Source of the DNA: an uncultured Rubritalea sp. | GTDB lineage: Bacteria > Verrucomicrobiota > Verrucomicrobiia > Verrucomicrobiales > Akkermansiaceae | Length of the DNA stretch: 64,000 nt | Direction: 5' to 3' | NCBI GenBank assembly: GCA_937981665.1 | Contig: CALJOJ010000021.1 | Coordinates: 62,001 to 126,000, forward strand | Part shown: positions 1 through 64,000 of the stretch, one piece after another | Numbering within the stretch: position 1 is the first letter of the stretch | Layout of the letters: each line of letters opens with the position of its first letter | The notes under the pieces: generated by a model | The model's input: the letters and a program-made list of their open reading frames with translations, nothing else | Database searches by the model: none | What the model was told of the DNA's origin: nothing | Program-made: the position numbers and the translations under genes

Positions 1-971
1 TCAGTGACATCCTCCGCATGCTCAGCCCTGAAGACACAGTGAATATCAGCAGCAGCTTCCCTCCATTCAGTGACCTTTCACAGGTTCCATGGATGCAGCA
101 AGAATTCTACATGGTCATCATCCCTATCTCGCTCACCATCGCACTCGTTGGCCTGCTCGAATCGCTCCTCACACTTCAGCTCATTGATGACATCACCGAG
201 ACTCGTGGTAAAGGAAACCGTGAATGCATCGCCCAAGGTGCTGCAAACATCACTTCTGGAATGTTCGGAGGCATGGGAGGCTGTGCTACCATCGGTCAGT
301 CACTCATCAACATGAAGAACGGCGGACGTGGCAGAACCTCTGGCATAGTAGGAGCTCTCACCCTACTAGCTCTTATCATGCTCGGAGCAGAAGTCCTTAT
401 GGGGATTCCTGTAGCCGCTCTCGTTGGTGTCATGTTCATGATCGTCATCAGTACATTCGAGTGGTCTACCTTGAAGTCTATCGGGCGTATTCCACATTCA
501 GAACTTCTCGTCGTACTTCTTGTCACAGCTGTCACGGTCGCTACGCACAACCTCGCGATTGGTGTTGGTGTCGGAGTCTTGCTCTCCGCGCTCATTTTCG
601 CAGCTAAGAGCTCTACTCACATCCACCTCAAGACCGTGCAGGACTCAGAAGCTGACGACAGCAGGATCTACGCACCAGAAGGTCTCCTTTACTTCGGTTC
701 AGTGGCTGACTTTAATGAGAGATTCACAGCCACATCTGATCGTAAAAATATCATCATCGACTGCGAGAAAATGCGTGTCGCTGACCTCTCAGGCATCGAA
801 GCTCTCAACAGCATGGCTGAGAAGTACGAAAAAGCAGGCAAGAACCTCAAGCTTCGTCACCTCTCCGCTGAGTGCAGAGCAATGCTCACTAAAGCTGGAT
901 CATTCGTCACAGTAGAAGTTCTACCTGATGACCCAGCCTACTCAGTAGCCAACCTCAGAGCAGAAATCTAG
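1..971 (+). CDS. SulP-family anion transporter with STAS domain (5' truncated by window edge)
   Basis: The reading frame is open at the left edge, with codons before the first visible Met, so the N-terminal transmembrane half lies outside the window. The visible part has the later hydrophobic helices of a SulP (SLC26-type) transporter, including the Gly-rich stretch GGMGGCATIGQS typical of the family. After these come about 110 residues of cytoplasmic STAS domain with the conserved DLSGIEAL loop (anti-sigma-antagonist-like fold). Family members move sulfate, bicarbonate or other anions, often coupled to H+ or Na+. The substrate cannot be read from this fragment. A short inverted repeat (AGTCC/GGACT) follows the stop codon but has no U-run. 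The next genes are a separate symporter operon. Confidence 0.9.
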   Translation, partial: SDILRMLSPEDTVNISSSFPPFSDLSQVPWMQQEFYMVIIPISLTIALVGLLESLLTLQLIDDITETRGKGNRECIAQGAANITSGMFGGMGGCATIGQSLINMKNGGRGRTSGIVGALTLLALIMLGAEVLMGIPVAALVGVMFMIVISTFEWSTLKSIGRIPHSELLVVLLVTAVTVATHNLAIGVGVGVLLSALIFAAKSSTHIHLKTVQDSEADDSRIYAPEGLLYFGSVADFNERFTATSDRKNIIIDCEKMRVADLSGIEALNSMAEKYEKAGKNLKLRHLSAECRAMLTKAGSFVTVEVLPDDPAYSVANLRAEI

Positions 972-1057
972 TTTCCCCTCTAGTCCCTCCCGGACTTAAA
1001 TCCCCATTGCGCTAATTATTTTACCTGCCGCCATTCTTTCCTCTTGTAGGAAGTGAG

Positions 1058-1106
1058 TTCTGACTGCTAATACTAGCTTTAGCTATACTAACCTAGCTAG
1101 TCAGAA
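1058..1106 (+). promoter_or_regulatory. Inverted repeat in front of the symporter operon
   Basis: TTCTGACT at 1058-1065 is matched by AGTCAGAA at 1099-1106. The 33-nt interior is rich in TAGCT/CTAG repeats. The second arm ends 6 nt before the start codon at 1113. It could be a hairpin in the 5' leader or an operator; nothing identifies the ligand or protein. Confidence 0.4.
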
Positions 1107-1112
1107 TTCATT

Positions 1113-1418
1113 ATGGAAAATAATCAACCAAGTCACGAAGACAACGAAACCTCCGGCGGATACAGAAAATCCAGTCTCCGCATTCTCTTCTCACTACTGA
1201 GCGTCTGGTTCATAGTCAGTTTTGGTTGTGGCATTCTTTTCAGAGAAACTCTTGATCAGTTCACGATAGGAACTGCCCCCCTCGGATTCTGGATGGCTCA
1301 GCAAGGTTCCATCATCTGCTTCGTCCTCATTCTCATCGCCTACGCTATTCTTATGGGCAGGCTCGATAAGAAATACGGTTACGATGAAGCACCTGCGAAC
1401 GGAGAGGAGACCAAGTAA
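1113..1418 (+). CDS. DUF4212 small subunit of a two-component Na+/solute symporter
   Basis: This 101-residue protein has two predicted membrane helices (about residues 26-46 and 64-88) and a charged tail, the size and shape of the small subunit that travels with ActP-like sodium/solute symporters. The stop codon at 1418 directly abuts the start of the large-subunit gene at 1419, so the two are probably translated together. The purine-rich GGAGAGGAG near its 3' end could serve as ribosome-binding site for the next gene. The small subunit's exact role is unknown in the family. There is no Shine-Dalgarno sequence before its own ATG. Confidence 0.85.
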   Translation: MENNQPSHEDNETSGGYRKSSLRILFSLLSVWFIVSFGCGILFRETLDQFTIGTAPLGFWMAQQGSIICFVLILIAYAILMGRLDKKYGYDEAPANGEETK

Positions 1419-3209
1419 ATGAACCAAAATATCTGGAACTACATCTTTATTGGCATCAGTTTTGCCATCTACATCGTCATCGCACTCAGATCTCGCGCAG
1501 GCTCTACTAAGGAATACTACACCGCTGGCGGTGGCGTTTCCCCACTCGCAAATGGCATGGCAACAGCAGCCGACTGGATGTCAGCGGCTACTTTTATTTC
1601 CATGGCAGGCCTCATCGCAAGTAAAGGCTACGATGGTGCTCAGTACCTCATGGGCTGGACCGGTGGATTCGTCCTCCTCACCATCCTTATGGTTCCTTAC
1701 CTAAGAAAATTTGGTAAAGCAACCGTACCTGACTTTGTCGGAGATCGCTATTATTCTAAGACAGCCCGTGGCGTCGCAGTAATCTGTGCCATCTTCATCT
1801 GCATGACCTACATCATGGGCCAGATGCGCGGTGTTGGTGTCGTTTTCTCTCAGCTTTTTGAAATTTCTATCACCAGTGGTGTCCTCATCGGTTCTGCGAT
1901 CGTATTCTTCTACGCTGGCCTCGGAGGAATGAAAGGCATCACCTACACTCAAGTCGCTCAGTACTGCGTGATGGCACTCGCCTACACCATTCCAGCTATC
2001 TTCATCGCCATCGTGATGACTGACAGCTTCCTCCCTCAGCTCGGACTCATAGGCACAGTCAAAGACGGAGTCCCCTTCCTAGACAAAATCAACAACATCA
2101 ACCAAGAGTTAGGCTTCCAGGAATATACGGCTAGTAAGATCAGTACGCTAAATATGTTCTGCATCACCGCAGCACTCATGTGTGGTACAGCTGGGCTTCC
2201 TCACGTCATTGTTAGATTCTTCACAGTTAAGAACGTTAAGGCGGTACGTAAGTCCGCATGCTGGACCCTCGGTTTCATCGCAGTCATTTACCTTACAGCT
2301 CCAGCTATCGGCGCATTCTCACGTGTCAATCTCATCGAAAAGCTCCACACCACTAGCTATGAAGAAACTCCAGCTTGGTTCAAAGACTTTGAAAAAACTG
2401 AGCAAATGTCATGGGTCGATAAAAATGGAGATGGCAAAATCCAATACTTCGGCAAGGGAAAATCTGATCAAAATACAGACTCTGTATTCAAAGGTAAGAA
2501 GCCAAGCCTCGCAGCTGAAGATCAATTAGGCGCACACGGTCAGCGACTCATCACAAATGAGATCGATAACACAAACCCGAACGAACTCTGGTTTGGAGCC
2601 GACATCATGGTAATGGCAAACCCACACATGGCAGGACTGCCTAAATGGGTAATCGCTCTCCTCATGGCGGGTTGTATCGCTGCCGCGCTCTCCACAGCTG
2701 CAGGACTACTCCTCGTTCTATCCACAGCTATCTCTCATGACTTGATGAAGAATATCGTCAACCCAAACATCAGCGATAAGCAAGAAGTGAAGTACGCCCG
2801 CATAGCATCCTTCGTTGCCCTATCAGTAGCAGCCTACTTTGGGATCAATCCTCCAGCAGACTTGATAGCTAAAACAGTAGCGTTTGCCTTCGGTCTCGCA
2901 GCTTCATCCTTCTTCCCTACGCTCCTCATGGGGATTTTCTCTAAGCGAGTGAACAAGCAAGGCGGCATCGCAGGTATGATCGCTGGTATCACCTTCACTT
3001 CAACCTACATTATCTACTTCGTGGGCTGGGGAACTACTGATCAACTATGGTGGGGAATCTCACCAGAAGGAATCGGCGTTATTGGTATGTTGCTCAACTT
3101 CGCAGTTGCCTTTATTGTCTCTGCTGTCACACCAGCACCACCAGAGAGCGTTCAGAAAATGGTAGATAGAATCCATAATCCAAAAGGCGCTGGCGAATCC
3201 AGCCACTAA
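1419..3209 (+). CDS. Na+/solute symporter large subunit (SSS family, ActP-like)
   Basis: This 596-residue protein has the repeated hydrophobic helices of the sodium:solute symporter family. It keeps the early [14 protein letters not shown] motif, the [16 protein letters not shown] segment, [15 protein letters not shown], and the [19 protein letters not shown] helix near the Na+ site. The pairing with a DUF4212 subunit places it in the branch usually annotated as acetate or carboxylate permease. A hydrophilic loop (about residues 305-395) contains DKNGDGKI, an EF-hand-like loop starting near residue 334, also seen in relatives of this subfamily. The substrate is inferred only from family. The gene is followed after 8 nt by the MoeB-like gene. 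Confidence 0.9.
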
Positions 3210-3217
3210 AATCAACC

Positions 3218-4333
3218 ATGCCCTTGTCACCTGAAGAAAACAACCGATATGCCAGACACTTCACCCTCCCAGAAGTAGGTAGACCAGGACAAGAAAAACT
3301 CAAGAACTCCTCGGTGCTCTGTATCGGCACCGGTGGATTAGGCTCTCCAATCGCACTCTATCTAGCAGCCGCTGGCGTTGGAACCATCGGCCTAGTTGAT
3401 GACGACCAGGTCGAAGCCTCTAACCTACAACGCCAGATTATCCACGGTGAATCATGGATCGGCAAGCCGAAGCTAGACTCAGCTAAAGCCAGACTATTAG
3501 AGACGAATCCTTACATAAAGGTAGTCACCTACAACACACGCTTCACCGCTAAGAACGCAGTCGAGATCATTCAAGACCAAGACTACGATGTCATCATTGA
3601 CGGAACGGATAATTTCCCCACTCGCTACCTCTCTAACGACGTCGCATACCTCTTAAAAAAGCCAAACATCTACGGCTCTATTTTCAGATTCGAAGGCCAG
3701 ATAAGCGTCTTCGCCCCACATCTTGGCGGTCCATGCTATCGCTGCATGCTCCCTGAGCCACCAGATCCTGGCACCGTTCCCAGCTGTGCAGAAGCTGGCG
3801 TCCTCGGAGTACTCCCAGGCATCATCGGTTCATTACAGGCAATGGAAACCATCAAAATCTTATTAGACGCCGGCTCTCCTCCACTAGGTAAGCTAGTCCA
3901 CTACGATGCGCTGAATACCCATTTCAAACATTTTAATTTAAGAAAAGACCCGCAATGCCCACTCTGCGGTGAGAATCCAACCATCAAGGAACTCATCGAC
4001 TACGAGGAATTTTGCGGAGTCAAACCACCAGCAACCATGACAGAAATCACCGTCACAGAACTCAGAGATAAACTCGCAGCTGGCCTAGACGGCAAGCTCA
4101 TCGATGTCCGCATGCCAGATGAAAACGCAGAATGCGCTATCGATGGCAGCACACTCATCCCCTTACCTGAAGTTCCAAACAGACACACCGAGCTACCTAA
4201 AGACGAAACACTCTACATCCACTGCAAAGGTGGTATAAGAAGCGCTAAAGCCTGTGCCTATTTAGCCACTCAAGGATTCACCAAACTCGTTAACATCAAG
4301 GGAGGAATGGACGCCTGGATCGAATTAGCCTAG
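3218..4333 (+). CDS. moeB: MoeB/ThiF-type sulfur-carrier adenylyltransferase fused to rhodanese
   Basis: The 371-residue protein has an N-terminal E1-like adenylation domain: nucleotide loop IGTGGLGSP near residue 36, the LVDDDQVEASNLQRQ segment, and GTDNFPTRYL. Two CxxC pairs (CYRCM and CPLC) form the zinc site, and the PSCAEAGVLG segment carries the expected thiol. A C-terminal rhodanese domain has the active-site loop CKGGIRS. The enzyme would adenylate the C-terminal glycine of a ThiS/MoaD-like carrier so that sulfur can be attached for molybdopterin or thiamine synthesis. The rhodanese domain is a likely sulfur donor. No carrier protein lies nearby, so MoeB versus ThiF is not settled. 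Confidence 0.88.
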   Translation: MPLSPEENNRYARHFTLPEVGRPGQEKLKNSSVLCIGTGGLGSPIALYLAAAGVGTIGLVDDDQVEASNLQRQIIHGESWIGKPKLDSAKARLLETNPYIKVVTYNTRFTAKNAVEIIQDQDYDVIIDGTDNFPTRYLSNDVAYLLKKPNIYGSIFRFEGQISVFAPHLGGPCYRCMLPEPPDPGTVPSCAEAGVLGVLPGIIGSLQAMETIKILLDAGSPPLGKLVHYDALNTHFKHFNLRKDPQCPLCGENPTIKELIDYEEFCGVKPPATMTEITVTELRDKLAAGLDGKLIDVRMPDENAECAIDGSTLIPLPEVPNRHTELPKDETLYIHCKGGIRSAKACAYLATQGFTKLVNIKGGMDAWIELA

Positions 4334-4508
4334 AATGAAACAAGCACCAGATGACACACCGATGACGAACCTCTACCTCTCATTACTAGATAGAATGCAG
4401 GTCTCAGCGAAGCGAATAGGTCACTCTACAGGCAAGCTAGACCTCATTTAAGCATAGCCAATCATTGATTTGTTATTATAATTCATCTTTCCTCTTTCAT
4501 ATTTTAAC

Positions 4509-4526
4509 TTTCAGTATATACTGAAA
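4509..4526 (+). promoter_or_regulatory. Perfect 18-bp palindrome abutting a start codon
   Basis: TTTCAGTATATACTGAAA is an uninterrupted perfect palindrome ending 2 nt before the ATG at 4529. Its size and symmetry suit a dimeric repressor, and the position would block transcription or initiation of the SRPBCC gene. No regulator gene is adjacent, so the binding protein is unknown. Confidence 0.55.
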
Positions 4527-4528
4527 CT

Positions 4529-4999
4529 ATGAACGATCCAATACATGTGCTTCAAACCGAGCAAGAGCTACCTATTACCATGGAGGAAGCATGGGACTTC
4601 TTCTCTACACCTCGTAATCTAGAAAAACTCACACCTAGTAACCTACAGTTCAAGATCATCACCTGTTCACATGATTCCATGGTTCCTGGGCAGATCATCA
4701 GTTATAAAATTAGACTCTTCCCATTCGTCTGGATGAACTGGGTCACTGAAATCACTCAGGTATCTGAGAATGATCACTTCGTAGACAACCAGCGCTCAGG
4801 CCCTTATAAAATCTGGCACCACCGCCACACATTTACAGAAACCGATAATGGAGTACTCATGAAAGATGAAGTACACTATCTACTCCCCTTCGGCTTTATT
4901 GGAAAAATCGTCCACGCTCTAGTCGTAAAGTCACAGCTCAAAGGCATCTTCGAATACCGCTATAAAACGCTAGAAGAATTGTTCGCTAAGAAAAAGTAA
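4529..4999 (+). CDS. SRPBCC-fold protein (START-like ligand-binding domain)
   Basis: The 156 residues fill one SRPBCC domain: an opening strand followed by MEEAWDFFSTPRNLEKLTPS (the usual helix-grip start), then VPGQIISYKIR, a WVTEIT strand, the FVDNQRSGPYKIWHHRHTF segment, and a long C-terminal helix. Proteins of this type are often annotated as cyclase/dehydrase or cell-division inhibitor-like, but no activity is proven for this subgroup. The hydrophobic cavity suggests lipid or aromatic ligand binding. The promoter carries the perfect palindrome at 4509-4526, so it is probably tightly regulated on its own. It converges with the HAD gene. Confidence 0.8.
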   Translation: MNDPIHVLQTEQELPITMEEAWDFFSTPRNLEKLTPSNLQFKIITCSHDSMVPGQIISYKIRLFPFVWMNWVTEITQVSENDHFVDNQRSGPYKIWHHRHTFTETDNGVLMKDEVHYLLPFGFIGKIVHALVVKSQLKGIFEYRYKTLEELFAKKK

Positions 5000-5011
5000 C
5001 TCCAGAATAGA

Positions 5012-5039
5012 TCTCACAGCTTATACTAAGTCTGTGAGA
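5012..5039. terminator. Hairpin between convergent SRPBCC and HAD genes
   Basis: TCTCACAG (5012-5019) pairs with CTGTGAGA (5032-5039), with further pairing inside the 12-nt interior. It overlaps the stop codon of the minus-strand HAD gene. Neither side has a good U-run, so a terminator role is only suggested by its place between two converging genes. Confidence 0.35.
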
Positions 5040-5680
5040 CTCTCAATGACATCATCAGCTGTACTGAAGTCTAGACAGCTAGTGAGTCTACTAGGAACAG
5101 CTACAGTGACACAGCCAGCTGCGTTACCAGCCTTCACTCCATTGAGTGAGTCTTCTATCACCAAGCATTGTTCAGGCGGAAGCATGAACCTCCTAGCACC
5201 TTCTTCATAGAGATCTGGCGCAGGTTTAATGCGTGGTGCATCACCTCTACATACCACATGCTCCAGATACTGCATAAGGTCTAACTTCTCAACCCAAGCA
5301 TCCACCCATCTGTGCGATGAGCTAGAAACAATCGCCACCTTTACTCCGTCAGCATTCAGCTTTTGTAGTAGCTCCACGACTCCAGGAAGTGGCTTCACAC
5401 CTTCAAGATCTGACTCGAGCTCAACTTGACGCTGTGCATTGATCTTCTTCCAGTCGTAGCTTTTCCCAGTAAGCTCTTCGAGATACTTCTCCGGCGACCA
5501 TGTGTCAAAGTCTGAGCCAATACACTGCACGTAAGTTTCTTGAGCTAAGGTCTGCCCTTCTCCCTCGAAAACACGCATCCATGACTCATAAATAGGCCAC
5601 TCAGAATCAATAATAATCCCATCAAAGTCAAACAACACCGCCTTGATCTGCGGACTAGCAAGTAATTCAGAAGCCTTCAT
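5021..5680 (-). CDS. HAD-superfamily phosphatase, beta-phosphoglucomutase-like
   Basis: This 219-residue protein shows all four HAD motifs: motif I FDFDGIIIDSE with the nucleophile Asp, motif II AIVSSSS, motif III Lys in KPAPDLYEEGA, and motif IV VIEDSLNGVKAG. The helical cap lies between motif I and motif II, as in subfamily IA (phosphoglycolate phosphatase, beta-phosphoglucomutase, sugar phosphatases). The substrate cannot be inferred. The start is the ATG at 5680; no other Met lies before motif I. It ends in the shared hairpin with the SRPBCC gene. Confidence 0.87.
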   Translation of the reverse strand: MKASELLASPQIKAVLFDFDGIIIDSEWPIYESWMRVFEGEGQTLAQETYVQCIGSDFDTWSPEKYLEELTGKSYDWKKINAQRQVELESDLEGVKPLPGVVELLQKLNADGVKVAIVSSSSHRWVDAWVEKLDLMQYLEHVVCRGDAPRIKPAPDLYEEGARRFMLPPEQCLVIEDSLNGVKAGNAAGCVTVAVPSRLTSCLDFSTADDVIESLTDLV

Positions 5681-5693
5681 ATCCAGAAACTAA

Positions 5694-5723
5694 AAGATCC
5701 CTGCAGATAACTGCAAGGATCTT
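5694..5723 (-). terminator. Intrinsic terminator of the PEP-CTERM operon
   Basis: AAGATCC (5694-5700) pairs with GGATCTT (5717-5723), and TGCAG with CTGCA inside, around the loop ATAA. On the minus strand the stem is followed by a short U-run (TTTTAG). It sits 30 nt beyond the stop of the PEP-CTERM gene. Confidence 0.65.
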
Positions 5724-5753
5724 ATGAAAGTATTTTGTATCTCAGTCTAGAAA

Positions 5754-6392
5754 CTATGCTCTGCGACGACGCGCAAGAAGAGCAAGTCCACCAAGCCCAA
5801 GAAGAGCTGTTGATGATGGCTCTGGGATAACTGTAAAGTTAGCAAGAGCTGAATCACCTGTCACCTCTACATCGAAACTATCAACACCATCAATTAGAAT
5901 GAATTCCGTACCGTTTACAGATGTGCTATTAGCATCAGTACCATCATATCTAGCTATACCATAGTTATCTCCAGCAGTAAACGCGGTATCAGTCAACTCA
6001 AGATCAGGAAACCAATAGAAAGCAAATTCAGTACCTAGAGTAAATGGTCCAGTGGGAGTATCTGTACCAGTTCTAATCTCATTGTTAGATATAAAACTAA
6101 GACGAGTAGTTGTATCAAATCCACCGCCTACAGCAAATTCACCAATAGCAATAATTCGATCATCTGAACCATCTATGAAATAGGTGTCTGTATCCAATGT
6201 TGACTTTGAATAAGTACCTCCTACCACATCTCCAAAACCGTCACCAGCAGTATCAACTACCAGAAAACCTAGAGTTCCAGCACCAACGTTTGCATTAGTG
6301 AAAGTTGCCGGATTAAGTGAAACAACGGCACTAGAAATAGCAACTGTCGAACTGTAAATTAATATATTTAATAATGTTTTCTTTATATTCAT
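5754..6392 (-). CDS. PEP-CTERM sorting-signal protein
   Basis: The protein starts at the ATG at 6392 (MNIKKTLLN), because from here a signal peptide follows directly. The longer open frame upstream overlaps the neighbouring gene. It ends in a PEP-CTERM signal: IPEPSS, then a hydrophobic helix (TALLGLGGLALLA) and the tail RRRRA, the cue for exosortase-mediated sorting. The roughly 180-residue middle is Gly/Thr/Asp-rich with no Cys, like a secreted beta protein, and has no recognised domain. It lies 13 nt downstream of the TIGR02597-like gene, so the two are probably one transcript. No exosortase gene is in the window. Export and surface attachment are inferred from the signal. Confidence 0.85.
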   Translation of the reverse strand: MNIKKTLLNILIYSSTVAISSAVVSLNPATFTNANVGAGTLGFLVVDTAGDGFGDVVGGTYSKSTLDTDTYFIDGSDDRIIAIGEFAVGGGFDTTTRLSFISNNEIRTGTDTPTGPFTLGTEFAFYWFPDLELTDTAFTAGDNYGIARYDGTDANSTSVNGTEFILIDGVDSFDVEVTGDSALANFTVIPEPSSTALLGLGGLALLARRRRA

Positions 6393-6405
6393 AATTTCGT
6401 TTAAG

Positions 6406-7572
6406 TTATTCTGCAAGAGGATCGTAAGGCATAGCTGTCTGGAGCGTATCTTCTCTCTCTGAATCTTCGGCTTTTCTGACAACATAAACGCTACCAGCCT
6501 TGATTAGTTTTTCATCACCAAGCTCTGCTCCCGGAGCAATACTGCCCACTAGATACCATCCGTCATTCGCAGTACCTGTAGTATCAAAATATACATACAA
6601 TCTAGTAGGGTTACTGTTAAGACCTACAGGGCTATCATCATAAAGTAGCACAGTGTCACCTTCAGGAAACGTTGCATTAGTTGATTTAACAAAACCAACA
6701 TCATCGATCGATGTAAACATCTCATTAAGACTTACATCAATTGGAAATACTGAAGGTTTATAGTTATCTTGTTCAATAAAGTCAGAAAGTATCGCAATTT
6801 CATTACTACCATCTGTAGTTGGCACGTCACCTACTACGTTTACCTCATTAATATCACTTGATTCATTTCGCATAACAAACGCTTCATTTGTTCTTAAAAC
6901 CGTATCATCAACCTTAGTTGTATACTCATTAAGAGCATACCAGCCTCTGAAGCTTGCATTGTCTGCATGACTTGCATCATTAAAGTATACATAAGTTCTA
7001 CTTGGATTGTTATTAATTCCAATCACTTCATTATCATGAACTTGTAGCAAACCAAGAGGATTAACTAAATTAGCTAGAGTGAGAGGAACAACACCCTCTC
7101 CGTCAACAAACATTGTAGCTAAAGTCCAATGTGGCCTAATCTCGAAAGTATCAGATGCTACAGCACCCAAAGATGCTACAGTATCACTAGTATTATCGTC
7201 TGTATAATCAGGGTTAACTGTAACTGAACCAGCAGCATTTACTGTCACGTCAAATTTTCTACCTTCAAGAGCGCCTGTCTTGAAAATTACATAGTATTTC
7301 TCAGTCTGATTTGTTTCATCATAAACAAACTCATTCTGTGTAAAGTCGGTATTTGCAATACTTATCACGTTACCAGAAATCGCTGAAGCTTGACCACTGT
7401 ATACCATTGGTCTGTTCATTGGTAGTGAGAATGGAGTATCAGACTCGGCATTAAAAGTTAGCTTCACATAGCCTACTGGAGGAGTAACCGCTGCGCTAGC
7501 TAGATGCGGGACTGCTAGAGTCGCACAGAGTGCTGCTGCACCGATGAGAGATTTAAGGTTGTTTGTTTTCAT
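6406..7572 (-). CDS. TIGR02597-like secreted protein of Verrucomicrobia
   Basis: The 388-residue protein has a clear signal peptide (cleavage probably after HLASA near residue 27). A beta-rich body then includes two similar units with NNNPSRTYVYF and NSNPTRLYVYF, each followed by a GWY segment, consistent with an internal repeat. Its overall look matches the verrucomicrobial family TIGR02597, whose function is unknown. It is followed after 13 nt by a PEP-CTERM protein. A cell-surface or matrix role is inferred from secretion and that partner. The 183-bp AT-rich gap upstream probably holds the promoter. I am fairly sure it is a real secreted protein, less sure of the family name. Confidence 0.72.
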   Translation of the reverse strand: MKTNNLKSLIGAAALCATLAVPHLASAAVTPPVGYVKLTFNAESDTPFSLPMNRPMVYSGQASAISGNVISIANTDFTQNEFVYDETNQTEKYYVIFKTGALEGRKFDVTVNAAGSVTVNPDYTDDNTSDTVASLGAVASDTFEIRPHWTLATMFVDGEGVVPLTLANLVNPLGLLQVHDNEVIGINNNPSRTYVYFNDASHADNASFRGWYALNEYTTKVDDTVLRTNEAFVMRNESSDINEVNVVGDVPTTDGSNEIAILSDFIEQDNYKPSVFPIDVSLNEMFTSIDDVGFVKSTNATFPEGDTVLLYDDSPVGLNSNPTRLYVYFDTTGTANDGWYLVGSIAPGAELGDEKLIKAGSVYVVRKAEDSEREDTLQTAMPYDPLAE

Positions 7573-7755
7573 GATTATTATTTTTGGGGATAAGTAATTG
7601 GAGGATCATTAAAATATATACTGCTGAATGAGCAAACATTTAATTTGATTGTTAGATTTTTTTAACAATCCAAATGTTTATTAGTTGTAATATACATAAA
7701 AATTGTTTAAAGTAAAGGATTTACCCGTTTTTCTACAATTAACTTAAAACAGCTG

Positions 7756-8130
7756 TTAAAGCTCGTCTTCTAGGTATTCTTGGAGTTGACCTGGTAATTC
7801 CTGAAGCATTGGGACTAATTCTTCCTCGATATCCTCAAGGTGATTACGCTCCACTCCTGTCAGCTCTTGATCTGGTGACTTAGTACTGCACCACTGACTA
7901 GACTGGAAAAGATCAAGTAAGGCATGGGCCCCAACCACATCGAATGATTTCAGAGCCGCCTCATGATCGATCGCGCTCATCCAGAAGCCGTGTAAGCCTT
8001 CTTCTTCTATGAGAGCAGCAACCTCAATGGCATTCATGATATGCTGCTCACCTTCGGTGAGTTCCTTTTCTGGATCTGCCTCTACGTCCTCAATGAGCTC
8101 TTCTATCGCTTCGCTGTAATCTAATTTCAT
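7756..8130 (-). CDS. Acidic DMP19/DUF4375-like protein
   Basis: I place the start at the ATG at 8130 because GAGGAG lies 10 nt upstream of it on the minus strand; an earlier in-frame Met is also possible. The 124-residue product is very acidic (EAIEELIEDVEADPEKE, then a Glu-rich tail LEDIEEELVPML). The central pattern ELTEGEQHIMNAIEVAALIEEE, GLHGFW and FDVVGAHALLDLF resembles the DMP19/DUF4375 family. One member of that family mimics DNA and blocks a repressor. Acidity and size fit a DNA-mimic role, but homology is judged by eye only. It has no obvious partner gene. Confidence 0.55.
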   Translation of the reverse strand: MKLDYSEAIEELIEDVEADPEKELTEGEQHIMNAIEVAALIEEEGLHGFWMSAIDHEAALKSFDVVGAHALLDLFQSSQWCSTKSPDQELTGVERNHLEDIEEELVPMLQELPGQLQEYLEDEL

Positions 8131-8256
8131 AACTGCGCTACTCCTCATAATTTGATTGAAATTTGTCAACAGAATTTGAACCTGTTTTCTACTTGTTTAT
8201 TAGAAACAACTGATACGCGTATTTCATAAAAACACTTAATCCTCTCTGATAGATAA

Positions 8257-8586
8257 TCATAGCTCTTTAGGAGGCGTCCGGTGCTCGCCAAAATATTTTT
8301 CACTTCTGTACCTAAGCCAGACTCTGAGCGTCTGTGGGATTTTCTCGCGCTGATCCTTAGTCAAGGTTTCATAGAGTTCCATCGCCCGCTGTCTATCTCT
8401 GCGGCATGCTTTATTATTATGCGCGTCCCAATGTGACCTCGCCAGACGGATAAGGCGATTCACTTCCTTGATAAGCGTCTCCCCGACCAGAGGTTTGTTG
8501 AGTTTCTTGCGGATGTTCTTCTTGGCTGGCACATTAGAAAGATGGGTGAGATCCCCTCGCTTGTACAGCCTTCGGAGATAAAACAA
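8257..8586 (-). CDS. Small basic protein of unknown function
   Basis: I do not recognise the family. The frame gives up to 109 residues, strongly basic at the N-terminus ([10 protein letters not shown]), with a predicted helical middle ([19 protein letters not shown]) and aromatic-rich end ([16 protein letters not shown]). That pattern is too ordered to be a shadow frame. No ATG is available: the first usable codon is TTG at 8586, with GTG at 8532 as an alternative, so the start is uncertain. It is divergent from dapL with only about 57 bp between them, so promoters may overlap. An RNA- or DNA-binding role would fit the charge but is not shown. Confidence 0.5.
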
Positions 8587-8643
8587 AATACGATTGTTAT
8601 TTCCGCTTGCATATCGGCTGTTTTCGTCAAGTATTTGCCCATC

Positions 8644-9873
8644 ATGGCAAGAATCAATGACAACTTCTTAAAACTAAAAGCAGGATACCTATTTCCTGAA
8701 ATCGGCAGACGTGTAGCAGCATTCACTGATGCAAATCCAGACGAAGCAGCTAAACTCATCAAGTGTGGTATCGGCGACGTTACTGAGCCGCTTCCTGAAG
8801 CAGTGCGCGAGGCAATGCACGCAGCAGTAGACGAGCTAGGAAACCGCGATACATTCCGTGGATACGGACCTGAGCAAGGATATGATTTCCTCAGAAATGC
8901 TATCGCTGAGAATTGCTATTCAGAGCTAAACATCGGTGCTGACGACATTTTCATCTCTGATGGATCTAAGTGCGACACTGGTAATGTGCTCGACATCTTC
9001 GGACCAGGAAACAAGATCGCTATTACGGATCCAGTTTACCCAGTCTATGTGGACACTAACGTAATGATAGGCAACACAGGCGAAGCTGATGAAGATGGCC
9101 GCTACGAAGGTCTCGTTTATCTTCCATGTACCGCAGAAAATAATTTCGTACCTGCTATCCCCGCTGAGAAAGTAGACATCATTTACCTCTGCTATCCTAA
9201 CAATCCAACTGGAGCTTCAGCTACTCGCGAGCAGCTGAAGGCATGGGTAGACTACGCTAAGGCAAATGATGCTATCATTCTTTATGATGCTGCATACGAG
9301 GCATTCATCCAGGACCCAGACGTTCCACGCTCTATCTATGAGATTGAGGGTGCACACGACTGCGCGCTCGAGTTCCGCTCATTTTCTAAGAATGGTGGTT
9401 TCACTGGCGTTCGTTGTGGTTACATCACTATTCCTGACACAGTAACTGGTGCTGCAGCTGACGGCGCACGCATTTCTATCAAGCAGCTCTGGTCACGCCG
9501 TACTTCTACGAAGTTCAATGGCGCATCCTACCCTGTTCAGCGTGGTGCTGAGGCAGTCTACTCAGATGCTGGTAAAAAGCAGATCGCTACACTAGTAGAG
9601 CACTACATGGGTAACGCTAAGCTCCTCCGCGAGGCCTGCACAGAGATCGGTCTTCAGGTATTCGGTGGCGAGAATGCACCCTATGTATGGGTAGCTTGTC
9701 CAGAAGGCCTTACTAGCTGGGACATGTTTGACAAGATGCTCACAGAAGCTAATGTAGTCATCACTCCTGGATCAGGATTCGGTGCTGCTGGTGAAGGCTA
9801 CTTCCGTATCTCAGCGTTTAACTCACGCGAGAACGTCATCGAAGTCTGCAACAGACTCAAAGCTCACCTCTAG
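8644..9873 (+). CDS. dapL: LL-diaminopimelate aminotransferase
   Basis: The 409-residue product starts at the ATG at 8644 ([19 protein letters not shown]), the conserved N-terminus of DapL. The frame extends further upstream but without homology. It is a fold-type I PLP enzyme. The Schiff-base lysine lies in [15 protein letters not shown], the substrate segment CYPNNPTGA is present, and the C-terminal [17 protein letters not shown] carries the carboxylate-binding Arg. It converts tetrahydrodipicolinate plus glutamate directly to LL-2,6-diaminopimelate, the short route to lysine and peptidoglycan found in Chlamydiae, Verrucomicrobia, cyanobacteria and plants. No Shine-Dalgarno sequence precedes it. 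Confidence 0.96.
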
Positions 9874-9943
9874 ATAAAATTTCATCTCTAACTCATCCAG
9901 AGCGTAGAGATTGTTCTAACTATTCACGAACCACCCATTCACT

Positions 9944-10918
9944 ATGCCCATTCTAGACGTTTCAAACTTATCTACTAGATTTCACACCCGAAACGGCGTT
10001 GTTCACGCTGTAGAAGACGTGTCCTTTCAGGTAGACAAGGGCGAGACTCTCGGCATCGTGGGTGAGTCAGGTTCTGGAAAGTCTGTCACCTGTTATTCCC
10101 TGCTCGGCCTTATTCCTACGCCTCCGGGGAAAATCCATTCAGGTAAAGCTATCTTCGATGGCATCGACCTACTTCAAGCCAAGGAGAAGCAGCTCCGCAA
10201 AATCCGAGGGAAACGTATATCCATGATCTTCCAAGATCCAATGACATCCCTTAATCCTTTTCTAAAAATCTCCGCCCAACTCACCGAGCCGCTTGAGATC
10301 CATCTCGGCATCAAGGGCAAGGCCGCACTCCACAAGGCAATCGACGCCCTAGCAGAGGTCGGCATCCCTGAGCCAGAGAAACGTATCCACTCATACCCGC
10401 ATGAGTTCTCTGGTGGTATGCGCCAGCGCGTAATGATAGCCATGGCACTCATCACCCGCCCAGAGCTCCTCATCTGCGATGAGCCGACCACCGCGCTAGA
10501 TGTCACCGTTCAGAAACAAGTACTAGATCTTATCAAAGATCGCCAAAACGAACTCGGCACAGCAGTCGTCCTCATCACTCACGACCTCGCAGTAGTGAAG
10601 CAAACTTGTGACCACGTCAACGTCATGTACTCTGGCCGCATCGTAGAAAATGCATCAGCTGACACACTCTTCAAGAATCCAATGCACGCTTATACACGTG
10701 CCCTCCTCCACTCTATTCCAGCGACCCATAAGAAAGGCGATAAACTTTTCACCATACCAGGCCTACCACCAGTTCTAACAGATCCACCAAAAGGCTGCGC
10801 ATTCTCACCAAGAAACACCCTAGGTGACAACTCCCTCTGCATCCAAGATCACCACCCAGCCCTCACCGAAAAAGCACCTAAGCATTTCGTCCAAGACTGC
10901 CCAGGCTGCCTTAGCTAA
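9944..10918 (+). CDS. OppD/DppD-type peptide ABC transporter ATPase
   Basis: The 324 residues show Walker A GESGSGKS, the Q-loop FQDPMTSLNP (diagnostic for oligopeptide/dipeptide ATPases), signature SGGMRQR, Walker B LLICDEP and the switch His in LITHDLAVV. The C-terminal oligopeptide-binding-ATPase extension has CxnC-type cysteines (GCAFSPR, CIQDHHPAL, CPGC), which in relatives can hold an iron-sulfur cluster. It works as one of two ATPases driving peptide or nickel import. Unusually, no permease, binding protein or OppF partner is adjacent, so the rest of the transporter must be encoded elsewhere. Confidence 0.92.
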   Translation: MPILDVSNLSTRFHTRNGVVHAVEDVSFQVDKGETLGIVGESGSGKSVTCYSLLGLIPTPPGKIHSGKAIFDGIDLLQAKEKQLRKIRGKRISMIFQDPMTSLNPFLKISAQLTEPLEIHLGIKGKAALHKAIDALAEVGIPEPEKRIHSYPHEFSGGMRQRVMIAMALITRPELLICDEPTTALDVTVQKQVLDLIKDRQNELGTAVVLITHDLAVVKQTCDHVNVMYSGRIVENASADTLFKNPMHAYTRALLHSIPATHKKGDKLFTIPGLPPVLTDPPKGCAFSPRNTLGDNSLCIQDHHPALTEKAPKHFVQDCPGCLS

Positions 10919-10934
10919 GCCACCCAAAAGAAAT

Positions 10935-11612
10935 TTACTTATCCACGCGAAAGCCTCGGGTACCTAGAGCGTCTTGATCGCCTTCTTCACGTTTTTTAAG
11001 AATAGCTTTAACGTAATTATCATGATGTCTTCGAAGCTTTGCCAGCTTCTTGACTTGCTCTTTTTTGACCCATTTTGCAATCGGTATGTACGCTGCGTAT
11101 GAGTAACCATCAATCGCGTAAATCTGGCATTCTCCATCCACCTTCTCTTTGATCACCAGATTATCTGGCCTGCCTTGGACAAAAATCCAGTGACGGTCAA
11201 GCTGCTCCCAAAAGTCATTAATCGCTTTCTCACACTCCGGAGTTAATCCATTCTGCCAAAGATATTCTTTCAGAGTCAGCGAAATTTCACCACAGGCATT
11301 AGTGATCAAATCAACCTCTAACACATCACCAATATCTGACTCCACATAGCCATGAGCTTGAGCAATGAATTCCCATGCAGCATCTCCTACCTTGCGCCCT
11401 GTTTTTCGTGAAAATTCAAGTTCACCATCACTTTCATGGAAATAGCAATGTGGGCGGAAGATCTTACCAATAAGCTTAGCTCGCTTGTACCGTGGGCAGT
11501 CTTTCCAATGTTCAGTCATATGCTTTAGACAGCGATCCAGCTTATCAGGATGACGATAGACCTGTCGATGGTTTCCGTGGGCAAACGGCTTTTCCTCTCT
11601 TAAATTAATCAC
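10935..11612 (-). CDS. YrbL-like protein (PhoP-network family)
   Basis: The 225-residue protein resembles E. coli YrbL along its length. The opening INLREEKPFAHGNHRQVYRHP matches the YrbL pattern 'G.HR.cY.HP' (kinase-like fold, Gly-rich start). A middle segment IFVQGRPDNLVIKE takes the place of the catalytic-loop-like region, and IPIAKWVKKEQVKKL matches the conserved 'PLATW' tail. YrbL belongs to a degenerate kinase-like family under PhoP/PmrA control in enterobacteria. Its biochemical role is not established. It converges with the OppD-like gene with 16 nt between stops. Confidence 0.7.
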   Translation of the reverse strand: MINLREEKPFAHGNHRQVYRHPDKLDRCLKHMTEHWKDCPRYKRAKLIGKIFRPHCYFHESDGELEFSRKTGRKVGDAAWEFIAQAHGYVESDIGDVLEVDLITNACGEISLTLKEYLWQNGLTPECEKAINDFWEQLDRHWIFVQGRPDNLVIKEKVDGECQIYAIDGYSYAAYIPIAKWVKKEQVKKLAKLRRHHDNYVKAILKKREEGDQDALGTRGFRVDK

Positions 11613-11713
11613 AAGTTAAAACTCTACAGATTTTCTATTGAGTCAAGCTAAGATGATACACATCGAGATACGCTCTTTCATTATTTAAATGAATCCGAAA
11701 TCAACCTTCTGAT

Positions 11714-13360
11714 CTATAGCTTCGGTTCAGTCAGTGGAAGAACAACTGTAATAGGATGATGATCAGAATAACGCTGCTTCACCGATACATTCATATGGCT
11801 CAGAGTCTCGCCAAAGTGCGGGGCTAGTCTATATGGCCCTTTCTTATCCTTAGAGTCCGTGAGAAATGACTTCACAAAAATCCAATCCAAACGCTCACAC
11901 CCTAATGGACCAATTGTATTAGGTAGGCTGAAGGTCTGAGTGAAGCCTTTATATTTACTTCGCTGATTTGAGTTAGCCAGTAATCCACTCTTATTATTGA
12001 TTGAACGTTTGCTATCTCCTCGGAAGTCGAAAGCCCCACCATCGGCAAAGCGGAAATTCTGAATACACTTGAAAAGAGATCTCGTGTTATTTGGTAAGAC
12101 CCCAGGGATGCTCCATGATATTGGATCTTGGAAATTTTTATAACCATTGATCGCATTTCGAGCCTGGCTCAAACCTGTGGCATTTCCTAAGAATATAGCT
12201 GCAGAAACGAAATTAGAAGGCTTCTTAACCACTCCTGAACTAGCTTTCCAAAGGGAAGTAGAGCTGACATTACGAGCAGCGCTATTAAAGTCGCCAGCCA
12301 TGATCACCGGGTTCTTCACATCCGCCACGTAACTCATGATCTCTCTAATCTGTTCCTCACGCGTCTTAGGTCCCACCTTGATCTCTAGATGAATATTGAT
12401 CACCGTAACCGTCTCATGAGGAACACCAGGAACGTGAAGATCTACACGAGTAAAACCTCGTCCACCCGTCTTAACTTCACGTGACGGCTGTATATCAAAT
12501 AGTCTTTTAGCTCCAGCGCGTCTCCCCTTTTCTAGAAAATCTGGCCTTTCTATTTCTCCAGAATACCAATCATAAGCTACAGTCTTGAGTGGAAAAACCT
12601 GCACCCGTTTGATCGGATAACGAGACATAACTGTGACTCCAAATACTCCCTTATAGCCAGAAAGATCCTTACAGGTATCAGTAGGCGCATCTGTATTGGC
12701 AAACTTTACATCAGGCGTACCCAGATACGCAGGGTCTATCTCTAGCTGCTGTGGCGCGTAGACAAAGTTCATCCCCATCTTCTTCGCTAAATACTGCGCT
12801 GCAAAAAGATAATCACTACGGCAATGGCCTATATCCATTTCCTGACATAACAAAATATCTGAACTAGCTATATCAGCCCGCTGTCTGAGTGCCTCACTAT
12901 ACTTCTCTGGATCAGAAATAACAGTATCTAGCAAGTTCGCCACATAGGCTTTTTCAGAGGTCAATGCGTCTGTAGCATCTTTTAAATGAATGGATTTTTC
13001 AATATTCCAAGTCGAAAGCCTCAGTGATGGTCCGAGAACTGGGTGCTGGTTCGTCAAAGGAAGTCCATTCCTACGGTAAGCAGAATTATCTACAAAAGGA
13101 GAAGAAAAGAGAGCATCTGCCTTTCTCGCAGCAGCTGTATCTTCCCCATGCTTTCTGAGGAGCACTTTAAGCTCATCAAGGTCTAACAACTCAGGATTTC
13201 TACTCTCCAGAACCTTACTAGATTGCGGATCCTTAGATACTGACGTCAGAGGACTATTTTGCCCCTCCAGGTTAACAGTCTGACATGAATTTAATAATAT
13301 AAATCCACAAGCCGTAAACAGCCCACCACCTTTAGTTATTTTTCTTACCATGCCAATCAT
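11714..13360 (-). CDS. Lipoprotein with endonuclease/exonuclease/phosphatase fold
   Basis: I use the ATG at 13360; a GTG four codons upstream and an ATG at 13351 are alternatives, none with a clear ribosome-binding site. The N-terminus is a lipoprotein signal with lipobox LLNSC. The body has EEP-fold hallmarks in order: LSTWNIEK, LCQEMDIG (metal-binding Glu), INIHLEI, AGDFNSAA (Asp and Asn) and a final SDHHPITV. These residues form the Mg-dependent phosphodiesterase site shared by DNase I, sphingomyelinases and inositol phosphatases. The substrate is unknown; membrane-anchored export suggests extracellular DNA, phospholipid or phosphodiesters. Long loops make it larger (about 548 aa) than typical 250-300 aa members. 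Confidence 0.8.
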   Translation of the reverse strand: MIGMVRKITKGGGLFTACGFILLNSCQTVNLEGQNSPLTSVSKDPQSSKVLESRNPELLDLDELKVLLRKHGEDTAAARKADALFSSPFVDNSAYRRNGLPLTNQHPVLGPSLRLSTWNIEKSIHLKDATDALTSEKAYVANLLDTVISDPEKYSEALRQRADIASSDILLCQEMDIGHCRSDYLFAAQYLAKKMGMNFVYAPQQLEIDPAYLGTPDVKFANTDAPTDTCKDLSGYKGVFGVTVMSRYPIKRVQVFPLKTVAYDWYSGEIERPDFLEKGRRAGAKRLFDIQPSREVKTGGRGFTRVDLHVPGVPHETVTVINIHLEIKVGPKTREEQIREIMSYVADVKNPVIMAGDFNSAARNVSSTSLWKASSGVVKKPSNFVSAAIFLGNATGLSQARNAINGYKNFQDPISWSIPGVLPNNTRSLFKCIQNFRFADGGAFDFRGDSKRSINNKSGLLANSNQRSKYKGFTQTFSLPNTIGPLGCERLDWIFVKSFLTDSKDKKGPYRLAPHFGETLSHMNVSVKQRYSDHHPITVVLPLTEPKL

Positions 13361-13461
13361 TGATGCGCGCACCCTATAATAGAGCCACCTGCTGTCAATT
13401 ATTTAAAGGAGCACAACGTGTCATCAAACAAGCTGTATAGCCCGCCCTTACTAGCGTGATT

Positions 13462-16116
13462 CTATTTATCCCTCTTATGGATCAGATAGGTCACGAGTGA
13501 GGTCCAGCCTGTTTGGTGTGATGCGCCAAGACCTTCGCCTGTCTCTGCGTTGAAGTACTCGTAGTAAAGAATGAGATTCCTCCAGTCGTCTTTATCTTTA
13601 TAGAGATCTAGCTCACCATTACACGGTCGGTTACCATCTTCACCTTCGGTAAATAGATTCACTAGCCTAGCACAGATATCTTTCGCGACGTCACTTAAGT
13701 TTGTCTGCTGACCTGAATCTGTAGGGTACTCCACTGTGAATGACTCACCGTAATAGAAATGATAGCGCTCCAAAGCCTCAATCAGGAGATAGTTCGTAGG
13801 GAACCAGATAGGTCCACGCCAGTTCGAGTTACCGCCGAACATACTGGTCTCTGACTCACCAGGGGTATAGCGCACTTCGTTAGTCTTACCCCCATGTTTA
13901 AAGACAAATGGTTTCTCCTCGTGCACCTTACTTAGTGAGCGGATACCGAAACTAGAAAGGAACTCATCAGTATCTAACATTTTCTCCAAAGTTCGGCGAA
14001 GCTGCACCTCAGATGCCACAGAAAGAAGTGTGAGATACCCTTCTTTTCTTTGCTTTGACCTACGAGTACTGATGTATTTATTCAACTCCGGCCTACTATC
14101 AAGGAACCACTCTAAACGAGCTCTGAACTCAGGTAACTTATCTAGTGTTTCTTCTGTTAACGTCATCGTCGCGAACAACGGAAGAAGCCCCACAAGAGAA
14201 CGTGTCTTGAGGTGCATCGGCTTATTGTCATCGATAATCAGCTGGTCATAATAAAATCCGTCTTCCTCATTCCAGAGTCCCCCACCGCCAATGCTATTAA
14301 TCGCATCAGTGATATTCACGAAGTGCTCAAAGAACTTAGACGCTATGTCTTCATACGCTGGATTATCCGGAGCCAACTCAAGAGCCATAGATAGCATAGT
14401 AAGGCAGAAACTCGCCATCCACGCAGTGCCGTCTGCTTGATTCAGTGTCGACCCATCTGGCAGCGCATGAGAGCGGTCAAACACCCCAATGTTATCCAGA
14501 CCAAGGAAGCCACCACCGAATACATGACGACCTTCGCTGTCCTTTCTGTTCACCCACCAAGTGAAGTTAATAAGCAGTTTCTGGAAGGCTTTTTCAAGGA
14601 ATAGCTTGTCACGATGCCCTCGCTCACCCGTGATCTTATAGACACGCCAGACTGCCCATGCATGTACTGGTGGATTCACATCTGAGAAATTCCATTCATA
14701 AGCAGGTAGCTGACCATTCGCATGCATGTACCACTCTCTGGTGAGAAGCAGCAGCTGATCTTTGGCGAAGTCAGGATCTATCGCGGCAAAGGTAATCATG
14801 TGGAACGCAGAGTCCCAAGCTGCAAACCATGGGTACTCCCACTTATCAGGCATGGATAAAACATCCTGTGCATAGATGTGCTCCCAGTCGTGATTTCTCC
14901 CCTCTAATCTACGCTCAGGTAATGGTGACCCATCTGGACTATAATGCAGCCAGTCCTTCACCACAAAGTGATAAAACTGCTTCGTCCAGAGTAGACCAGC
15001 ATAAGACTGCCGGCTAATCATTTTCTCCTCATCAGATAAATGATCAGGGATCTTCTCTTCGTAGAACTCATCTGCCTCAGCAATACGAATCGCGACAGTT
15101 TTATCAAATTCATCCAAGCCGCTCACCCCGTTATCCTCACCCTCGGCATGTAGTCGACAGCGGATGCTTACGGTCTCGCCAGCAGGAACGATAAGACTAT
15201 AGTGAGGAGATGTCTTAGTCCCTGTATGATCAGGATTCACCGCCCCCTCTTCGTTGTGAATGAGATAGCGATGGAAGGCCTCTTTTGTATAAGGTGACTT
15301 ACTTGGCTTACCAGAAATGACACTTTCATTCGTCTCATTCTCAGTGAACAGCCAGTTCTGTAAAATACAGTCATCACTACTTTCAGCATGGAATAGAAAG
15401 TTACCTAATGTCTCATGCTGTAGCTTCAATACTCCATCTTCGAGTACCATACTCGGCTTCACCTCAGGCTTCTCGCTCTGGTTTCCACCTTCCCAGATAT
15501 TTCTGAACCATATCGTAGGTAACACATGGATCGGCGCATCCTCTGGTCCTCTGTTAGTGACAGAAATTTTCCACAATACGTCCTCAGCACTACGCTTCGC
15601 TACTTCCTGAACTACGTCGAAATAACGGCCTCCATCAAAGACTCCCAGATCTGTAAGCTCCACTTCTCTATCCTTACGCGTCAGCTTACTATTCTCTGAT
15701 AAGAGTTCTGCATATGGATACTGAGCCTGCGGATATTTATAGAGCACCTTCGTGTAAGAATGACTTGGAGTAGAGTCCAGATAGTAATAACATTCCTTAC
15801 AGTCTTCACCGTGATTCCCCTCATGCCCTCCGAAGCCATAGAGACGCTCTTTTAAAATAGTATCATTCCCGTTCCATAAGGCAGGCGCAAAGCACACTCT
15901 ACCTCGCCTATCTGACCATCCATTCAGCCCGTCTTCACTCCAACGGTAACTTCTACTACGTGCATGATCATGCGGAAATGCTGTCCAGCTATGGCCGTGC
16001 TCAGAATAGTCCTCGCGCACAGTTCCCCACTGCCTCTCACTGAGGTATGGCCCCCAACGCAACCAATTTTGTTTGCGCTCACGGTTATCTCTTAAACGTA
16101 ATTTTTCTGGAGTCAT
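13462..16116 (-). CDS. GH63-like (MGH1-type) glucosidase
   Basis: The start at 16116 (MTPEKLRL) places the conserved WGPYLSERQWGTVREDYS segment at the usual distance from the N-terminus. Open frame upstream (ATG 16140) is less likely. The roughly 884 residues match large bacterial mannosyl-oligosaccharide-glucosidase-like enzymes: an N-terminal beta domain (residues about 1-350), then an (alpha/alpha)6 barrel. Recognisable segments are YPWFAAWDSAFH, LPAYEWNFSDVNPP, FLGLDNIGVFDRS and GNSNWRGPIWFPTNYLL, the last two lining the active site in family GH63. No signal peptide is seen, so it probably acts in the cytoplasm on glucosides such as glucosylglycerate-type compatible solutes or oligosaccharides. 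The exact substrate is open. Confidence 0.85.
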   Translation of the reverse strand: MTPEKLRLRDNRERKQNWLRWGPYLSERQWGTVREDYSEHGHSWTAFPHDHARSRSYRWSEDGLNGWSDRRGRVCFAPALWNGNDTILKERLYGFGGHEGNHGEDCKECYYYLDSTPSHSYTKVLYKYPQAQYPYAELLSENSKLTRKDREVELTDLGVFDGGRYFDVVQEVAKRSAEDVLWKISVTNRGPEDAPIHVLPTIWFRNIWEGGNQSEKPEVKPSMVLEDGVLKLQHETLGNFLFHAESSDDCILQNWLFTENETNESVISGKPSKSPYTKEAFHRYLIHNEEGAVNPDHTGTKTSPHYSLIVPAGETVSIRCRLHAEGEDNGVSGLDEFDKTVAIRIAEADEFYEEKIPDHLSDEEKMISRQSYAGLLWTKQFYHFVVKDWLHYSPDGSPLPERRLEGRNHDWEHIYAQDVLSMPDKWEYPWFAAWDSAFHMITFAAIDPDFAKDQLLLLTREWYMHANGQLPAYEWNFSDVNPPVHAWAVWRVYKITGERGHRDKLFLEKAFQKLLINFTWWVNRKDSEGRHVFGGGFLGLDNIGVFDRSHALPDGSTLNQADGTAWMASFCLTMLSMALELAPDNPAYEDIASKFFEHFVNITDAINSIGGGGLWNEEDGFYYDQLIIDDNKPMHLKTRSLVGLLPLFATMTLTEETLDKLPEFRARLEWFLDSRPELNKYISTRRSKQRKEGYLTLLSVASEVQLRRTLEKMLDTDEFLSSFGIRSLSKVHEEKPFVFKHGGKTNEVRYTPGESETSMFGGNSNWRGPIWFPTNYLLIEALERYHFYYGESFTVEYPTDSGQQTNLSDVAKDICARLVNLFTEGEDGNRPCNGELDLYKDKDDWRNLILYYEYFNAETGEGLGASHQTGWTSLVTYLIHKRDK

Positions 16117-16212
16117 AGTAACATGTCTAATATGGTACATCAAAGGCTCAAGCCAGTGATAATCTCTGCTTTAAAATAGGAACAATCATCTATCAAGACG
16201 ATCATGAAAATC

Positions 16213-16245
16213 AAAAAAAGCACCCCCTGAATCCAGAGAATGCTT
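16213..16245 (-). terminator. Strong intrinsic terminator of sucCD
   Basis: On the minus strand a 12-bp stem (arms 16218-16229 and 16234-16245, some G-U pairs) with a 4-nt loop is followed directly by a run of seven U (A-run at 16213-16219 on the plus strand). It lies 36 nt beyond the sucD stop codon. Confidence 0.85.
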
Positions 16246-16280
16246 TGAAAATATAATAAGGTAATCTCAGCAAGTAATAC

Positions 16281-17171
16281 TTAGAGCATTCCTACGAGAG
16301 TCTTACCCATGTCTGATGGTGTCTCAGAAACTGCAATACCGCACTCAGCAAGAATCTTCTTCTTAGCTTCAGCTGTATCTTCTTCCCCCCCCACGATAGC
16401 ACCTGCGTGGCCCATGCGGCGTCCCGGAGGCGCTGTAGCACCTGCGATGAATCCAGCGATTGGCTTCTTGCAATGTTCTGCAGCCCAACGTGCTGCCTCA
16501 GCCTCAGCATTACCACCTATCTCACCGATCATGATGATTGCTTCAGTCTCAGGATCATCATTGAACATCTTGAGCACATCAAGGTGTGAGGTTCCATTGA
16601 TCGGATCACCACCGATACCTACACATGTTGACTGGCCGTAACCTAGCTCGGTGAGCTGGTAAACTGCCTCGTATGTGAGAGTACCTGAACGTGACACTAC
16701 ACCTACGTTTCCACGCTTATGGATGTAGCCAGGAGCGATGCCGATACGGCAACCACCATGTGAATCTTTACCAGTACCAGGAGTAACGATGCCCGGGCAG
16801 TTAGGCCCGATAAGACGTGTCTTACTTCCCTGCATTGCCGCTTTCACTCTCATCATATCAGCCACTGGGATACCCTCAGTGATCGCGATAACGAGATCCA
16901 TACCCGCGTCCACAGCTTCCAAGATCGCGTCAGCCGCGAATGGAGGTGGCACGAAGATAGCGGAAACACTAGCGCCTTGTTCTTTAGCTGCCTCTGCTAC
17001 TGTATCATAAATGGGAGTACTGCTACCGAATGTCTGACCACCTTTACCAGGAGTCACACCAGCTACGATCTGAGTGCCGTAGTCCAGTGAAAGTTGAGCG
17101 TGCTTACCACCAAATCCACCTGTGATCCCCTGTACGAGAACCTTAGTGTTTTCATCTACTAGAATTGCCAT
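16281..17171 (-). CDS. sucD: Succinyl-CoA synthetase alpha subunit
   Basis: The 296-residue protein has the CoA-binding Rossmann N-terminus (LVQGITGGFGGKHAQ) and GPNCPGIVTPG. The phosphohistidine loop GHAGAIVGG is present, its His carrying the phosphate in the reaction succinyl-CoA + NDP + Pi = succinate + CoA + NTP. It is a TCA-cycle enzyme, working as a heterotetramer with SucC. The gene follows sucC by 21 nt in the same operon and is closed by a strong terminator. Start ATG at 17171, no Shine-Dalgarno sequence. Confidence 0.96.
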   Translation of the reverse strand: MAILVDENTKVLVQGITGGFGGKHAQLSLDYGTQIVAGVTPGKGGQTFGSSTPIYDTVAEAAKEQGASVSAIFVPPPFAADAILEAVDAGMDLVIAITEGIPVADMMRVKAAMQGSKTRLIGPNCPGIVTPGTGKDSHGGCRIGIAPGYIHKRGNVGVVSRSGTLTYEAVYQLTELGYGQSTCVGIGGDPINGTSHLDVLKMFNDDPETEAIIMIGEIGGNAEAEAARWAAEHCKKPIAGFIAGATAPPGRRMGHAGAIVGGEEDTAEAKKKILAECGIAVSETPSDMGKTLVGML

Positions 17172-17192
17172 AATATATTATTCTATTTAAAG

Positions 17193-18377
17193 TTATGAGT
17201 TTACTGCTGCTACGATTTTCTTCGCTGCATCGTTAAGATTATCTGCTGGGATCACAGCGAGGTCTGAGTCAGCAATAAGCTTACGACCTTCTGCTACGTT
17301 CGTACCTTCTAAGCGAACGACAAGAGGGATAGTCATCTCAAGCTCAGCTGCTGCTGCAAGAATACCTTCTGCAATGATGTCACACTGCATGATACCACCA
17401 AAGATATTTACCAAGATACCTTCCACCTTAGGGTCAGAAAGGATGATCTTAAATGCTGCCGCTACTTGTTCCTTAGTAGCACCACCTCCTACATCAAGGA
17501 AGTTAGCAGGATCACCACCGCAATGCTTGATAATGTCCATCGTCGCCATTGCAAGACCAGCTCCGTTAACAAGACAAGCGATGTTTCCATCGAGGCCAAT
17601 GTAGTTGAGGTCAAACTTAGAAGCTTCCACTTCACGTGGATCTTCCTCAGTTGTGTCACGCATCGCTACGATGTCTGGGTGACGGTATAGTGCGTTATCA
17701 TCGAAGCCAAACTTAGCATCCAGAGCGAGTACATCGCCAGTAGGAGTCACTACAAGGGGGTTGATCTCCACCATGTCACAATCGCATGAGATGAAGAGTT
17801 TATAGAGATTCTTGATCAGCTTAGAGAACTGCTTAGCCTGGTCACCGGAGAGTTCGAGAGCCTTAGCAAGCTTACGCACCTCAAACGGCTGGAGACCAGC
17901 GAGTGGGTGGACAAACTGGCGGACAATCTTATCTGGAGTTTCATCAGCAACAGCCTCGATGTCCATTCCACCTTCCGTAGAAACAACAATTACTGGTTGT
18001 GAAGATTCGCGGTCAAGAAGGATAGCTAGATAGAGCTCACGAGAGATGTCAGCAGCTTCAGCCACCATCACCTTAGACACGAGACGTCCTGCTTCACCAG
18101 TCTGGTGAGTAACAAGAGTCTGACCTATCATCTGACCAGCAAGTTCACCTGCTTCAGCCGGAGTCTTAGGGAAATGTACACCACCCTTAAAGCCGTTTTT
18201 AAATGTCCCTTTACCGCGTCCACCTGCATGAACCTGTGCCTTTATAACTAGGTCCTTGCCGCCAATCGCTTTGGCTGCAGCTTCCGCCTCTTCAGCAGTG
18301 CCTGCTACTTGCCCTTGTGGACTTGGCACTCCAAACTTCTCAAATAGCTCTTTAGCTTGATATTCGTGAATATTCAT
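17193..18377 (-). CDS. sucC: Succinyl-CoA synthetase beta subunit
   Basis: The start is the ATG at 18377 ([12 protein letters not shown], the standard SucC N-terminus), although a GTG four codons upstream keeps the frame open. The 394 residues contain the ATP-grasp nucleotide domain ([17 protein letters not shown]), the [11 protein letters not shown] segment with metal-binding residues, and the C-terminal [16 protein letters not shown] power-helix domain that meets the alpha subunit. It is first gene of the sucCD operon. The 180-bp divergent gap to the toxin-antitoxin genes holds its promoter. Confidence 0.96.
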
Positions 18378-18558
18378 GTGTGTGATCACTTACAATAGTG
18401 ATGCCTATGGTTCAAGAGACTAATCACCTACTAGTCAAGGTGAAATGACATCGCTCACACATAATTCATAATCATCACTTCGATTAAATTTACTCATAGA
18501 AAAAATTTATAGGCATCTAGGCTTTCTATGTATACACTCTTAATAAACCTTAGCTGTT

Positions 18559-18837
18559 ATGGAACTCGACCTTATAGACACCCTCATAGATCTTCAGAAA
18601 TACAAACCTCGCGAATTAGAAGAGGTTATGGAAGACCCATTCACCGTTAGAATGCTACCAGACCATGACCGTACAGACGGCGAGCCACGCTACTACATGA
18701 TCGGCAGGACCATAGCTGATCGTTACCTATTCCTCTGTCTCAAAGCGGATGGTAAAAAAGCCCGCATCATCTCTGTAAGAGATATGACAGATAGCGAGAC
18801 TCGCTTCTATGACAGACGCTACGCAGCATTTAAATAA
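18559..18837 (+). CDS. BrnT-like toxin (DUF497)
   Basis: This 92-residue protein fits the BrnT ribonuclease-like toxin family. An N-terminal helix around KYKPRELEEVMEDP is followed by a central YYMIGRTIADRYLFLCLK strand pair and a C-terminal RIISVRDMTDSETRFYDRR, matching the family's 'RIIsAR.mt..E...Y' end. BrnT toxins fold like RelE and block translation. The next gene, 20 nt downstream, resembles the BrnA antitoxin, and the order toxin-antitoxin is typical. The N-terminal 'W.e.K...N..KHg' motif of classical BrnT is weak here, so it is a divergent member. Such operons usually self-repress through the antitoxin. Confidence 0.72.
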   Translation: MELDLIDTLIDLQKYKPRELEEVMEDPFTVRMLPDHDRTDGEPRYYMIGRTIADRYLFLCLKADGKKARIISVRDMTDSETRFYDRRYAAFK

Positions 18838-18857
18838 ACTTTCTAAAATCAGTACTC

Positions 18858-19169
18858 ATGAAAACAATCAAGAATTGGACAGAACTACCAGAATTTGACT
18901 CAGAAGCAGCAGAGAATGAATTCTGGCAGAATCATGATATCGATGGAGACCTCATGCATGGCTCCATTCACGAGCCAGACTCACGTGAGTCTACTACTAT
19001 CACCCTAAGGTTCGACCCTAGAATCCTCTCTAGCATCAAGCGCATGGCACGTAGCCGCTACTTGAACTACCAGTCCATGATGAAACAATGGCTCTCCGAG
19101 CGACTAGAAGAAGAAGCAGCTAAGTCCCGCAGGGCTGAATCTGACTTGGACTCTAACAAGGAGATTTAA
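18858..19169 (+). CDS. BrnA/CopG-like antitoxin
   Basis: The 103 residues include the N-terminal LPEFDSEAAENEFWQNHDI pattern that marks CopG-type BrnA antitoxins. A ribbon-helix-helix DNA-binding unit follows in the centre (TTITLRFDPRILSSIKRMA with RYLNYQSMMKQWL). The basic C-terminal tail (AAKSRRAESDL) is disordered-looking. It should neutralise the BrnT-like toxin and repress the shared promoter. The gap to the toxin stop is 20 nt and the following VanZ-like gene starts 11 nt later, so all three may be co-transcribed. Confidence 0.75.
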   Translation: MKTIKNWTELPEFDSEAAENEFWQNHDIDGDLMHGSIHEPDSRESTTITLRFDPRILSSIKRMARSRYLNYQSMMKQWLSERLEEEAAKSRRAESDLDSNKEI

Positions 19170-19180
19170 ATCTCTACTTC

Positions 19181-19612
19181 ATGTTTAAATTCCCAGATTG
19201 GTGCTATCATCAGCTTCCTAAAAGCCGACTACTCTGGATCATTTTATGGGTGATCTGGTTTACCACCCTTTGGCACCTTTCTTCACGTAGCCCAAAGCCA
19301 GAAGATCCAGGTCTTGACATCCCTCACCTGGATAAAGTCATGCACTTCGGCTACTTTATGCTAGGCGGCTTCTTCATCTCTAACTTCGCCTACCTCACTA
19401 AACATCCACTCTGGAGCTGGAAGAACATCATCATCCTCACCATAATCATCGGTGCTACAGTCGGAGTCATTGACGAGCATCACCAAACTTACACCCCAGG
19501 GCGTACAGGTCACAGTATTGGTGACTGGATAGCAGATGCATCAGGCTCGACAGCTGGTGCGCTTTACTGCTTCTTCATGTGGCGCAGAATAAAAAAGCGA
19601 CATGCCATATAG
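19181..19612 (+). CDS. VanZ-like membrane protein
   Basis: This 143-residue protein has about four hydrophobic segments. It also has the VanZ-family landmarks LDKVMHFGYFMLGG (conserved Asp/Lys-His start) and GVIDEHHQTYTPGRTGHSIGDWIADASGS (split across positions about 105-133), matching 'DE..Q.f.pgR..s..D...N..G'. The family is named after a teicoplanin-resistance gene, but most chromosomal members have no known function. It lies 11 nt after the antitoxin gene, possibly by chance rather than function. Its stop codon nearly touches the 23-bp repeat at 19613. Confidence 0.8.
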   Translation: MFKFPDWCYHQLPKSRLLWIILWVIWFTTLWHLSSRSPKPEDPGLDIPHLDKVMHFGYFMLGGFFISNFAYLTKHPLWSWKNIIILTIIIGATVGVIDEHHQTYTPGRTGHSIGDWIADASGSTAGALYCFFMWRRIKKRHAI

Positions 19613-19635
19613 AGGTAACCTCCGCCAACCTAAAT
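19613..19635 (+). repeat. 23-bp repeat, inverted copy at 49373-49395
   Basis: The 23 bases beginning AGGTAACCTCCGCCAACC and ending TAAAT occur here on the plus strand and, identically, on the minus strand at 49373-49395, about 30 kb away. The copy here follows the vanZ-like stop codon directly. An exact match of this length is not expected by chance in 64 kb. Its start GAGGTAACCTC is itself a short palindrome. Confidence 0.7.
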
Positions 19636-19639
19636 AAGA

Positions 19640-20881
19640 TTATTTTCTTATTCTCCAGACCTCACAGAGCTGGTTCTCAGCATTGATAGATTTAGAAAAC
19701 CTATTTGTCTGCCCGAGATATACCGCGCGCACTTCCTGCCCACTTCTCTTAAGTTGATTTACAATGGAAGCAACTGCAGTTGCACGACGCGCTGAAAGCT
19801 TCTGGTTAGAAACCGCGTCACCTGTCTTAGAAGCGTATCCTACTACGAGGAAATAGTCCCCAGGTGAAGTAGTCTCCACTTTATTCTTCACCATCGTTTG
19901 GTCAGTGAAGTTAAGCGCTGAAGAACCTGTTGAAAATCTAATCTGCTGAAGGTTCTGAGCATTGAGGTTCGTCGCTATCCTAGCATATGCTTGATCAAGA
20001 GCTGCTGACGAAGAGCCTTCTAAACCTTTAAGTTCAGAGTAGAGTGCCTGAGCATATTTTGGAAGCGAATCAGTCGAAGACACAAAGAGCTTAGCGAAGT
20101 CCGCATCAGTCTGAAGAGCCTGAAGCTGTCTTCTAAGTTCTTCGTTCTCCTCAGTGAGATCAGTAAGACGCTGGCTCTGGAGATTCAGCTCACTAGCATC
20201 CACCATATTGCGAAGTTTTGCTTCCAGCTCGTTCACCTTACGACTAAGTTCACCGTTAGTGACCTGCTCATTATTGAGTCTCTGCTGAAGCGCAGTAAGG
20301 CTCTCATTAGTAGGGCGGCCACGGAGACTATTGAGCTCTTGGGTAAGTCTCTCTGCCTGCTGCTGAAGCGACTGCGCATTAGAAGCAAGCGCTCTTAAGT
20401 TATCTAGCTCAGACTTAAGCGCAGCATTCTCACTTCCGATACGAGAGATCGTGTTCACATAACCCTGCTCTTTATTAGCTGCAGTCTGCAGATCTTGCAT
20501 CGCCTTAGCGTACCCAGCCTGCATCATTTCGAACTCTGACTGAAGAGCGTGTGTGTTATCTAAAATATTAGTAATGCGTGTCTTAAGCGCTGCTGCATTT
20601 GCACGGCTATCAGTATCAGTTAGAGCGAGCTCTGAAGCGATTAAACTTCTCAATCGGTCTTTCTCTGACTGATCTGCATCTGTAGCTGTGAGCTGACCAG
20701 TATCTCCGCCTCCTCTATAGAGCACTGCGAAGCCTAAGCCGATGATCAGCATAAAGAGCAAAGCTATAGCCATCACCATGTTTGGATTAGGCTTATTGAC
20801 TGGATCAGTGAAGACCGGAGAGCTCGCTTGAGCTGGGTCTACTGGATGATGTTGATTCGATGGTGTTTCGTTATTCTCCAT
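19640..20881 (-). CDS. Inner-membrane-anchored coiled-coil protein with OmpA-like domain
   Basis: The 413 residues comprise a short cytoplasmic tail, one membrane helix (about residues 34-54, MVMAIALLFMLIIGLGFAVL) and a long predicted coiled coil (about 65-285, heptad-rich with many Gln/Leu/Glu). A C-terminal OmpA-like domain carries IRFSTGSSALNF, VVGYASKTGD and LSARRATAVASIV. Such domains bind diaminopimelate in peptidoglycan. The layout resembles a tether or spacer reaching from inner membrane to the wall, as in MotB-, TolR- or Pal-linked proteins, but there are no motor or Tol genes beside it. It converges with vanZ and is upstream of nothing on the same strand except tsaD. Confidence 0.82.
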   Translation of the reverse strand: MENNETPSNQHHPVDPAQASSPVFTDPVNKPNPNMVMAIALLFMLIIGLGFAVLYRGGGDTGQLTATDADQSEKDRLRSLIASELALTDTDSRANAAALKTRITNILDNTHALQSEFEMMQAGYAKAMQDLQTAANKEQGYVNTISRIGSENAALKSELDNLRALASNAQSLQQQAERLTQELNSLRGRPTNESLTALQQRLNNEQVTNGELSRKVNELEAKLRNMVDASELNLQSQRLTDLTEENEELRRQLQALQTDADFAKLFVSSTDSLPKYAQALYSELKGLEGSSSAALDQAYARIATNLNAQNLQQIRFSTGSSALNFTDQTMVKNKVETTSPGDYFLVVGYASKTGDAVSNQKLSARRATAVASIVNQLKRSGQEVRAVYLGQTNRFSKSINAENQLCEVWRIRK

Positions 20882-20991
20882 AATAGATGGTAATTTATGA
20901 GCACTGTTTTGACAGATTTATCCCACTGTGCAAGCCACTATCTCCAATATAATGTAAATTGCTTCAAACAATTTTACAACCGGAGCTCATA

Positions 20992-22080
20992 CTATTTCCT
21001 CAGCTTCATCGCATTGAGCTGCATATTCGGATTCACATCACTCTCTAAGTCAGAAAATTCCTCTCGCAAATACTTCTGTAACCCCACATAGCCAATCATT
21101 GCTGCATTATCTGTACTCAGATGCGGCGAACATACCAGCAACTCCACACCCTGCTTTACACAAGCATCCGCAAAGGCTGACTTCAGCGCATCATTACAAG
21201 AGACTCCTCCAGATAAACTCAGCTTATCAAAGCCGTATTCCTGTGCTGCGAGCATCGTTTTATAAACCAAGACATCTATCACCGCGCGCTGGAACGATGC
21301 GCAGAGATCAGGCAAGTCCTCTTCTCTAGGCTTACCCTCTAATGTATCCAGCTCACTCAACGTGTAGAGGACTGCAGTCTTCAGACCTGAAAAAGAAAAA
21401 TCATAATGAGGCTTCTTCATCATCGACCTCGGGAATTTATAAGCAGTATCAGTACCGCCCACAGCACAACGCTCTATCTCAGGTCCACCAGGGTACGGCA
21501 GCTGAAGCATCTTCGCCACCTTATCGAAGGCCTCACCTGCTGCATCATCCAGCGTCCTCCCTATCAGACTGTATTCACCAAACCCCTTGTTAGAAATAAT
21601 CATCGTGTGACCACCAGACACAACCAGAGCTAAGTTAGGCTCCACCCCTGCATCCCTGCTGATAAACGGTGAAAGCAAATGCCCTTCCATGTGATTTACT
21701 GAGATGAACGGCTTCTGCATCGCCACAGCCATCGCCTTAGCTGCCGTATGACCAATCAACAAAGAGGATGCTAAGCCTGGCCCCGCAGTAGCACAGAATG
21801 CACTAATCTCATCCATCGAAACCCCTCCATTCTCTAATGCAGTATGCACCAGTGGTAGTAAAGCCAATGAATGATTCCGCGATGCCAACTCCGGCACCAC
21901 ACCGCCATATTCACGGTGAATCTCTATCTGCGAGCTAATCTCAGAACTGAGCACTTCCACCCTATTTCCATCTCCAGCAGCATCTCGCAAGATAGCAACA
22001 GCTGTCTCATCGCAGCTAGACTCAATCGCCAGAATTATCACAGATTTTGTATCGCCTTCCATAGTAGAAAATTTTGCCAT
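20992..22080 (-). CDS. tsaD: tRNA N6-threonylcarbamoyladenosine transferase
   Basis: The 362-residue protein is a TsaD/Kae1 ASKHA-fold enzyme: AIESSCDETAVAI at the start, the metal-binding VNHMEGHLLSPF, LVVSGGHTMI, and FDKVAKML. It also has PHYDFSFSGLKTAV, LSGGVSCNDAL and STDNAAMIG. With TsaB/C/E it transfers threonylcarbamoyl to adenosine 37 of ANN-decoding tRNAs. The start at 22080 or the Met six codons later (22062) are both possible. The gene is divergent from the penicillin-binding-protein genes, with 144 bp between. Confidence 0.95.
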   Translation of the reverse strand: MAKFSTMEGDTKSVIILAIESSCDETAVAILRDAAGDGNRVEVLSSEISSQIEIHREYGGVVPELASRNHSLALLPLVHTALENGGVSMDEISAFCATAGPGLASSLLIGHTAAKAMAVAMQKPFISVNHMEGHLLSPFISRDAGVEPNLALVVSGGHTMIISNKGFGEYSLIGRTLDDAAGEAFDKVAKMLQLPYPGGPEIERCAVGGTDTAYKFPRSMMKKPHYDFSFSGLKTAVLYTLSELDTLEGKPREEDLPDLCASFQRAVIDVLVYKTMLAAQEYGFDKLSLSGGVSCNDALKSAFADACVKQGVELLVCSPHLSTDNAAMIGYVGLQKYLREEFSDLESDVNPNMQLNAMKLRK

Positions 22081-22224
22081 TTGGCGGAGTCAATATGCGC
22101 ACAGCTTACCTCATTCACAAGAAATTGTTCATTTTCTGGCTACATTACGTATTATTTAACGTATTTAAATAAATTCGCTTTAAAAACGTCCGCACATTTC
22201 GCAAAATACCGCCTCACCGCAACT

Positions 22225-24525
22225 ATGCCTACTAAGAAAACAGCCCGAAAGACCACACGTAAATCGACTACTAAGTCAGCGTCCTCTTCCGCAAGCGAAG
22301 CCACACGCCCTCCTAGAAGGCCTGGCACACAAAGAGCATATAACGCAAAGTCAAAAGCCAAGAGTAGCACGAAGACAAAAACAAAAAACAAGACACAGAC
22401 TAAAAAGAAAGCATCTAACTCTTCGAGTAAGAAAAAGGGCAAATCCCAAAATACCCCAGCCAAATCCAAAAACACCATCCTTCGGATCGTCTCCTTCTTC
22501 TGGCGTATATTCACTGCTCCATATAGATTTATTCACAAAAAGTCTAAGAACTGGTCCACCGTGAACAAGTTCTTAGCTCGCATCATATTCCCACCTGCTG
22601 TCCTCGGCCTTCTAGGACTCATCATTCTCTGGGCAGTCTACACCACCCGAGCTTCGTTTATTTACGATAAAGACCTAGTCACCAAAATGCCATCACGTAG
22701 TGTCATCTATGATCGCCACGGCCAAGAAATAGGCGTCATGCACGGCGAGAACCGTATGCTAGCGAGATACGACAACGTCTCAGACTACTTCATCCAAGCA
22801 CTCATTGCCCGTGAAGATGCAAGATTTTATAAACACGGCGGAGTAGATCTACGAGGCCTAGCCAGAAGTGTCAAAGTACTGCTCACTACTGGCAGTCGCC
22901 AAGGAGGCTCCACACTTTCCATGCAGCTCGCTGATAATTCATTCAACTATGACGGCAAGAGTTTCGATGGAAAATTCCTAGAAATGGCCCTCGCTAGAAA
23001 AATCGAATCCGACTTCAAGAAAAAAGAAATCATAGAACTCTACATGAACCGCATCTTCTGGGGCGGATCTATCAGAGGTATCGAGTCCGCTTCTAGAACA
23101 TATTTTGAAAAGTCAGCATCAGACCTTAATCTCAGTGAGTCCGCCATGCTGGCAGGCATCATCAGTGCACCAAACGCATTCACCCCATTCAGGCACCTAG
23201 ACCGAGCTATCAGAAAACGTGATATTACCCTTCGTTCCATGGTTCAATATAAGCTCATCACCCAAGACGAAGCAGATGCCGCCATGACAGAAGTACCACA
23301 CATCCGCCCACCAGAGAGACGGATGAGTAAAAAATCCTACGTAATGTCAACTCTCAAGCGCGAGCTAGACTTCATCTTAGAAAAGCACAAAATCAAGATG
23401 GGGGGACTCAAAATCAAAACCACGCTCGACTTTGATCTCCAGCAAGAGGCCGAGCGAGCGCTCCAAGATCACCTTCGCTCCATCGAGCTCAAGCCCGCCT
23501 ATTTCCAACGACACCAAACTCACTCCCAATTCAATAGCAACCCCAGTAATAACCAAGGAGACCCAGGATATGTCCAGGGCGCACTCGTCTGTATTGAGAA
23601 CCACACCGGTGCTATCGTCTCCATCGTAGGAGGTAGAAACCCTTACCACTCAGAGTACAACCGCGCCACTCAAGCTAAGCGCCCTATCGGCTCTATCTTC
23701 AAGCCATTCGTCTACCTAACAGCATTCGATAAAGGCATGAATCCTAATCAATACATCAGTGATGACAGACTCTACCGAGGAGAGATCAACGGAGCTGACC
23801 CAAACTGGAGTCCAAAAAACTCTGACAACACCTACCGAGGCAGCATCAAAATAGCCGACGCCCTCGCACAGTCTAGAAACACCCCAGCTATAAGAGTTGG
23901 AAACTTCGCAGGGCTAAACAACATCATCAGCACGGCCAAAAGCGCTGGATTTAAAGAACATATTCCAGAGCAGCCATCTATCTACTTGGGATCATTCAAT
24001 GCCACACCATTAGAAGTAGCCACAGCATACACAGCATTCCCAAATGACTGCATCGTCTACCGTCCATTCATGATCAATGAAATCAGAAACTCCGAGAACG
24101 AACTAGTTTATAAAGGATCAGGCATCATGGGATGGAATAGTGAATCCTCAAAAGTATCCTCACGAGCCGTCTCTAACATTCTAGAACAAGTCACCACAAC
24201 AGGCACCGCAAGAAAACTCAGATCCTCCCTAAGGTACAAAAAACCAGCAGCAGGAAAAACAGGAACCACAAATAACTCGAGGGACGGCTGGTTCGCCGGC
24301 TACACCACCAAGCTCACCTGTGCAGTCTGGGTCGGAATGGATGATAATTCTACAGTCTACCGCGGTGCAAGCGGTGCCTCACTAGCCCTACCAATCTGGG
24401 CAGACTACATGAAAAAAGCAGAAGCTAGATACCCTGCCAGCTCACTAAAAAATCGAGCCATCATCGTAGAGCCAAACTCTTCTGGTAACCAGAGCGAGCC
24501 ACCACGAGCCACCATCGTAGATTAG
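22225..24525 (+). CDS. Class A penicillin-binding protein (PBP1A-like)
   Basis: The true start is the ATG at 22225; the frame is open earlier but would overlap tsaD. The cytoplasmic N-terminus (about residues 1-80) is Lys/Thr/Ser-rich, almost histone-tail-like. One membrane helix follows (about 120-140), then a GT51 glycosyltransferase with catalytic Glu197 in AREDARFY and GGSTLSMQL. The transpeptidase has the complete active-site set: SIFK (Ser490-Lys493), SRN (550-552) and KTG (678-680). It would polymerise and cross-link peptidoglycan. The second PBP gene starts 31 nt downstream, so they form an operon. Confidence 0.93.
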   Translation: MPTKKTARKTTRKSTTKSASSSASEATRPPRRPGTQRAYNAKSKAKSSTKTKTKNKTQTKKKASNSSSKKKGKSQNTPAKSKNTILRIVSFFWRIFTAPYRFIHKKSKNWSTVNKFLARIIFPPAVLGLLGLIILWAVYTTRASFIYDKDLVTKMPSRSVIYDRHGQEIGVMHGENRMLARYDNVSDYFIQALIAREDARFYKHGGVDLRGLARSVKVLLTTGSRQGGSTLSMQLADNSFNYDGKSFDGKFLEMALARKIESDFKKKEIIELYMNRIFWGGSIRGIESASRTYFEKSASDLNLSESAMLAGIISAPNAFTPFRHLDRAIRKRDITLRSMVQYKLITQDEADAAMTEVPHIRPPERRMSKKSYVMSTLKRELDFILEKHKIKMGGLKIKTTLDFDLQQEAERALQDHLRSIELKPAYFQRHQTHSQFNSNPSNNQGDPGYVQGALVCIENHTGAIVSIVGGRNPYHSEYNRATQAKRPIGSIFKPFVYLTAFDKGMNPNQYISDDRLYRGEINGADPNWSPKNSDNTYRGSIKIADALAQSRNTPAIRVGNFAGLNNIISTAKSAGFKEHIPEQPSIYLGSFNATPLEVATAYTAFPNDCIVYRPFMINEIRNSENELVYKGSGIMGWNSESSKVSSRAVSNILEQVTTTGTARKLRSSLRYKKPAAGKTGTTNNSRDGWFAGYTTKLTCAVWVGMDDNSTVYRGASGASLALPIWADYMKKAEARYPASSLKNRAIIVEPNSSGNQSEPPRATIVD

Positions 24526-24556
24526 TTTACATCTACTATTAGCAGCCTACGTCTCC

Positions 24557-26242
24557 ATGAATAGCCAGAGCAGACAACGACAAAAAAAACTTCGCACACC
24601 AAGCTGGATTCCTAGCTGGGTGCGCTTTCTTTTTAATGTGGGATTCAGAGTCGCCGTCATTTGCACCATCATACTACTCCTCATATCATGCTACTACTTC
24701 TACCTCGCGAGCCAGTATGACTTAAAAAAAGTAGCACAAGGAGGCGAACCAAGCCTCATCTTAGCTCACGATGGTTCAGAACTATCTACTCTTGGGAAAG
24801 AAGTCGGCACAATAATCGAGTATGACCAGATTCCTCCCCATTTAGTGAACGCACTACTTGCTCGCGAAGACACCCGTTTTCATGACCACATCGGCATCGA
24901 TGTCAAAGGCCTCGCCCGAGCCACGCTCAAGAACATAGGCACCATGTCCTACCAAGAAGGTGCATCCACCATCTCGATGCAGCTCACGAAGAATACCTAC
25001 AACAACAAATCAAAATCCATCCATAGGAAATGTTTAGAAATAGCCATCACTCTCAGACTCGAAAGCGAATACACCAAAGATGAGATCCTCACCCACTACC
25101 TCAACCGCATCTACTTTGGTAGTGGCTCATACGGCATAGAAGATGCAGCTCAGACCTACTTCGGTGTTTCAACTCGTGATCTAACACTCGGCCAGTCTGC
25201 CCTCATCGTAGGCATCATTCGCGGTCCACACATATTCTCACCATTTAATGACCTAGAATCCGCAATCAGCCAGCGTGACCAAGTGCTATCTCGTATGCTA
25301 GAAATAGGGATGATCACCCAAGGTGAAATAACTGACGCCCTAGCTGCTCCTATCAAGCTTGCGGATAAAGACAACTATCAGCCAAATTCATCCTACGCAG
25401 CAGCCTCCATACGTAGACACCAACAACAAATTATCGCTGCAGAAAAAATCCAAGAAGGCGGACTCAACATCGCATCAACCATCAATAAATCACTCAACAA
25501 CACAATCACCAAAGACATCAGGAAAATCACCTCCAAAACAAATCTTACCTCCAGTGACAAACAATCTCACCTCCAGATAGCAGCCGTTGTCATACATAAC
25601 AAAACCGGTGCCATCCGCTCTATCGTCGGTGGCTCAGACTACCTCAAATACCCCTACAACCGTGCACTGGACAGCAAGCACCTCCTCGGATCATCCTTCT
25701 ACCCCATCATCTACCTCGCCGCACTAGACCGAGGGAAAATCCCGATCAAGAACCAGCCCATCGTCAGCGCACGCCAAATCGGCAAAGATGAGCTACTTGG
25801 ATACAGCTCCCGCTTCGGCATCACTAACAAGCCAGCAGAAGACTCAGAAGAACTCTACCGTGGCAGCATCTACGCCTCCCCTCTCCAGCTCGCTAATGCC
25901 TACGCCGTCATCCAAAACAAAGGAACATTTGCAGAGTCCTACTTCGTAGAAAACATCGCTGACCAGAAAGCCAACCATCTCTTCACTCAGCAACAATTTA
26001 AAAAAGCAATCATCTCCAAAGGAGCCACCCTCAACTGCCAAAAAATGCTGAATCAGAAAATCAACGGCAAGCAAATCATCCAGCTCACCGCCTCCCCAGA
26101 GCGCCACCTCTGGGTCATCACCTCGGATGCAAAACACACCATCGTCATCTGGGCCGGCCACGACACTCCAAAAGACATCCCCAATGAAGAACAACTCACC
26201 GAGGATCTAAAAACAAAATCCCTCCAGTGGCTTAAGCTCTAG
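24557..26242 (+). CDS. Class A PBP homologue with intact glycosyltransferase and degenerate transpeptidase
   Basis: The 561-residue protein has a membrane helix (about 33-50) and a complete GT51 domain: Glu104 in AREDTRFHDH, STISMQLTKN and Glu195 in SYGIEDAAQTYF. The C-terminal domain still aligns with a transpeptidase (IHNKTGAIRSIVGG, LLGSSFYPIIYL). However, the SxxK motif has become SSFY (Tyr382 for Lys), no SxN motif is seen, and the KTG segment is unrecognisable (GKQIIQLTAS). The domain is also shorter than in its neighbour. I infer a monofunctional glycan polymerase carrying a dead, perhaps regulatory, transpeptidase domain. It lies between the active PBP gene and birA. Confidence 0.88.
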   Translation: MNSQSRQRQKKLRTPSWIPSWVRFLFNVGFRVAVICTIILLLISCYYFYLASQYDLKKVAQGGEPSLILAHDGSELSTLGKEVGTIIEYDQIPPHLVNALLAREDTRFHDHIGIDVKGLARATLKNIGTMSYQEGASTISMQLTKNTYNNKSKSIHRKCLEIAITLRLESEYTKDEILTHYLNRIYFGSGSYGIEDAAQTYFGVSTRDLTLGQSALIVGIIRGPHIFSPFNDLESAISQRDQVLSRMLEIGMITQGEITDALAAPIKLADKDNYQPNSSYAAASIRRHQQQIIAAEKIQEGGLNIASTINKSLNNTITKDIRKITSKTNLTSSDKQSHLQIAAVVIHNKTGAIRSIVGGSDYLKYPYNRALDSKHLLGSSFYPIIYLAALDRGKIPIKNQPIVSARQIGKDELLGYSSRFGITNKPAEDSEELYRGSIYASPLQLANAYAVIQNKGTFAESYFVENIADQKANHLFTQQQFKKAIISKGATLNCQKMLNQKINGKQIIQLTASPERHLWVITSDAKHTIVIWAGHDTPKDIPNEEQLTEDLKTKSLQWLKL

Positions 26243-26248
26243 CGCCAA

Positions 26249-27052
26249 ATGCACCAAAACTCTATGCACCCGATTTTCTCAATAACAGCCTTTGAGGCAC
26301 AGCAATCAAATTGGAAACTCATCTATTTTAAGGAGACAGACTCTACCAATAAACAGGCAAAACAAGCAGTCGACAATGCAACCGAAACTCAGTTAGAAAC
26401 ACTCTCTGGCTCCGTATTTCTTACAGATAAACAAAACCAGGGAAAAGGTCGTAGAAACAATCAATGGACCAGCTCTCCAGGAGAAGATCTTCTTTTCACA
26501 GTCGTACTAGATACAGGGCTTCCACTCACTCAAATCCAAAAAATCGCCACGACTACTGCACTAGCTCTAGCAATGGAAATCGAAAAGTATGAGATAAGAC
26601 CAATGATCAAATTTCCCAATGATATTTATATAGACGATAAAAAAACTGCAGGCATTCTCATTGAGCAGATTAAACAGTTCACTCTCATAGGAGTCGGCAT
26701 CAACGTGAACTCCACACCAACACTCACTAATTCCACCTCATTGATCCAACAACAAACTGAAGATGCTCTAATCTCCAGAGAAGAACTCCTCTCCTCATTC
26801 CTTAGCCAACTAGTAACTCAGCTGAACTTCTGCAAAGATTATTTTGCTCACATTCAGCAAAATTTAAGTAAGTATGATCTATTCTACGGAAAAAAAATCC
26901 AATTCACCCAAAACTCATCGGTTCATACTGGCACCGCTATGGGCATCAGCCCAAATGGCTACCTATTAGTCGCCATAGATAGAGACAATAAAATAGGCCT
27001 CCAAAATATACCGATAGAGATCTGTAGCGGCCACACGTTCAGGCTTGCATGA
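26249..27052 (+). CDS. birA: Biotin-[acetyl-CoA-carboxylase] ligase (BirA catalytic type)
   Basis: The 267-residue enzyme has the BirA catalytic motifs: TDSTNKQAK, the biotinyl-AMP loop QGKGRRNNQW (usual GRGRRGR), and KFPNDIYIDDKKTAGILIE followed by LIGVGINVN. There is no N-terminal helix-turn-helix, so it is a ligase without the biotin-repressor function. It attaches biotin to carrier lysines through biotinyl-AMP. It starts 6 nt after the second PBP gene but is also the gene just before the guanidine/urea carboxylase operon, whose carboxylase needs biotin on Lys1169. That is a plausible functional link. Confidence 0.92.
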   Translation: MHQNSMHPIFSITAFEAQQSNWKLIYFKETDSTNKQAKQAVDNATETQLETLSGSVFLTDKQNQGKGRRNNQWTSSPGEDLLFTVVLDTGLPLTQIQKIATTTALALAMEIEKYEIRPMIKFPNDIYIDDKKTAGILIEQIKQFTLIGVGINVNSTPTLTNSTSLIQQQTEDALISREELLSSFLSQLVTQLNFCKDYFAHIQQNLSKYDLFYGKKIQFTQNSSVHTGTAMGISPNGYLLVAIDRDNKIGLQNIPIEICSGHTFRLA

Positions 27053-27102
27053 ATCCCCCTCATAACTCTGCCAGTATTACGATCATAGCATAAAGTAATA
27101 TT

Positions 27103-27118
27103 TGGCACGTAAGGTGCT
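27103..27118 (+). promoter_or_regulatory. Sigma-54 (-24/-12) promoter of the guanidine operon
   Basis: TGGCACG-TAAG-GTGCT matches the sigma-54 consensus TGGCACG-N4-TTGC(A/T) at all but one base. The -24 GG (27104-27105) and -12 GC (27116-27117) are exactly 10 bp apart. Transcription would start near 27128, about 53 nt before the start codon. Sigma-54 control is typical of nitrogen-scavenging genes. No activator-binding site was identified. Confidence 0.62.
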
Positions 27119-27180
27119 TAGCAAGAAGTGTATTTTTAACAAATCAATGGAAATACTCTTAACCTCTATCTATTAACTAC

Positions 27181-28164
27181 ATGAAATTCCTTACTCATTT
27201 CAAAAAGACTATTACAGCTCTCACTTTCTTAGCCACAGCCACGCTAATCAATGCTAAACCACTCAAAATAGCCTACTCAGACTGGCCAGGTTGGGTTGCC
27301 TGGGAGATAGCTATTAAAAAAGGCTGGTTTAAAGAAGAAGGCGTTGAAGTCGAATTCTTATGGTTTGATTACGTCGCATCCATGGATGCCTATGCCGCTG
27401 GTAAAGTTGACGCCGTATGCATGACAAATGGTGACGCCTTAGTTACCGGAGCCACTGGTAAGCCCTCTGTTGGCATCATCATTAATGACTACTCTAACGG
27501 AAACGATATGATCGTCGCTGCACCTGGTATCAAATCCATGAAGGAACTCAAAGGCAAAAGCGTAGGAGTTGAAGAAGGCTTCGTTTGCCACCTTCTCTTA
27601 CTCAAAGCACTCGAAGATAACGGAATGAAGGCAGATGATGTTAAAATTGTTAACACTCCTACCGACAAGACCGCTGAAGTACTTAAGTCTGGTGCAGTTC
27701 AGGCAATTGGCGCTTGGCAGCCAAATTCAGGTAATGCCCTCAAGGCTGTCGACGGATCCACAGCAGTTTACACTTCTGCAGATGCTCCTGGCATCATCTA
27801 TGATCTCCTTTCTGTAGATGCTCAGAGTCTTGCTACTCGTAAAGCTGATTGGGCTAAGGTTGTTAAAGTTTGGTACAGAGTAGTCGATTACTTAGAAAAT
27901 GAAGACAACATTGACGAAGCTCTGAAAATTCTAGCTGCTCGTGTCGATGTATCTCCTGAAGAATACGAGCCGTTCTTCAAAGGCACTAAAATCCTGACTT
28001 TAGACGAAGCTCTCATGAAGTGGAAAAAGACTGACGGTCTTGAGTCTGTTTATGGTTCCACTAAATTTGTAGATGGCTTCAATGTGAAGTTCGAAGTCTA
28101 TGAAAAGCCACTAGCGATCAAGAACTACCTGGATCCATCACTCACTGAAGCACTGAAGAAGTAA
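27181..28164 (+). CDS. ABC substrate-binding protein of the urea/guanidine carboxylase region
   Basis: The 327-residue protein has a signal peptide ([25 protein letters not shown]) and an NMT1/TauA-like periplasmic binding fold, with [15 protein letters not shown], the [14 protein letters not shown] segment and [14 protein letters not shown]. It matches the binding proteins found beside urea carboxylase genes, a set originally called urea transporters. Given the DUF1989 and carboxylase genes downstream, guanidine or a related cation is the more likely ligand. It is the first gene after the sigma-54 promoter and is followed by a terminator that should let it be made in excess over the permease and ATPase. 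Confidence 0.88.
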
Positions 28165-28176
28165 TTCACCTTTTAT

Positions 28177-28214
28177 AAGTCTCCAGTTATTATTTAAAAC
28201 TGGAGACTTTTTTT
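28177..28214 (+). terminator. Intrinsic terminator inside the operon, after the binding-protein gene
   Basis: A perfect 12-bp stem (AAGTCTCCAGTT at 28177-28188 with AACTGGAGACTT at 28198-28209) closes a 9-nt loop and runs into seven T (28208-28214). It begins 12 nt after the binding-protein stop. The downstream genes follow on the same strand without another recognised promoter, so partial read-through is expected. Confidence 0.85.
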
Positions 28215-28253
28215 AGGTAATGAAGTATTACTAAATAATCAAAAATTAATACT

Positions 28254-29540
28254 GTGTCAGAAAACATAGAGAAAAGTAAAAAGCCAAAGGAACCTTGGTT
28301 TGTAATTGGCAAGAAGCTCAACAAACGTAGAAGTGCGCTCCTAACATGCTTCTCATTCTTACTTCCCTTTCTTCTCTGGTGTTTGGTAAGTTACACTCCT
28401 TTCATCTGGCATCCAGATGTTAAGTTAGATCTAGGCGGTGAATTTGGCTCCACTGTGTACACGGCAGGAGATCATGTCAGTAAAGACTATCTTCCTGATC
28501 TAGTCCAAGTGACCCAAGAAGAAAATTCTAAAATTCTCGAGGATAGAACTACTGGAAACATTTCTGGATCAAAACGAAGCAATCTGAAAAAGCTTCGTTT
28601 ACTCTCACCCCTATTAGTAAAAAACAATATCCTCAGCGAAGATCAATATGATGACGATCAAGAAATCTACATGGCATGGGGCAAAGTAGCAAATGAACCA
28701 TCTCTTCTGAAGATACGACCATTATCAGAAGGTAATCTAACTATCGTCCAAAATGGTTGGAACATACTCTCTAAATATTCTCCAACATATGATAAGGCAA
28801 ACTTCCCTTCCCAACCTCTGCTCAAACTACTTCCTCAAGGAGTGAGAGCAAACCCCATATTTCTTCCCGCTCCTCATGAAGTTATACAAACAGGCATTCG
28901 AGACTGGAAGGCTGAACCACCAGAGGGTAAACCTAGCATGTCAAATCGCTTTACCACCTCTATCCTGACCGTATTATATGGATTTTTAGCGGCTGCCGCT
29001 ATAGCCATTCCGCTTGGAATAATCGGTGGCACCTATGACTTCTTCGCCAAAATACTAGAACCCTTCTGGGACTTTTTCCGCTACATGCCTGCACCAGCTT
29101 TTGGAACTCTACTCGTTGCCATCCTAGGAGTCCACCAACAGCCAAAAGTTGCGCTAATCTTTATCGGAACTTTTCCTCACCTCTTATTGATGTTAACGAA
29201 AACTGTACGCATCGTAGATCTTCCTCTATTAGAGGCAGCTCAAACATTAGGAGCCAAAGGACCAACACTTCTTGGGAGAGTCGTAGTTCCAGCTAGTTTA
29301 CCTAATATATATAACGATCTTCGTATCGCGCTTGGTTGGGCTTGGACCTGGTTAGTTATTTCTGAATTGATCGGTGTAAAAGCTGGTCTAACCGAAGTGA
29401 TCGATACTCAAGGTGTACGCAGAAACTTCGATAGAGTTTACCCAGTCATCATCCTTATAGGTATCGTTGGTTTTCTAACAGACCAATTTCTCGCTTATCT
29501 AAAAACTAAACTTTTCCCATGGCAAACTCAGGAAAATTAA
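28254..29540 (+). CDS. ABC permease with large periplasmic insertion (guanidine/urea region)
   Basis: The start is a GTG at 28254. The 428 residues are much longer than the usual 250-270 for SsuC/TauC-type permeases. The first membrane helix (about 30-50) is followed by about 170 hydrophilic residues, and only then by the transmembrane core (about 230-420). The core keeps the EAA loop EAAQTLGAKGPTLLGRVVVPAS and GWAWTWLVISELIG. The insertion has no recognised domain and would sit in the periplasm, where it could meet the binding protein. The ATPase gene follows after 21 nt. Confidence 0.87.
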   Translation: MSENIEKSKKPKEPWFVIGKKLNKRRSALLTCFSFLLPFLLWCLVSYTPFIWHPDVKLDLGGEFGSTVYTAGDHVSKDYLPDLVQVTQEENSKILEDRTTGNISGSKRSNLKKLRLLSPLLVKNNILSEDQYDDDQEIYMAWGKVANEPSLLKIRPLSEGNLTIVQNGWNILSKYSPTYDKANFPSQPLLKLLPQGVRANPIFLPAPHEVIQTGIRDWKAEPPEGKPSMSNRFTTSILTVLYGFLAAAAIAIPLGIIGGTYDFFAKILEPFWDFFRYMPAPAFGTLLVAILGVHQQPKVALIFIGTFPHLLLMLTKTVRIVDLPLLEAAQTLGAKGPTLLGRVVVPASLPNIYNDLRIALGWAWTWLVISELIGVKAGLTEVIDTQGVRRNFDRVYPVIILIGIVGFLTDQFLAYLKTKLFPWQTQEN

Positions 29541-29561
29541 CATTTGCTTAACCGTTAGAAT

Positions 29562-30461
29562 ATGACCATGAAATCCATAGAACTCCCAGATTACAAGCAA
29601 CAGTCAGATGCCGTAAAAGAACGTTTCAATAAACTGAAACAACGCCCCGTAGAGCTTTCAACAGAAAACTTAGGTGTCACGTTTTCAGGAAAAAAAACTG
29701 TCGAAGCAATACGCGATGTTAATCTCTCAGTCTATAATCGTGAATTCTTATCTATCCTTGGAGCATCTGGTTGCGGAAAATCTACTCTCATACGCGTCCT
29801 CGCAGGATTTGAAACACCAACGAACGGTAGTGCTAAAATTCAAGGAAAAGAGATCCAAGGTCCAGGTCCAGATCGAGGTATGGTATTCCAATCTTACACG
29901 CTCTTTCCGTGGCTTACTGCTAAGAAAAATATCATGTTTGGACTAGAACTTCAACACGGCAGAAGCTCTATCGTTGAATCAGAAGCTATGCAGTGGTTAG
30001 ATTTTGTGGGTCTTACTAAATTTGCAGATTCATACCCACATCAGCTTTCTGGCGGAATGAAACAACGCGTCGCAATAGCCCGCGCTCTAGCGAGCAAGCC
30101 ACGCATCCTACTTATGGACGAGCCATTCGGAGCTCTAGACTCACAAACTAGAGCCCAGATGCAAAGCCACCTCATACAAATCTGGAAAAACATCGATATT
30201 ACCATCATTTTCATTACGCATGATATTGATGAAGCAGTTTACCTCTCGGACCGGATCATAGTGCTCGAACCAAACCCTAGTCGAATTGCTGAAATCATTG
30301 AGAATCCTGTGGCAAGACCTCGCTCACCTCAACAATTTCTAACACCAGAATTTCTCGCTGTAAAAAAACGTGTAGAAGATCTAATCCATCCTCGTCACGA
30401 TGATAAGGAAGAACAACTTCCTGTTTTCAAACTCACTCCAACTGGAAATGAAATAGAATAA
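29562..30461 (+). CDS. ABC ATPase of the guanidine/urea region transporter
   Basis: The 299-residue ATPase belongs to the nitrate/taurine (SsuB/TauB) type: Walker [11 protein letters not shown]-loop [11 protein letters not shown], signature [15 protein letters not shown], Walker [12 protein letters not shown] and switch [17 protein letters not shown]. It pairs with the permease 21 nt upstream. About 35 residues precede the first strand, and the C-terminal tail (from about 255) is short. It powers import of the compound captured by the binding protein. No Shine-Dalgarno sequence. Confidence 0.92.
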
Positions 30462-30480
30462 CCAATCTAACCATAAATAC

Positions 30481-30936
30481 ATGACCCCAACAACCGACGT
30501 TGAAACAAAAGTCAAACGAGTGAGTCTGTCGCTTTCTAACGAATCTTATGACACTCTCAATAGTTACATCAAAAAACGTGGATTCCAGAGCCGCTCACAA
30601 GCTATTTCTGAAATCATCCACCAGAGCAGCCTCGCTAGTCATGATCAATATGACAATGCAGTACTAGCTGGAACGATCACACTAGTTTACGATGAAGTTA
30701 AAACAGGGCTATTAGAAAAAATATTTAGAATTCAGCGTGAAAATGTGGACGAGGTCATCAGCTCACAGCACATCATGCTAGAAGATAATCATACGATGGA
30801 AGTCTTACTAGTTCAGGGACCAGCATCTAAACTACATAGCATCCGTGACCGATTATCTGCCTGTAAAGGCGTGCGCACTTGTAATCTAACACTCACTTCA
30901 ATTTTACTGCTACCGATCCATCATCGAGCAGAATAA
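30481..30936 (+). CDS. NikR-like ribbon-helix-helix regulator lacking most nickel ligands
   Basis: The 151 residues align with NikR end to end: a ribbon-helix-helix (VKRVSLSLSNESYDTLNSYI, RSQAISEII), then an ACT-like ligand domain (GTITLVYDEV through MEVLLVQGPASKL, GVRTCNLTLTS). Aligned with E. coli NikR, nickel ligand His87 is kept (His97), but His76 is Arg86, His89 is Met99 and Cys95 is Thr105. A NikR-type square-planar nickel site therefore cannot form. Placed between the transporter and the DUF1989 genes, it probably controls this operon in response to a different signal. Gap to the ATPase gene 19 nt. Confidence 0.87.
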   Translation: MTPTTDVETKVKRVSLSLSNESYDTLNSYIKKRGFQSRSQAISEIIHQSSLASHDQYDNAVLAGTITLVYDEVKTGLLEKIFRIQRENVDEVISSQHIMLEDNHTMEVLLVQGPASKLHSIRDRLSACKGVRTCNLTLTSILLLPIHHRAE

Positions 30937-30959
30937 TCCATTTATAAACACTCACTATC

Positions 30960-31682
30960 ATGTCCACACAATCACTATTTAAAGTCACACTCCACCCTGC
31001 TGGCATGTGGTCTCAGCGTATCAAGCGAGGTAAGACACTTCGTATCACTGACCTAGAAGGCGGCGCTAATGTCAGCATGCTTCTATATAATGCAGACCAG
31101 CCGTTAGAACGCTATAACATGCCTGACACACTTAAAGGCCAACATATTTTTCACCTATCTCATCCGTTCTGTATTCACTCAGACATGGGACATCTTTTTG
31201 CTAGCATAACGAAAGATACTGTAGGCTGGCATGATACGGTTTGCGGGTGTACCTCAAAAGAGCTCATTACTGAAAAATATGGAGAAAGCAATTTCCAATT
31301 AGCAAGCAATGACTTCTATCGTAACGGTCGTGAAAACTTTCTCATCGAACTTAATAAATGGGGACTGGGACTTAAAGACATGGTTCCCAATATCAATTTC
31401 TTTAGTAAAGTAGTGACTGATGAAGTGGGCAATCTTGAATTTGTGAAAAACAACTCTAAAGCCGGCGACCTCATTGAACTTCGTTTCGAGATGGACACCA
31501 TCGTAATTCTTAATACCTGTCCACACCCGCTCGACACTTCAGACACCTATAATCCTAAAAAAGTAACGCTCGAAGTCTTTGATGCTCCAATCGTTGCAAA
31601 GGATGATGCTTGCCGCACTTCTCGACCAGAGAACGAGCGTGCCTTCCAGCATACTGAAAATTATTACCTTCTTAATTCTTAA
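30960..31682 (+). CDS. DUF1989 protein UAAP1 (carboxyguanidine deiminase subunit)
   Basis: The 240-residue protein is the UAAP1-type 'urea carboxylase-associated' DUF1989 member, with [61 protein letters not shown] and the C-terminal [19 protein letters not shown]. Work on other bacteria showed that UAAP1 and UAAP2 together form carboxyguanidine deiminase (CgdAB), which turns carboxyguanidine into allophanate plus ammonia. Conserved Cys and His in the GWHDT..C segment are candidates for metal binding. Its paralogue follows after 17 nt. Which of CgdA or CgdB it is I cannot say from sequence. Confidence 0.88.
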
Positions 31683-31699
31683 TCTAACAAATTTACTCA

Positions 31700-32332
31700 A
31701 TGACGGAATCTTCAAAAAACACCGCTTCAGCCAGCTATAACAAAGTTATCCTAGCCGGCGATCACTGGATGCATGAAATAAAGAAGGGACAAACCTTTCG
31801 CATTCTAGATCTAGAAGGTAATCAAGCAGCAGACACTCTCTTCTACTGTGCTAAGGACACTGCAGATCGCTACAGTGCTAGCGATACCATCCAGCAGCAA
31901 AGAAATATTTACATCACAACAGGCACAACGCTCTATAGTAATCAGGGCAATCCACTTCTTACTGTAACTGCTGACACCTGTGGTCGTCACGACACTCTTG
32001 GTGGTGCATGCTCACGCGAATCTAACATCATGCGCTACGCCTTTGAAAAGGAACATATGCATGCATGCCGTGATAGTTTCCTCTGTGGAGTCACCGAATG
32101 GGATAATGATATGGGTAAGCGAGACATTACCTGTAACATCAACTTCTTCATGAATGTCCCTGTAACTCCGGAAGGTAAGCTCACCTTTGAAGATGGCATT
32201 TCGGCTCCTGGAAGATACGTAGAAATGGTCGCAGAAAAAGACGTTATTGCTCTCATTTCAAACTGCCCGCAGCTCAATAATCCATGTAACGGATACAATC
32301 CTACTCCAGTCCAAGTCTTAATCTGGGATTAA
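31700..32332 (+). CDS. DUF1989 protein UAAP2 (carboxyguanidine deiminase subunit)
   Basis: This 210-residue paralogue of the preceding protein has the UAAP2 hallmarks: [71 protein letters not shown] and [19 protein letters not shown]. The two share the layout 'LEG - HDT - NINFF - P' and so probably form a heteromer. In the known pathway the complex deiminates carboxyguanidine made by the neighbouring carboxylase. The carboxylase gene starts 24 nt downstream. Confidence 0.9.
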
Positions 32333-32356
32333 GTCTACTCATCTAACAAAATCAAT

Positions 32357-35300
32357 ATGTTTACTAAAGTACTTATCGCAAACCGTGGCGCTATAAGCTG
32401 CAGAATCCAGCGCACACTAAATAAGCTAGGCATTTCTTCAGTAGCCATTTACTCAGATGCAGACAAGAACTCACCACATGCTCTAAAAGCTGATGAGGCC
32501 ATCCACCTTCCAGGGAATGCGCCACAGAAAACGTACCTCGATGCAGAATACATCCTCCAAGAAGCGGTCAAACTTGGAGTCGAGGCCATCCACCCAGGAT
32601 ACGGATTCCTCAGTGAAAATGCTGGCTTTGCTCAACTCTGCGCAGACCACAAAATCACCTTTCTAGGCCCCACTCCAGATCAGCTGGAAACATGTGGCCT
32701 AAAACATCTTTGTAGAGAAATAGCTCGTGAAAATGGCGTCCCTCTTCTCGAGGGAAGTCCACTCCTAACATCTAGTGAACAAGCTCTAAAACTAGCCAAA
32801 GAAATCGGATTTCCTGTCATTATTAAATCATCTGCTGGAGGTGGCGGTATTGGCATGCAAGTAGCAAATAACGAAACGGAAGTAGCAGATAAATTTGATC
32901 AAGTTATTCGACTATCTCAGTCTAACTTCGCAGACTCTAGTGTCTTTTTAGAGAAATATATCGAGTGCGCTCGCCACATTGAAGTGCAAGTTTTCGGAGA
33001 TGGTAAAGGTAACATCCTCAGCCTTGGTGAGCGTGACTGCTCTACTCAGAGACGTAACCAAAAAGTCATCGAGGAGACTCCAGCACCAGGGCTAACAGAT
33101 GAGGAACGAGCTCAACTTAGTAAAGCGGCTCTAAACATAGCTAAGTCAGTCAACTACCAATCTGCAGGAACTGTCGAGTTCCTTTGGGATGATATTGATA
33201 GAAAATTTTACTTCCTAGAAGTCAATGCACGCCTCCAAGTAGAACACGGCGTCACTGAAGAGGTCTGGGGGATTGACCTCGTGGAATGGATGATAAGACT
33301 GGGAGCAGGCGAGCTACCAGATCTTACTACTTTGAATCCTCAACCCCAAGGACATGCTATGCAGGTCCGCGTCTATGCCGAAGATCCTAAAAAAGACTTT
33401 CAGCCAAGCACTGGATTCATTAATCATTTCAGCCCTCCTTCCTCCGAAATATGTCGCTGTGACACATGGCTCCAGTCTGGCTCTGAAGTCTCTTCATACT
33501 ATGACCCGATGCTTGCAAAAATCATCGTTCATAAAGATGACCGAGAATCCGCTAGAATGTCTTTACTCTCTGCCGTCACAGAAACAGAGATCTACGGGAT
33601 CGAATCAAACCTCCGATTTCTAGAGGCCACTTTACAATCTGAAAATTTCACATCAGGAACGGTTCACACCAGATTTCTCAATGATTTTGAATACGAAGAC
33701 AAGCGTATTGAAATTATCAATCCTGGATTAGAAACCACTATCCAAGACTACCCTGGAAGACTAGGTATGTGGGATGTGGGAGTTCCACCCTCAGGTCCCT
33801 TTGATAACTTACACTTCAGACTAGCTAACCTATTGCTAGGAAACTCAGACACAGAAGCTGGGCTGGAATGCTCAGTAAAAGGAGCCACGCTTCGTTTCGG
33901 ATGTGATACCAAAATCTCTATTGCAGGTGCCGACATGTCCCCTACTATCAATGATCATCCTGTGGCTAATCATTGCGTCATAGCCATAAAATCCGGAGAC
34001 ACACTAAAGCTAGGTCTCGCTAAATCTGCTGGCCAGCGATGCTACATCGCCTTCCAAGGCGGCTTAGATATAGCTAGTTATTTAGGTAGTAAATCCACCT
34101 TCAAGTTAGGCAAATTTGGTGGCCATGCAGGTCGTCCATTACAAGTTGGTGATATTTTACAAATCAATGAGCACAACAAGGAAAAAGGTACTAAAGAACT
34201 TAGTAAATTAAATGAAAACCTCATTCCTAAATTAAGTAATCAATGGAAAATCCATGTCCTTTACGGACCTCACGCTGCACCTGAGTTCTTTACTGAAAAA
34301 GACATTGAAACGTTCTTCTCCAGTAACTGGGAAATCCACTACAACTCAGATAGAACTGGCATCAGACTGATCGGGCCAAAGCCAGAATGGGCTCGCTCTG
34401 ACGGCGGTGAAGCTGGACTACATCCATCAAACATTCATGACAATGCATACACTGTTGGCTCTATAGATTTCACTGGCGACATGCCCATCATTCTAGGACC
34501 TGATGGACCTAGCCTAGGTGGCTTCGTCTGTCCCGCAGTGGTCGCAAAAGCTGATCTCTGGAAATGTGGTCAACTCAAAGCAGGCGACACCATTCGTTTT
34601 GTAAACATTTCTAACAGCACTGCTGAGCAAATGCTCAAGGACCAAGAAAGCTTAATAAAAAAACTACCTAACACAGGTGAACTCTCCAAGACTATAGAAG
34701 CGGAACCATTAACAAATCCTATCATTAAAGAAGCTCAATCAGATACTGATCCTTCTACTCCAAAAACAACTTATAGGCAAAGCGGTGACGGTGTCATCCT
34801 TGTAGAATTTGGTGACATAGAGCTGGACCTTGATCTTCGTTTCCGCGCTCAAGCTCTCTACCAATCCTTAGTTGATAGACCATTTAAGGGACTGTTAGAA
34901 TTAGTCCCTGGGATCAGGTCCTTACAAATCCAGTTCGACCCACTACTTATCAATCTTACAACTGTATTTGAAGAACTCTCCACCCGTGAAGATTCCTTAC
35001 CTCCAATCGAGGAGATGGAATTCCCCAGCAGAATCATTCATCTTCCCCTTTCATGGGATGACCCAAGCACGCAGCTTGCGATTGAAAAATACATGCAAAT
35101 CGTTCGTGCTGATGCACCGTGGTGCCCATCTAACATTGAATTTATCCGTAGGATCAATGGACTAGAATCTATTGAAAAAGTTAAGGAAATAGTCTTCGAC
35201 GCTAGTTATTTTGTACTTGGACTTGGTGATGTATATTTAGGTGCTCCAGTGGCAACTCCACTCGACCCACGACACCGTCTAGTCACCACGAAGTATAATC

Positions 35301-35986
35301 CTGCCCGCACATGGACACCTGAAAATGCCGTTGGAATCGGTGGTGCATACATGTGCATCTACGGCATGGAAGGCCCTGGTGGATATCAGTTTGTTGGTAG
35401 AACTATTCCGATTTGGAATCGTTATAACAAAACCGAGCAATTCACCAAACCCTGGTTGCTAAGATTCTTTGATCAGATACGCTGGTTCCCTGTCTCCGAA
35501 GAAGAACTAATAGAAAATCGCGCGCAATTCCTCTCAGGGAAATATAAAATCAAAATCGAAGAGACTACTTTCAGAGTCAAAGACTACCACAAATTCTTGA
35601 AAAAAAATGATAAAAGCATCCAAGCATTTAAGTCCACTCAGCAACAAGCCTACGAAGAAGAACGAGCAGAATGGGAGCGCACAGGAGCCATGAACTTCTC
35701 TGCTATCGAGACCAGTGGATTAGAAGAAAAAGACAGTATCCTCATTCCTGAATCAGAAGAAGAAGTCCTAGCTCCAATAACAGGTAGTCTATGGAAAATT
35801 TTAGTAACGCCAGGTGAGAAAGTAGAGAAAGATCAAACACTCTTAATCATCGAAAGTATGAAAACTGAATTTCCAGTAACAGCTACATCAGTGGGAACCT
35901 GTATGAATATTTTCACGGAAGAAGGAGCCTCTGTCAAAGCAGGAGACATCCTCGCTTCCATACAACCAGAATCACTTACAAATTAG
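32357..35986 (+). CDS. Biotin-dependent guanidine/urea carboxylase
   Basis: The 1209-residue multidomain enzyme has a biotin carboxylase at about 1-450 (KVLIANRGAI, GGGGIGMQVA, GERDCSTQRRNQKVIEETPAP, EVNARLQVEHGVTE). KipA/KipI-like carboxyltransferase domains follow at about 455-780 (GLETTIQDYPGR) and 800-1020 (GDGVILVEFGD, LVPGIRSLQIQFDP). A C-terminal carrier domain has the biotin site ESMK (Lys1169). Unlike yeast DUR1,2 it lacks the amidolyase part, encoded by the next gene. Because it travels with UAAP1/UAAP2, guanidine is the likelier substrate than urea: guanidine + HCO3- + ATP gives carboxyguanidine. Its biotin would come from BirA upstream. Confidence 0.92.
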   Translation: MFTKVLIANRGAISCRIQRTLNKLGISSVAIYSDADKNSPHALKADEAIHLPGNAPQKTYLDAEYILQEAVKLGVEAIHPGYGFLSENAGFAQLCADHKITFLGPTPDQLETCGLKHLCREIARENGVPLLEGSPLLTSSEQALKLAKEIGFPVIIKSSAGGGGIGMQVANNETEVADKFDQVIRLSQSNFADSSVFLEKYIECARHIEVQVFGDGKGNILSLGERDCSTQRRNQKVIEETPAPGLTDEERAQLSKAALNIAKSVNYQSAGTVEFLWDDIDRKFYFLEVNARLQVEHGVTEEVWGIDLVEWMIRLGAGELPDLTTLNPQPQGHAMQVRVYAEDPKKDFQPSTGFINHFSPPSSEICRCDTWLQSGSEVSSYYDPMLAKIIVHKDDRESARMSLLSAVTETEIYGIESNLRFLEATLQSENFTSGTVHTRFLNDFEYEDKRIEIINPGLETTIQDYPGRLGMWDVGVPPSGPFDNLHFRLANLLLGNSDTEAGLECSVKGATLRFGCDTKISIAGADMSPTINDHPVANHCVIAIKSGDTLKLGLAKSAGQRCYIAFQGGLDIASYLGSKSTFKLGKFGGHAGRPLQVGDILQINEHNKEKGTKELSKLNENLIPKLSNQWKIHVLYGPHAAPEFFTEKDIETFFSSNWEIHYNSDRTGIRLIGPKPEWARSDGGEAGLHPSNIHDNAYTVGSIDFTGDMPIILGPDGPSLGGFVCPAVVAKADLWKCGQLKAGDTIRFVNISNSTAEQMLKDQESLIKKLPNTGELSKTIEAEPLTNPIIKEAQSDTDPSTPKTTYRQSGDGVILVEFGDIELDLDLRFRAQALYQSLVDRPFKGLLELVPGIRSLQIQFDPLLINLTTVFEELSTREDSLPPIEEMEFPSRIIHLPLSWDDPSTQLAIEKYMQIVRADAPWCPSNIEFIRRINGLESIEKVKEIVFDASYFVLGLGDVYLGAPVATPLDPRHRLVTTKYNPARTWTPENAVGIGGAYMCIYGMEGPGGYQFVGRTIPIWNRYNKTEQFTKPWLLRFFDQIRWFPVSEEELIENRAQFLSGKYKIKIEETTFRVKDYHKFLKKNDKSIQAFKSTQQQAYEEERAEWERTGAMNFSAIETSGLEEKDSILIPESEEEVLAPITGSLWKILVTPGEKVEKDQTLLIIESMKTEFPVTATSVGTCMNIFTEEGASVKAGDILASIQPESLTN

Positions 35987-35998
35987 AGATATTTTCTC

Positions 35999-37849
35999 AT
36001 GATAACACTTCCAGATTTATCCATCACCACACTCTCTGAAGCCTACGCCAGCGGCACGCTCACGCCATCTGAACTAGTAAGATCTCTACATGAGAAAATT
36101 TCTAACGTCGAAACTGAATCGGAAAATAATTCATCATCTATATGGATTCACCGCCTATCAGAAAAAGAACTTCTCGATCACGCTAAGAGACTAGATAGTC
36201 TCAATGCTAGCACTCTTCCACTCTACGGCATTCCTTTTGCAATCAAAGATAATATCGATCTAGAAAATTCTCCAACAACAGCAGCTTGCCCAGACTTCAA
36301 ATACTTTGCCAACGAGTCTGCATACGTCGTGCAACAACTTATCAATGCTGGTGCTATCCCTATAGGGAAAACCAATATGGATCAATTTGCTACAGGGCTA
36401 GTCGGTGTCAGATCACCTTATGGCACTCCTGATAATGCATGCTCACCAAAATTTATACCAGGTGGTTCCAGCTCAGGATCAGCTTTAGCTGTAGCTAGAG
36501 ACCTAGTAACATTCTCACTTGGGACAGACACCGCTGGCTCAGGAAGAGTCCCAGCTTCACTAAATAACATCGTAGGGATCAAACCAACAAAAGGGCTACT
36601 AAGTTGTACAGGTGTCGTCCCTGCATGCAAGTCTCTAGACTGCGTATCTATCTTCACCAAGTCAGCCAAAGATGCTGAATCCGTTCTACAGATAGCTGCC
36701 TCTTTTGACCCAGCTGACCCTTATGCAGTAGAAAATAAAGCACTCACTGAAGCATCTCCTCTCCGAAGCTATCTATCTTCAGAGAATGAGTCATTCTCCT
36801 TCGGTGTCCCTCATAAGTCACAACTAAACTTCTTTGGAAATCAAGAAGCTGAAACTTTATTTTCTCAATCGCTCCACAAACTAGAAGATATGGGGGGGAA
36901 AAGAGTCGAGATTGATTTTTCTCCCTTTCTCGCAGCTGCCAGTTTACTTTACGAAGGTCCATGGGTAGCTGAGCGCTTCGTTGCCACGGAAAACATCCTT
37001 AAGCAGAGCCCTGAATCTTTTCACCCTATTACTCAAAAAATAATTTCAGGTGGTGAACATCTAACAGCCGCTTCTGCCTTTAAAGCAGAGTATAAGCTAA
37101 AAGCACTTAAACGCTTATCTGACGACATTTTAAAGCAACTAGACTTCATCATAACACCCACAAATGGAACAATCTACACCAAAGAAGAAGTGGCGGAAAA
37201 TCCTATCGAGCTAAACTCAAACCTTGGCTATTACACGAACTTTATGAACCTGCTAGACTTCTCGGCTGTCGCCTTCCCTGCTGGTTTCTATAAGAATAAC
37301 ATGCCCTTTGGCGTCACAGCCTTTGCACCCGCCTTCCACGACCATAAATTAATCGACCTCGCAGATCAGTTCCAAGCCTATTTACCCATCATCACAAAGA
37401 AACCCTTTCCCGAGATCACACCAGATAACATTCCAGACGGATGGAATCCCGTCGTAGTCTGTGGAGCTCATCTAGAAGGACTTGCCCTCAATTGGCAGCT
37501 AACTCAAAGAAATGCTAAACTTTGGAAAAAAACAGAGACCGCACCGCTCTACAACTTCTATGCACTTCCTCCTATTGGAGACAAGATCCCACCTCGACCA
37601 GGTGTACTCCGAGTCGCTGAAGATGACAGCAGTGCTATATCGATAAAAGTAGAAGTATGGCTCATCCCGACAGAGAACTTCGGCAGCTTCGTTTCTAACA
37701 TCCCCGCACCTCTAGGTATCGGTAAAGTACTACTTAAAGATGGCAACAATTACCCAGGTTTCATTTGCGAACCCTATGCCCTAGATGATCCTACAGTGAA
37801 GAACATCTCACAGCTAGCAGACTGGAGAAAATTCATCTCAGAGAAATAG
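35999..37849 (+). CDS. atzF: Allophanate hydrolase
   Basis: The 616-residue enzyme has an amidase-signature domain with the Ser-cisSer-Lys triad: Lys83 in PFAIKDNID, a cis-Ser in GGSSSGSALAVA (157-159) and nucleophile Ser181 in GTDTAGSGRVPAS. A C-terminal AtzF-type domain of about 130 residues follows (YNFYALPPIGDKIPPRPG, IPAPLGIGKVLLKDG), which in this family handles the decarboxylated intermediate. It hydrolyses allophanate to 2 NH3 and 2 CO2. It is the last gene of the operon, 12 nt after the carboxylase, and completes the route from guanidine to ammonia. Confidence 0.93.
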   Translation: MITLPDLSITTLSEAYASGTLTPSELVRSLHEKISNVETESENNSSSIWIHRLSEKELLDHAKRLDSLNASTLPLYGIPFAIKDNIDLENSPTTAACPDFKYFANESAYVVQQLINAGAIPIGKTNMDQFATGLVGVRSPYGTPDNACSPKFIPGGSSSGSALAVARDLVTFSLGTDTAGSGRVPASLNNIVGIKPTKGLLSCTGVVPACKSLDCVSIFTKSAKDAESVLQIAASFDPADPYAVENKALTEASPLRSYLSSENESFSFGVPHKSQLNFFGNQEAETLFSQSLHKLEDMGGKRVEIDFSPFLAAASLLYEGPWVAERFVATENILKQSPESFHPITQKIISGGEHLTAASAFKAEYKLKALKRLSDDILKQLDFIITPTNGTIYTKEEVAENPIELNSNLGYYTNFMNLLDFSAVAFPAGFYKNNMPFGVTAFAPAFHDHKLIDLADQFQAYLPIITKKPFPEITPDNIPDGWNPVVVCGAHLEGLALNWQLTQRNAKLWKKTETAPLYNFYALPPIGDKIPPRPGVLRVAEDDSSAISIKVEVWLIPTENFGSFVSNIPAPLGIGKVLLKDGNNYPGFICEPYALDDPTVKNISQLADWRKFISEK

Positions 37850-37949
37850 CACCACAAAATCTGACTGATGGGTATTGTTTAACTAATAGTGGTAAATTTT
37901 CTATTATTCGTTCTAACATAGGCTAACGCTCGCTTGCGGCTATAGCTCT

Positions 37950-37989
37950 AGCCTCTGTGTCAGGCACACAGCCATCTATAGAAGAGGCT
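37950..37989 (+). other. Hairpin downstream of the guanidine operon
   Basis: AGCCTCT (37950-37956) pairs with AGAGGCT (37983-37989), with a smaller CTGTGT/ACACAG stem nested inside. It lies about 100 nt after the allophanate hydrolase stop, in a 242-bp gap before the next gene. No U-run follows, so it may be a 3'-end or leader structure rather than an intrinsic terminator. Confidence 0.35.
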
Positions 37990-38091
37990 TCACTTCATTG
38001 CTGACTATTTTTCTCTTCTAAAATGCCAGTCTTTGGATACTATTAATAATCGCTTACTACTAATAATCCTAATCTCTATTCAAACACCCTC

Positions 38092-40851
38092 ATGAAAACC
38101 CTCTCCATCTCCCTAGCTCTCATCACCACACTCTCAGCCGACACGCAAATCAACTCATGGTACACTAAGGACTCTGCCAAGTACGCTCGTATTTATGAGA
38201 CAGAAGCTGATGAGACGGCACTAAATTCCGTCACCACATGGAGTCGTGGCACGGGCATACAAAACCCTGCCACATACTCAGGTGTTCATGAAATATCATC
38301 CAATGACAACTGGGTATACATCCGCACTACAGGACTAGCATCACACCTCATGGGACCATGGTACCTCAATGCAAACAAAACCAATCTCTTTCCAAACTAC
38401 CCATCGAACACCGCTACCATCTACCGCATTCCACGTGCTCCAGCCGAAGCGACAGTAAAAACTGCAACAGGCCTCGGAGCAGTCGGATACTATGTTAACG
38501 GAGTGGCAATGTTTAACTCAATCGATGCCTTTTCCTACTCGACCGCAAACTCTGCTGATGCCTCACCTAACTCATCCTACACTGGTGATGGTATATGGAA
38601 CCGTGATGCCTATGTAAACGAGAACGTCACGTTCGATGCTGCCAATGCTCACCAGGCAGGAAACATCTACCACTACCATGCCAGCTCACCAGGACTACGT
38701 CACCAGCTCGGCGACAGCGTGGACTACGATGTTAGCAGAAATACCTATACCGAAAACCCGGCATCCATCACAGATCACTCACCTATCTTAGGCTGGGCAG
38801 CTGATGGCTATCCAGTCTACGGACCATACGGCTACTCGGTCCCTAACAACTCCTCAAGCACAGTCCGCCGCATGATCACTGGATACGCGGAGCGCACCAT
38901 GACCGTCCGTACTACATTGCCACAATGGGCTGCAGACGTCACCGCTAGATCGACAGCTCTCGATGCAGACGAATACGGCCCAGCAGTAAGCACAGCTTTC
39001 CCTGTAGGTCACTACGCAGAAGACTATGAGTTCGTCGGTACTGGTGACCTAGATCTCTACAACGGCCGTACCTGTGTCACCCCAGAATACCCAGGTGGCA
39101 CCTACGCATACTTCATCACTATTGAGGCAGACGGAACTCCCGTTTACCCATACTCACTCGCTACACAATACTACGGTGTAGCAACGGGATCTACCATGAA
39201 TAGTGTCGCTGGAAACGTTACAGTTCACTTCCAAGGAGGAGCGGAATCTACAGATACCAATGGCCCTATTACTAATGACGATAGTAATGATAACGGCGAC
39301 CTTATCATCACATGGAGCACTATTGAAGGCGGCACATACACAGTGCAGTCATCCACCACACTCGGGGATAATTCTTGGATTGATGAAGCTATAGATATTT
39401 CACCTAGTAGTAACACACTCACGTACACCACTCCTACTGACTTAGATAAAGAATTCTTCAGAATAAACCGCACCTCGATTGAAGAGTTTGATGACAATGG
39501 ATTTGATTATGACGACACCATCATCGATGACACAGATCCTGATCCTCAGAGCAATATCCTTCTTCTCATCATTGATGACTGGGGCATCGATGCCAGCATC
39601 TTTGACAATGACTCTACAGACACCGATATCAGCTTCGCGCCGATGCCTAATCTGCAAGCACTGGTAGACCAAGGGCTAAGATTTACAAATGCCTACTCGA
39701 ACCCTACATGCTCGGTCACAAGAGGAAGCATTATTACTGGTAGATATCCATTCCGCACTGGAATAGGTAATCCGACAACAGACAACACACTCGCAGCTAG
39801 TGAACTCGCACTCCCTGAGGTATTTACTGCTCAAGCATCTCCCTACGCACTAGGTTCCTTTGGAAAATGGCACCTAGGAGGCGGCACAAATGCACCTGCT
39901 ACGAGAGGAGGATGGACAGAATTTAGAGGTATCCTAAGTGGTGGAGTAACTTCATACACTGACTGGAGTAAGACAATCAATGGTGTAACAGCGGCAACTA
40001 ATGTCACTACATACACTACTACAGATCAAGTCAATGACACCGTTTCCTTCATCACATCACAAGGCTCTGCTCCCTGGTTCGCATGGGTTGGCTTTAACGC
40101 ACCTCATTCTCCCTTCCATAATCCAGCAACCGGAGCTGATGGAAATCCACTAGAAAGCTATCCTGAATACCCTGAAACAAATGGTGAAGTCACAGGAGCT
40201 GATAGGAAAGCCGCATACCAAGCTGCACTCGAAGCCCTAGACACAGAGATCGGAAGATTACTTGCATCCGTAGATCTAAGCACCACTAACATCATCATCA
40301 TCGGCGACAACGGCACCCCAGCACAAACAATACAGACTCCATACGACTCCACACACGCTAAAGGATCACTCTTCGAGGGAGGCACCCACGTCCCGCTCAT
40401 CGTCGCAGGACCAAGCGTCACAGCAACAGGAACTACAGATTCGCTAGTCCACTGTACAGACTTGTACACGACCATTCTAGATCTTGCAGGTATTGATTCC
40501 GTGGCAGCAACCTCAGGTCTCACCATAGACTCACAGAGCATCGTTCCTATTCTAAATAACTCAGACACCGCGGACCGCTGCGTTGTTATAGAGCAGTTCG
40601 GTGATAATGTCAGTAATGGTAGAGCCATCATTTCTGACGACTACCCATCCTTCAAACTTATCATAGCAGGCAGCCCAACCGACGACACAGATACTCCACA
40701 GTTCTCTCTCTACAGAATCAGCTCTGATGAGAATGAACAGTCACCACTCGATCTGACAAACCTAACTACCAACCAACAAGCTGCATACGATCACTTGCTA
40801 GCTAAAGACGCAGCAATTGGTGGCGGATATAGCGATCCGGCTTCCAACTAA
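38092..40851 (+). CDS. Secreted YHYH-domain / sulfatase fusion protein
   Basis: The 919-residue protein has a short signal peptide and an N-terminal YHYH domain to about residue 370, with IYHYH at 192-196, GDGIWNRDAY, LGWAADGYPVYGPYGY and TYAYFITIEADG. A short beta domain of the verrucomicrobial 'TYTVQSSTTL' kind follows (about 400-460), then an Asp-rich linker. A sulfatase domain runs from about 487 to the end. It keeps the metal site LLIIDDWG, Cys540 in CSVTRGSIITG, GKWHLGG, NAPHSPFH and IIGDNGTP. The formylglycine motif CxPxR reads CSVTR, Val replacing the usual Pro or Ala. Substrate unknown. It is followed 59 bp later by the MbnP-MbnH fusion. Confidence 0.85.
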   Translation: MKTLSISLALITTLSADTQINSWYTKDSAKYARIYETEADETALNSVTTWSRGTGIQNPATYSGVHEISSNDNWVYIRTTGLASHLMGPWYLNANKTNLFPNYPSNTATIYRIPRAPAEATVKTATGLGAVGYYVNGVAMFNSIDAFSYSTANSADASPNSSYTGDGIWNRDAYVNENVTFDAANAHQAGNIYHYHASSPGLRHQLGDSVDYDVSRNTYTENPASITDHSPILGWAADGYPVYGPYGYSVPNNSSSTVRRMITGYAERTMTVRTTLPQWAADVTARSTALDADEYGPAVSTAFPVGHYAEDYEFVGTGDLDLYNGRTCVTPEYPGGTYAYFITIEADGTPVYPYSLATQYYGVATGSTMNSVAGNVTVHFQGGAESTDTNGPITNDDSNDNGDLIITWSTIEGGTYTVQSSTTLGDNSWIDEAIDISPSSNTLTYTTPTDLDKEFFRINRTSIEEFDDNGFDYDDTIIDDTDPDPQSNILLLIIDDWGIDASIFDNDSTDTDISFAPMPNLQALVDQGLRFTNAYSNPTCSVTRGSIITGRYPFRTGIGNPTTDNTLAASELALPEVFTAQASPYALGSFGKWHLGGGTNAPATRGGWTEFRGILSGGVTSYTDWSKTINGVTAATNVTTYTTTDQVNDTVSFITSQGSAPWFAWVGFNAPHSPFHNPATGADGNPLESYPEYPETNGEVTGADRKAAYQAALEALDTEIGRLLASVDLSTTNIIIIGDNGTPAQTIQTPYDSTHAKGSLFEGGTHVPLIVAGPSVTATGTTDSLVHCTDLYTTILDLAGIDSVAATSGLTIDSQSIVPILNNSDTADRCVVIEQFGDNVSNGRAIISDDYPSFKLIIAGSPTDDTDTPQFSLYRISSDENEQSPLDLTNLTTNQQAAYDHLLAKDAAIGGGYSDPASN

Positions 40852-40866
40852 AAACTGAAGAAAACC

Positions 40867-40890
40867 ACTAGGATCTATAGTCATCCTAGT
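40867..40890 (+). other. Hairpin between the YHYH-sulfatase and MbnP-MbnH genes
   Basis: ACTAGGAT (40867-40874) pairs perfectly with ATCCTAGT (40883-40890) around an 8-nt loop. There is no U-run after it. It may shape expression of the second gene or stabilise the upstream message. Confidence 0.4.
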
Positions 40891-40910
40891 TAACTTACTC
40901 AGATTTACCC

Positions 40911-42602
40911 ATGATACCTTCACTGCTACTATTATTCACTCTAGCAGCAACGGCATTCTCCGCTGAACTCAGCTTATCGGTAAGCCACCACTACGCAGGC
41001 AAACCCGTCTTCCTAGACTCCTTCAGGTATCAGACAGCCCAGCAAGAAACCTATGCACTCACCCGTATTAGCTATCTCCTCTCAGGATTTCAGTTAGAGA
41101 AAACTGATGGTTCACGCCTCGAACTTCCAGATCAATACGCCTGGATAGATCACCAAGCCAACACCCACTTCCGCCTAAAAAACATCCCTGAAGCAGACTA
41201 CAAGGCTATCCACTTTAACGTTGGATTAGATAAAAATAGTAACCATCTTGACCCTGCCAAGTACCCAGCTGACCACCCGCTCAGCAGCCTCAGAAATCTC
41301 CACTGGAACTGGGCAGAAGGATACATCTTCCTCGCTATCGAAGGTCATCAGCTAGAGGGCAAAAAAGGATTCGTCTACCACCTAGCCAATGACCATAACC
41401 TAACCCCAGTATCAATTAGCCAGTCTATAAAGATCACTAACAACACACATATTGATCTAAACCTTGATATTGAAAATCTCATCAACTCACCAAGCCCCAT
41501 CCATTTTCTAACAGATGGAAACATTAGCCACTCAGCAAAAGACGACCCCATCGCAGCCAAGCTGAAACGTAATCTAACAAATAGCTTCTCTATCACCAAA
41601 ATCTCATCTCTACAACAACCTGTAAAAGAAAAACTCAAAGCGCTCTATATGCCGGAAACCTTCACCCCGTATCCATTTTCTCTCCCCAGCCATATTCCTA
41701 TCCCTGCACTCCCCACAGACAATCCACTCATCAGCGAGCGTGTCACACTCGGAAACGCACTCTTTCACGACAATCGCCTATCCAAGGATAACAGTATCTC
41801 CTGTGCATCCTGCCATCAGCAACAATTCGCATTCACTGACCCAAAGAAACAATCTACTGGGGTAAACCAAGCCACCAGCCTACGGAACTCCATGCCGCTA
41901 CAAAACCTCGCTTGGAAAAAACAATTCTTCTGGGACGGCAGAGTCAGCAAGCTTCGCGATCAAGTCATTTTTCCTATCACCGATAAAGCAGAAATGCATC
42001 AAGACATAGACCTCCTCCCTGAAAAAATAAATTCGCTCTCACCTCTCTTCAAAAAAGCATTTGGTAATCAAGAAATCACCACTGAGAAAATTACCCTCGC
42101 ACTCGAAGCCTACCTCCTCACCCTCACATCACTCGACTCAAAGTTCGACCAATCCATCAAAGGCAACACCACTCTAACAAAACAAGAGCAGCGCGGACTC
42201 AAACTATTTTTTACCGAGAATGACCCACGCAACCGTAAGCGAGGAGCTGATTGCTTCCACTGCCACAGCGGCCCATTCTTCTCAGATGACTCCTTCCACG
42301 ACACTGGTCTCCCTAGTATTACTGACACAGGCTTAGAGCGTACTACAGGCAAAGCAACTGACCGCTTCAAGTTCATTACTCCAAGCCTGCGTAACATCGC
42401 TCTAACAGCCCCGTACATGCACGATGGCAGATTCGACACGCTAGAGAAAGTCATCGACCACTACGACCACGCTCACAAGACAACTCCAAATCTAGACCCA
42501 AACCTCTCCAAACACGGGACCCTAGGACTCCAGCTCAGTCAAGACGACAAAGCAGCCCTCGTTGCATTCTTAAAAACACTGACTGATCCTAAATTTAAGT
42601 AG
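40911..42602 (+). CDS. MbnP-like copper-binding domain fused to MbnH-like di-haem enzyme
   Basis: The 563-residue exported protein (signal peptide to about residue 18) joins two parts normally encoded separately. Residues about 19-230 resemble MbnP: an opening SVSHHYAGKPVFLDSFRYQT, YALTRISYLLSGFQL, and LHWNWAEGYIFLAIEG with Trp132 and Trp134. Residues about 255-563 are an MbnH/MauG-type cytochrome c peroxidase with two haem sites, CASCH (298-302) and CFHCH (448-452), LGNALFHDNRLSKDN, FFWDGR and PYMHDGRFDTLEKVI. In methanotrophs MbnH oxidises a Trp of MbnP to kynurenine to build a copper site. Here enzyme and substrate would be one chain. Confidence 0.85.
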   Translation: MIPSLLLLFTLAATAFSAELSLSVSHHYAGKPVFLDSFRYQTAQQETYALTRISYLLSGFQLEKTDGSRLELPDQYAWIDHQANTHFRLKNIPEADYKAIHFNVGLDKNSNHLDPAKYPADHPLSSLRNLHWNWAEGYIFLAIEGHQLEGKKGFVYHLANDHNLTPVSISQSIKITNNTHIDLNLDIENLINSPSPIHFLTDGNISHSAKDDPIAAKLKRNLTNSFSITKISSLQQPVKEKLKALYMPETFTPYPFSLPSHIPIPALPTDNPLISERVTLGNALFHDNRLSKDNSISCASCHQQQFAFTDPKKQSTGVNQATSLRNSMPLQNLAWKKQFFWDGRVSKLRDQVIFPITDKAEMHQDIDLLPEKINSLSPLFKKAFGNQEITTEKITLALEAYLLTLTSLDSKFDQSIKGNTTLTKQEQRGLKLFFTENDPRNRKRGADCFHCHSGPFFSDDSFHDTGLPSITDTGLERTTGKATDRFKFITPSLRNIALTAPYMHDGRFDTLEKVIDHYDHAHKTTPNLDPNLSKHGTLGLQLSQDDKAALVAFLKTLTDPKFK

Positions 42603-42617
42603 CAAGACAAATAATCA

Positions 42618-44711
42618 TTACCACCCGTTCACCTTCCACTCATCCACCAGTTCCGCGGGAAAATCATCAAGGAATCGAGATGGATTCTGGAAGACCTCAC
42701 CACTATATGAGCGTGGATTCATCATCGGGTAGGATAAGTATAACTGATCCTTCGCTCTAGTTAACGCCACATAGAAAAGACGTCGCTCCTCCTCTAACAT
42801 CTTGTTATCTTCTGACTCTAAAATTTTACCATTCGGAAACATGCCATCAGCTAGCCAGACGATAAAAACAACCTTCCACTCCAGCCCCTTGGCCTGGTGA
42901 ATACTCGATAACGTCACCCCCTTTTGCTCTTCTTTCTTCTGCTTTTTCTGAGAAGGATCACCATCCACATTACTCATTAGAGAAAGCTGCGCTAGGAACT
43001 CCATCACATCTGTATACTGCGTAGCGTACGTCTGAAGCTGGCCTATGTCTTGCTTCCGGTTCTCATAGTTATCAAAGGCACTCTGCATGTAGTCTTCATA
43101 CACACCCTCGATGATACTATAAATCATATCCGCTGGTGCAGCAAAGACGCCCTCGTCACCACCAGAGATCACGAGTTCATCTAGCGTATAGCACATCTGC
43201 TCCCAGTGTGACTTAGCCTTAGCTGGTACTTTCAGATCTAATAGAGTAGCCGAGAATGACTGCGGCACCTTATCGCTAGACCCTACATCACTCTTCAGCC
43301 AAGAACGCCATAGCTTATCAGCGCTAGCATCACCTACACCGGGCAACATAAGCGCCATTCGCTTAAAGCTAATCTCGTCACGGCCGTTCACAACAAACCG
43401 AATATAGCTACTCACATCCTTCACATGAGCCTGTTCGAAAAACCTTAATCCTGAAGTGATCTGAAATGGAATCAATCGTGAAGTAAACTCCATCTGGATC
43501 TCCATACTCTGATAGTGAGCACGATAAAGCACCGCTATCTCTTCCTCCTCTATCCCACCATCAACCAGCTCCTGTACACGCTGCGCTACAAAATCTGCCT
43601 GCGCTCTCGGATCAGCTAGAGCCAGCAACGCTGGCACCATCTCCCCTCCTTTACGTGAAGCCGTTAGTTTCTTTTCAATCTGTTCAGTATTAGCCGCGAT
43701 AGCCGCATTCGACAGCTCAAGAATCTCTGGCTGACTCCGGTAATTAGTCTCGATCTTATACGTTTCAGCACTTGGGTAGCGCATATGGAAATGTAAAATA
43801 TTCTCCATATCCGCACCACGCCAGCTATAGATAGACTGCGCATCATCACCCACCACCATCAGATTCTTACTCTTCCCTACAAGAAGGTCCACTATCTCAC
43901 ACTGCACCATGTTAGTATCCTGATACTCATCTACTAGCACGTATTTAAATTTCCGCTGATAAAGCTCCAAGATATCTTCATCCTTCTTCAGCAGCTCAAG
44001 AGTCAGCACTAATAGATCATCAAAATCCATCGAGTTCGTCTCCTTCTTTTTCCGTATATAGGTCTCGTAAATTTTCTTAATCTCGTGCTCCCACTCTTGC
44101 AGGTACTCATAGCGATAATGTAATACATCCTCGAGACTCTCCTGCGTATTTAACACCAAGCTAAAGATACTCAATAGTAAATCTGGCTTCGGAAAGCGCT
44201 TATTTTTCACATCCGCAGCAGCATTCTTTACGATCGGTTTCAGTAACGCCTTCTGATCATCTCTATCCAGAATGCTAAAACTTCTATTAAACCCCAGTTC
44301 ATCCGCATGCCTACGTAAAATTCTATTTCCAATCGAGTGGAACGTCCCGCCCCAAAGATCACTAATATCCCCAGGAACAAGCTCCGTCACCCTCTCGATC
44401 ATTTCCTTCGATGCCTTATTCGTAAACGTTAGTAACAAGATATTACGGGCCTCCACACCTTGGTCTAGTAAATAGGCTACTCGGTAAGTAAGAGCCCTCG
44501 TCTTACCAGAACCAGCTCCCGCTATCACCAGCGAAGCACCCGGATCAGAACTAACTGCAGCATATTGCTGCTCATTCAGTTCCGCCTTATAGTCAATCCC
44601 TGACCTAGACTCCCCCGGATCCGTAACTCGCTTCTTTATCTGGTACTCCCTTTCCATGCCGAAAGCATGCCTTCTCTCTCTAAGAGTAGCCAGTCCAAAG
44701 TTAAGAATCAC
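42618..44711 (-). CDS. UvrD/PcrA-type superfamily 1 helicase
   Basis: The start is the GTG at 44711, supported by AGGAG seven nt upstream, one of the few clear Shine-Dalgarno sites here; an ATG at 44657 is the alternative. The 697 residues contain the SF1A motifs: Q-motif LNEQQYAAV, Walker A AGAGSGKTRAL, LTFTNKASKEM, LVDEYQDTN (Walker B), VGDDAQSIYSWRGA, ETNYRS, LSSIHQAKGLEW and VALTRAKDQLYL. It unwinds DNA 3' to 5' in repair or replication restart. It is somewhat shorter than PcrA and without its basic C-terminal tail. It converges with the MbnP-MbnH gene. Confidence 0.93.
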   Translation of the reverse strand: MILNFGLATLRERRHAFGMEREYQIKKRVTDPGESRSGIDYKAELNEQQYAAVSSDPGASLVIAGAGSGKTRALTYRVAYLLDQGVEARNILLLTFTNKASKEMIERVTELVPGDISDLWGGTFHSIGNRILRRHADELGFNRSFSILDRDDQKALLKPIVKNAAADVKNKRFPKPDLLLSIFSLVLNTQESLEDVLHYRYEYLQEWEHEIKKIYETYIRKKKETNSMDFDDLLVLTLELLKKDEDILELYQRKFKYVLVDEYQDTNMVQCEIVDLLVGKSKNLMVVGDDAQSIYSWRGADMENILHFHMRYPSAETYKIETNYRSQPEILELSNAAIAANTEQIEKKLTASRKGGEMVPALLALADPRAQADFVAQRVQELVDGGIEEEEIAVLYRAHYQSMEIQMEFTSRLIPFQITSGLRFFEQAHVKDVSSYIRFVVNGRDEISFKRMALMLPGVGDASADKLWRSWLKSDVGSSDKVPQSFSATLLDLKVPAKAKSHWEQMCYTLDELVISGGDEGVFAAPADMIYSIIEGVYEDYMQSAFDNYENRKQDIGQLQTYATQYTDVMEFLAQLSLMSNVDGDPSQKKQKKEEQKGVTLSSIHQAKGLEWKVVFIVWLADGMFPNGKILESEDNKMLEEERRLFYVALTRAKDQLYLSYPMMNPRSYSGEVFQNPSRFLDDFPAELVDEWKVNGW

Positions 44712-44739
44712 AGGACACTCCTGCTAATTACCTAAGCCT

Positions 44740-45687
44740 CTATTTCTTCTTAACGAAAACAGATTTCATCTCACTCAATGCATAACCAGCATACTGTTTG
44801 CTGTATTCCTCTAGCTGTTGCTTCCATGTTGTTAGCCTAGCTTTTTTACGCCACTCATCGAGCCGTGACCTATTCTCAAACGGTAGAACATAGAACTTTT
44901 TATCCGAGGTTCTATAAAAATGAGAACCAAACTTCTGCACTCCTTTTTTAAACAACAGATTTCTGTCATAAAGAATCGCATAGAGTCCCTGAGCCTGATG
45001 CCCTGCTTTGAAATCGCGCCACAATCCTTCAGCTGCGAATTCTCTAAGCCGTATATCCAAACAATGTTGAGCAATAAGGAAGGCTGCAAAATTTGCTTGA
45101 GAACCAAATCGATCAATATCGATCCAACCTACTTCCAGAACTTTATCACGTAACCAAAGATGATCATCCCCCTGAGCTAACATATCTGCCGCTGTGTAGT
45201 TCGTTCTGCGAGCCTCCTGATCTCTATTCATCCGTTTGACCAGTTCATCAGAAATTTCTTTTACCTCCTGCTTAGTAATTTTTCGCTTAGGTATCACGAC
45301 CAGTGGCTTTTTCTCTAACTCTGACGGTTTCTCTAAGAGCCTCTTGAAGGTGATAAAGCCAGGCTTAGAAACATTGTTAGCTTGTAGTAAATTACCTCCT
45401 GCCACCTTCAGCTCATCACCATCAACTTGGTAATTTATAGATCTACCTCGTGGCATAGCACCACCTAAAATAGGAATCCTGATCACATTATCAGTGTACC
45501 TTTCTACCGGAAATACTCTATACTCTCCACGTGCATTACTCTGCATCATAGACTTTTCATCAAAGCCTAAGTAATGTTCACCATCAGCAACATTTTGCCA
45601 ATAGCCTAGAACACCTGTCTCCGCTGCTGAACTAACAATGATGAACAAGTATAAGAATAGCGATATGAGTATAGGTATTCTAGACAT
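44740..45687 (-). CDS. Secreted protein with DUF6624-like domain
   Basis: The 315 residues begin with a signal peptide (ISLFLYLFIIVSSAAE). An N-terminal beta-rich domain of unknown type follows, with a Lys-rich linker (about 125-160). The C-terminal segment DKVLEVGWIDIDRFGSQAN, FLIAQHCLD and AILYDRNLLFKKG resembles the DUF6624 family pattern 'GWP....G..a....livQHad...L.DR...'. Function unknown. It shares strand with the metalloprotease gene upstream but the 56-nt gap leaves co-transcription open. Confidence 0.6.
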   Translation of the reverse strand: MSRIPILISLFLYLFIIVSSAAETGVLGYWQNVADGEHYLGFDEKSMMQSNARGEYRVFPVERYTDNVIRIPILGGAMPRGRSINYQVDGDELKVAGGNLLQANNVSKPGFITFKRLLEKPSELEKKPLVVIPKRKITKQEVKEISDELVKRMNRDQEARRTNYTAADMLAQGDDHLWLRDKVLEVGWIDIDRFGSQANFAAFLIAQHCLDIRLREFAAEGLWRDFKAGHQAQGLYAILYDRNLLFKKGVQKFGSHFYRTSDKKFYVLPFENRSRLDEWRKKARLTTWKQQLEEYSKQYAGYALSEMKSVFVKKK

Positions 45688-45743
45688 AAGGAATGAGGGG
45701 GCTTCTATAAAAATGATAAAATAGCTAATTTAAGAACAATCAG

Positions 45744-46940
45744 TTATTCCGCAAGCACTTCAACACTGTATAACTGCGGCTCATCGTTTTGTCCCGTTAC
45801 AGTGATGTAGTAAGTACCTGGAGTAAGGTTCGTCGTGATCGTTTCTTCCACACCTTTTGGCTGCTCACTGATCGTGAGTTTAGCGTTGCCTCTCTTAGAC
45901 AAAGTAAATTTAAGATCGTTCAGTTTCGCTGCATTGATCTTCTGTTTTTTCTGGCTTATTCTCTCCGCGATGTACATATACTCAGGACCTCTTGGAGTAA
46001 GCTTAACAGTCGCTGATGTCTTGTCTTTCACAGTGAACATATAGACATCTTTATCTGAGCTTCCATCAATGGAAACAAAGTCAACCTCATCAGATTTCAC
46101 CAATAGACCTTTAGCATCCAGACCTAAGCCCAGCTTACCTCCAGCTTTTAACTCGCCTAGAACAGTAGCCTTCTGAAAAGTGTCATTCCCTCCATTTTTC
46201 TCATACTTATCGCCATAGCGCATATGTAGTGCTAATAAATCATCAAACTGTGGACCTTGTCCTAAGCCGAGGCCAAATCGATCTACCGCACTAAACTTAG
46301 GATGATTATTAACAAGCATATGCCCAATGCCCAAACTGTGCATATGTTCATGCGCCATGAGGTAATGTAGATTCTTCTTATTACTGAAGAGCGGGTGAGA
46401 AGTATTGAATGCAATGTTAGGCATATGTCCAGTAGTATTAGGGAAGCCACTGTAGGCACGTATACCTTGAGAATTGTCTAATTTGAGGCCTCCTATTCTC
46501 AGGTCAGCCTTGCTGTTTTTCGCTCCTAGACTACTTTGGTGATCAAATTTAGAGCCATCATCATAAGGAACATACTCATAGCTAATACCAGTTTTTGACT
46601 CAAACTCGCTAAGGGACTTCTGCATAACTTTAAACCAAGGGCGATTACTATAGTCAGTTCCTTTCGTATCACCTTTATACTTATACGCCTTGTCAATAGA
46701 GCTCACAAAATTACTCTTCAACTTAGTCCCTGGAGTAGTCGCATAGTCGGGCATCACCGTTCCATCTGGTATGATACCCCAAGTGATCGTCACAGGATCA
46801 CCTTTCTTGCTCTTAGAGTCATACACAGTCTTCTTCACCCGCATATCTGAATCGTCATGTGCTGTGCTCAATGCTGGGATAGCAAGTACAGCGAGCGCGA
46901 AAGTGCGTTTTAGAACTACGGTAATAGTTGATTTATTCAT
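45744..46940 (-). CDS. Secreted matrixin-like zinc metalloprotease
   Basis: The 398-residue protein has a signal peptide (cleavage near ALSTA, residue 27) and a zinc-protease domain with HEHMHSLGIGH (residues 197-207), the HExxHxxGxxH metzincin motif with three zinc His. FDDLLALHMRYG about 40 residues later occupies the place of the Met-turn and final helix of matrixins. The C-terminal 110 residues (TYYITVTGQNDEPQLYSVEV at the end) look like a bacterial pre-peptidase C-terminal or similar beta-sandwich. It would degrade extracellular protein. The propeptide is very short or absent. Confidence 0.82.
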   Translation of the reverse strand: MNKSTITVVLKRTFALAVLAIPALSTAHDDSDMRVKKTVYDSKSKKGDPVTITWGIIPDGTVMPDYATTPGTKLKSNFVSSIDKAYKYKGDTKGTDYSNRPWFKVMQKSLSEFESKTGISYEYVPYDDGSKFDHQSSLGAKNSKADLRIGGLKLDNSQGIRAYSGFPNTTGHMPNIAFNTSHPLFSNKKNLHYLMAHEHMHSLGIGHMLVNNHPKFSAVDRFGLGLGQGPQFDDLLALHMRYGDKYEKNGGNDTFQKATVLGELKAGGKLGLGLDAKGLLVKSDEVDFVSIDGSSDKDVYMFTVKDKTSATVKLTPRGPEYMYIAERISQKKQKINAAKLNDLKFTLSKRGNAKLTISEQPKGVEETITTNLTPGTYYITVTGQNDEPQLYSVEVLAE

Positions 46941-47136
46941 GATATTTATTCTTAATTAAGATCTATGTTAAGTTGAATATAGAAATGGTTGCTTATTCAC
47001 TCTCTTGTAAATCAACACACAATCCAACACATGTCAATATTTCACACATTAAGTGCCTAATTAGTCTTCTTTTCTCTTATGTAATTTCATCTCCAACTTC
47101 TATAGCTGAGAGACTACCTCATTAATAGCAGTGACT

Positions 47137-48453
47137 TTAATTCTTAGCTGGTTGCCGCCTAAGACTCTCTATCATAGCCTTTTTAAGCTCCATGAGTTCT
47201 TCGGTGCTAATATCTGGCTGCTTAGAATTCATAGCTCCATCACTTTTTTTAACTATATTGGCTTTAGAGATATGCTTCAATATTGCACGTTTTTGCTTTT
47301 CGGAAAGATCTATTGTTCTACCCGGATCATCTGCACCTGGATTCACTTCCGCCTCCACACTAAATTTCATGTCATTAATCACATACCTCGGCTTCATTGA
47401 CGTCTTTTTTTCGACTTCAGCTGGCTTTTTTACAACCTCATTTATTGTTTTTTCTTTCTCACTCGCTTCTAACTGAAGCATTCCTAACCCTAGTATAGAC
47501 GCTATCATTAAACAAGCTATTGGCATAAGACCGAGTAACCCTGGTGGACGAAAAGGAACTGTTTCATTCACTCTCTTAATACGTCCTGTCACACTAGGTA
47601 TGCTAATAAATGTAGCAATACTGGACTGTTTAATGGGTAATATATTGAGAGCTATTTTAGCTAATGCCTTACGGTACTCCTGCACTCCTCCCACACGCGC
47701 TGCCTCAGCATCACAAGCTTCTTCACAAGCATGATGATGAGATAACGCCAAACACCAGACCAACGGGTGAAACCATAGTGAGCAAAGGATCAGGCGCATC
47801 AAAGGAATCCAGACATGATCCTTAGAGCGAAGATGTGCAGCTTCATGCCTCAGAGCATGTACCACAGGCTCTAGTTCCTCAGAGTCCATGCAGGCTGGCA
47901 CTACAACTAGCGCTCTTCCCTTTGAAAAAGTAATAAACGGAGATTGCACCTGCTGCATTGTGCATAACTTTATAGGCTTAAGCCCGAACTCTAATAAAAT
48001 CCTCTGCCAGCTCTTATGTAACTCTGCAGATACACTATCAGTTTCTAAACGAGATCCATGTAAAATAAATAAGCCTATCACCTCTCTAGATAGCATCACT
48101 ATAGATCCTAAAACCCATATACTAAACAGTACAAGCCCCAGAGAAAAACTACTCTCAGGCAGAACATCCGCCACTAGGTTAGACGTGAGTAAACTATCTG
48201 ATGAAATGATTTCCAAACTCTGCTCAGCTATTGGTAATTCAATGGAGGCCCAGTCATTACTAGGCGCATAAAAATGCACCCCTAACAAAACTGGCGTTAC
48301 TAATAATGTAATACGAGAAAACTTAACAATCCATCTTGGATCATACTTGCGCAAAGTCACGCAAACCAAAATAGAAAAGAGCAAGGCAACAGTTAGCTTC
48401 AGCATCGCACCGCCGATACCACTCCATTGTATAGATTCTAAAAATTCGTTCAT
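47137..48453 (-). CDS. BlaR1-like M56 membrane metallopeptidase
   Basis: The 438-residue protein has about four membrane helices and the M56 protease site HEAAH (203-207) in HALRHEAAHLRSKDHVW. It is preceded by the zinc-loop segment SPFITFSKGRALVVVP and followed by HHHACEEACDAEAARVGG. There is no penicillin-binding sensor domain after residue 330, only a Lys-rich charged tail. Hence it senses something other than beta-lactams. BlaR1/MecR1 relatives cleave the partner BlaI-type repressor. That partner gene lies 23 nt upstream on the same strand, the normal order. Confidence 0.88.
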   Translation of the reverse strand: MNEFLESIQWSGIGGAMLKLTVALLFSILVCVTLRKYDPRWIVKFSRITLLVTPVLLGVHFYAPSNDWASIELPIAEQSLEIISSDSLLTSNLVADVLPESSFSLGLVLFSIWVLGSIVMLSREVIGLFILHGSRLETDSVSAELHKSWQRILLEFGLKPIKLCTMQQVQSPFITFSKGRALVVVPACMDSEELEPVVHALRHEAAHLRSKDHVWIPLMRLILCSLWFHPLVWCLALSHHHACEEACDAEAARVGGVQEYRKALAKIALNILPIKQSSIATFISIPSVTGRIKRVNETVPFRPPGLLGLMPIACLMIASILGLGMLQLEASEKEKTINEVVKKPAEVEKKTSMKPRYVINDMKFSVEAEVNPGADDPGRTIDLSEKQKRAILKHISKANIVKKSDGAMNSKQPDISTEELMELKKAMIESLRRQPAKN

Positions 48454-48476
48454 TTAAGTTTGCTCTTGTTATGACA

Positions 48477-48875
48477 TTATTTGCCGTTTGCTATCTCATC
48501 TAGCTCTTTTCGGTCCTCCTCGGAAAGTGAAGAATCCTGCAATAGCTGCGCTAATAAACTAGCTTTAGATCCACTAGCAAAAATCTGAGCTAACCCTGAA
48601 AACCACGTAGAAAGAGCAGCTTGCTTTTTCTTAGCTGGAGAATAGAAATATGCCTTCCCCTTTTGCTCACGTGTTAATTCACCGCATTCCACTAAACCTC
48701 GCAATACAGAGCGCAAGGTAGCATTATCTATCTCCCAGTCGAATCCATCTTGAATCTCGGCGGGCTTCATTCCCTCATCTGCTGACCATAAGATCTGCAT
48801 CACATGCAGCTGCGTACGATTAAAATCAGGGATTGGATGTTCTGTATCTTTATTCACTATATAGATTACTGACAC
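48477..48875 (-). CDS. BlaI/MecI-type winged-helix repressor
   Basis: The 132-residue protein shows the BlaI winged helix: LHVMQILWSADEGMKPAEIQ, NATLRSVLRGLVECGELTREQKGKAYFYSP, then a dimerisation helix. The start appears to be GTG at 48875; GTG at 48857 is an alternative and no ATG is available. It should repress this operon and perhaps other targets until the M56 protease cuts it. The usual N-F cleavage site of BlaI is not obvious in the C-terminal part. An imperfect inverted repeat overlaps the start codon. Confidence 0.85.
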   Translation of the reverse strand: MSVIYIVNKDTEHPIPDFNRTQLHVMQILWSADEGMKPAEIQDGFDWEIDNATLRSVLRGLVECGELTREQKGKAYFYSPAKKKQAALSTWFSGLAQIFASGSKASLLAQLLQDSSLSEEDRKELDEIANGK

Positions 48876-48888
48876 ATTAAAGTGCAGT
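48868..48888 (-). promoter_or_regulatory. Imperfect inverted repeat at the blaI start, possible operator
   Basis: ACTGACAC and GTGCAGT flank ATTAAA, differing by one missing base from a perfect palindrome. Position at the first codon suits autorepression by the BlaI-like protein, whose known operators are inverted repeats near TACA/TGTA. Weak evidence. Confidence 0.3.
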
Positions 48889-49004
48889 TATCAAGTGAAA
48901 ACATGTGAAAGCATAACACACGTGTTGCCTCATTGAAGCGGACACCGAAAAAAACTTAGTCTTGCCGAGAATAACTCCCGTTGCCTCATCCATGAGGAAA
49001 CTCT

Positions 49005-49190
49005 ATGCCCATCATGGCAATGAGTGAAACAAGCATAGAAGAATATAATGAAAAGATGGGTGAGTGATATGCTCGCATAACAGGACGAAAAGCTAAATCC
49101 AAGTTACTAGATGAATTTATTAATATCACTGGCTTGGAGCGCAAGCATGCCAATAAAGTGTTACTAGGTTTAAAAGAAAATAAGGGCTAA
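49005..49190 (+). pseudogene. Nonsense-mutated N-terminal remnant of a transposase/integrase
   Basis: From the ATG at 49005 the frame reads MPIMAMSETSIEEYNEKMGE, stops at TGA (49065-49067), then continues in the same frame with YARITGRKAKSKLLDEF, INITGLERKHANKVL and stops at 49188. The pattern 'RY......KskiLDEf...TG..RKhA...L' is the DNA-binding N-terminus of integrase-type transposases. The TGA is one base from CGA (Arg), which restores 'GERYARITG', so a single C-to-T change explains the break. The catalytic domain is absent. It has no function of its own now. Confidence 0.65.
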
Positions 49191-49209
49191 GAACTGGATG
49201 GAAAGCTTC

Positions 49210-49323
49210 CTAATCTATAACATTTTTAAGCTTGAGCACATCTACCTCTCTTTTGACGATCTTCTGCTGATGCTCAATGACTGGAAATAAATTACCTCCC
49301 TTGGTGTGCGTCCGATAATTCAT
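49210..49323 (-). CDS. Doubtful 37-residue minus-strand frame in the mobile-element remnant
   Basis: From ATG 49323 the frame codes MNYRTHTKGGNLFPVIEHQQ and then KIVKREVDVLKLKNVID. The residue pattern looks protein-like and the open frame continues about 14 codons upstream of the Met. It has no ribosome-binding site and no recognised family. It may be part of a transposon gene broken by decay or a real small protein. Confidence 0.2.
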   Translation of the reverse strand: MNYRTHTKGGNLFPVIEHQQKIVKREVDVLKLKNVID

Positions 49324-49372
49324 GCCCACTTCTAATCTGTTAGAGATAAATAAAAAGTATTTAATTCAACTA

Positions 49373-49395
49373 ATTTAGGTTGGCGGAGGTTACCT
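49373..49395 (-). repeat. 23-bp repeat, inverted copy of 19613-19635
   Basis: The reverse complement is identical over 23 bases to 19613-19635. This copy sits at the end of the decayed mobile-element stretch and 38 nt before the lipoprotein start codon. It could be a transposon end, a leftover of an earlier insertion, or a shared regulatory site. Confidence 0.7.
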
Positions 49396-49432
49396 TTAAA
49401 GAAGAACTTAGCTTTTAGTTTTTGCTTCCTTT

Positions 49433-50167
49433 ATGAGAGAATTTTCTTATGGTTCACAAATGTTTACCTCACAACTATTTCAACACTCACTTAAAAAATC
49501 CACTATCCTAGCTGGTCTCTCTGTGAGCATTCTCCTTTTCTGCTCCTGTGATGATGATGATAATGTCGTAGTGCCTATTGCAAGCCCAATCACTGTATCT
49601 ACATCTCCTGACTTTGGTGGGGTTTTTGATGCCTTGATCAGAGATGATAATAGTACCTATAAGTTCACCATCGATGATGCTGGCAACGGCACTGCTCAGT
49701 TCACTTCAGCAACAGGCATATCAGCTAGCCAAGTCAGTACATACAACTACTCCAATGCTGAATTAGAAGTCACCCGTAGCGGTCTTACTGATGACGACGT
49801 GAAAAACACTCTCAATATCCTGATCAGAATAGGAGGAGAACTACAAGATGAGTACGCTACTCTTCGTGCTGATCAAGACGAAGCTAGCGCCCTCGCCCTC
49901 ATTGATGGCATCCACGCTACTGAACCTGGCTTCATCATAGAACTCCGTGATGGTGAAAATGCCCTGCTCAATCTCGCTGTAGTGGATAGCTTCAACATCA
50001 ATGCTGACTCAGTCAGTCTCAGCACAAAAAGAATCCAGTTCTTTGGTGAGTCCACCATCGAAAACGAAAACGCTGACAGCTTGTCTATTAACCCTGTCCT
50101 ATCGCTAGAAAACGCTGCCGTAGACGTTTACGATGCTACCACGACCTACACAGCTCCGGCTAACTAG
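49433..50167 (+). CDS. Exported lipoprotein of unknown function
   Basis: The 244-residue product has a lipoprotein-type N-terminus, SILLFCSC followed by DDDD, with an aspartate after the lipidated Cys region. The rest is Asp/Thr/Ser-rich beta-type sequence (TFTIDDAGNGTAQFTSATG-like strands, NILIRIGGELQDEYATL) with no Cys and no recognised domain. The start could also be the Met at 49460. A role on the outer face of the cell is inferred from the signal only. Confidence 0.7.
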   Translation: MREFSYGSQMFTSQLFQHSLKKSTILAGLSVSILLFCSCDDDDNVVVPIASPITVSTSPDFGGVFDALIRDDNSTYKFTIDDAGNGTAQFTSATGISASQVSTYNYSNAELEVTRSGLTDDDVKNTLNILIRIGGELQDEYATLRADQDEASALALIDGIHATEPGFIIELRDGENALLNLAVVDSFNINADSVSLSTKRIQFFGESTIENENADSLSINPVLSLENAAVDVYDATTTYTAPAN

Positions 50168-50210
50168 AACAAACATAGGCTTTTTTGCGGTATCGTTCCA
50201 ATAAACCACA

Positions 50211-51932
50211 CTATAGCCAATTTTCATCGAACTCATCTGAATAGCTCAGCATCACACGCTTTATCATCGCTCTTCCACAATGCTCTTCATCTAACAAAAT
50301 ATGGTCGATCTCTGCCTTTTCAAAGGCTTCCATATCTGCTTTAAATTTACACCGAGCGTAGAGAAGAAGTGCCTCATTCATCTCACGCGCAGTATGCAGA
50401 ATAGCCAGTGAAGGAGTTTTATCTGGGAACGTCACAGCTAGTCCGCGTGCATGCTCGACCCTAGCGGCCATCAGACCTTCTCTATCTCGCGCATCACCAA
50501 ACAAAGCAAAATGCCCCTCATTCAGTAGCTTCTTGATAGTATCAGGATTCATATCCAGTATCACCACAGGAATATGCATCGACTTCAGATTAGCATGTAA
50601 ATTCTGTCCCACGGGGCCATAGCCGCAGATAATGACATGATCTTCCATGTGCTCCATCTGCCCGACCATTCCCATCATACTCTCCTGTTCATTTTCTTTC
50701 TTAGCCCCCCTTACAGTCGCTTCATTACATCGCTTACAGTAACGCGCCGCAACCTTCATCAGTGAAGGAACCAATGCCATACTCAGCGCAGCACTAGCTA
50801 GAATAAGCTGCTCTGTGCGGATAGTAAACACCTGAAGATCCATCGAGCGGTTCAGCACTACAATAGAAAATTCCCCCATACTACATAGCGCTGCTGCCAC
50901 TACGAAGCTGCGGTTACTCTGAAGCCCAGATAATCTGGCGGCTAAATACACCACCCCACCTTTTAGTAAAATTAACACCACAGAGATAAGAAGAACCCAT
51001 ACCCATTCCTGCATCACTAGCTCTAGGTCGATTAACAGACCGACCGACACAAAGAAAATAGTCAAAAATAGATCCTTGAACGGTAAAATATCTGACAACA
51101 CACGGTGGGAGTAGATAGACTCACTCACCACCACACCCGCAGCAAAGGCACCCAAGGCAGGACTCAGCCCCAACACTCCACTCAATAAAGCAACCGCTGC
51201 GCACAGACCAATCACCGTCACAGTAAATAGCTCTCTACTGCGTGATTTCGCCACAGCATCTAACATCTGAGGCAACCCGAACTTACTAATCACTACAAGA
51301 AACCCAGTGAAGCCCAGCCCTTTTAATAAGGCGAATAATAGATCACTACCCGAGTCACTAGACTCACTCACGATCACAGGCAGGAGCACCATAAATAAAA
51401 TGGTCATCAAGTCCTGAAACAACGCCATACCCAGAGTCACCCTCGCTTGAGGAGTCTCCGGCATATTCATATCCTGAAATGTCTTCAAGCTCACTGCCGT
51501 CGATGACAAGCATACCATAAAACCTAATAGGAGCGATGACCTCCAATCAAAGTCCAGAGCCATCCCCGCTCCCATCGAGATCAAGATACACAAGCCAACC
51601 TGAACACCGCCGCCTAACAAAGCCGGTCTACGGAGCGCCTTCAGCTCCTTCACAGAAAACTCGATCCCTAAGGTAAACAAAAGTAATACAATCCCTATCT
51701 CAGACAAATCCTGCACCACCTTAATGTCCCCCACTCCTGCCCAGTCTAATAAGCCACTGTTAGATAAAATAAGACCGCAGACAAAATATCCTACTAACAA
51801 TGACTGCTTCAAGCGTGCGCACAAAAGTGATACCACCACAACCGAACTCAGCACCAGTGTGAGCAGCACAAAGATAGGAGGAACCGCTCCACCTGCCGCT
51901 AATATTTTAAATGAACTTATTATATCTAACAT
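50211..51932 (-). CDS. Kef/CPA2-type K+/H+ antiporter with TrkA-N domain
   Basis: The 573-residue protein has a monovalent cation:proton antiporter-2 core of about 12 helices (residues 15-395), with LVGYFVCGLILSNSGLLDW, LLFTLGIEFSVKELKALRRPA and GLSPALGAFAAGVVVSES. A cytoplasmic TrkA-N Rossmann domain follows from about 430 (HVIICGYGPVGQNLHANL, VVILDMNPDTIKKL, FGDARDREGLMAARV), which binds NAD(H) and gates transport. No TrkA-C domain follows. It would move K+ or Na+ against H+ under stress. It converges with the lipoprotein gene. Confidence 0.9.
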   Translation of the reverse strand: MLDIISSFKILAAGGAVPPIFVLLTLVLSSVVVVSLLCARLKQSLLVGYFVCGLILSNSGLLDWAGVGDIKVVQDLSEIGIVLLLFTLGIEFSVKELKALRRPALLGGGVQVGLCILISMGAGMALDFDWRSSLLLGFMVCLSSTAVSLKTFQDMNMPETPQARVTLGMALFQDLMTILFMVLLPVIVSESSDSGSDLLFALLKGLGFTGFLVVISKFGLPQMLDAVAKSRSRELFTVTVIGLCAAVALLSGVLGLSPALGAFAAGVVVSESIYSHRVLSDILPFKDLFLTIFFVSVGLLIDLELVMQEWVWVLLISVVLILLKGGVVYLAARLSGLQSNRSFVVAAALCSMGEFSIVVLNRSMDLQVFTIRTEQLILASAALSMALVPSLMKVAARYCKRCNEATVRGAKKENEQESMMGMVGQMEHMEDHVIICGYGPVGQNLHANLKSMHIPVVILDMNPDTIKKLLNEGHFALFGDARDREGLMAARVEHARGLAVTFPDKTPSLAILHTAREMNEALLLYARCKFKADMEAFEKAEIDHILLDEEHCGRAMIKRVMLSYSDEFDENWL

Positions 51933-52056
51933 CTAATCTATTATTAACCAATAGATGACTTTTCATCAAGCTTTTGATGGCATTTAGTCGCATTAGATAA
52001 CTTGCTTCCAGCGAAAATGGGAATATATTTCCCTATATATAACTCTTATAGCTATC

Positions 52057-52608
52057 ATGAAGAAACTAAAGATTTTCCTAACTAACATTTTTATCGCGAC
52101 TACACTCACATCATGCCAAGCTGATGAGAACCCTATCAAGGTCCTAGAAACCGCACCTAAAGAGCCAACAGAAAAAATTATGAAATCTGAAGAAGAATGG
52201 AAAAAAATACTCACGCCTGAGCAATTCCGCGTAGCCAGAAAAGCCGGAACAGAACCTGCATTCAACGCAGTCTATAAGCAGTTCGCTAAGCAGGGTGATG
52301 GTGACTACCACTGCGTAGGATGCGGATCTAAGCTCTTTCACTCAAAGACAAAATTTGATTCCGGCTCCGGCTGGCCATCATTCTACGATGTCGCTAGTAA
52401 TGAAAACGTAGTTACGAAAGTAGACAACTCACACGGCATGGAGCGCACAGAGATCCTCTGTGGAAAATGTGACGCCCACCTTGGCCACCTCTTCACTGGT
52501 GAAAACTACGGGAACCCAACAAAAAATCGCTACTGTGTAAATGGCATAGTGCTAGACTTCGTCCCCTCTGATAAAGAGAAGAAGACCGATGAAAAAACGG
52601 AGAAATAA
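52057..52608 (+). CDS. msrB: Lipoprotein peptide-methionine (R)-S-oxide reductase
   Basis: The 183 residues start with a lipoprotein signal (lipobox LTSC, Cys at about residue 21) and a short linker. The MsrB domain follows: EEEWKKILTPEQFRVARKAGTE, the zinc pairs CVGC and CGKC, FDSGSGWPSFYD, and the catalytic Cys in NRYCVNGIVLDF. It reduces methionine-R-sulfoxide in proteins, here probably outside the cytoplasm because it is membrane-anchored, and would need an electron donor there. The charged C-terminal tail is unusual. A clear terminator follows. Confidence 0.92.
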   Translation: MKKLKIFLTNIFIATTLTSCQADENPIKVLETAPKEPTEKIMKSEEEWKKILTPEQFRVARKAGTEPAFNAVYKQFAKQGDGDYHCVGCGSKLFHSKTKFDSGSGWPSFYDVASNENVVTKVDNSHGMERTEILCGKCDAHLGHLFTGENYGNPTKNRYCVNGIVLDFVPSDKEKKTDEKTEK

Positions 52609-52617
52609 GTCACCTTA

Positions 52618-52651
52618 CCTCCAGAGAAAATCATCTCTCTGGAGGCTTTTT
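52618..52651 (+). terminator. Intrinsic terminator of msrB
   Basis: CCTCCAGAGA (52618-52627) pairs perfectly with TCTCTGGAGG (52636-52645) around an 8-nt loop, followed by CTTTTT (52646-52651). It lies 9 nt after the msrB stop. Confidence 0.88.
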
Positions 52652-52662
52652 CTTACAGAACT

Positions 52663-54303
52663 TTACTCTTCTAAGAGCTGCATCAGCCTATCATAAGCTG
52701 CCTTAGCACCTCTGTGACTAGGCAGTCTCTGGATCGCTATCTTATAAGTCTCACGAGCTTTTTTAAGATCACCTTTTCTCTCGTAGTACTGTCCTAGCTT
52801 ATACTCTAATGGATACAGAACACTTGGCGGGAAATATCTATTAGCCATTAATTGCTTATCAATCGCTTCTTGATAGAAACCATAAGCCACCTCATCACCA
52901 GCTACCTCGGCCAGCATCTCAGCGCGATACACCTTAAGTGACTGGATCAAAATCAAGAGATGACTATAATAAGGCTTACCTCTATGTTCAGCTTGTGACT
53001 CCATCAGCTCCACACCGAGCTTACCTAATAGCAGAGACATCTTGTTAGACTCCTCCATCTTTCCATTATAAAAATGATCTTTCGCTAGACCGAAGGCTTG
53101 ATATGCCTTGATCACCTTATTGACGAGCGCCTTGGACTTATCTTGTGAATTAATTTTAGGTAACTGCTTTAACATCGTCTTGATCGCCGCTTTATCACCA
53201 TCTGCCACTGCTGCCAGTGACATATTCACCTTCATCATATCGTAACGCCAATCGTGATACGCGTAGACTGCAGATGTTTTCCTGGCATCTTTAGCCAGAT
53301 TCAGCTTAGCCATCACAGCATCTGCCATTTTCTGGTTACCCATCTGATAATGCACAATCGCCAAGAATGAATACGCCCTCACTAGCCCATCCGAGTCAGA
53401 GATGTGCGCTTTAGATTCCTTCTTCCATGCCTCATAGAGACTCACCGCCTTCAAATAGGAATCAAGAGCGAGCTCCATCTCTCCAGCTCTCCATGCAGCA
53501 AACCCACGAGCCATCTGCCAGCATGGGAAGTTCTCACCACCCTGCTCCACCAGCTTTTTTGCATAAGGTAGTACCTCCTCTTTTTGATCCACGGCATTAT
53601 GCGGAGCTTCTACCAGCGTCATCATATAGAAGTTTATCACCATCGGATTTTTAGGATTCTTATCTAAGACCGCCTTGATCTCCTCCACTGCCTTCTCTTG
53701 CTTCATCGAAGCATTTCCAAATACATTATAACGACCACGATTCAGAAACGGAGCCAATAAAGATAACTGGATATCGTTCGGGTACTTCTCTTTTAGATTA
53801 TTAAATGATTCAGCTCCGACATCCAGACCGCTCACCACTAAGCTCCCGATAGCCAGCGCATAGTCTCGCTCATTCGTAGGAAAAGTAAACACAGCATCAC
53901 CTCCCTCACCCGTCTTATGCTCAGCGAGAGTCACCATTCTATTGATAGCTCTTGCGCGGTAGTCCTTCCACTCGTGATCAGGATGGATGAGACTGAGTAC
54001 CACACCGCAGTAAGCCATCAGACAGTCTGGCTCACGTTCCAGCGCTGCCGCGAAATGTCGGTAAGCCTCGAGATCCCACTGGGCGTGGAGGAGCAAGAAC
54101 CCCTGACGTACATGCTTCTGTACCAATTCATCATTGGTAGAAATAGGCACATTGATCTCGCCTATCCCGTCCCACATCTTCGGAGTAGTCATCGCTCGGA
54201 CTGAAGGAGCTACTACTGACTCCACGTATTTATTACCCTGAGCCAAGAGCGAAGATGCTAGCGCGCTCATCAACAAAAGCATTTTAAATGATCCTAATTT
54301 CAT
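52663..54303 (-). CDS. Secreted TPR-repeat protein
   Basis: I use the ATG at 54303 because a signal peptide (MKLGSFKMLLLMSALASSLLAQG) starts there; the open frame upstream is not signal-like. The 546-residue mature part is helical with tetratricopeptide repeats. Clear ones are near residues 70-110 (LHAQWDLEAYRHFAAALE) and near the C-terminus (YKLGQYYERKGDLKKARETY). A cysteine-poor, Lys-rich sequence suits a periplasmic scaffold. No enzyme motif is visible. It is divergent from trpA. Confidence 0.83.
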   Translation of the reverse strand: MKLGSFKMLLLMSALASSLLAQGNKYVESVVAPSVRAMTTPKMWDGIGEINVPISTNDELVQKHVRQGFLLLHAQWDLEAYRHFAAALEREPDCLMAYCGVVLSLIHPDHEWKDYRARAINRMVTLAEHKTGEGGDAVFTFPTNERDYALAIGSLVVSGLDVGAESFNNLKEKYPNDIQLSLLAPFLNRGRYNVFGNASMKQEKAVEEIKAVLDKNPKNPMVINFYMMTLVEAPHNAVDQKEEVLPYAKKLVEQGGENFPCWQMARGFAAWRAGEMELALDSYLKAVSLYEAWKKESKAHISDSDGLVRAYSFLAIVHYQMGNQKMADAVMAKLNLAKDARKTSAVYAYHDWRYDMMKVNMSLAAVADGDKAAIKTMLKQLPKINSQDKSKALVNKVIKAYQAFGLAKDHFYNGKMEESNKMSLLLGKLGVELMESQAEHRGKPYYSHLLILIQSLKVYRAEMLAEVAGDEVAYGFYQEAIDKQLMANRYFPPSVLYPLEYKLGQYYERKGDLKKARETYKIAIQRLPSHRGAKAAYDRLMQLLEE

Positions 54304-54414
54304 ACCCTCACTATCGTTATATAATCTGACCAAGCAACTAGTAATCTGGGAGAATTTCACCCCAGACAAACAAATTTATTTTCATTTGCTAAAATTCCCT
54401 ATACATCCACTCAT

Positions 54415-55224
54415 ATGAGCTGCCGAATCGACGACACATTCAAACAACTGAAGAAAACTAACAACTCTGCATTTATCGCCTACGTAGCAGCTGGTGACCC
54501 GACCCTCGACCTCTCACTAGAGATCATCTGTGGACTCGCAGACGCAGGTGCTGATGTGATAGAGCTAGGCGTTCCATTCTCTGACCCACTCGCAGACGGT
54601 GAAGTAAACCAGCTCGCAGCCGCCCGCGCACTCAAAGCAGGCTGCACACTCCCTAAAGTACTCGACCTCGTGCGTGACTTCCGCACCACTCACCAGACAC
54701 CGATCGTACTCTTCTCTTATCTCAACCCTATTTTCGCCTTCGGCTATGACACCTTTATCACTACTGCTAAGGAAGCAGGCGTAGACGGTCTCTTACTGCT
54801 AGACCTTCCTCCAGATGAGGCTGCACAGAGCAGAGAGTTCCAGCACGAGTCACCCCTCAAGAGCATCACACTCATCGCTCCTTCCTCACCAGAGCATAGA
54901 ATAGCATCACTCGCGAAACAATCCGAAGGATTCATCTATGCACTATCCCGCACCGGAGTCACAGGTGCACAAGCTGCACCATCAAAAGGTATAGGTAAAA
55001 TAGTAGCTGCCATCAAGGCTCACACTGACGTCCCCGTCTGTGTAGGCTTCGGCATCACTTCACCTGAGCAAGCAGCCATGGTAGCCAGCGTCTCAGACGG
55101 AGTCATTGTAGGATCAGCCATCGTAAACCAGATCGCTAAAAATGCTGATAACCCTAACTTAGCTCAAATAGTAAAGGACTTCGCGCAGCCACTTATCGAT
55201 GCTTCACATAAGAAGTCATTTTAG
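54415..55224 (+). CDS. trpA: Tryptophan synthase alpha subunit
   Basis: The 269-residue TIM-barrel protein has AYVAAGDPTLDLS, catalytic Glu in DVIELGVPFSDPLADG (Glu49-equivalent and the Asp60-equivalent), LLLLDLPPDEA, YALSRTGVTGAQ and VCVGFGITSPEQA with GVIVGSAIV. It cleaves indole-3-glycerol phosphate to indole, which passes to TrpB. No other trp gene is in the window, so the pathway genes are scattered. No Shine-Dalgarno sequence before the ATG. Confidence 0.96.
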   Translation: MSCRIDDTFKQLKKTNNSAFIAYVAAGDPTLDLSLEIICGLADAGADVIELGVPFSDPLADGEVNQLAAARALKAGCTLPKVLDLVRDFRTTHQTPIVLFSYLNPIFAFGYDTFITTAKEAGVDGLLLLDLPPDEAAQSREFQHESPLKSITLIAPSSPEHRIASLAKQSEGFIYALSRTGVTGAQAAPSKGIGKIVAAIKAHTDVPVCVGFGITSPEQAAMVASVSDGVIVGSAIVNQIAKNADNPNLAQIVKDFAQPLIDASHKKSF

Positions 55225-55234
55225 AAACTCAGAT

Positions 55235-56221
55235 CTATATCCCTGTTTTCTTAGCGCGGGACTCCTCGATCCTGCGCTCGATGTAGAGCTTGTCCTCTGT
55301 AGATAGTTTACTGACTTTAGTCTTAGACTTCTTACCATCTGGCTCACCTAACCAGATAGTTCCATCTTTATAGCGTAGTACTTTAGCGTACACCGTGCGC
55401 CCTCTTGCATCGTGCCACAGGCGATAGCCTTTTCGCTCCATGTCAGACTTCCAGCTTGCGTGGTCTTCTTGCGCTACGCGTTGGCTATTTTTCAATCTGC
55501 CAAAATAGAAATCAGGTTCACCAGGATCATAACCACGGTATTTACCAAATTCTGTACCACGAGGAGACAGCATGACCATCGCTGGTGTTCCACTGGCTGA
55601 ATATCGTTTCTTAAGTGCTGCTATCTCGCGTTCCTTATCTCGGCGCTTACCCGTATCCCTCTCTTTGATATTTGAGTCTATTCTGAGGCGGATGACATTC
55701 TGCCCTGCCCATTCATCAAATTCTCGCGTGGCTAATAACTCTCTACTTAATACATTACACAACGGGCTATTCTTGGAGCGTGTGAACCACATCATCACTG
55801 GCTTACCTGTGATCCTAGCCTTTCTCATAGCCTCGTCATAGTCTTCATACCATGAGTCTACCGGCTCATCAGCCACTGCGATCCCCTCTAGCTCAACAAT
55901 AGGTGCATCTGGATCCTCTGGTGCCCAGACTATATCTTCCTCACTGGTGGTCAGCTGTCCCACTCTAGCCACCACCTTACTACCTTCCATTAAGCTTGTG
56001 AGTCCACCTCTCTGAGGAGAGCTATCATCGAGCGCATATTGGTCAGAATCTAGTTCACCAGGCTTAGACAGCTTATCGGTGACCTTCTGTACATCTGACT
56101 TAATCGCTCGCGTGAGCTGAATACAGCTAGGCTGAGTCACACAGAATAGCCCAGCTACTATAGCGGTAAATTTCTTACTATAGATGCATTTATAAACTGA
56201 GCCGATGAGTCCATCAATCAT
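55235..56221 (-). CDS. Thioredoxin-fold lipoprotein with SHD1 domain
   Basis: The 328-residue protein has a lipoprotein-like N-terminus (LFCVTQPSC). A thioredoxin-like domain follows (about 125-260) with DYDEAMRKARITGKPVMMWFTRS and YSASGTPAMVMLSPRG (cis-Pro). The redox CxxC is not intact: the segment reads SPLCNVL, only one Cys. The C-terminus (about 270-320) matches SHD1 (YRLWHDARGRTVYAKVLRYKDG, then a KLSTEDK end), a domain frequent in secreted proteins of Planctomycetes and Verrucomicrobia. Probably a non-redox scaffold or chaperone-like protein outside the inner membrane. Function unknown. Confidence 0.8.
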   Translation of the reverse strand: MIDGLIGSVYKCIYSKKFTAIVAGLFCVTQPSCIQLTRAIKSDVQKVTDKLSKPGELDSDQYALDDSSPQRGGLTSLMEGSKVVARVGQLTTSEEDIVWAPEDPDAPIVELEGIAVADEPVDSWYEDYDEAMRKARITGKPVMMWFTRSKNSPLCNVLSRELLATREFDEWAGQNVIRLRIDSNIKERDTGKRRDKEREIAALKKRYSASGTPAMVMLSPRGTEFGKYRGYDPGEPDFYFGRLKNSQRVAQEDHASWKSDMERKGYRLWHDARGRTVYAKVLRYKDGTIWLGEPDGKKSKTKVSKLSTEDKLYIERRIEESRAKKTGI

Positions 56222-56348
56222 AACGCATACTTTAGGCAGAAGAGAGCTAAGATCAAGCTAGCAATCTTGATTCTCACGAATTTGTAAAAAACTCATTGCC
56301 AAGCTTCACTTACACGCTATTTTTTGCCGCAATAAGCATAACAACATC

Positions 56349-58028
56349 ATGAGAAAACTTACCATTATCTTTTCACTCATCGCATTGATTGCGACCTTCG
56401 CCATAGCACCCCAAGCACAGGCCGCATCTGCAGAACCAGCATACGAAAAAGGCCAACACGGTCTTACCAAAGACCAGCACGCTGTATTTCCTAAACCTCT
56501 TGCCGCTTATGAAGAGAAAGTAGACGAAACTGGTGAAATGGATCTCATGGAGACACTCAAATACCGCGCTACCGATAAGAATAACTTCAACATCGTAGCC
56601 ACGCTCATCTTCATCTGTGCTATCGTCCACACATTCCTAGCCGGCTACTTCTTAGAAATGGCACATAAGCACGAACACCGTCAGAACAAGCTCAACGAAG
56701 AGCGCGGCAGAACAGCTTGCGCTAAGCCAGAAGACGATGCCAAGTGCGACGTCTCATTCCGCGCTCACCTCTTCCACTTTCTAGGCGAGGTCGAGGCCAT
56801 CTTCGGCATTTGGGTTATCGCTCTCGTTGCTGCCATTGCTTACTTCTTTGGTTTCGGAGAAGTAGTGAACTACATTGGTCAGGACGTGAATTTCACTGAG
56901 CCACTCTTCGTAGTAATCATCATGGCTATCTCAGCTACTCGCCCAGTAATCCGCTTCGCTGAAATGATCGTAGGTAAAATAGCAGGTCTCATGGGCGGTG
57001 GACCAGCAGCATGGTGGCTATCAGTTCTTACCATCACACCTCTTCTAGGTTCATTCATCACTGAGCCCGCAGCCATGACTATCGCAGCCATGCTTCTCGC
57101 TAAGTGGTTCTTTGATAAGAACCCACCAGTAAAGTTTGCCTACGCAACCCTCGGTCTACTCTTCGTAAACATCTCTGTAGGTGGAACGCTCACTCACTTC
57201 GCAGCTCCACCAGTACTCATGATCGCTCAGAAATGGGACTTCGGCATGAGCTACATGTTTATGAACTTCGGATGGAAAGCCATCATCGGTATTTTTATCG
57301 CTAATGCGTGCTACTTCACCTACTTTCGTAGGTACTTCGCAGACCTTGAAAATGCAGAAACAAAAAATAGCAACGAACGGAGATGGGACGAGCGTGAAGA
57401 CTCTATCCCTCTCTCAGTGACACTTTCTCACCTAGGTTTCCTCGCATTCACTGTTCTTACTGCTCACCACCCAGCACTATTCATCGGTGGATTCATGTTC
57501 TTCATCGGCTTCACTCAGGCTACTGGCCATCACCAAAATGACGTCTCCATGAAGTCTCCACTCCTAGTAGGATTTTTCCTCGCTGGCCTCGTGATTCACG
57601 GTGGTTGCCAAGGCTGGTGGATCGAGCCTCTCCTCGTAGCATTCCAAGAGCAGACTGGTATTCTCACTATTGGAGCTACAGTTCTAACAGCATTCAATGA
57701 CAACGCAGCCATCACCTACCTCGCATCACAAGCTCCTAGCTTGAGCATCGGTGCCAAGTACGCAGTGCTCGCTGGTGCAGTTACTGGTGGCGGCCTTACC
57801 GTTATCGCCAATGCTCCAAACCCAGCTGGACAGTCAGTACTCGGTAAGTTCTTCAAAGGTGGCGTATCACCAGCTAAGCTTGCACTAGCTGCCATCATCC
57901 CGACAGTTATCATGGGGCTCTGCTTCACTTACCTTCCATCATCTGGAATGACAGTCGACCCTAAGGAATACAAATCTGATGTGAAACCAGAGATCGAAGA
58001 AACCACCATGATCCAACAAGATCAATAA
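56349..58028 (+). CDS. Putative Na+/H+ antiporter (DUF1504 type)
   Basis: The 559-residue protein has a cleavable signal peptide (AIAPQAQAA), then about ten or more membrane helices. Recognisable are GEVEAIFGIWVIALVAAIAYFF, GGPAAWWLSVLTITPLLGSFITEPAAMTIAAML (split over about 217-250), NISVGGTLTHFAAPPVL and TAFNDNAAITYLASQ. These are the family features of the putative Na+/H+ antiporter group PF07399. The acidic His-rich loop near residue 105 (HKHEHRQNK) may be metal- or pH-sensing. Ion specificity is inferred from family. The riboflavin synthase gene follows 25 nt later. Confidence 0.85.
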   Translation: MRKLTIIFSLIALIATFAIAPQAQAASAEPAYEKGQHGLTKDQHAVFPKPLAAYEEKVDETGEMDLMETLKYRATDKNNFNIVATLIFICAIVHTFLAGYFLEMAHKHEHRQNKLNEERGRTACAKPEDDAKCDVSFRAHLFHFLGEVEAIFGIWVIALVAAIAYFFGFGEVVNYIGQDVNFTEPLFVVIIMAISATRPVIRFAEMIVGKIAGLMGGGPAAWWLSVLTITPLLGSFITEPAAMTIAAMLLAKWFFDKNPPVKFAYATLGLLFVNISVGGTLTHFAAPPVLMIAQKWDFGMSYMFMNFGWKAIIGIFIANACYFTYFRRYFADLENAETKNSNERRWDEREDSIPLSVTLSHLGFLAFTVLTAHHPALFIGGFMFFIGFTQATGHHQNDVSMKSPLLVGFFLAGLVIHGGCQGWWIEPLLVAFQEQTGILTIGATVLTAFNDNAAITYLASQAPSLSIGAKYAVLAGAVTGGGLTVIANAPNPAGQSVLGKFFKGGVSPAKLALAAIIPTVIMGLCFTYLPSSGMTVDPKEYKSDVKPEIEETTMIQQDQ

Positions 58029-58053
58029 TCAAAATCACTACCACTCTAAGCAC

Positions 58054-58662
58054 ATGTTTACTGGACTCGTAGAAGCCACTGGCACCATCACCGAGATCAC
58101 TGATCTCGGTGACCAATCTCGCTACCAAGTAGCGATCCCATTTGCCAATGAGCTAGGACTCGGTGACTCTGTTGCTACGAATGGCTGCTGCCTCACTGTT
58201 GCTGAGCTGGGAGAAGGCTCAGCATCTTTTGATCTACTCCACCAGACACTCAAGGTCACCTCACTCGGCTCACTCAAAATAGGCTCTATCGTGAACCTAG
58301 AACGCGCCCTCCTACCCACTCAGAGACTCGGCGGACACTTCGTCCAAGGACACGTGGACGACACCGGCACACTCGCTGACCTCTCCATCCACGGACAGGA
58401 TCATAAATTAGTAATTTCCCTCCCTGCAAACATCGCTAAATACTGTATTGATAAGGGGAGCATCGCCATCGATGGCATTTCACTCACCATCGCAGAGCTG
58501 AAGCCTGCGACTGCTCAAGAACTAGCGACCGCTACATTCTGGATCACTCCACATACTTTTAAAGAAACCCACCTTCACGGACTCGAAGTAGGCTGCCCTA
58601 TCAATCTTGAAGCCGACCTCCTAGCTAAGTACACCGAAAAGCTTCTCGCTGATCGTACTTAG
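58054..58662 (+). CDS. ribE: Riboflavin synthase alpha chain
   Basis: The 202 residues contain two lumazine-binding domains (MFTGLVEATGTITEI and LGGHFVQGHVDDTGTL), each with a conserved GDSVATNGCCLTVAEL or GSIAIDGISLTIAEL segment. The enzyme dismutates two 6,7-dimethyl-8-ribityllumazine molecules to riboflavin. Two tandem barrels make the trimeric form. It follows the antiporter gene by 25 nt, so co-transcription is possible but functionally unrelated. It converges with the CYTH gene, 7 nt apart. Confidence 0.95.
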   Translation: MFTGLVEATGTITEITDLGDQSRYQVAIPFANELGLGDSVATNGCCLTVAELGEGSASFDLLHQTLKVTSLGSLKIGSIVNLERALLPTQRLGGHFVQGHVDDTGTLADLSIHGQDHKLVISLPANIAKYCIDKGSIAIDGISLTIAELKPATAQELATATFWITPHTFKETHLHGLEVGCPINLEADLLAKYTEKLLADRT

Positions 58663-58669
58663 ATAGAAG

Positions 58670-59143
58670 TTACCAGTCCTTATAAGGATTCTCTGTTAGA
58701 CAAACATTGAAATAGCGCGGATCATCAGATACACATTTCCCTACCCACTCTGGTAGAGAAAATTTCTCATCTTCTGAGCTAAGTTCTATCTCGGCTATCT
58801 CTAACCCTTCATTTTCTCCAGAGAAAATATCTACCTCCCACGTCATACCCTCGTATTCCACCAGGTATCGGAGCTTCTCTATAAGCGTCGTATCTGAGAT
58901 CTCCTCCAACAATACCTCAGCATCAACGAGCGGTATCTCATACTCAAACTCCGATCGACTAATCCCAAGCTTACCTACGCCCTTCCCCTTCAGCGTGAGA
59001 AAACCCTTATCACCAGCGATCCTCACCCTAACAGCAGTCTTACTCACCGTCTTAATATAACCTTGTCGGTATAAAACCCCTTCACTAGCGGAAGACTTCC
59101 AGTCATCATTCTTAATCAGAAATTTATGTTCTATCTCTAGCAT
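58670..59143 (-). CDS. CYTH-domain protein (triphosphatase-like)
   Basis: The 157-residue protein is a single CYTH domain, with MLEIEHKFLI at the start (the ExExK motif, here EIEHKF), RVRIAGDKGFLTLKGKG, RSEFEYEIP, VDIFSGENEGLEIAEIEL and the closing NPYKDW. Family members are inorganic triphosphatases, thiamine triphosphatases or adenylate cyclases. Small bacterial single-domain proteins like this (NeuTTM type) usually cleave inorganic triphosphate. Nothing nearby indicates the substrate. Confidence 0.85.
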   Translation of the reverse strand: MLEIEHKFLIKNDDWKSSASEGVLYRQGYIKTVSKTAVRVRIAGDKGFLTLKGKGVGKLGISRSEFEYEIPLVDAEVLLEEISDTTLIEKLRYLVEYEGMTWEVDIFSGENEGLEIAEIELSSEDEKFSLPEWVGKCVSDDPRYFNVCLTENPYKDW

Positions 59144-59172
59144 ATGTTCGTATTTGTTTTTATTCGTCCTCT

Positions 59173-59211
59173 AAAAAAAGCGAGGCCCCCGGGGGAGAAC
59201 CCAGAGACCTC
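59173..59211 (-). terminator. Strong minus-strand intrinsic terminator upstream of the CYTH gene
   Basis: Read on the minus strand, GAGGTCTCTGGG pairs with CCCGGGGGCCTC (12 bp, a few G-U pairs) around TTCTCC, followed by GC and seven U (A-run at 59173-59179). It points toward lower coordinates, so it stops a transcript arriving from above 59211, where no gene is found on that strand. Confidence 0.75.
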
Positions 59212-59300
59212 TGTACAATCGCTAAAATAAGAATTGCTTCCTACTAGCGTCCTGCGGTTTGGCAGACCTGTCTTGTGATATATTCACTACCCAATGTCAA
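59173..59300 (-). ncRNA. Candidate small RNA, minus strand
   Basis: A terminator without a gene in front of it implies a short transcript here of about 100-130 nt. Upstream the strand has a TTGACA box (59295-59300) and an AT-rich TATATC 12 nt after it, a spacing shorter than usual for a promoter. Within the interval GTCTGC/GCAGGAC can form a small stem. I compared it with SRP RNA and 6S and found no convincing match. Confidence 0.35.
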
Positions 59301-59482
59301 CCGATCAATCTCAATGATGACCAATTACCCTTCCAAAAAACCTCTAGCAGCTAACTACCTCATCATATCCAAAGCTCCAAAAAACCACCCATTCATCTCC
59401 ATCCATCCTTATGCTGTAAATTCAGCGTGAAAGGACAAGAGAAGGGTTGCAGTTCTAAGCATTTCCGTCTATCTATCCACCC

Positions 59483-60571
59483 ATGTCTAGCATAATTGGT
59501 CAGAACTTTCGTATTTCCACCTGGGGTGAATCCCACGGTGTTGGCGTCGGCGTGAACATTGACGGCTGCCCACCACTCATCGAACTCTCAGAAGAAGACA
59601 TCCAAAAGGAGCTAGATCGCCGCCGTCCAGGGCAAAGCGAGATAGTCACCCCTCGTAAAGAAGGTGACGTCTGCGAGATCCTTTCAGGAACATCAGAGGG
59701 CAAGACGCTCGGCACCCCGATCGGCATTCTCGTAAGAAACCAAGACCAGCGCCCATCATCCTACACAGAGATGAAGGATAAGTACCGCCCATCACATGCG
59801 GACTACACCTATGATGCCAAATACGGCTTCAGAGCCTGGCACGGTGGAGGCAGAGCATCTGCTCGTGAGACTATCGGCCGCGTGGCAGCTGCAGCAGTAG
59901 CGCAGAAGGTCATCAAGTCACTCTGCCCAGATCTAGAAGTTCTCGCTTGGGTAAAATCTATCCAGCACATCAATGCTGACGTGAATCCTGATACCGTGAC
60001 TTCAGAAGACATCGAGTCTAACATCGTCCGCACCGGTGATGCATCGGTCATCGAGCCAATGATCGACCTCATCAAAGAGGTCCGTTCAGACGGAAATTCT
60101 ATCGGCGGAGTAGTCGAGTGTGTGATCCGTAACTGCCCAGCAGGCCTAGGAGCACCAGTCTTCGACAAGCTCGATGCTGAACTTGCGAAAGCAATGCTCA
60201 GCATCCCTGCTACAAAAGGCTTCGAACTAGGTTCTGGCTTTGCCGGCACTCTACTCACAGGCCGTGAGCACAATGACCACTTCTACATGGATGGTGACAA
60301 CGTCCGCACCAAGACCAACCGCTCCGGCGGTGTCCAAGGCGGAATTTCTAACGGAGAGAACATCATTTTCCGAGTCGCCTTTAAGCCAACCGCTACCATC
60401 ATGAGCGAGCAGCCTACCGTCACCTCTGACCACGAAGAAACTGAACTCAAGGGCAGAGGCAGACATGATGCCTGCGTACTTCCTAGAGCTGTACCAATGG
60501 TAGAAGCCATGGCAAACATCATCATTTGTGACCACCTCTTAAGGCAGAGAGCACAAATGGGTAAAATTTAA
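59483..60571 (+). CDS. aroC: Chorismate synthase
   Basis: The 362-residue enzyme has the AroC signatures: [17 protein letters not shown] near the start, [54 protein letters not shown] and [20 protein letters not shown]. It converts EPSP to chorismate with reduced FMN as cofactor, the last step of the shikimate pathway, and supplies the trpA-containing route. No Shine-Dalgarno sequence; the ATG at 59483 matches the family start. Confidence 0.97.
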
Positions 60572-60664
60572 TCCATATTCATACATTTCTCGGTTGATTC
60601 CATCTCGTTCTCAGCCTAAAAACTCAACACTACAAACAACCACTTTCCTAACTAATACAATATC

Positions 60665-62338
60665 ATGATCGAAAACATGCGCAAATACACCGGCCTTATG
60701 GTCGTCGTCCTCGTCCTCCTAGCTGCTGGACTCATCCTCACCATGGGTGATTTCAGACCTAACACAGGAAAGAGAGCTAAGGTTACAGAAGTCTACGGCA
60801 CAGCCATTGACGCTCAAGAATACAGAAAAATAGGAAATAACTCTATCAACGCGATCAAACAAGCGAATGACCCACAGCTTTCCAGTTACGCACTAGACCT
60901 CATCCATAACCGCAGAATAAACCCATACGCTGCATACGGATTCTCACGTACTGGTAGCAGTAATGAGGAGATCAGGAACTTCGTAAACCGTCGCGTGGTA
61001 GTAGCTAAGACTGCTGCAGATTATGGGATTTACCCATCTACAGAACTCGCAACAAAGCACATCAGAGAGAGAATTTTTGCTAATGAAGGAGAATTCGATG
61101 CTCCTCGTTATCAAGAATTTCTGAAAAATCTCGGTTCATCAGGCATCCAGGAAGCGGACTTCGTTAAGCTAGTGGCTGAATCACTCGCATATGAGAAACT
61201 CAAGTCCCTCGTCTCAAGCGGACTTCAGTCACCAAACCAGCTCACTGACCGCGCGATCAAGTTTAACCAACAGACACTTAACTTCACGACCATTGACATC
61301 AGTATCGACCCATACAAAGCGGCTATCAATCCTACTGAAGAAGAGATTAACACATACTGGAAAGAGAACGACTTCAACTATCTCACTGAGCGTAAGATTA
61401 GCATCAGCTACATTGCAGAAAGCCCAGTTTACGAGACTCCTAAGCCAGTCGCACCAGTACGTACGCCAGAGACAAAGGAAGAAGACTTTAAGAAACTCAG
61501 CGAAGAGTACACTAAATTACTCGCTGCATGGGAGATCGATGTTCAGAAGAAAGCTACTACATTGGTAGACTCTAAAATTGATGATCTCTGTTATCTCATT
61601 GATGATTCTGAAGGCTTACGCTTTGAAGAAGAAATTCAGGCTGCTGGACTCAAGCTCACCAAGACTGAGCTATTCTCAAGCAAAGACATCCCAGCAGAAC
61701 TTAAAGAACTAAAGACTAAGAATGGGCAGTCCATTGCTGACATCCTCTTCGAGATCAAGATTGCAGATTCACTCCAGTACCGCATCCCAGCTCCTATCAA
61801 GCTAGCGAGTAACGGTTGGTTCTACGTGAGATTCGATAAGGAAGCGAAGCCTCAGCCAATGACATATGAGCAAGCTAAAGAACTAGCTAAAGCCGACATC
61901 ATCCAAGAGCAAGCACACGCTGCAATGCTCGCTGAGGTAGAAGCAGTGAAAGAAAAACTCACGCAAAGCATCGCAAGTGGATCCACTCCTACTGAAGCGG
62001 CTAAGGCCAACGAACTAACAGCTCTGAAGAGAACTGACGTAATCTACGGCCAGCTCGCTAAAGACGAGAGAGGCCAAGTGAGCATATCTGAGCACCAAGC
62101 CTTCGAGAACGCATCGATCACTGAAATGAATTCATTCGCTGAAAATAACGTAGAGAGCGATGATAAAGTCACTCTTGTTTTCCTAGAGAAAAGACACGTA
62201 GTGAACAGCTCAGAAGCTGTAGAAACAAGACTACGTGTACAAAAAGCACGCTCAGAAATGCTCCAAGACTCAGTCTTCCGCGCATGGATGGATGATGCTG
62301 TCACTAAGGCAAACATCCCACCGATCAGCTTTAACTAA
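60665..62338 (+). CDS. SurA/PpiD-like membrane-anchored chaperone without parvulin domain
   Basis: The 557-residue protein has an N-terminal membrane anchor (about 8-27), then a PpiD/SurA-type N-terminal domain with FVNRRVVVAKTAADYGI and PSTELATKHI. The FQDFLKNLG-like helix reads YQEFLKNLG. A long, charged, Glu/Lys-rich region follows (230-560). I see no parvulin signature (the GGDLG and Q-AF core motif), so proline isomerase activity is doubtful. It would act in the periplasm as a folding factor for outer-membrane proteins. A small TPR gene follows 40 nt downstream. Confidence 0.75.
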   Translation: MIENMRKYTGLMVVVLVLLAAGLILTMGDFRPNTGKRAKVTEVYGTAIDAQEYRKIGNNSINAIKQANDPQLSSYALDLIHNRRINPYAAYGFSRTGSSNEEIRNFVNRRVVVAKTAADYGIYPSTELATKHIRERIFANEGEFDAPRYQEFLKNLGSSGIQEADFVKLVAESLAYEKLKSLVSSGLQSPNQLTDRAIKFNQQTLNFTTIDISIDPYKAAINPTEEEINTYWKENDFNYLTERKISISYIAESPVYETPKPVAPVRTPETKEEDFKKLSEEYTKLLAAWEIDVQKKATTLVDSKIDDLCYLIDDSEGLRFEEEIQAAGLKLTKTELFSSKDIPAELKELKTKNGQSIADILFEIKIADSLQYRIPAPIKLASNGWFYVRFDKEAKPQPMTYEQAKELAKADIIQEQAHAAMLAEVEAVKEKLTQSIASGSTPTEAAKANELTALKRTDVIYGQLAKDERGQVSISEHQAFENASITEMNSFAENNVESDDKVTLVFLEKRHVVNSSEAVETRLRVQKARSEMLQDSVFRAWMDDAVTKANIPPISFN

Positions 62339-62378
62339 GCCATCTAACAAACCAAAATTTCAAACCACCTTTGACACA

Positions 62379-62720
62379 ATGAGCGAGGAGCTAAATGACA
62401 TCTTTGATGACGCAAACGGCTCACTCGCTATCGGTGAGTTTGAAGAAGCCATCGTAGGCTATCGCAAATGCGTAGCCCTCGATGCTGACTTCTTTGATGG
62501 CTGGCAAGCCCTCGGCATGGCGCTCATGAAAGTAGGCGAGATCAAAGAAGCTATCGGCTGCGGGCTCTTAGCCGTCACTCTTCAGCCTAATGACCTTCTC
62601 GCATGGACTGCCCTCTCGCAGATGTACGTCCAGGATGAAAACATCCCTGAAGCGGAAGCAGCTAAGCAGAACGCGACTATTCTTGGCATCGGAGGCAAGG
62701 TCGATAAGACCAGATCATAG
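62379..62720 (+). CDS. Small TPR protein
   Basis: The start is the ATG at 62379. The frame begins earlier but that part overlaps the end of the SurA-like gene and has no homology. The 113 residues contain about two to three TPR-like repeats: IGEFEEAIVGYRKCVALDAD, WQALGMALMKVGEIKEAIGCG and WTALSQMYVQDENIPEAEAA. No signal peptide, so cytoplasmic. It probably binds another protein; the partner is unknown. It is followed by metG after 92 nt. Confidence 0.82.
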   Translation: MSEELNDIFDDANGSLAIGEFEEAIVGYRKCVALDADFFDGWQALGMALMKVGEIKEAIGCGLLAVTLQPNDLLAWTALSQMYVQDENIPEAEAAKQNATILGIGGKVDKTRS

Positions 62721-62812
62721 TAGCCCCTAACCCCCTTTTTTCTCTAACACTATAGCTCTATAGCTCTATCAATTCCCCACATAGACTATCACATCATATT
62801 TTCCACACCATC

Positions 62813-64000
62813 ATGTCTGATACATTTTACACCACCACTGCGATCGACTACACTAATGGCAAGCCACACATCGGCCATGCCTATGAAAAAGTCCTCGCAG
62901 ACGTCATCACCCGATACAAGAAACTCTCAGGAAACAAAACTTACTTTCTAACAGGAGTAGATCAACACGGTCAGAAAGTCCAGCAGACCGCTGAGAAAGA
63001 AGGCGTCCACCCTGCTACTTACGTCCGTAAAACTACCAAGAATTTCACGAATGCATGGAAAAGCCTTGAGCTAGAATTTGATGGCTGGGCAGAGACGATG
63101 GATGACAACCACAAAGCATGTGTGGCAGACATTCTCCAGAAACTTTACGACGAAGGGCAGATCTACAAGAAGCAGTACAAAGGCTTCTACTCTATCAAAC
63201 AAGAGCAGTTCCTCACTGATAAAGAGCGCGATGAGGAAGGAAACTTTGGCCCAGAATGGGGCATCGTGGAAGAGCGTGATGAAGAGAACTACTACTTCAA
63301 GCTCAGCGACCACGTTGAGTGGCTACGCACCTTCGTAGAAAAAAGTGAAGACTTCATCATTCCATCTTTTAGAAAGGCAGATGTTGTCAACGCCATCGAA
63401 CGTGCAGAAGACACAGACCTCTGTATCTCCAGACCTAAAGAGAGACTTCGCTGGGGCATCGAGCTCCCATTTGACTCCGAGTTCGTCACTTTCGTATGGT
63501 TTGATGCTCTCATCAACTACATTTCATTCGCTGGCTATAACAAGCCAGAAGGCTCAGACCTTCCTGGCTTCGACAAGCTCTGGCCAGCGAACCTGCACAT
63601 CATAGGTAAAGACATCCTCATCCCATCACACTCTATCTACTGGCCGTGCATGCTTCATGCCATTGGCTTCAGTGATGAGCAGATGCCTTCACTCCTTGTG
63701 CACGGCTTCTGGAACATCAACAGCGGTAAGGTTTCAAAAAGTGAAATGACTCCTGAGCAGGCTGCCATGTTAGACCCAGTAAATCTCGTTGAGAAGTTCG
63801 GTGCTGACTGCGTACGCTACTACCTCGTCAGAGACATCCACACTGGTAAGGATTCTAACTTTGACCCTGAACGCCTCGTCATGCTCTTTAATACTGAGCT
63901 AGCGAATAACCTAGGTAACCTCTGTAACCGTGGTCTCAGCATGACGAAGAGATTTCTAAATGGAGCGAAAGCCGAGAGCGACTACGATGACGAGCTCAGC
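62813..64000 (+). CDS. metG: Methionyl-tRNA synthetase (3' truncated by window edge)
   Basis: The reading frame from ATG 62813 is open to the window end, giving 396 codons. Class I signature motifs are present: HIGH as PHIGHAYEK, and KMSKS as KVSKS in GKVSKSEMTPEQ. The sequence GFYSIKQEQFLT replaces the Cys-rich zinc knuckle of the E. coli enzyme, typical of the zinc-free subgroup. The enzyme attaches methionine to initiator and elongator tRNA-Met. The anticodon-binding domain lies beyond the edge. Confidence 0.95.
   Translation, partial: MSDTFYTTTAIDYTNGKPHIGHAYEKVLADVITRYKKLSGNKTYFLTGVDQHGQKVQQTAEKEGVHPATYVRKTTKNFTNAWKSLELEFDGWAETMDDNHKACVADILQKLYDEGQIYKKQYKGFYSIKQEQFLTDKERDEEGNFGPEWGIVEERDEENYYFKLSDHVEWLRTFVEKSEDFIIPSFRKADVVNAIERAEDTDLCISRPKERLRWGIELPFDSEFVTFVWFDALINYISFAGYNKPEGSDLPGFDKLWPANLHIIGKDILIPSHSIYWPCMLHAIGFSDEQMPSLLVHGFWNINSGKVSKSEMTPEQAAMLDPVNLVEKFGADCVRYYLVRDIHTGKDSNFDPERLVMLFNTELANNLGNLCNRGLSMTKRFLNGAKAESDYDDELS

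Follow-up and report, generated by a model that had tools for sequence, protein, structure and literature searches.

The gene at 40911–42602 of the window (the whole 64,000-nucleotide stretch of DNA analyzed here, from an uncultured Rubritalea sp.) encodes, in a single chain, an MbnP-like domain and an MbnH/MauG-like di-haem domain. The fusion is not peculiar to the Rubritalea genome: it is a family spread across the phylum Verrucomicrobiota. It is probable, in our judgment, that the product is an exported copper protein carrying its own maturase, with a copper site formed by a kynurenine at position 132 and two histidines, H157 and H207.

Architecture and distribution of the fused gene

The start of the gene is placed at the ATG at 40911, because an in-frame stop codon lies at 40887 and no other start codon is found between the two (Table 1). 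Along the 563 uninterrupted codons, Pfam MbnP (PF20243) matches residues 18–193 with an E value of 8.7e-33 (114 bits, above the cut-off of 27), and Pfam CCP_MauG (PF03150) matches residues 276–420 with an E value of 1.3e-49. The preliminary description of this DNA, made by reading the sequence, had recognized one frame with an MbnP-like domain and a two-haem CxxCH domain, and its coordinates and domain limits proved to be correct to within a few residues; residues 19–230, which it had assigned to MbnP, are related to that family through PF20243. The signal peptide that it had proposed is retained here as a signal-peptide-like N-terminus judged by eye, and the single-chain product is predicted to be exported.

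Table 1. Coordinates of the fusion gene, its parts and its adjoining genes. Bare numbers are positions in the window; numbers after a locus name are positions in that locus.
Feature	Location	Strand	Basis or remark
Upstream gene, 919 aa, YHYH (111–346) and sulfatase (487–801)	38092..40851	+	Pfam
MbnP-MbnH-like fusion gene	40911..42602	+	563 aa, single open frame; more than 90 homologous fused loci
Signal-peptide-like N-terminus, residues 1–18	40911..40964	+	MIPSLLLLFTLAATAFSA, judged by eye
MbnP-like domain, residues 19–233	40965..41609	+	PF20243, E 8.7e-33; predicted fold similar to 7l6g
WxW motif, W132-N133-W134	41304..41312	+	Invariant in 94/94 fusions
H157, predicted copper ligand, conserved MbnP His	41379..41381	+	Invariant in fusions and aligned stand-alone MbnP
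H207, predicted copper ligand at MbnP Met position (CMS to THS/SHS)	41529..41531	+	94/94 fusions
Inter-domain linker, residues 234–265	41610..41705	+	Conservation poor; pLDDT low at 235–241
MbnH/MauG-like di-haem domain, residues 266–563	41706..42599	+	PF03150, TIGR04039 and 6e1c matches
Haem-binding motif 1, C298-x-x-C301-H302	41802..41816	+	94/94 fusions
W341, Q351, E361, MauG-type inter-haem Trp and distal Gln/Glu	41931..41993	+	94/94 fusions
Haem-binding motif 2, C448-x-x-C451-H452	42252..42266	+	94/94 fusions
Y518, MauG/MbnH-type axial Tyr	42462..42464	+	Tyr in 94/94 fusions
Giant galactose oxidase proteins	L038:10055-18898, L039:2-8665, L040:10089-18275, L042:3-8207, L045:9617-17461, L047:9861-17078		Adjoin fusion gene
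CusA/CzcA heavy-metal RND pump gene	L060:4810-7932, L100:4582-7893		ATGA overlap with fusion start

Homologous fusions were found by several routes. A whole-protein search of 289 Verrucomicrobiota genomes revealed at least 13 further full-length fusions. A contig scan with an alignment of the MbnP half found 293 relatives, the same scan with a single protein as query having returned none; the best 80 of the 293 were kept for inspection, and all of these 80 are fused except where the contig stops short of one or both haem motifs. Some loci were obtained twice via different collections (L032/L068, L035/L106, and L036/L116). The named records with the fusion are all from Verrucomicrobiota. Furthermore, PF20243 is found in 22 of 388 Verrucomicrobiota genomes, always in a long fused frame apart from visibly broken genes, and the 388 yielded no MbnP that was both intact and unfused. 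In the broken fusion G108 (loci with breaks, L173 and L048), a frameshift splits the frame near the second haem motif, and in G121 a stop codon and about 2.5 kb lie between the MbnP piece and the haem piece. In plasmid records no fusion was found, no place covering 80% of the query, and the plasmid MbnP/MbnH pairs inspected are separate genes. Three of the plasmid matches (H1, H2, and H22) are stand-alone MbnH proteins annotated as “methanobactin export MATE transporter MbnM”, which seems to be a wrong name; the label was disregarded because the products align with the di-haem query.

A frame of this kind might be produced by an assembly error or a frameshift joining two genes, as the preliminary description itself had considered. 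However, the same single frame occurs in more than 90 loci and in many independent genomes, the MbnP halves of the other fusions sharing 27–63% identity with that of Rubritalea, and the spacing from the WxW motif to the first haem motif is nearly constant at about 170 residues. An artefact is thus ruled out with hardly any residual doubt, and the covalent union of substrate and maturase families stands.

In a tree of the di-haem domain, 38 sampled fusions make up one group with 99% SH-aLRT support, and the stand-alone MbnH proteins and the one MauG included fall outside it. The unfused L018 is nested inside the group and is best read as a case in which the MbnP half was lost later. On this tree, the simplest reading would be that the fusion arose once, in Verrucomicrobiota or close to it.

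The predicted copper site and the di-haem domain

Residue invariance was scored on 94 aligned complete fusions. On the MbnP side, W132, W134, E144, H157, H207, and D212 are identical in all of them, while H131 and H122 are kept in 90 and 86, respectively; the invariant residues include both tryptophans that the preliminary description had singled out. Both halves fall short of the curated NCBIfam cut-offs. In the case of TIGR04052 (MbnP_like_WxW), the Rubritalea fusion scores 36 bits and the other fusions 31–39 bits, below the cut-off of 140 that the stand-alone MbnP of Pseudoalteromonas passes with 152.6 bits. The best-scoring NCBIfam model for the haem half, TIGR04039 (MbnH family), gives 235 bits for Rubritalea and 216–247 bits across the fusions against a cut-off of 363, and the MauG model TIGR03791 gives 204 bits against 444. 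Because both halves lie below these cut-offs, function is transferred at the superfamily level only.

Since a PDB sequence search with the single MbnP half found no match, and a profile of the MbnP half reached 7l6g only at an E value of 0.49, fold comparison was used for this half. A model built from 95 sequences (pLDDT 94.9, pTM 0.91) has significant PDB fold matches only to 7l6g, the structure of MbnP, in six chains, with E values down to 1e-10 and TM scores up to 0.66 on query length. In the alignment, W132, W134, and H157 are common to the fusions, 7l6g, and the MbnP proteins of Methylocystis, Paracoccus, Ideonella, Pseudoalteromonas, and Trichormus. The fusions lack the four-Cys motif of classical MbnP, and in 94 out of 94 the Met of the CMS sequence in four-Cys MbnP is changed to His (H207, in THS or SHS). 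The Deinococcus MbnP, also devoid of the four cysteines, has a His near the position of H207 as well.

In work on MbnP from 2021, the first Trp of the WxW motif is said to be converted to kynurenine, which reportedly holds copper together with one His, one Met, and solvent. To judge from conservation, the Met in question would be that of the CMS sequence, and W132, the first Trp of WxW, is presumably the counterpart of the converted residue. W132 is then most likely the kynurenine precursor in the fusions, with H157 and H207 most likely serving as copper ligands. Given that the four-Cys motif is absent and the conserved Met is always His, the predicted Cu(I) site consists of Kyn132, H157, and H207, a two-His-plus-Kyn set like that of MopE*/CorA. 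This refines the preliminary description, which had proposed tryptophan oxidation and copper binding within the chain: the likely target is narrowed to W132, and the likely ligands are H157 and H207, the latter replacing the conserved Met of MbnP. The Cu(I) site of CorA comprises Kyn62, H64, and H114, with the kynurenine as a second-sphere ligand at 2.9 A (PMC3912023).

The haem half has MbnH (6e1c) as its best PDB match by sequence (2e-42), and 6e1c is also the top Foldseek match of this half in the full-length model. Invariant in 94/94 fusions are C298/C301/H302, W335, W341, Q351, E361, C448/C451/H452, H517, and Y518. W341, Q351, and E361, which we take to be the equivalents of Trp93, Gln103, and Glu113 of MauG, show the same 10/10 spacing. 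Y518 aligns with Tyr in 6e1c and with Met in 1iqc, a bacterial cytochrome c peroxidase, so that the Met which these enzymes use as axial residue of the high-potential haem is replaced by Tyr in every fusion. Because of the MauG spacing and the Tyr at 518, the haem half is, as judged from these residues, of the MauG/MbnH type and not of the peroxidase type. Cytochrome c assembly genes are present in the Rubritalea genome.

Gene neighbourhood of the fusions

The genes flanking the fusion in the window encode a urea carboxylase, an allophanate hydrolase, a YHYH-sulfatase, and a UvrD-type helicase; a methylamine dehydrogenase context is missing from this locus. No MbnB-family gene was found in the assembled genome, in agreement with the methanobactin genes noted as absent in the preliminary description. 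The YHYH-sulfatase gene ends 59 bp before the fusion, and the two may be co-transcribed, although an 8-bp inverted repeat, ACTAGGAT...ATCCTAGT (window 40867-40890, found by eye), intervenes between the stop codon of the former and the start of the latter. The active-site motif of the sulfatase domain reads C-S-V-T-R in place of the usual CxPxR.

Among 77 loci with enough flank, 49 have a YHYH gene no more than 1 kb from the fusion; it often includes a sulfatase domain, and the two frames often overlap or almost touch each other. In the 289-genome set, YHYH is present in all of the 16 genomes with MbnP and in 14 of the 273 without it (Fisher p about 2e-18, with genomes treated as independent and kinship ignored). 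YHYH is predicted to bind metal via three His and an Asp (PMC7824862), and the association with the fusion suggests that the YHYH protein is a copper or other metal enzyme. The same co-occurrence would fit a reading in which the haem half acts on some other protein, for instance its YHYH partner, with the MbnP half as a targeting or docking domain. We regard this as very unlikely, since the WxW motif and both candidate ligands, which mere docking would not need, are kept without exception, and many loci have no YHYH neighbour.

Another type of neighbour is found in six loci, where the next gene after the fusion, at a gap of 0–3 bp or with an ATGA overlap, encodes a protein of 2400–2950 aa with a galactose oxidase at its N-terminal end (2.7e-96 to 9g8h in L038). 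L038, L039, and L042 have all of the motifs in which the copper and cofactor residues lie (DMFC, GRWY, YHS, and THxxN), and the other three match them partly, by pattern. In these giant proteins the galactose oxidase is followed by lectin/PA14/Ig domains and then by a second di-haem (CCP_MauG/RoxA-like) region. Most fusion loci are without a galactose oxidase neighbour, and a search lacking a positive control found no galactose oxidase domain in the Rubritalea genome.

Galactose oxidases make H2O2, and the fusion could be a peroxidase or electron-transfer unit (the haem half) with a copper redox partner (the MbnP half), the pair removing H2O2, for example that from the adjoining galactose oxidase, or feeding electrons, and Trp oxidation being incidental or absent. 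The direct adjacency in six loci and the giant protein's own di-haem region fit such a role, but the axial Tyr instead of the peroxidase Met and the strictly kept WxW in all 94 fusions, together with the loci that have no galactose oxidase, make it unlikely.

Other genes around the fusions and their relatives also concern copper or heavy metals. In two loci, a CusA/CzcA pump gene overlaps the fusion start (Table 1), and stand-alone relatives adjoin CopC/CopD in Deinococcus and PCu(A)C/SCO in Paracoccus. The Deinococcus plasmids L166 and L167 carry separate genes for a MauG-like protein and an MbnP without the four-Cys motif, and a copper-resistance gene lies near them (in L167, CopC and CopD). 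The neighbourhood thus links the fusion to copper and secreted enzymes. Genes for a histidine kinase and/or a response regulator are located near the fusions in L043 (10280-12433), L044, L046, and L049, perhaps for copper-responsive regulation. DUF7133/HEAT proteins are also encoded near the fusion (L033:10450-14652, L041:12006-15179, and L085:4580-7753); two of them have a cytochrome c domain at the C-terminal end, and the third has a cupredoxin-like domain there.

Proposed maturation and comparison with known systems

In the scheme that we favour, the protein would be exported and two c-type haems would be attached to its C-terminal half. By analogy with MauG/MbnH, H2O2 would convert the di-haem centre into a high-valent state shared by the two haems via W341, and this centre would oxidize W132 in the MbnP half to kynurenine. 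Kyn132, H157, and H207 would then constitute the Cu(I) site. More tentatively, the copper-loaded fusion may handle or supply copper for neighbouring extracytoplasmic enzymes, the clients being galactose oxidase in some loci and probably YHYH(-sulfatase) in others, including the window.

The oxidation of W132 might take place between chains, the haem half of one acting on the MbnP half of another, e.g., in a dimer; the fusion would then serve co-export and 1:1 stoichiometry and not intramolecular chemistry. MbnH and MbnP act as separate proteins and are encoded elsewhere by separate genes, and the linker, with zero invariant columns in the fusion alignment (A1), is poorly conserved. In a full-length model from 18 sequences (pLDDT 78.7, pTM 0.73), the linker and the WxW segment fall below pLDDT 50, and the domain arrangement is uncertain. 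Nothing direct speaks against maturation in trans, although the fusion would spare the chains an intermolecular encounter, and we take it as a serious possibility, if not the one on which we would bet. The specific picture in which W132 is matured in cis and copper is loaded onto the secreted enzymes of the operon, possibly with H2O2 from the very copper radical oxidase that is served, is, taken as a whole, rather doubtful.

To our knowledge, kynurenine copper sites are limited to a handful of proteins, and the di-haem enzyme that matures each of them is, on present knowledge, a separate protein. A naturally fused version would offer a 1:1 system for a high-valent di-haem centre turning a protein Trp into kynurenine, and would extend kynurenine-copper chemistry to a large phylum of mostly non-methanotrophs. 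The evidence here connects this chemistry with copper radical oxidases and the YHYH family, and the conserved Met-to-His change makes it possible to test sharply how the set of copper ligands is tuned.

Several known systems resemble the fusion in part. In Streptomyces, maturation of GlxA requires both DtpA, a haem peroxidase that is secreted, and the copper chaperone Sco (PMC4736821). As would be the case with the fusion, the enzyme served is a galactose-oxidase-like copper radical enzyme, and a secreted haem peroxidase acts on its behalf together with a copper carrier, whereas DtpA is of the DyP type, Sco is unrelated, and the parts are not fused; the analogy covers the galactose oxidase loci only. 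MauG shares the inter-haem Trp, the distal Gln/Glu at the same spacing, and the axial Tyr, but its substrate is a separate protein, methylamine dehydrogenase, in which tryptophan tryptophylquinone is formed, and in the tree the haem halves of the fusions lie on a branch apart from the single MauG included.

In CorA/CorB of Methylomicrobium album and MopE/SACCP of Methylococcus capsulatus, the Cu(I) set of kynurenine and two His is the one predicted for the fusion, and a di-haem protein of the peroxidase family is likewise the partner; unlike the fusion, the two are encoded by separate genes. Among the significant PDB fold matches of the MbnP-half model there is no CorA or MopE entry, and the MbnP sequence is not markedly similar to CorA/MopE (PMC3621798).

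The closest relative is the MbnP/MbnH pair of Methylosinus trichosporium (7l6g and 6e1c; TIGR04052 and TIGR04039), whose two genes have been described as separate but adjacent (PMC3621798). The same two families occur in the same order, with the WxW motif, the conserved MbnP His, and the MauG-type haem-pocket residues. In contrast to this pair, the MbnH-like part is not beside a separate MbnP gene but fused to it in one chain, the four-Cys motif is missing, the Met is changed to His, both halves are below the NCBIfam cut-offs, and the locus has YHYH or galactose oxidase neighbours and no methanobactin genes. The open literature searched makes no mention of an MbnP-MbnH fusion, while the 2019 MbnH and 2021 MbnP papers may mention one. 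What is known is the two-gene MbnP/MbnH pair, and what appears to be new is the fused form, its phylum-wide occurrence, the altered ligand set predicted for it, and its operon context.
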